Shown here one piece after another: positions 1 through 7,891 of a stretch of 7,891 bases of DNA. The notes below the pieces were generated by a model. It was not told the origin of the DNA and ran no database searches. It saw nothing but the letters and a program-made list of their open reading frames with translations. The position numbers were made by a program, and so were the translations under genes. Numbering within the stretch: the first letter of the stretch is position 1; every line of letters starts with the position of its first letter. Origin of the DNA: Candidatus Eiseniibacteriota bacterium (GTDB lineage: Bacteria > JAFGKV01); NCBI GenBank assembly GCA_025453925.1, contig JALOPK010000149.1:1-7891 (forward strand). The letters are read 5' to 3'.

Positions 1-1334
1 GCCAACGCGGTGACCAGCTCCCGTGCCACCAGATCGTAGTACGATCCCGCCGGATGCGGGTCGAACGGCACGAGTTGCTCCGGCCGCGGGGGGGAGATCC
101 CTCGGCTCGCGAGGTCAATGACGTGTATGCCGTATGCTGCCAGCGAGTCGGCCATTGCGCGCGTCTGCGGGTCGCCGAACGGCCAGATGAACACCACGAA
201 GGATCCTTCGAACTGGCGCCGGTACTCCATCGAGGACCGCCGCACCACCGACAGCAGCGTCTTCCATCCCCCGGGACTCGCCCCGGTGATCCGATCCATC
301 CGCCGTGCGAGGTAGTCCAAAGTCGGCGATGATCTGAGAAGCCTGAAGCAGGCCATCCGCCGTGGCTGGGACCCTGCGAAGGATCCGACTCGTTGCGGCG
401 TTCCGTCCTTTATCTCGTATCGGGGGAATTGCTCGCCCCATGCCGTGGCCGAGTATGATCCGTTCACCCGTCGGACGTGATCCGGGATAACGCCGTAGAC
501 CATCAGCCCTCTGGTCTGCGGCACCTGACTCGCCAGTTCACCTGACTCCAGAAGAGCCAGCATCTGCTGGGGCCCCCAGCCGATGAAGCCGTAGTTGTAC
601 ACGGCGATCCCCGCAGTCAATCTCGCGAAATGGGCGGGGAGCGTCTGATCATCCGCGACGTTCTCCCCGAATGTGCAGGAGTTGCCCATGAAGATGGTGT
701 GGCTGACCGGTGTGTCGGCCGGGTCCTCGGGAGTGTGTCGACGTCCGAACCGGTCGAAGCTGCACGATACCTGATAGATGCGATTGCGGTTGCGCCAGCA
801 CGCGATGGAAACGGTGGTGTCGGCAAGCGGGCGGTATCCGAGCATCGAGTCGGAGCGCCAGTAGCGCGGGGGATGCTTCTCGAGAATCACCGCGGGGGTT
901 GGGGATCGCCAGAGCATGTCGGCCGCCGAGATGAAACCCAAGAGCAGGGACACCGAGAGGCATGGCCCGGCGAAGACCCCGCCCCCGGCGTCGATGGTCG
1001 CGCTGAGCGCCAGGACCAGGAGCAGCTGAACACGGGGCAGAAGACTGTGGTGATCGTAGCAGAGCGTCAGGTAGAGGAGAGGGAGCCAGCAGGCATACCG
1101 TGCCATCGTCGCAGGGGTCGAGGGGAGGCGTCGACGGGTCGCTTCCGCAATGCCGAGCGCGACGCCCGAGTACACCAGCAGGATGACCGTGGCCGCGGAA
1201 ACTCGCCAATCCTGCCCCCGCATCCTTGCCCCGGCGATGTTCGCCACCCAGGCCAGGGTGGTCATTGGATACAGGTAGGGCCACCGCATGGACAGATTCC
1301 CGATAGGTGGGGCGTTCGACGTAGTGTCGACCAT
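1..1334 (-). CDS. Membrane-anchored SGNH/GDSL-type hydrolase, 3' end cut by window edge
   Basis: This open frame has no stop from 1334 to the window edge; 444 residues are visible. Residues about 20-140 hold four or five hydrophobic segments, for example VSAATVILLVYSGVALGI and VQLLLVLALSATIDA. A soluble domain follows. It has an SGNH block I-like motif FMGNSCTFGENV (candidate nucleophile Ser219), a conserved-looking NYGFIGWGPQQMLALLE stretch, and a late FDPHPAG motif (Asp425, His427) that fits the block V catalytic Asp/His. The canonical GDS is GNS here. Such domains are esterases or acyl/acetyl transferases, often acting on lipids or envelope glycans; the substrate here is unknown. The protein probably ends soon after the window, since block V is normally near the C-terminus. 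The start is uncertain: ATG 1334 has no clear ribosome binding site, and ATG at 1289 or 1265 are alternatives. Opposite-strand frames give arginine-rich, unrecognisable protein. Confidence 0.85.
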   Translation of the reverse strand, partial: MVDTTSNAPPIGNLSMRWPYLYPMTTLAWVANIAGARMRGQDWRVSAATVILLVYSGVALGIAEATRRRLPSTPATMARYACWLPLLYLTLCYDHHSLLPRVQLLLVLALSATIDAGGGVFAGPCLSVSLLLGFISAADMLWRSPTPAVILEKHPPRYWRSDSMLGYRPLADTTVSIACWRNRNRIYQVSCSFDRFGRRHTPEDPADTPVSHTIFMGNSCTFGENVADDQTLPAHFARLTAGIAVYNYGFIGWGPQQMLALLESGELASQVPQTRGLMVYGVIPDHVRRVNGSYSATAWGEQFPRYEIKDGTPQRVGSFAGSQPRRMACFRLLRSSPTLDYLARRMDRITGASPGGWKTLLSVVRRSSMEYRRQFEGSFVVFIWPFGDPQTRAMADSLAAYGIHVIDLASRGISPPRPEQLVPFDPHPAGSYYDLVARELVTAL

Positions 1335-1418
1335 GACCGCGCGCGAATCTGGCAGACTCGTGCTGTCAGTGCCGGCAGAGAACTCAGACGTGCATCGGCG
1401 ACGGGGAGAGGGAATGCA
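1335..1418 (-). other. Spacer between tRNA-Cys and the SGNH gene, no terminator seen
   Basis: About 84 bases separate the CCA end of tRNA-Cys from the first candidate start of the SGNH hydrolase gene. I find no GC hairpin followed by a T run and no convincing -35/-10 pair. Transcripts started at the tRNA promoter could therefore read into the hydrolase gene, unless a factor-dependent terminator or a weak promoter lies here. This is inference from absence of signals. Confidence 0.4.
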
Positions 1419-1493
1419 TGGAGGCGGCACCCGGATTCGAACCGGGGGATAAAGGATTTGCAGTCCTCTGCCTTACCACTTGGCTATGCCGCC
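1419..1493 (-). tRNA. tRNA-Cys (anticodon GCA)
   Basis: The full cloverleaf can be folded on the minus strand. The acceptor stem is GGCGGCA with TGCCGCC, and the discriminator base is U73, the usual cysteine identity base. The D arm is GCC/GGC. The anticodon arm is GAGGA-CTGCAAA-TCCTT with GCA in the loop. The T arm is CCCGG/CCGGG around TTCGAAT. The 3' CCA is encoded at 1419-1421; without it the gene is 1422-1493. It follows tRNA-Gly after a 4-base spacer, so the two are surely processed from one transcript. Confidence 0.97.
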
Positions 1494-1497
1494 GCAC

Positions 1498-1573
1498 TGG
1501 AGCGGGAGACGGGACTCGAACCCGCGACAGTCACGTTGGCAACGTGAAGCTCTACCAACTGAGCTACTCCCGC
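1498..1573 (-). tRNA. tRNA-Gly (anticodon GCC)
   Basis: The cloverleaf folds completely on the minus strand. The acceptor stem is GCGGGAG with CTCCCGC, with discriminator U73 and an encoded CCA at 1498-1500. The D arm is GCTC/GAGC. The anticodon arm is TCACG-TTGCCAA-CGTGA with GCC in the loop. The T arm is GCGGG/CCCGT around TTCGAGT. It reads GGC and GGU codons. It is the first gene of a two-tRNA unit, starting about 15 bases after the predicted transcription start of a strong promoter. Confidence 0.97.
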
Positions 1574-1595
1574 TTGTGCGATTCGTATCCGACGC

Positions 1596-1624
1596 AGTAT
1601 AGGATGCTCCCTCGCGCCGGTCAA
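1596..1624 (-). promoter_or_regulatory. Sigma70-type promoter of the tRNA-Gly/tRNA-Cys unit
   Basis: On the minus strand TTGACC (1624-1619) is followed by exactly 17 bases and then TATACT (1601-1596), each close to the bacterial -35 and -10 consensus. The likely start of transcription is around 1588. The stretch just after the -10 box, GCGTCGG, is GC-rich. Such discriminators are typical of stable-RNA promoters under stringent (ppGpp) control in well-studied bacteria; that regulation is inferred here. The -35 box contains the TGA stop codon of comEC (1623-1621), so promoter and upstream gene share bases. Confidence 0.85.
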
Positions 1625-3834
1625 GGCCGACCGTGCTGCCGCCATGAGATCCTGCCGGCATCGCACTCGACGGTCACCGCGCCCTGACTGGTCGCGGCCA
1701 CGCGGTAGCCGGCGTGGGCCAGGTCGCGCAGGAGATCCTCCTCTCCCGGTGTGCCGCCGCCGACCACCACCAGGCGAGGCTTGGCCCTCCGGAGCAGGAG
1801 GTGGGAGGGGGCCATGTCCCGGGACGGTCCGATGTAGAGCACATCGGTCGACTCCACCGCCGCCCAGGTGGCGCACTGGGCATCGGAGCGCCAGCCGCCA
1901 TCTCCCGCAACCAGGACGCGAAGTCCGCACGCCCACCGGATGAGCAGCCCGTCCAGGGAGTGGCCTCCGGCGCCCAAGGGAGTCAAGGTGCATCGATCGC
2001 CGAGCGCGAGGCTCGGCATGTCGGACCACACGGACATGGCGACGCCGGAGTCGGTGGACGTCTCGCTCCCCGTCGGCACGACGGTCTGCGCAGCGGCGAG
2101 CATTTGGAGGAGAGTGTCCACCGCGGCCGAGCGTGCCGCACGGCCGCTGGTCGCACCCACGAGCCGCGCGCCATCGAAGCGGCGGAACCGCAGGTGGTCG
2201 CACGCAACGCGGGCGGCGGTCGCCGGCCGTCCCGCACCCGGGTCCAGAATGCCGATGATGCCAGGCTCCTCCGCCACCACGCAGTTGCCATGATGCACAT
2301 GGAGGAAGGTCACACGGTCCATGCCCGTCCATGGGTTCGCCATTGCCCACACCAGCCACGTAGACGCGACCAGCGCCGCACCCGCCAAAGCCGGTGTCAG
2401 CGGCCTCGACCACAGTCTACCCACGCGGGCCCCCACCACTGCGCCCCAGGCTAACGTCATCAACCACAGACGGTAATCGCCGAATGACAGAACGGAAAGC
2501 GGCAGCGCCGCAACGCCATCTGCCAGCGAGAGCAGCATCCCGGCGGTGAGTTCGGTGAGGCGTCCACACCAGGCAGCGAGGCTCGTCCACAGGATCTCGG
2601 CCAGCGAAGTCGCCATCGCCGCAGCGATCAGCACAGTCGAGAGGAACGCAGCCGGGACGTTGGCAAGGAGGCTGTAGGTCGGCCACTGTCGGAACCACCA
2701 CAGCAGGATGGGTAAGACCCCGAGCTGTGCGGACAAGGAGGTCAGCACCGATCCCGCGCACCATCGCAGGGGTCTCGGCCAACCGGCGATAGGTCGGAGC
2801 ATCGGCGGCATAAAGACCAGAATGCCCAGGGTCGCGCCGAATGACAACTGAAAGCCGGGATCCCACATCCAGCGCGGCTGCGCGATCAGAAGAACAATGC
2901 CCGCCAAACCGATGCTGTTGATGCCTTCGGCCCGCCGGCCGAGGACGAGCGCCAGCAGAACCGTCGCGCTCATTATGCCCGCCCGCAGCACCGGTGCGTA
3001 TGACCCCACAAGGAGGACATACCCTGACACCCCCAGCAGGGCGACGAGCGCAGGGTACCGGTGCCCTGGCAGCGCCACCGCGCCCAGTGCGTAGATGAGC
3101 GCGGCCACGATGCCAACGTGGAAGCCCGAAATGGAGAGGATGTGCACAATCCCCGCGTCGCGGAAACTCCCCATGGTATCCTGATCCAGCAGGTCTCGAA
3201 TCCCGATCAGCATGGCCACCGCCAAGGCCCCCTTCTCTCCCCTTGCCCTGCCGGACAGGGTGGTCGCGACATGGTCGCGGGCGGTTTCCCGAGCCGACCG
3301 TTCACCGGCATACCGGAGAAGCTCCCCGACCTGGCGTACCCAGAGCCGGCCGATGATGCCTCGCTGCCGGAGCAGGGAACTCCAGTCGGTCTCACCCGGA
3401 TTTGCCGGTGGAAGCAACGGACGCAATGATCCGGTCACCGCCAGGGTGTCACCCTGCTGGAGGCGCAGGCTCGTATCAGGAAAGAACGCGCGAACCGTAA
3501 GGCCGATCCGGCTATCGTCCAGATCGAGCAGTGCGAGATCGGTGGTCATATGCCGTTCCGTCAGCCGCGGGGGCGATGACGCGATGCCGCGAAGGGACAC
3601 TTCCTGAGCCCGCACGCTTTGCCCCACCTGATCGACCATGCGGGAAGGGACTCCCAACGCGGCCCCCGCGGCAACCAAAGCCAGCGCCAATCCCTTGTCT
3701 ACACGGGGCCACGGCAACAGAGGGAGAGCAAGCGCCGTCCCGGCGCTCAGCACGAGAATGAAGGGGGGAGAAGCGCGGGCGATGAGAAGGCCGAAAGCCA
3801 GGAGGATAAATGCCCGGAAAGCCGGCCGTCTCAC
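1621..3834 (-). CDS. comEC: ComEC/Rec2 DNA-uptake channel with degenerate MBL-like domain
   Basis: ComEC forms the inner-membrane channel that brings single-stranded DNA into the cell during natural transformation. With the GTG start at 3834 it has 737 residues, a normal length. N-terminal membrane helices are followed by an OB-like region (about 80-180). The polytopic competence domain comes next, with the signature HILSISGFHVGIVAAL near 235 and WDPGFQLSFGATLGI near 325. A C-terminal metallo-beta-lactamase-like domain covers about 508-737. That domain keeps LDPGAG (530) and AGDGG (643). However, the usual DVGQGD is HVHHGN, the HxDxDH metal motif is GATSGRAARS (about 560-569), and the usual HHGS is IGPSRD. 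It is therefore probably catalytically dead. I chose 3834 because GGAG lies 9 bases upstream and the first membrane helix follows at once. The frame is open up to ATG 4068; GTG 3900 is another option, overlapping the preceding gene by 29 bases. Confidence 0.93.
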   Translation of the reverse strand: MRRPAFRAFILLAFGLLIARASPPFILVLSAGTALALPLLPWPRVDKGLALALVAAGAALGVPSRMVDQVGQSVRAQEVSLRGIASSPPRLTERHMTTDLALLDLDDSRIGLTVRAFFPDTSLRLQQGDTLAVTGSLRPLLPPANPGETDWSSLLRQRGIIGRLWVRQVGELLRYAGERSARETARDHVATTLSGRARGEKGALAVAMLIGIRDLLDQDTMGSFRDAGIVHILSISGFHVGIVAALIYALGAVALPGHRYPALVALLGVSGYVLLVGSYAPVLRAGIMSATVLLALVLGRRAEGINSIGLAGIVLLIAQPRWMWDPGFQLSFGATLGILVFMPPMLRPIAGWPRPLRWCAGSVLTSLSAQLGVLPILLWWFRQWPTYSLLANVPAAFLSTVLIAAAMATSLAEILWTSLAAWCGRLTELTAGMLLSLADGVAALPLSVLSFGDYRLWLMTLAWGAVVGARVGRLWSRPLTPALAGAALVASTWLVWAMANPWTGMDRVTFLHVHHGNCVVAEEPGIIGILDPGAGRPATAARVACDHLRFRRFDGARLVGATSGRAARSAAVDTLLQMLAAAQTVVPTGSETSTDSGVAMSVWSDMPSLALGDRCTLTPLGAGGHSLDGLLIRWACGLRVLVAGDGGWRSDAQCATWAAVESTDVLYIGPSRDMAPSHLLLRRAKPRLVVVGGGTPGEEDLLRDLAHAGYRVAATSQGAVTVECDAGRISWRQHGRP

Positions 3835-3843
3835 GGACCGGTG

Positions 3844-3847
3844 CTCC
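3844..3847 (-). promoter_or_regulatory. Candidate ribosome binding site for comEC
   Basis: GGAG on the minus strand lies 9 bases before the GTG at 3834. The upstream alternatives, GTG 3900 and ATG 4068, lack a comparably placed purine-rich site and would overlap the 80-residue gene. The call depends on this short motif only. Confidence 0.4.
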
Positions 3848-3871
3848 GCACCCGCAGAGAAGGAGGCTTGG

Positions 3872-4114
3872 CTATCCCTCTCCGGTTCTTCGCCCACCAC
3901 GAGGGTTGAATGAGCCTTTGGGCCGATCCACGAAGGATCGAGCAACTGAAGAGGCGATCGAACCTGCGATGGCCACGGCAGCCATGTGCAGAAGGGCGAT
4001 TCCTTCGGGCACCCGCCCGAATCGGAGCGCGCAGAGGGCTCCGAGGCAGGCAAGCACGAATGCCGCAAGAACGAAGAGGCCGCGAACTCGCTTGAGAGTC
4101 GCGGCCACCTTCAT
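3872..4114 (-). CDS. Hypothetical small membrane protein, two predicted helices (80 aa)
   Basis: I do not recognise a family. The 80-residue protein has a short basic N-terminus (MKVAATLKRVRG), a hydrophobic segment at about 13-33 (LFVLAAFVLACLGALCALRF), a second at about 39-58 (IALLHMAAVAIAGSIASS), and a hydrophilic, basic, glycine/arginine-rich tail after residue 62. This looks like a helical hairpin in the inner membrane. It starts 24 bases after the slipin stop, with GGGGG 6 bases before the ATG. It ends 37 bases before the preferred comEC start, so it fits the operon. Against it: part of the DNA is also open in the comEC frame, which extends upstream to 4068. However, that extension (residues with many Ser/Pro/Cys) looks like out-of-frame translation, while this frame looks like a protein. 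A helper of slipin/NfeD or of ComEC is possible but unsupported. Confidence 0.65.
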   Translation of the reverse strand: MKVAATLKRVRGLFVLAAFVLACLGALCALRFGRVPEGIALLHMAAVAIAGSIASSVARSFVDRPKGSFNPRGGRRTGEG

Positions 4115-4138
4115 TGCCAGCCCCCGGAGTCGCGTGCG

Positions 4139-4909
4139 TTACGCCTTGACCGACGGGCCCTGGAGCTCGGCCATCTTCATGAATGGCTTCAACAAATCAA
4201 TGGGAATCGGGAACAAGGTCGTCGAGTTGTTCTCCGAGGCTATCTCTCGAAGGGTCTGCAGATACCGCAGTTGGAGCGCCGCGGGATGCTGGTCGATGAT
4301 GTCGGCAGCCTGACCAAGTTTCTCGGCAGCCTGGAATTCACCCTCCGAGTTGATGATCTTGGCGCGCCGTTCCCGCTCGGCCTCGGCCTGCTTGGCCATG
4401 GCTCGCTGCATGTCGGCAGGAAGATCGACATGCTTGACCTCCACGTTGGCGACTTTCACTCCCCAGGGTTCGGCATGTCGATCGAGAATCTCCTGGAGTT
4501 GGCTATTGATCTTGTCCCGTGCCGACAGGAGTTCGTCCAGTTCGGCCTGGCCGAGCACGCTCCGAAGCGTGGTCTGAGCGAGCTGACTCGTGGCATAGAG
4601 ATAGTCTTCGACCGCGACTATCGCCTTGGCCGGGTCGATCGCCCTGAAATAGACGACCGCGTTCACCTTCACAGAGACGTTGTCACGCGTGATCACATCT
4701 TGCGGTGGGACATCAAGCACGACAGTTCTGAGACTCACCTTGACCATCTTGTCAACGATGGGGATGAGGAGGATGAGTCCCGGGCCCCTGACTCCAACCA
4801 TTCTCCCCAAACGGAATATGACGCCGCGCTCATACTCCCGAAGGACACGCACGGAATTCCCAAAGATGAAAAGCGCAAGCAGGACGATGACGGTCATACT
4901 GTAAGGCAT
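4139..4909 (-). CDS. Slipin, stomatin-like SPFH domain membrane protein
   Basis: Slipins are prohibitin/stomatin relatives that oligomerise on the membrane and organise lipid domains. The 256-residue protein has one N-terminal membrane helix (about 5-17) and an SPFH domain (about 20-185), with family motifs such as [42 protein letters not shown] and [17 protein letters not shown] charged helical or coiled-coil stretch follows (about 165-200, [19 protein letters not shown]). Near the C-terminus lies a hydrophobic patch, [13 protein letters not shown], around 228-240. In the archaeal Pyrococcus horikoshii pair the NfeD-type protease PH1510 cleaves a C-terminal hydrophobic region of the stomatin homologue PH1511; this patch is the likely equivalent (inference). 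nfeD lies directly upstream with a 65-base gap. Start 4909 is chosen because GGAGG sits 8 bases upstream; the longer form from ATG 4951 adds 14 residues without a good binding site. Confidence 0.95.
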
Positions 4910-4917
4910 CGGCAAAA

Positions 4918-4922
4918 CCTCC
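4918..4922 (-). promoter_or_regulatory. Ribosome binding site that sets the slipin start
   Basis: GGAGG on the minus strand lies 8 bases before ATG 4909. It is the strongest Shine-Dalgarno match in the window and argues for the 256-residue slipin over the 270-residue form starting at 4951. Confidence 0.75.
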
Positions 4923-4974
4923 ATTTCAGCAACGTACCATGATGGCCCCAATTGGAGACAGGCACACCTTCGGG

Positions 4975-6243
4975 TCAGAAGCCGGATCGTCGAACCAGAA
5001 GCCTCATCCCTTCGACCTCCTTCACGATGATCTTGGCACCTGCTTCTATGGGCTCATCAGCCCCGGCAAACCAGAGCTCGCCGGCCAGGAAGACCTTGCC
5101 TTCCGGCGAAAGCGGCTCGATCACCTTGCCCACCATGCCCACGAGCCCTTCGGCCCCCGTGACTGGCCGTCTTCGCTGCGCCCGGATGCCCGCGCCTACC
5201 GCGAAGAGAAAGAAGCCCGCTGTGACCGCCACCGCAGGAATAATCACCGAAAGCGACACGCGATACACCTCCTCTGCACTGTCGAACAGCATGAGACTTC
5301 CTAATACGAGGGCCACGATCCCGCCGAGCGTCAGCAGGCCGTGGCTGGTGATCTTCACCTCGGCGAGGAAGAGGAGCATTCCGAATCCGATGAGGAGAAC
5401 TCCCACGTAGTTCACCGGCATCATCTGCATCGCGAAGAGCCCAACGAGGAGGAGAATGCCGCCCACGACTCCCGGGAGAATGCTCCCCGGATTGGAGAGC
5501 TCGAAGTAGAGGCCATAGAATCCGAGGATCATGAAGATGTAGGCGAGGTTCGGGTTGGCGAGCTGGTGCAGCAGCCGGTACCGAAGACTCATGGGTATCT
5601 CTTTCACGATGGCGTCCCTGGTGGCCAGCAGGCGCGTCGTGTCACCCAGCGCCACCGTGCGACCGTCCAGGAGGGTCAGAAGGCTGCCCCGGTCCCTTGC
5701 CACGAGGTCAATCACCCCCAGGGCCAGGGCCTCCTCGGCGGTCGCGGATACGCTTTCGCGCACCGAGTTCTCATACCACGCGGCGTTTCGGCCCCGCTGC
5801 GACGCAAGGCCCCGGATCTGAGCGGCCGCGTCGTTCTCAGCCTTGCCGGACATGACGCTGTCCATGGCGCCGCCGATGCCGACGGGGTGCGCCGCGCCCA
5901 GGTGGGTTCCAGGGGACATTGCCACGACGTGAGAGGCCGCGCAGATGAACGCCCCTGCGCTGGCTGCCCTTGCTCCCGCAGGAGTGACATGCACCACCAC
6001 GGGGACCCGCGCGTTCAATATGGCTCCCGTGATGACCCGCATGGACTCCATCAGACCGCCGGGCGTATCCAGCTCCAGCACCAGCAGCTCGGCCGGCGCG
6101 GCTTCCGCTCTTTCGATGGATGCGGTGACATACCGGGCCGTGGCCGGATCTATGGCGCCGTCCACCCGAGCAACAAGAACGGTCGCGGCATGGGACGCCG
6201 CGCACATCACCATCAGCACACACCCGCTCCGCCACGCTCTCAT
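4975..6243 (-). CDS. nfeD: NfeD long form: membrane-bound ClpP-class serine protease
   Basis: The 422-residue protein has all three parts of long NfeD (NfeD1b) proteins. A signal peptide ([20 protein letters not shown]) precedes a ClpP/crotonase-fold protease domain (about 22-215) with [18 protein letters not shown] (nucleophile Ser95) and MSGKAEND (general base Lys134). These match Ser97 and Lys138 of the characterised Pyrococcus PH1510 protease. Five hydrophobic segments follow (about 232-352), including [26 protein letters not shown]-terminal NfeD OB-fold covers about 362-422 ([20 protein letters not shown]). The protease domain should face the periplasm or cell exterior and the OB-fold the cytoplasm. 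It sits just before the slipin gene, the standard arrangement for a protease and its SPFH partner. The ATG is 2 bases after the stop of the 83-residue gene (TGATCATG), with GGAAGG 10 bases upstream, so translational coupling is likely. Confidence 0.96.
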
Positions 6244-6245
6244 GA

Positions 6246-6497
6246 TCAGAAGACCTTCCGTCCCCCCCCAACAATCCCGTTGAGGGCCTCCTTGAAGTAG
6301 TCGGTTGTGCTCACGACGTCCTCGGGGAGAGATTCACGGTATCGCCCGTACGCTTCGAGCACCACCACCCCCAAGCGCGCCGGGAGGTTTCCCTCCTGGA
6401 GCCCCTTCTGGATCTGCTCCTCGTTGCTCAGAGCAACCTCCAGCGCCAGCCACCGGGCCAACAACCGGGCACCCTGGTGGATAAGGTCTTCAGCCAT
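6246..6497 (-). CDS. Hypothetical small helical protein between accC and nfeD (83 aa)
   Basis: I do not recognise the family. The 83-residue protein ([25 protein letters not shown] at the start) looks soluble and mostly alpha-helical. It has an amphipathic N-terminal helix, a central [30 protein letters not shown] and a [10 protein letters not shown] helix, then a Gly-rich basic end. No signal peptide or membrane helix is seen. The ATG at 6497 overlaps the accC end by 8 bases, with GGGGAG 5 bases upstream, and the stop is 2 bases before nfeD, so it is tightly coupled on both sides. The frame is open to ATG 6557, but that extension lies inside accC and is unlikely. An 8-base G run near the 3' end is a weak point for frame errors. 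Its place suggests a partner of biotin carboxylase or of NfeD; no function can be assigned. Confidence 0.75.
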
Positions 6498-7836
6498 TCC
6501 TGCTCCCCATGGTTTCCACGAAACTCGTGTCAAAATGCCCGCTGCGGAATCGTTCATCGACCAGAACCTTCAGGTGGAAAGGTATGGTCGTCTTCACTCC
6601 CTCTATCACCATCTCGTCGAGGGTGCGTATCATTCGCGCAATCGCTTCGTCCCGATCCACCCCATACGTGATCACCTTGGCCAGCAGGCTATCGTAGTTG
6701 GGGGACACCGTGTACCCCGCATAGAGATGGGTGTCGATGCGGACGCCCGGGCCGCCCGGTTGATGAAAGGCCTCGATGTTCCCCGGGCAGGGGGCGAAGT
6801 TGTTGTCGGGGTCTTCGGCGTTGACCCTGCACTCGAGAGCGTGGCCCTGCATGCGAACCTCGTGCTGACGCATGGGCAGGCCCTCCCCGGCGGCAAGACG
6901 GATCTGCATCTTCACCAGGTCAAGACCGCAGGCCAGTTCCGTGACCGGATGCTCCACCTGAATGCGCGTGTTCATCTCTATGAAGAAGTAGTTGCCGCTG
7001 TGATCCAGCAGGAACTCCATGGTGCCCAGCCCGAGGTAGTTCACTGCCCGAGCGCCCTTGACCGCAACGGCGCCCATCTCCGCCCTGAGTTCGGGGGTCA
7101 TTGCCATCGAGGGGGATTCCTCGAGGAGCTTCTGGTGGCGGCGTTGAATGGAACACTCCCGTTCGCCGAAGTGGATGCAGTCAATGCCATCGCCCGCGAC
7201 CTGGAATTCGATGTGGCGCGGTTGGCTGATGTAGTGCTCCAGGTACAGCCGCCCGTCGCCGAATGCCAGTTCCGCCTCACGATTCGCCGCACTGAAGGCC
7301 CGTTCGAGATCCGCCTCCCGCTCGACCATTCGCATACCTCGGCCGCCGCCGCCTGCGACGGCCTTGATGAGGATAGGGTAGCCCACGTTTTGAGCGATTT
7401 CGCACGCCTGTGGAATCTCACTGACCGGCCCGGGACTGCCGGGGATCACCGGCACCCCGGCGGCCCGCATGGTCTCCCGGGCAAGAGCCTTGTCTCCCAT
7501 AACCCTCATTGTCTCGGCCGTGGGGCCTATGAGCGTGAGGTGACAGGAGGCGAGCACCTCAGCAAACTCGGGGTTCTCCGCCAGGAACCCATATCCGGGA
7601 TGCACCGCGTCGACATTGGCGATCTCCGCGGCGCTCACGATCCTGGGTATGTTGAGATAGCTCTCCGCGCTGGCCGCGGCGCCGATGCACAAAGCCTCGT
7701 CGGCGAACCGCACCGCCAGGCTGTCGGCGTCGGCCTGGGAGTAGACGACGACGGTCTCGATGCCGAGTTCGCGGCATGCCCGAAGGATGCGAAGCGCGAT
7801 CTCACCACGGTTGGCGATAAGGATCTTCTTGAACAT
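6490..7836 (-). CDS. accC: Biotin carboxylase subunit of acetyl-CoA carboxylase
   Basis: AccC carboxylates biotin on the carrier protein AccB, using ATP and bicarbonate, in the first step of fatty acid synthesis in the cytoplasm. The 448 residues match the single-domain enzyme (E. coli AccC has 449). The N-terminal domain starts [20 protein letters not shown] and includes [15 protein letters not shown]. The ATP-grasp domain has Lys116, Lys158, the glycine-rich AGGGGRGM loop (161-168), RHIEFQV near 210 and HQKLLEE near 236. The catalytic stretch [15 protein letters not shown] (286-300) carries Glu287, Asn289, Arg291 and Glu295, and metal ligand Glu274 is in LGTMEF. The C-terminal domain has [12 protein letters not shown]. 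All key residues are present. The length rules out a pyruvate or propionyl carboxylase fusion. The ATG lies 8 bases after the accB stop, and the end overlaps the next gene, so it is mid-operon. Confidence 0.98.
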
Positions 7837-7844
7837 CGCGCCGG

Positions 7845-7891
7845 TCAGATGCGCCCGTCGAGCTCGAACAGCACCTGTCCGAACTCCACGG
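7845..7891 (-). CDS. accB: Biotin carboxyl carrier protein AccB, last 14 residues only
   Basis: The 5' part lies outside the window. The visible C-terminal residues, [14 protein letters not shown] followed by TGA, match the last beta strands of biotinyl domains, where VE-[FY]-GQ-x-LF is common just before the end. The position right before accC, with 8 bases between stop and start, is the standard accBC order. The biotinylated lysine motif is not in the window. The call rests on a short tail plus context. Confidence 0.8.

Follow-up and report, generated by a model that had tools for sequence, protein, structure and literature searches.

A conserved MBL-fold domain, predicted to be catalytically dead, at the C-terminus of ComEC in Fermentibacterota

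The ComEC protein encoded in the window, as the whole 7,891-nucleotide stretch analysed is called here, ends in a domain which keeps the MBL fold and has lost most of its metal ligands. The same loss is found in all three Fermentibacterota genomes compared, where the domain and the remainder of the protein are conserved to about the same degree. With a probability of about 0.7, this C-terminal domain (CTD) is a catalytically dead pseudo-nuclease, which would have arisen in an ancestor of the Fermentibacterota family and would have been kept under purifying selection as a structural or DNA-guiding part of ComEC. The three genomes are that of the window (G000, contig C153; a 3.9 Mb draft, 82% complete), G001 and G002.

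The ComEC frame, at 1621-4068 on the minus strand, is open throughout. Its upstream end is a TTG at 4068, which adds an unsupported extension; the GTG at 3834 is the likely true start, since homology with the relatives begins at about that position. The gene and its domains are located as follows:

1621..3834, minus strand: ComEC, probable true extent (GTG start, 737 aa; Pfam DUF4131 and Competence; relatives align from the GTG)
3328..3768, minus strand: DUF4131 (OB-fold) domain of ComEC (Pfam PF13567, E 2.9e-13)
2434..3213, minus strand: Competence (channel) domain of ComEC (Pfam PF03772, E 1.5e-57 and 9.5e-59)
1624..2322, minus strand: degenerate MBL (nuclease-like) CTD of ComEC (hhalign comparison with intact domains; AF2 model)

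Both the channel domain of ComEC and the OB-fold domain, common among these proteins though not universal, are present. They are the only Pfam matches in the protein, Lactamase_B being absent, and the alignment to TIGR00361 stops at residue 608 of 815. Pfam would therefore file it with the ComECs without a recognised MBL domain (DC profile, Pimentel and Zhang 2018); unlike those, it does carry an MBL domain, in degenerate form. The nearest named relative, 63% identical, is from a Candidatus Fermentibacteria MAG.

Retention of the fold is indicated by both sequence and structure comparisons. In hhalign, 223 columns of the last 232 residues of ComEC can be matched to a set of 19 intact ComEC nuclease domains (probability 97.8, E 9e-13). 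As a single sequence, the window CTD matches the intact profile with 94% probability (E 1e-7), and the three Fermentibacterota CTDs, taken singly, with 94-96%; the reversed window CTD scores 0.3%, and no reversed or shuffled version of the three exceeds about 2%. The AF2 model of the CTD most resembles 9ic4, the crystal structure of the nuclease domain of Moorella glycerini ComEC (Foldseek E 4e-9; VIA Z 17.4 with an rmsd of 3.2 for 219 residues). The model, built from two sequences, is of low confidence (mean pLDDT 60), so that a rebuilt metal site is structurally still conceivable. A profile of the degenerate CTDs alone matches, in the PDB, only two ComEC chains, and weakly (E about 0.02). 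The hhalign result, the match to 9ic4 and the reversed and shuffled controls together reject the idea of an unrelated domain: by fold, the CTD belongs with the ComEC MBL nuclease domains. It shares fold and position within ComEC with the Moorella domain (M. glycerini 9ic4; M. thermoacetica CTD), which however keeps HxDxDH and is a Mn-dependent nuclease (PMC8579336, PMC12455585), while HxDxDH is missing from the window CTD.

The four motif regions involved are listed below, with approximate codon coordinates:

2284..2301, minus strand: motif I region, HVHHGN instead of DVGQGD (sequence; alignment)
2134..2163, minus strand: motif II region, GATSGRAARS instead of THPHxDH (alignment; T, S, R, R common to all three relatives)
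1894..1908, minus strand: motif IV region, AGDGG, Asp kept (Glu in G002) (alignment)
1816..1833, minus strand: motif V region, IGPSRD instead of HHGS (alignment; G, P, R common to all three relatives)

Only the motif-IV Asp is retained, out of the eight ligand or HHG positions intact in the 19 comparison ComECs. Motif II has lost its two His and its Asp, motif III its Asn, and HHGS its His: S, R, A, R occupy the motif-II positions that are H, D/H, D, H in intact domains, and GPSR stands at the HHGS position. The register of motif II shifts by one between aligners; a ligand set is absent in every register. The invariant ligands are kept by 19 of 19 intact domains and not by the three Fermentibacterota ones, the 19 having been picked for carrying the motif, so that their intactness is no independent result. 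The dinuclear ligand set of the ComEC MBL nuclease domain (HxDxDH, Asn, Asp, HHGS His) is, in sum, not there, and the CTD is predicted to be inactive as a metal-dependent nuclease. The preliminary description of this DNA had reported an in-frame, full-length domain with LDPGAG and AGDGG, carrying HVHHGN, GATSGRAARS and IGPSRD in place of the expected motifs, and had expected it to be inactive as a metal hydrolase. The open frame bears out the first point, and all five motifs are present as quoted; the alignment confirms the replacements and lends support to the predicted inactivity.

Relatives with intact motifs, which would have pointed to a recent error or a pseudogene, were looked for in G001 and G002, and neither is of that kind. 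Their ComECs, 63% and 40% identical to that of the window, share the ligand loss, with ATSGRPARH and MGPWRD in one, TTSSRSHRA and VGPRRT in the other, for motifs II and V: all three proteins feature TSxRxxR where intact ones have THxxxDH, and GPxR where these have HHGS. Residues identical in the three are T, S, R, R in motif II and G, P, R in motif V; the conservation of this arginine pattern, estimated from three sequences only, about equals the CTD average. Identity of the window CTD is 62% to G001 and 37% to G002, between the values for the channel (75% and 49%) and for the OB domain (54% and 32%). The dN/dS of the CTD, proposed earlier as a check, is about 0.2 between G000 and G001 (NG86), a value limited by a dS near saturation, and indicates that the domain is maintained. 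Sequencing error, recent error and pseudogene are rejected, because the loss is common to both relatives, the frame is intact and conservation of the CTD is close to that of the other parts of the protein. Conservation in relatives devoid of the motifs argues for a structural or binding role, one of the two options named in the preliminary description.

In the working model of ComEC, OB fold and MBL domain flank the channel mouth and jointly select the strand to cut (PMC12455585); according to Silale et al., an inactive domain may guide DNA while a cytoplasmic motor slowly unwinds it (PMC8579336). A dead yet conserved domain would fit the guiding role so proposed. The window CTD would bind neither of the two metal ions and would not cut DNA; the conserved arginines would now occupy the former metal-ligand sites, and the domain may have been kept for its presumed place next to the OB-fold domain and the mouth of the channel, where we infer a role as guide or clamp, helping to hold the DNA. 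If DNA is imported, the second strand would be removed by some nuclease, or peeled off by pulling from the cytoplasm; how the non-transforming strand is removed in cells whose ComEC has no active nuclease is a recognised problem in the field (PMC8579336). Should the domain be useful without catalysis, its guiding role would be separable from the cutting one.

A different, possible though doubtful, reading is that the lineage is no longer transformable, ComEC being kept for another role or being en route to loss, with a relaxed nuclease domain. In L. pneumophila, transformation is lost when catalytic residues are changed to alanine, and in B. subtilis catalytic mutants transform less well (PMC12455585); given the former, a dead domain may point to a cell that does not transform instead of to a guide. 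The search for com and pilus genes, suggested earlier, gave a mixed outcome. ComEA was not found in the three Fermentibacterota genomes, where TIGR00426 and PF12836 match only Tex-like or other large proteins, and DNA import by the window ComEC is for this reason unproven; the ComEA of these genomes may, on the other hand, be too divergent for the models, and G000 is incomplete. DprA and ComF-like proteins are present in 3 of 3 genomes, as they are in most control genomes. PilT exceeds the cut-off in G001 and G002, against loss of transformability, and has no match over the cut-off in G000. Conservation of channel, OB domain and CTD alike also speaks against relaxation. The literature search found no paper pairing Fermentibacteria with competence.

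The preliminary description had further reasoned that, if this ComEC still imports DNA, strand degradation must take place elsewhere, the alternative being the structural or binding role mentioned above. A pneumococcal-type substitution by EndA finds no support: an Endonuclease_NS (PF01223) homologue is detected in 0 of the 3 Fermentibacterota genomes, that of the window being 82% complete, while 4 control genomes match. A candidate does exist in the form of a standalone ComEC-like MBL protein, found at the following positions:

L040 1423-2301; L041 1-798; L042 1414-2361: standalone MBL protein (profile match)
L056 3097-10163; L055 94-6695: MacAB-TolC-type operon headed by the standalone MBL protein

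That this protein takes over from the dead domain in degrading the non-transforming strand is improbable. It occurs in 3 of 3 Fermentibacterota genomes, matches the ComEC nuclease profile over its full length (E 1e-37 to 6e-41), has all metal ligands intact in each, and is apparently exported, since the G001 and G002 copies, judged by eye, have an N-terminal signal peptide or lipobox; the copy in the window genome is cut by the contig end. Its gene, however, is not near com genes: in G002 it is the first of an operon with TolC, an HlyD-type adaptor, an ABC ATPase and MacB-like permeases, and the gene order in G001 matches. Among the matches listed, moreover, the standalone protein is as common in genomes without an intact fused domain (18 of 63) as in those with one (22 of 73; Fisher p 0.85), so that its mere presence is no evidence of compensation. 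Neither operon context nor co-occurrence across these 136 genomes with ComEC links it to that protein, and its role as substitute nuclease is unsupported. There is also little likelihood that the former metal centre was rebuilt as an arginine pocket (TSxRxxR with GPxR), gripping DNA phosphate without cutting and acting as a clamp or strand separator, with strand selection by peeling or by a nuclease in trans; the invariant residues of motifs II and V give hints of such a pocket, not proof. Binding of metal, or catalysis, through replacement residues is very improbable: H8, C14, D27, D42, D124, D147 and H174, which lie outside the motifs, do not vary among the three relatives, and the motif-IV Asp is kept in two of them, but no HxHxDH-like cluster is seen, and most ligand positions in motifs II and V hold Ser, Arg or Ala or fall in a gap.

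The pseudo-nuclease reading has a precedent, and its novelty is lower than implied by the preliminary description: an inactive ComEC MBL domain is already described for S. pneumoniae (PMC5031224, PMC8579336, PMC12455585). There, as in the window, a full-length domain is retained with most ligands substituted and is predicted to be inactive (PMC5031224, PMC12455585). The substitutions in S. pneumoniae are milder, His giving way to Asn and Asp to Glu (PMC8579336), whereas motifs II and V of the window ComEC are replaced outright; S. pneumoniae, in addition, has the EndA nuclease, of which the three Fermentibacterota genomes have no detected homologue. A conserved pseudo-nuclease in ComEC, in a more extreme form, is a well-supported extension of this case to another phylum.

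Loss of ComEC nuclease ligands is, judging from the alignments, recurrent. In a survey of 145 genomes, almost all from different families, ComEC is present in 136, and 73 of these have a fused domain matching the intact profile, among the matches listed (to about E 1e-20). CTDs related to the profile yet without several ligands are found in G036, G049, G066 (partial match), G077 and G140: losses like that of Fermentibacterota thus occur in at least five other families sampled. The ComEC C-terminal regions of G011, G018, G064, G106 and G127 do not match the intact profile significantly and were left out of the count of degenerate domains. Degenerate nuclease domains without several metal ligands lie in the ComEC C-terminal regions of other families at L008, L024, L091, L092 and L095. 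Pfam misses some dead ComEC nuclease domains, so that some proteins scored as domain-less carry a degenerate one.

As to the surroundings of the gene, the order BioCarb-NfeD-SPFH-ComEC is common to all three Fermentibacterota genomes. The other features of the window are:

4139-7836, minus strand: SPFH protein, NfeD protein, small unknown protein and biotin carboxylase, upstream of ComEC (order kept in both relatives)
1419-1573, minus strand: tRNA-Cys (gca) and tRNA-Gly (gcc), side by side, directly downstream of ComEC
3-1430, minus strand: membrane protein without Pfam match, whose C-terminal half has GNS and D-x-H-like motifs and looks, by eye, SGNH hydrolase-like
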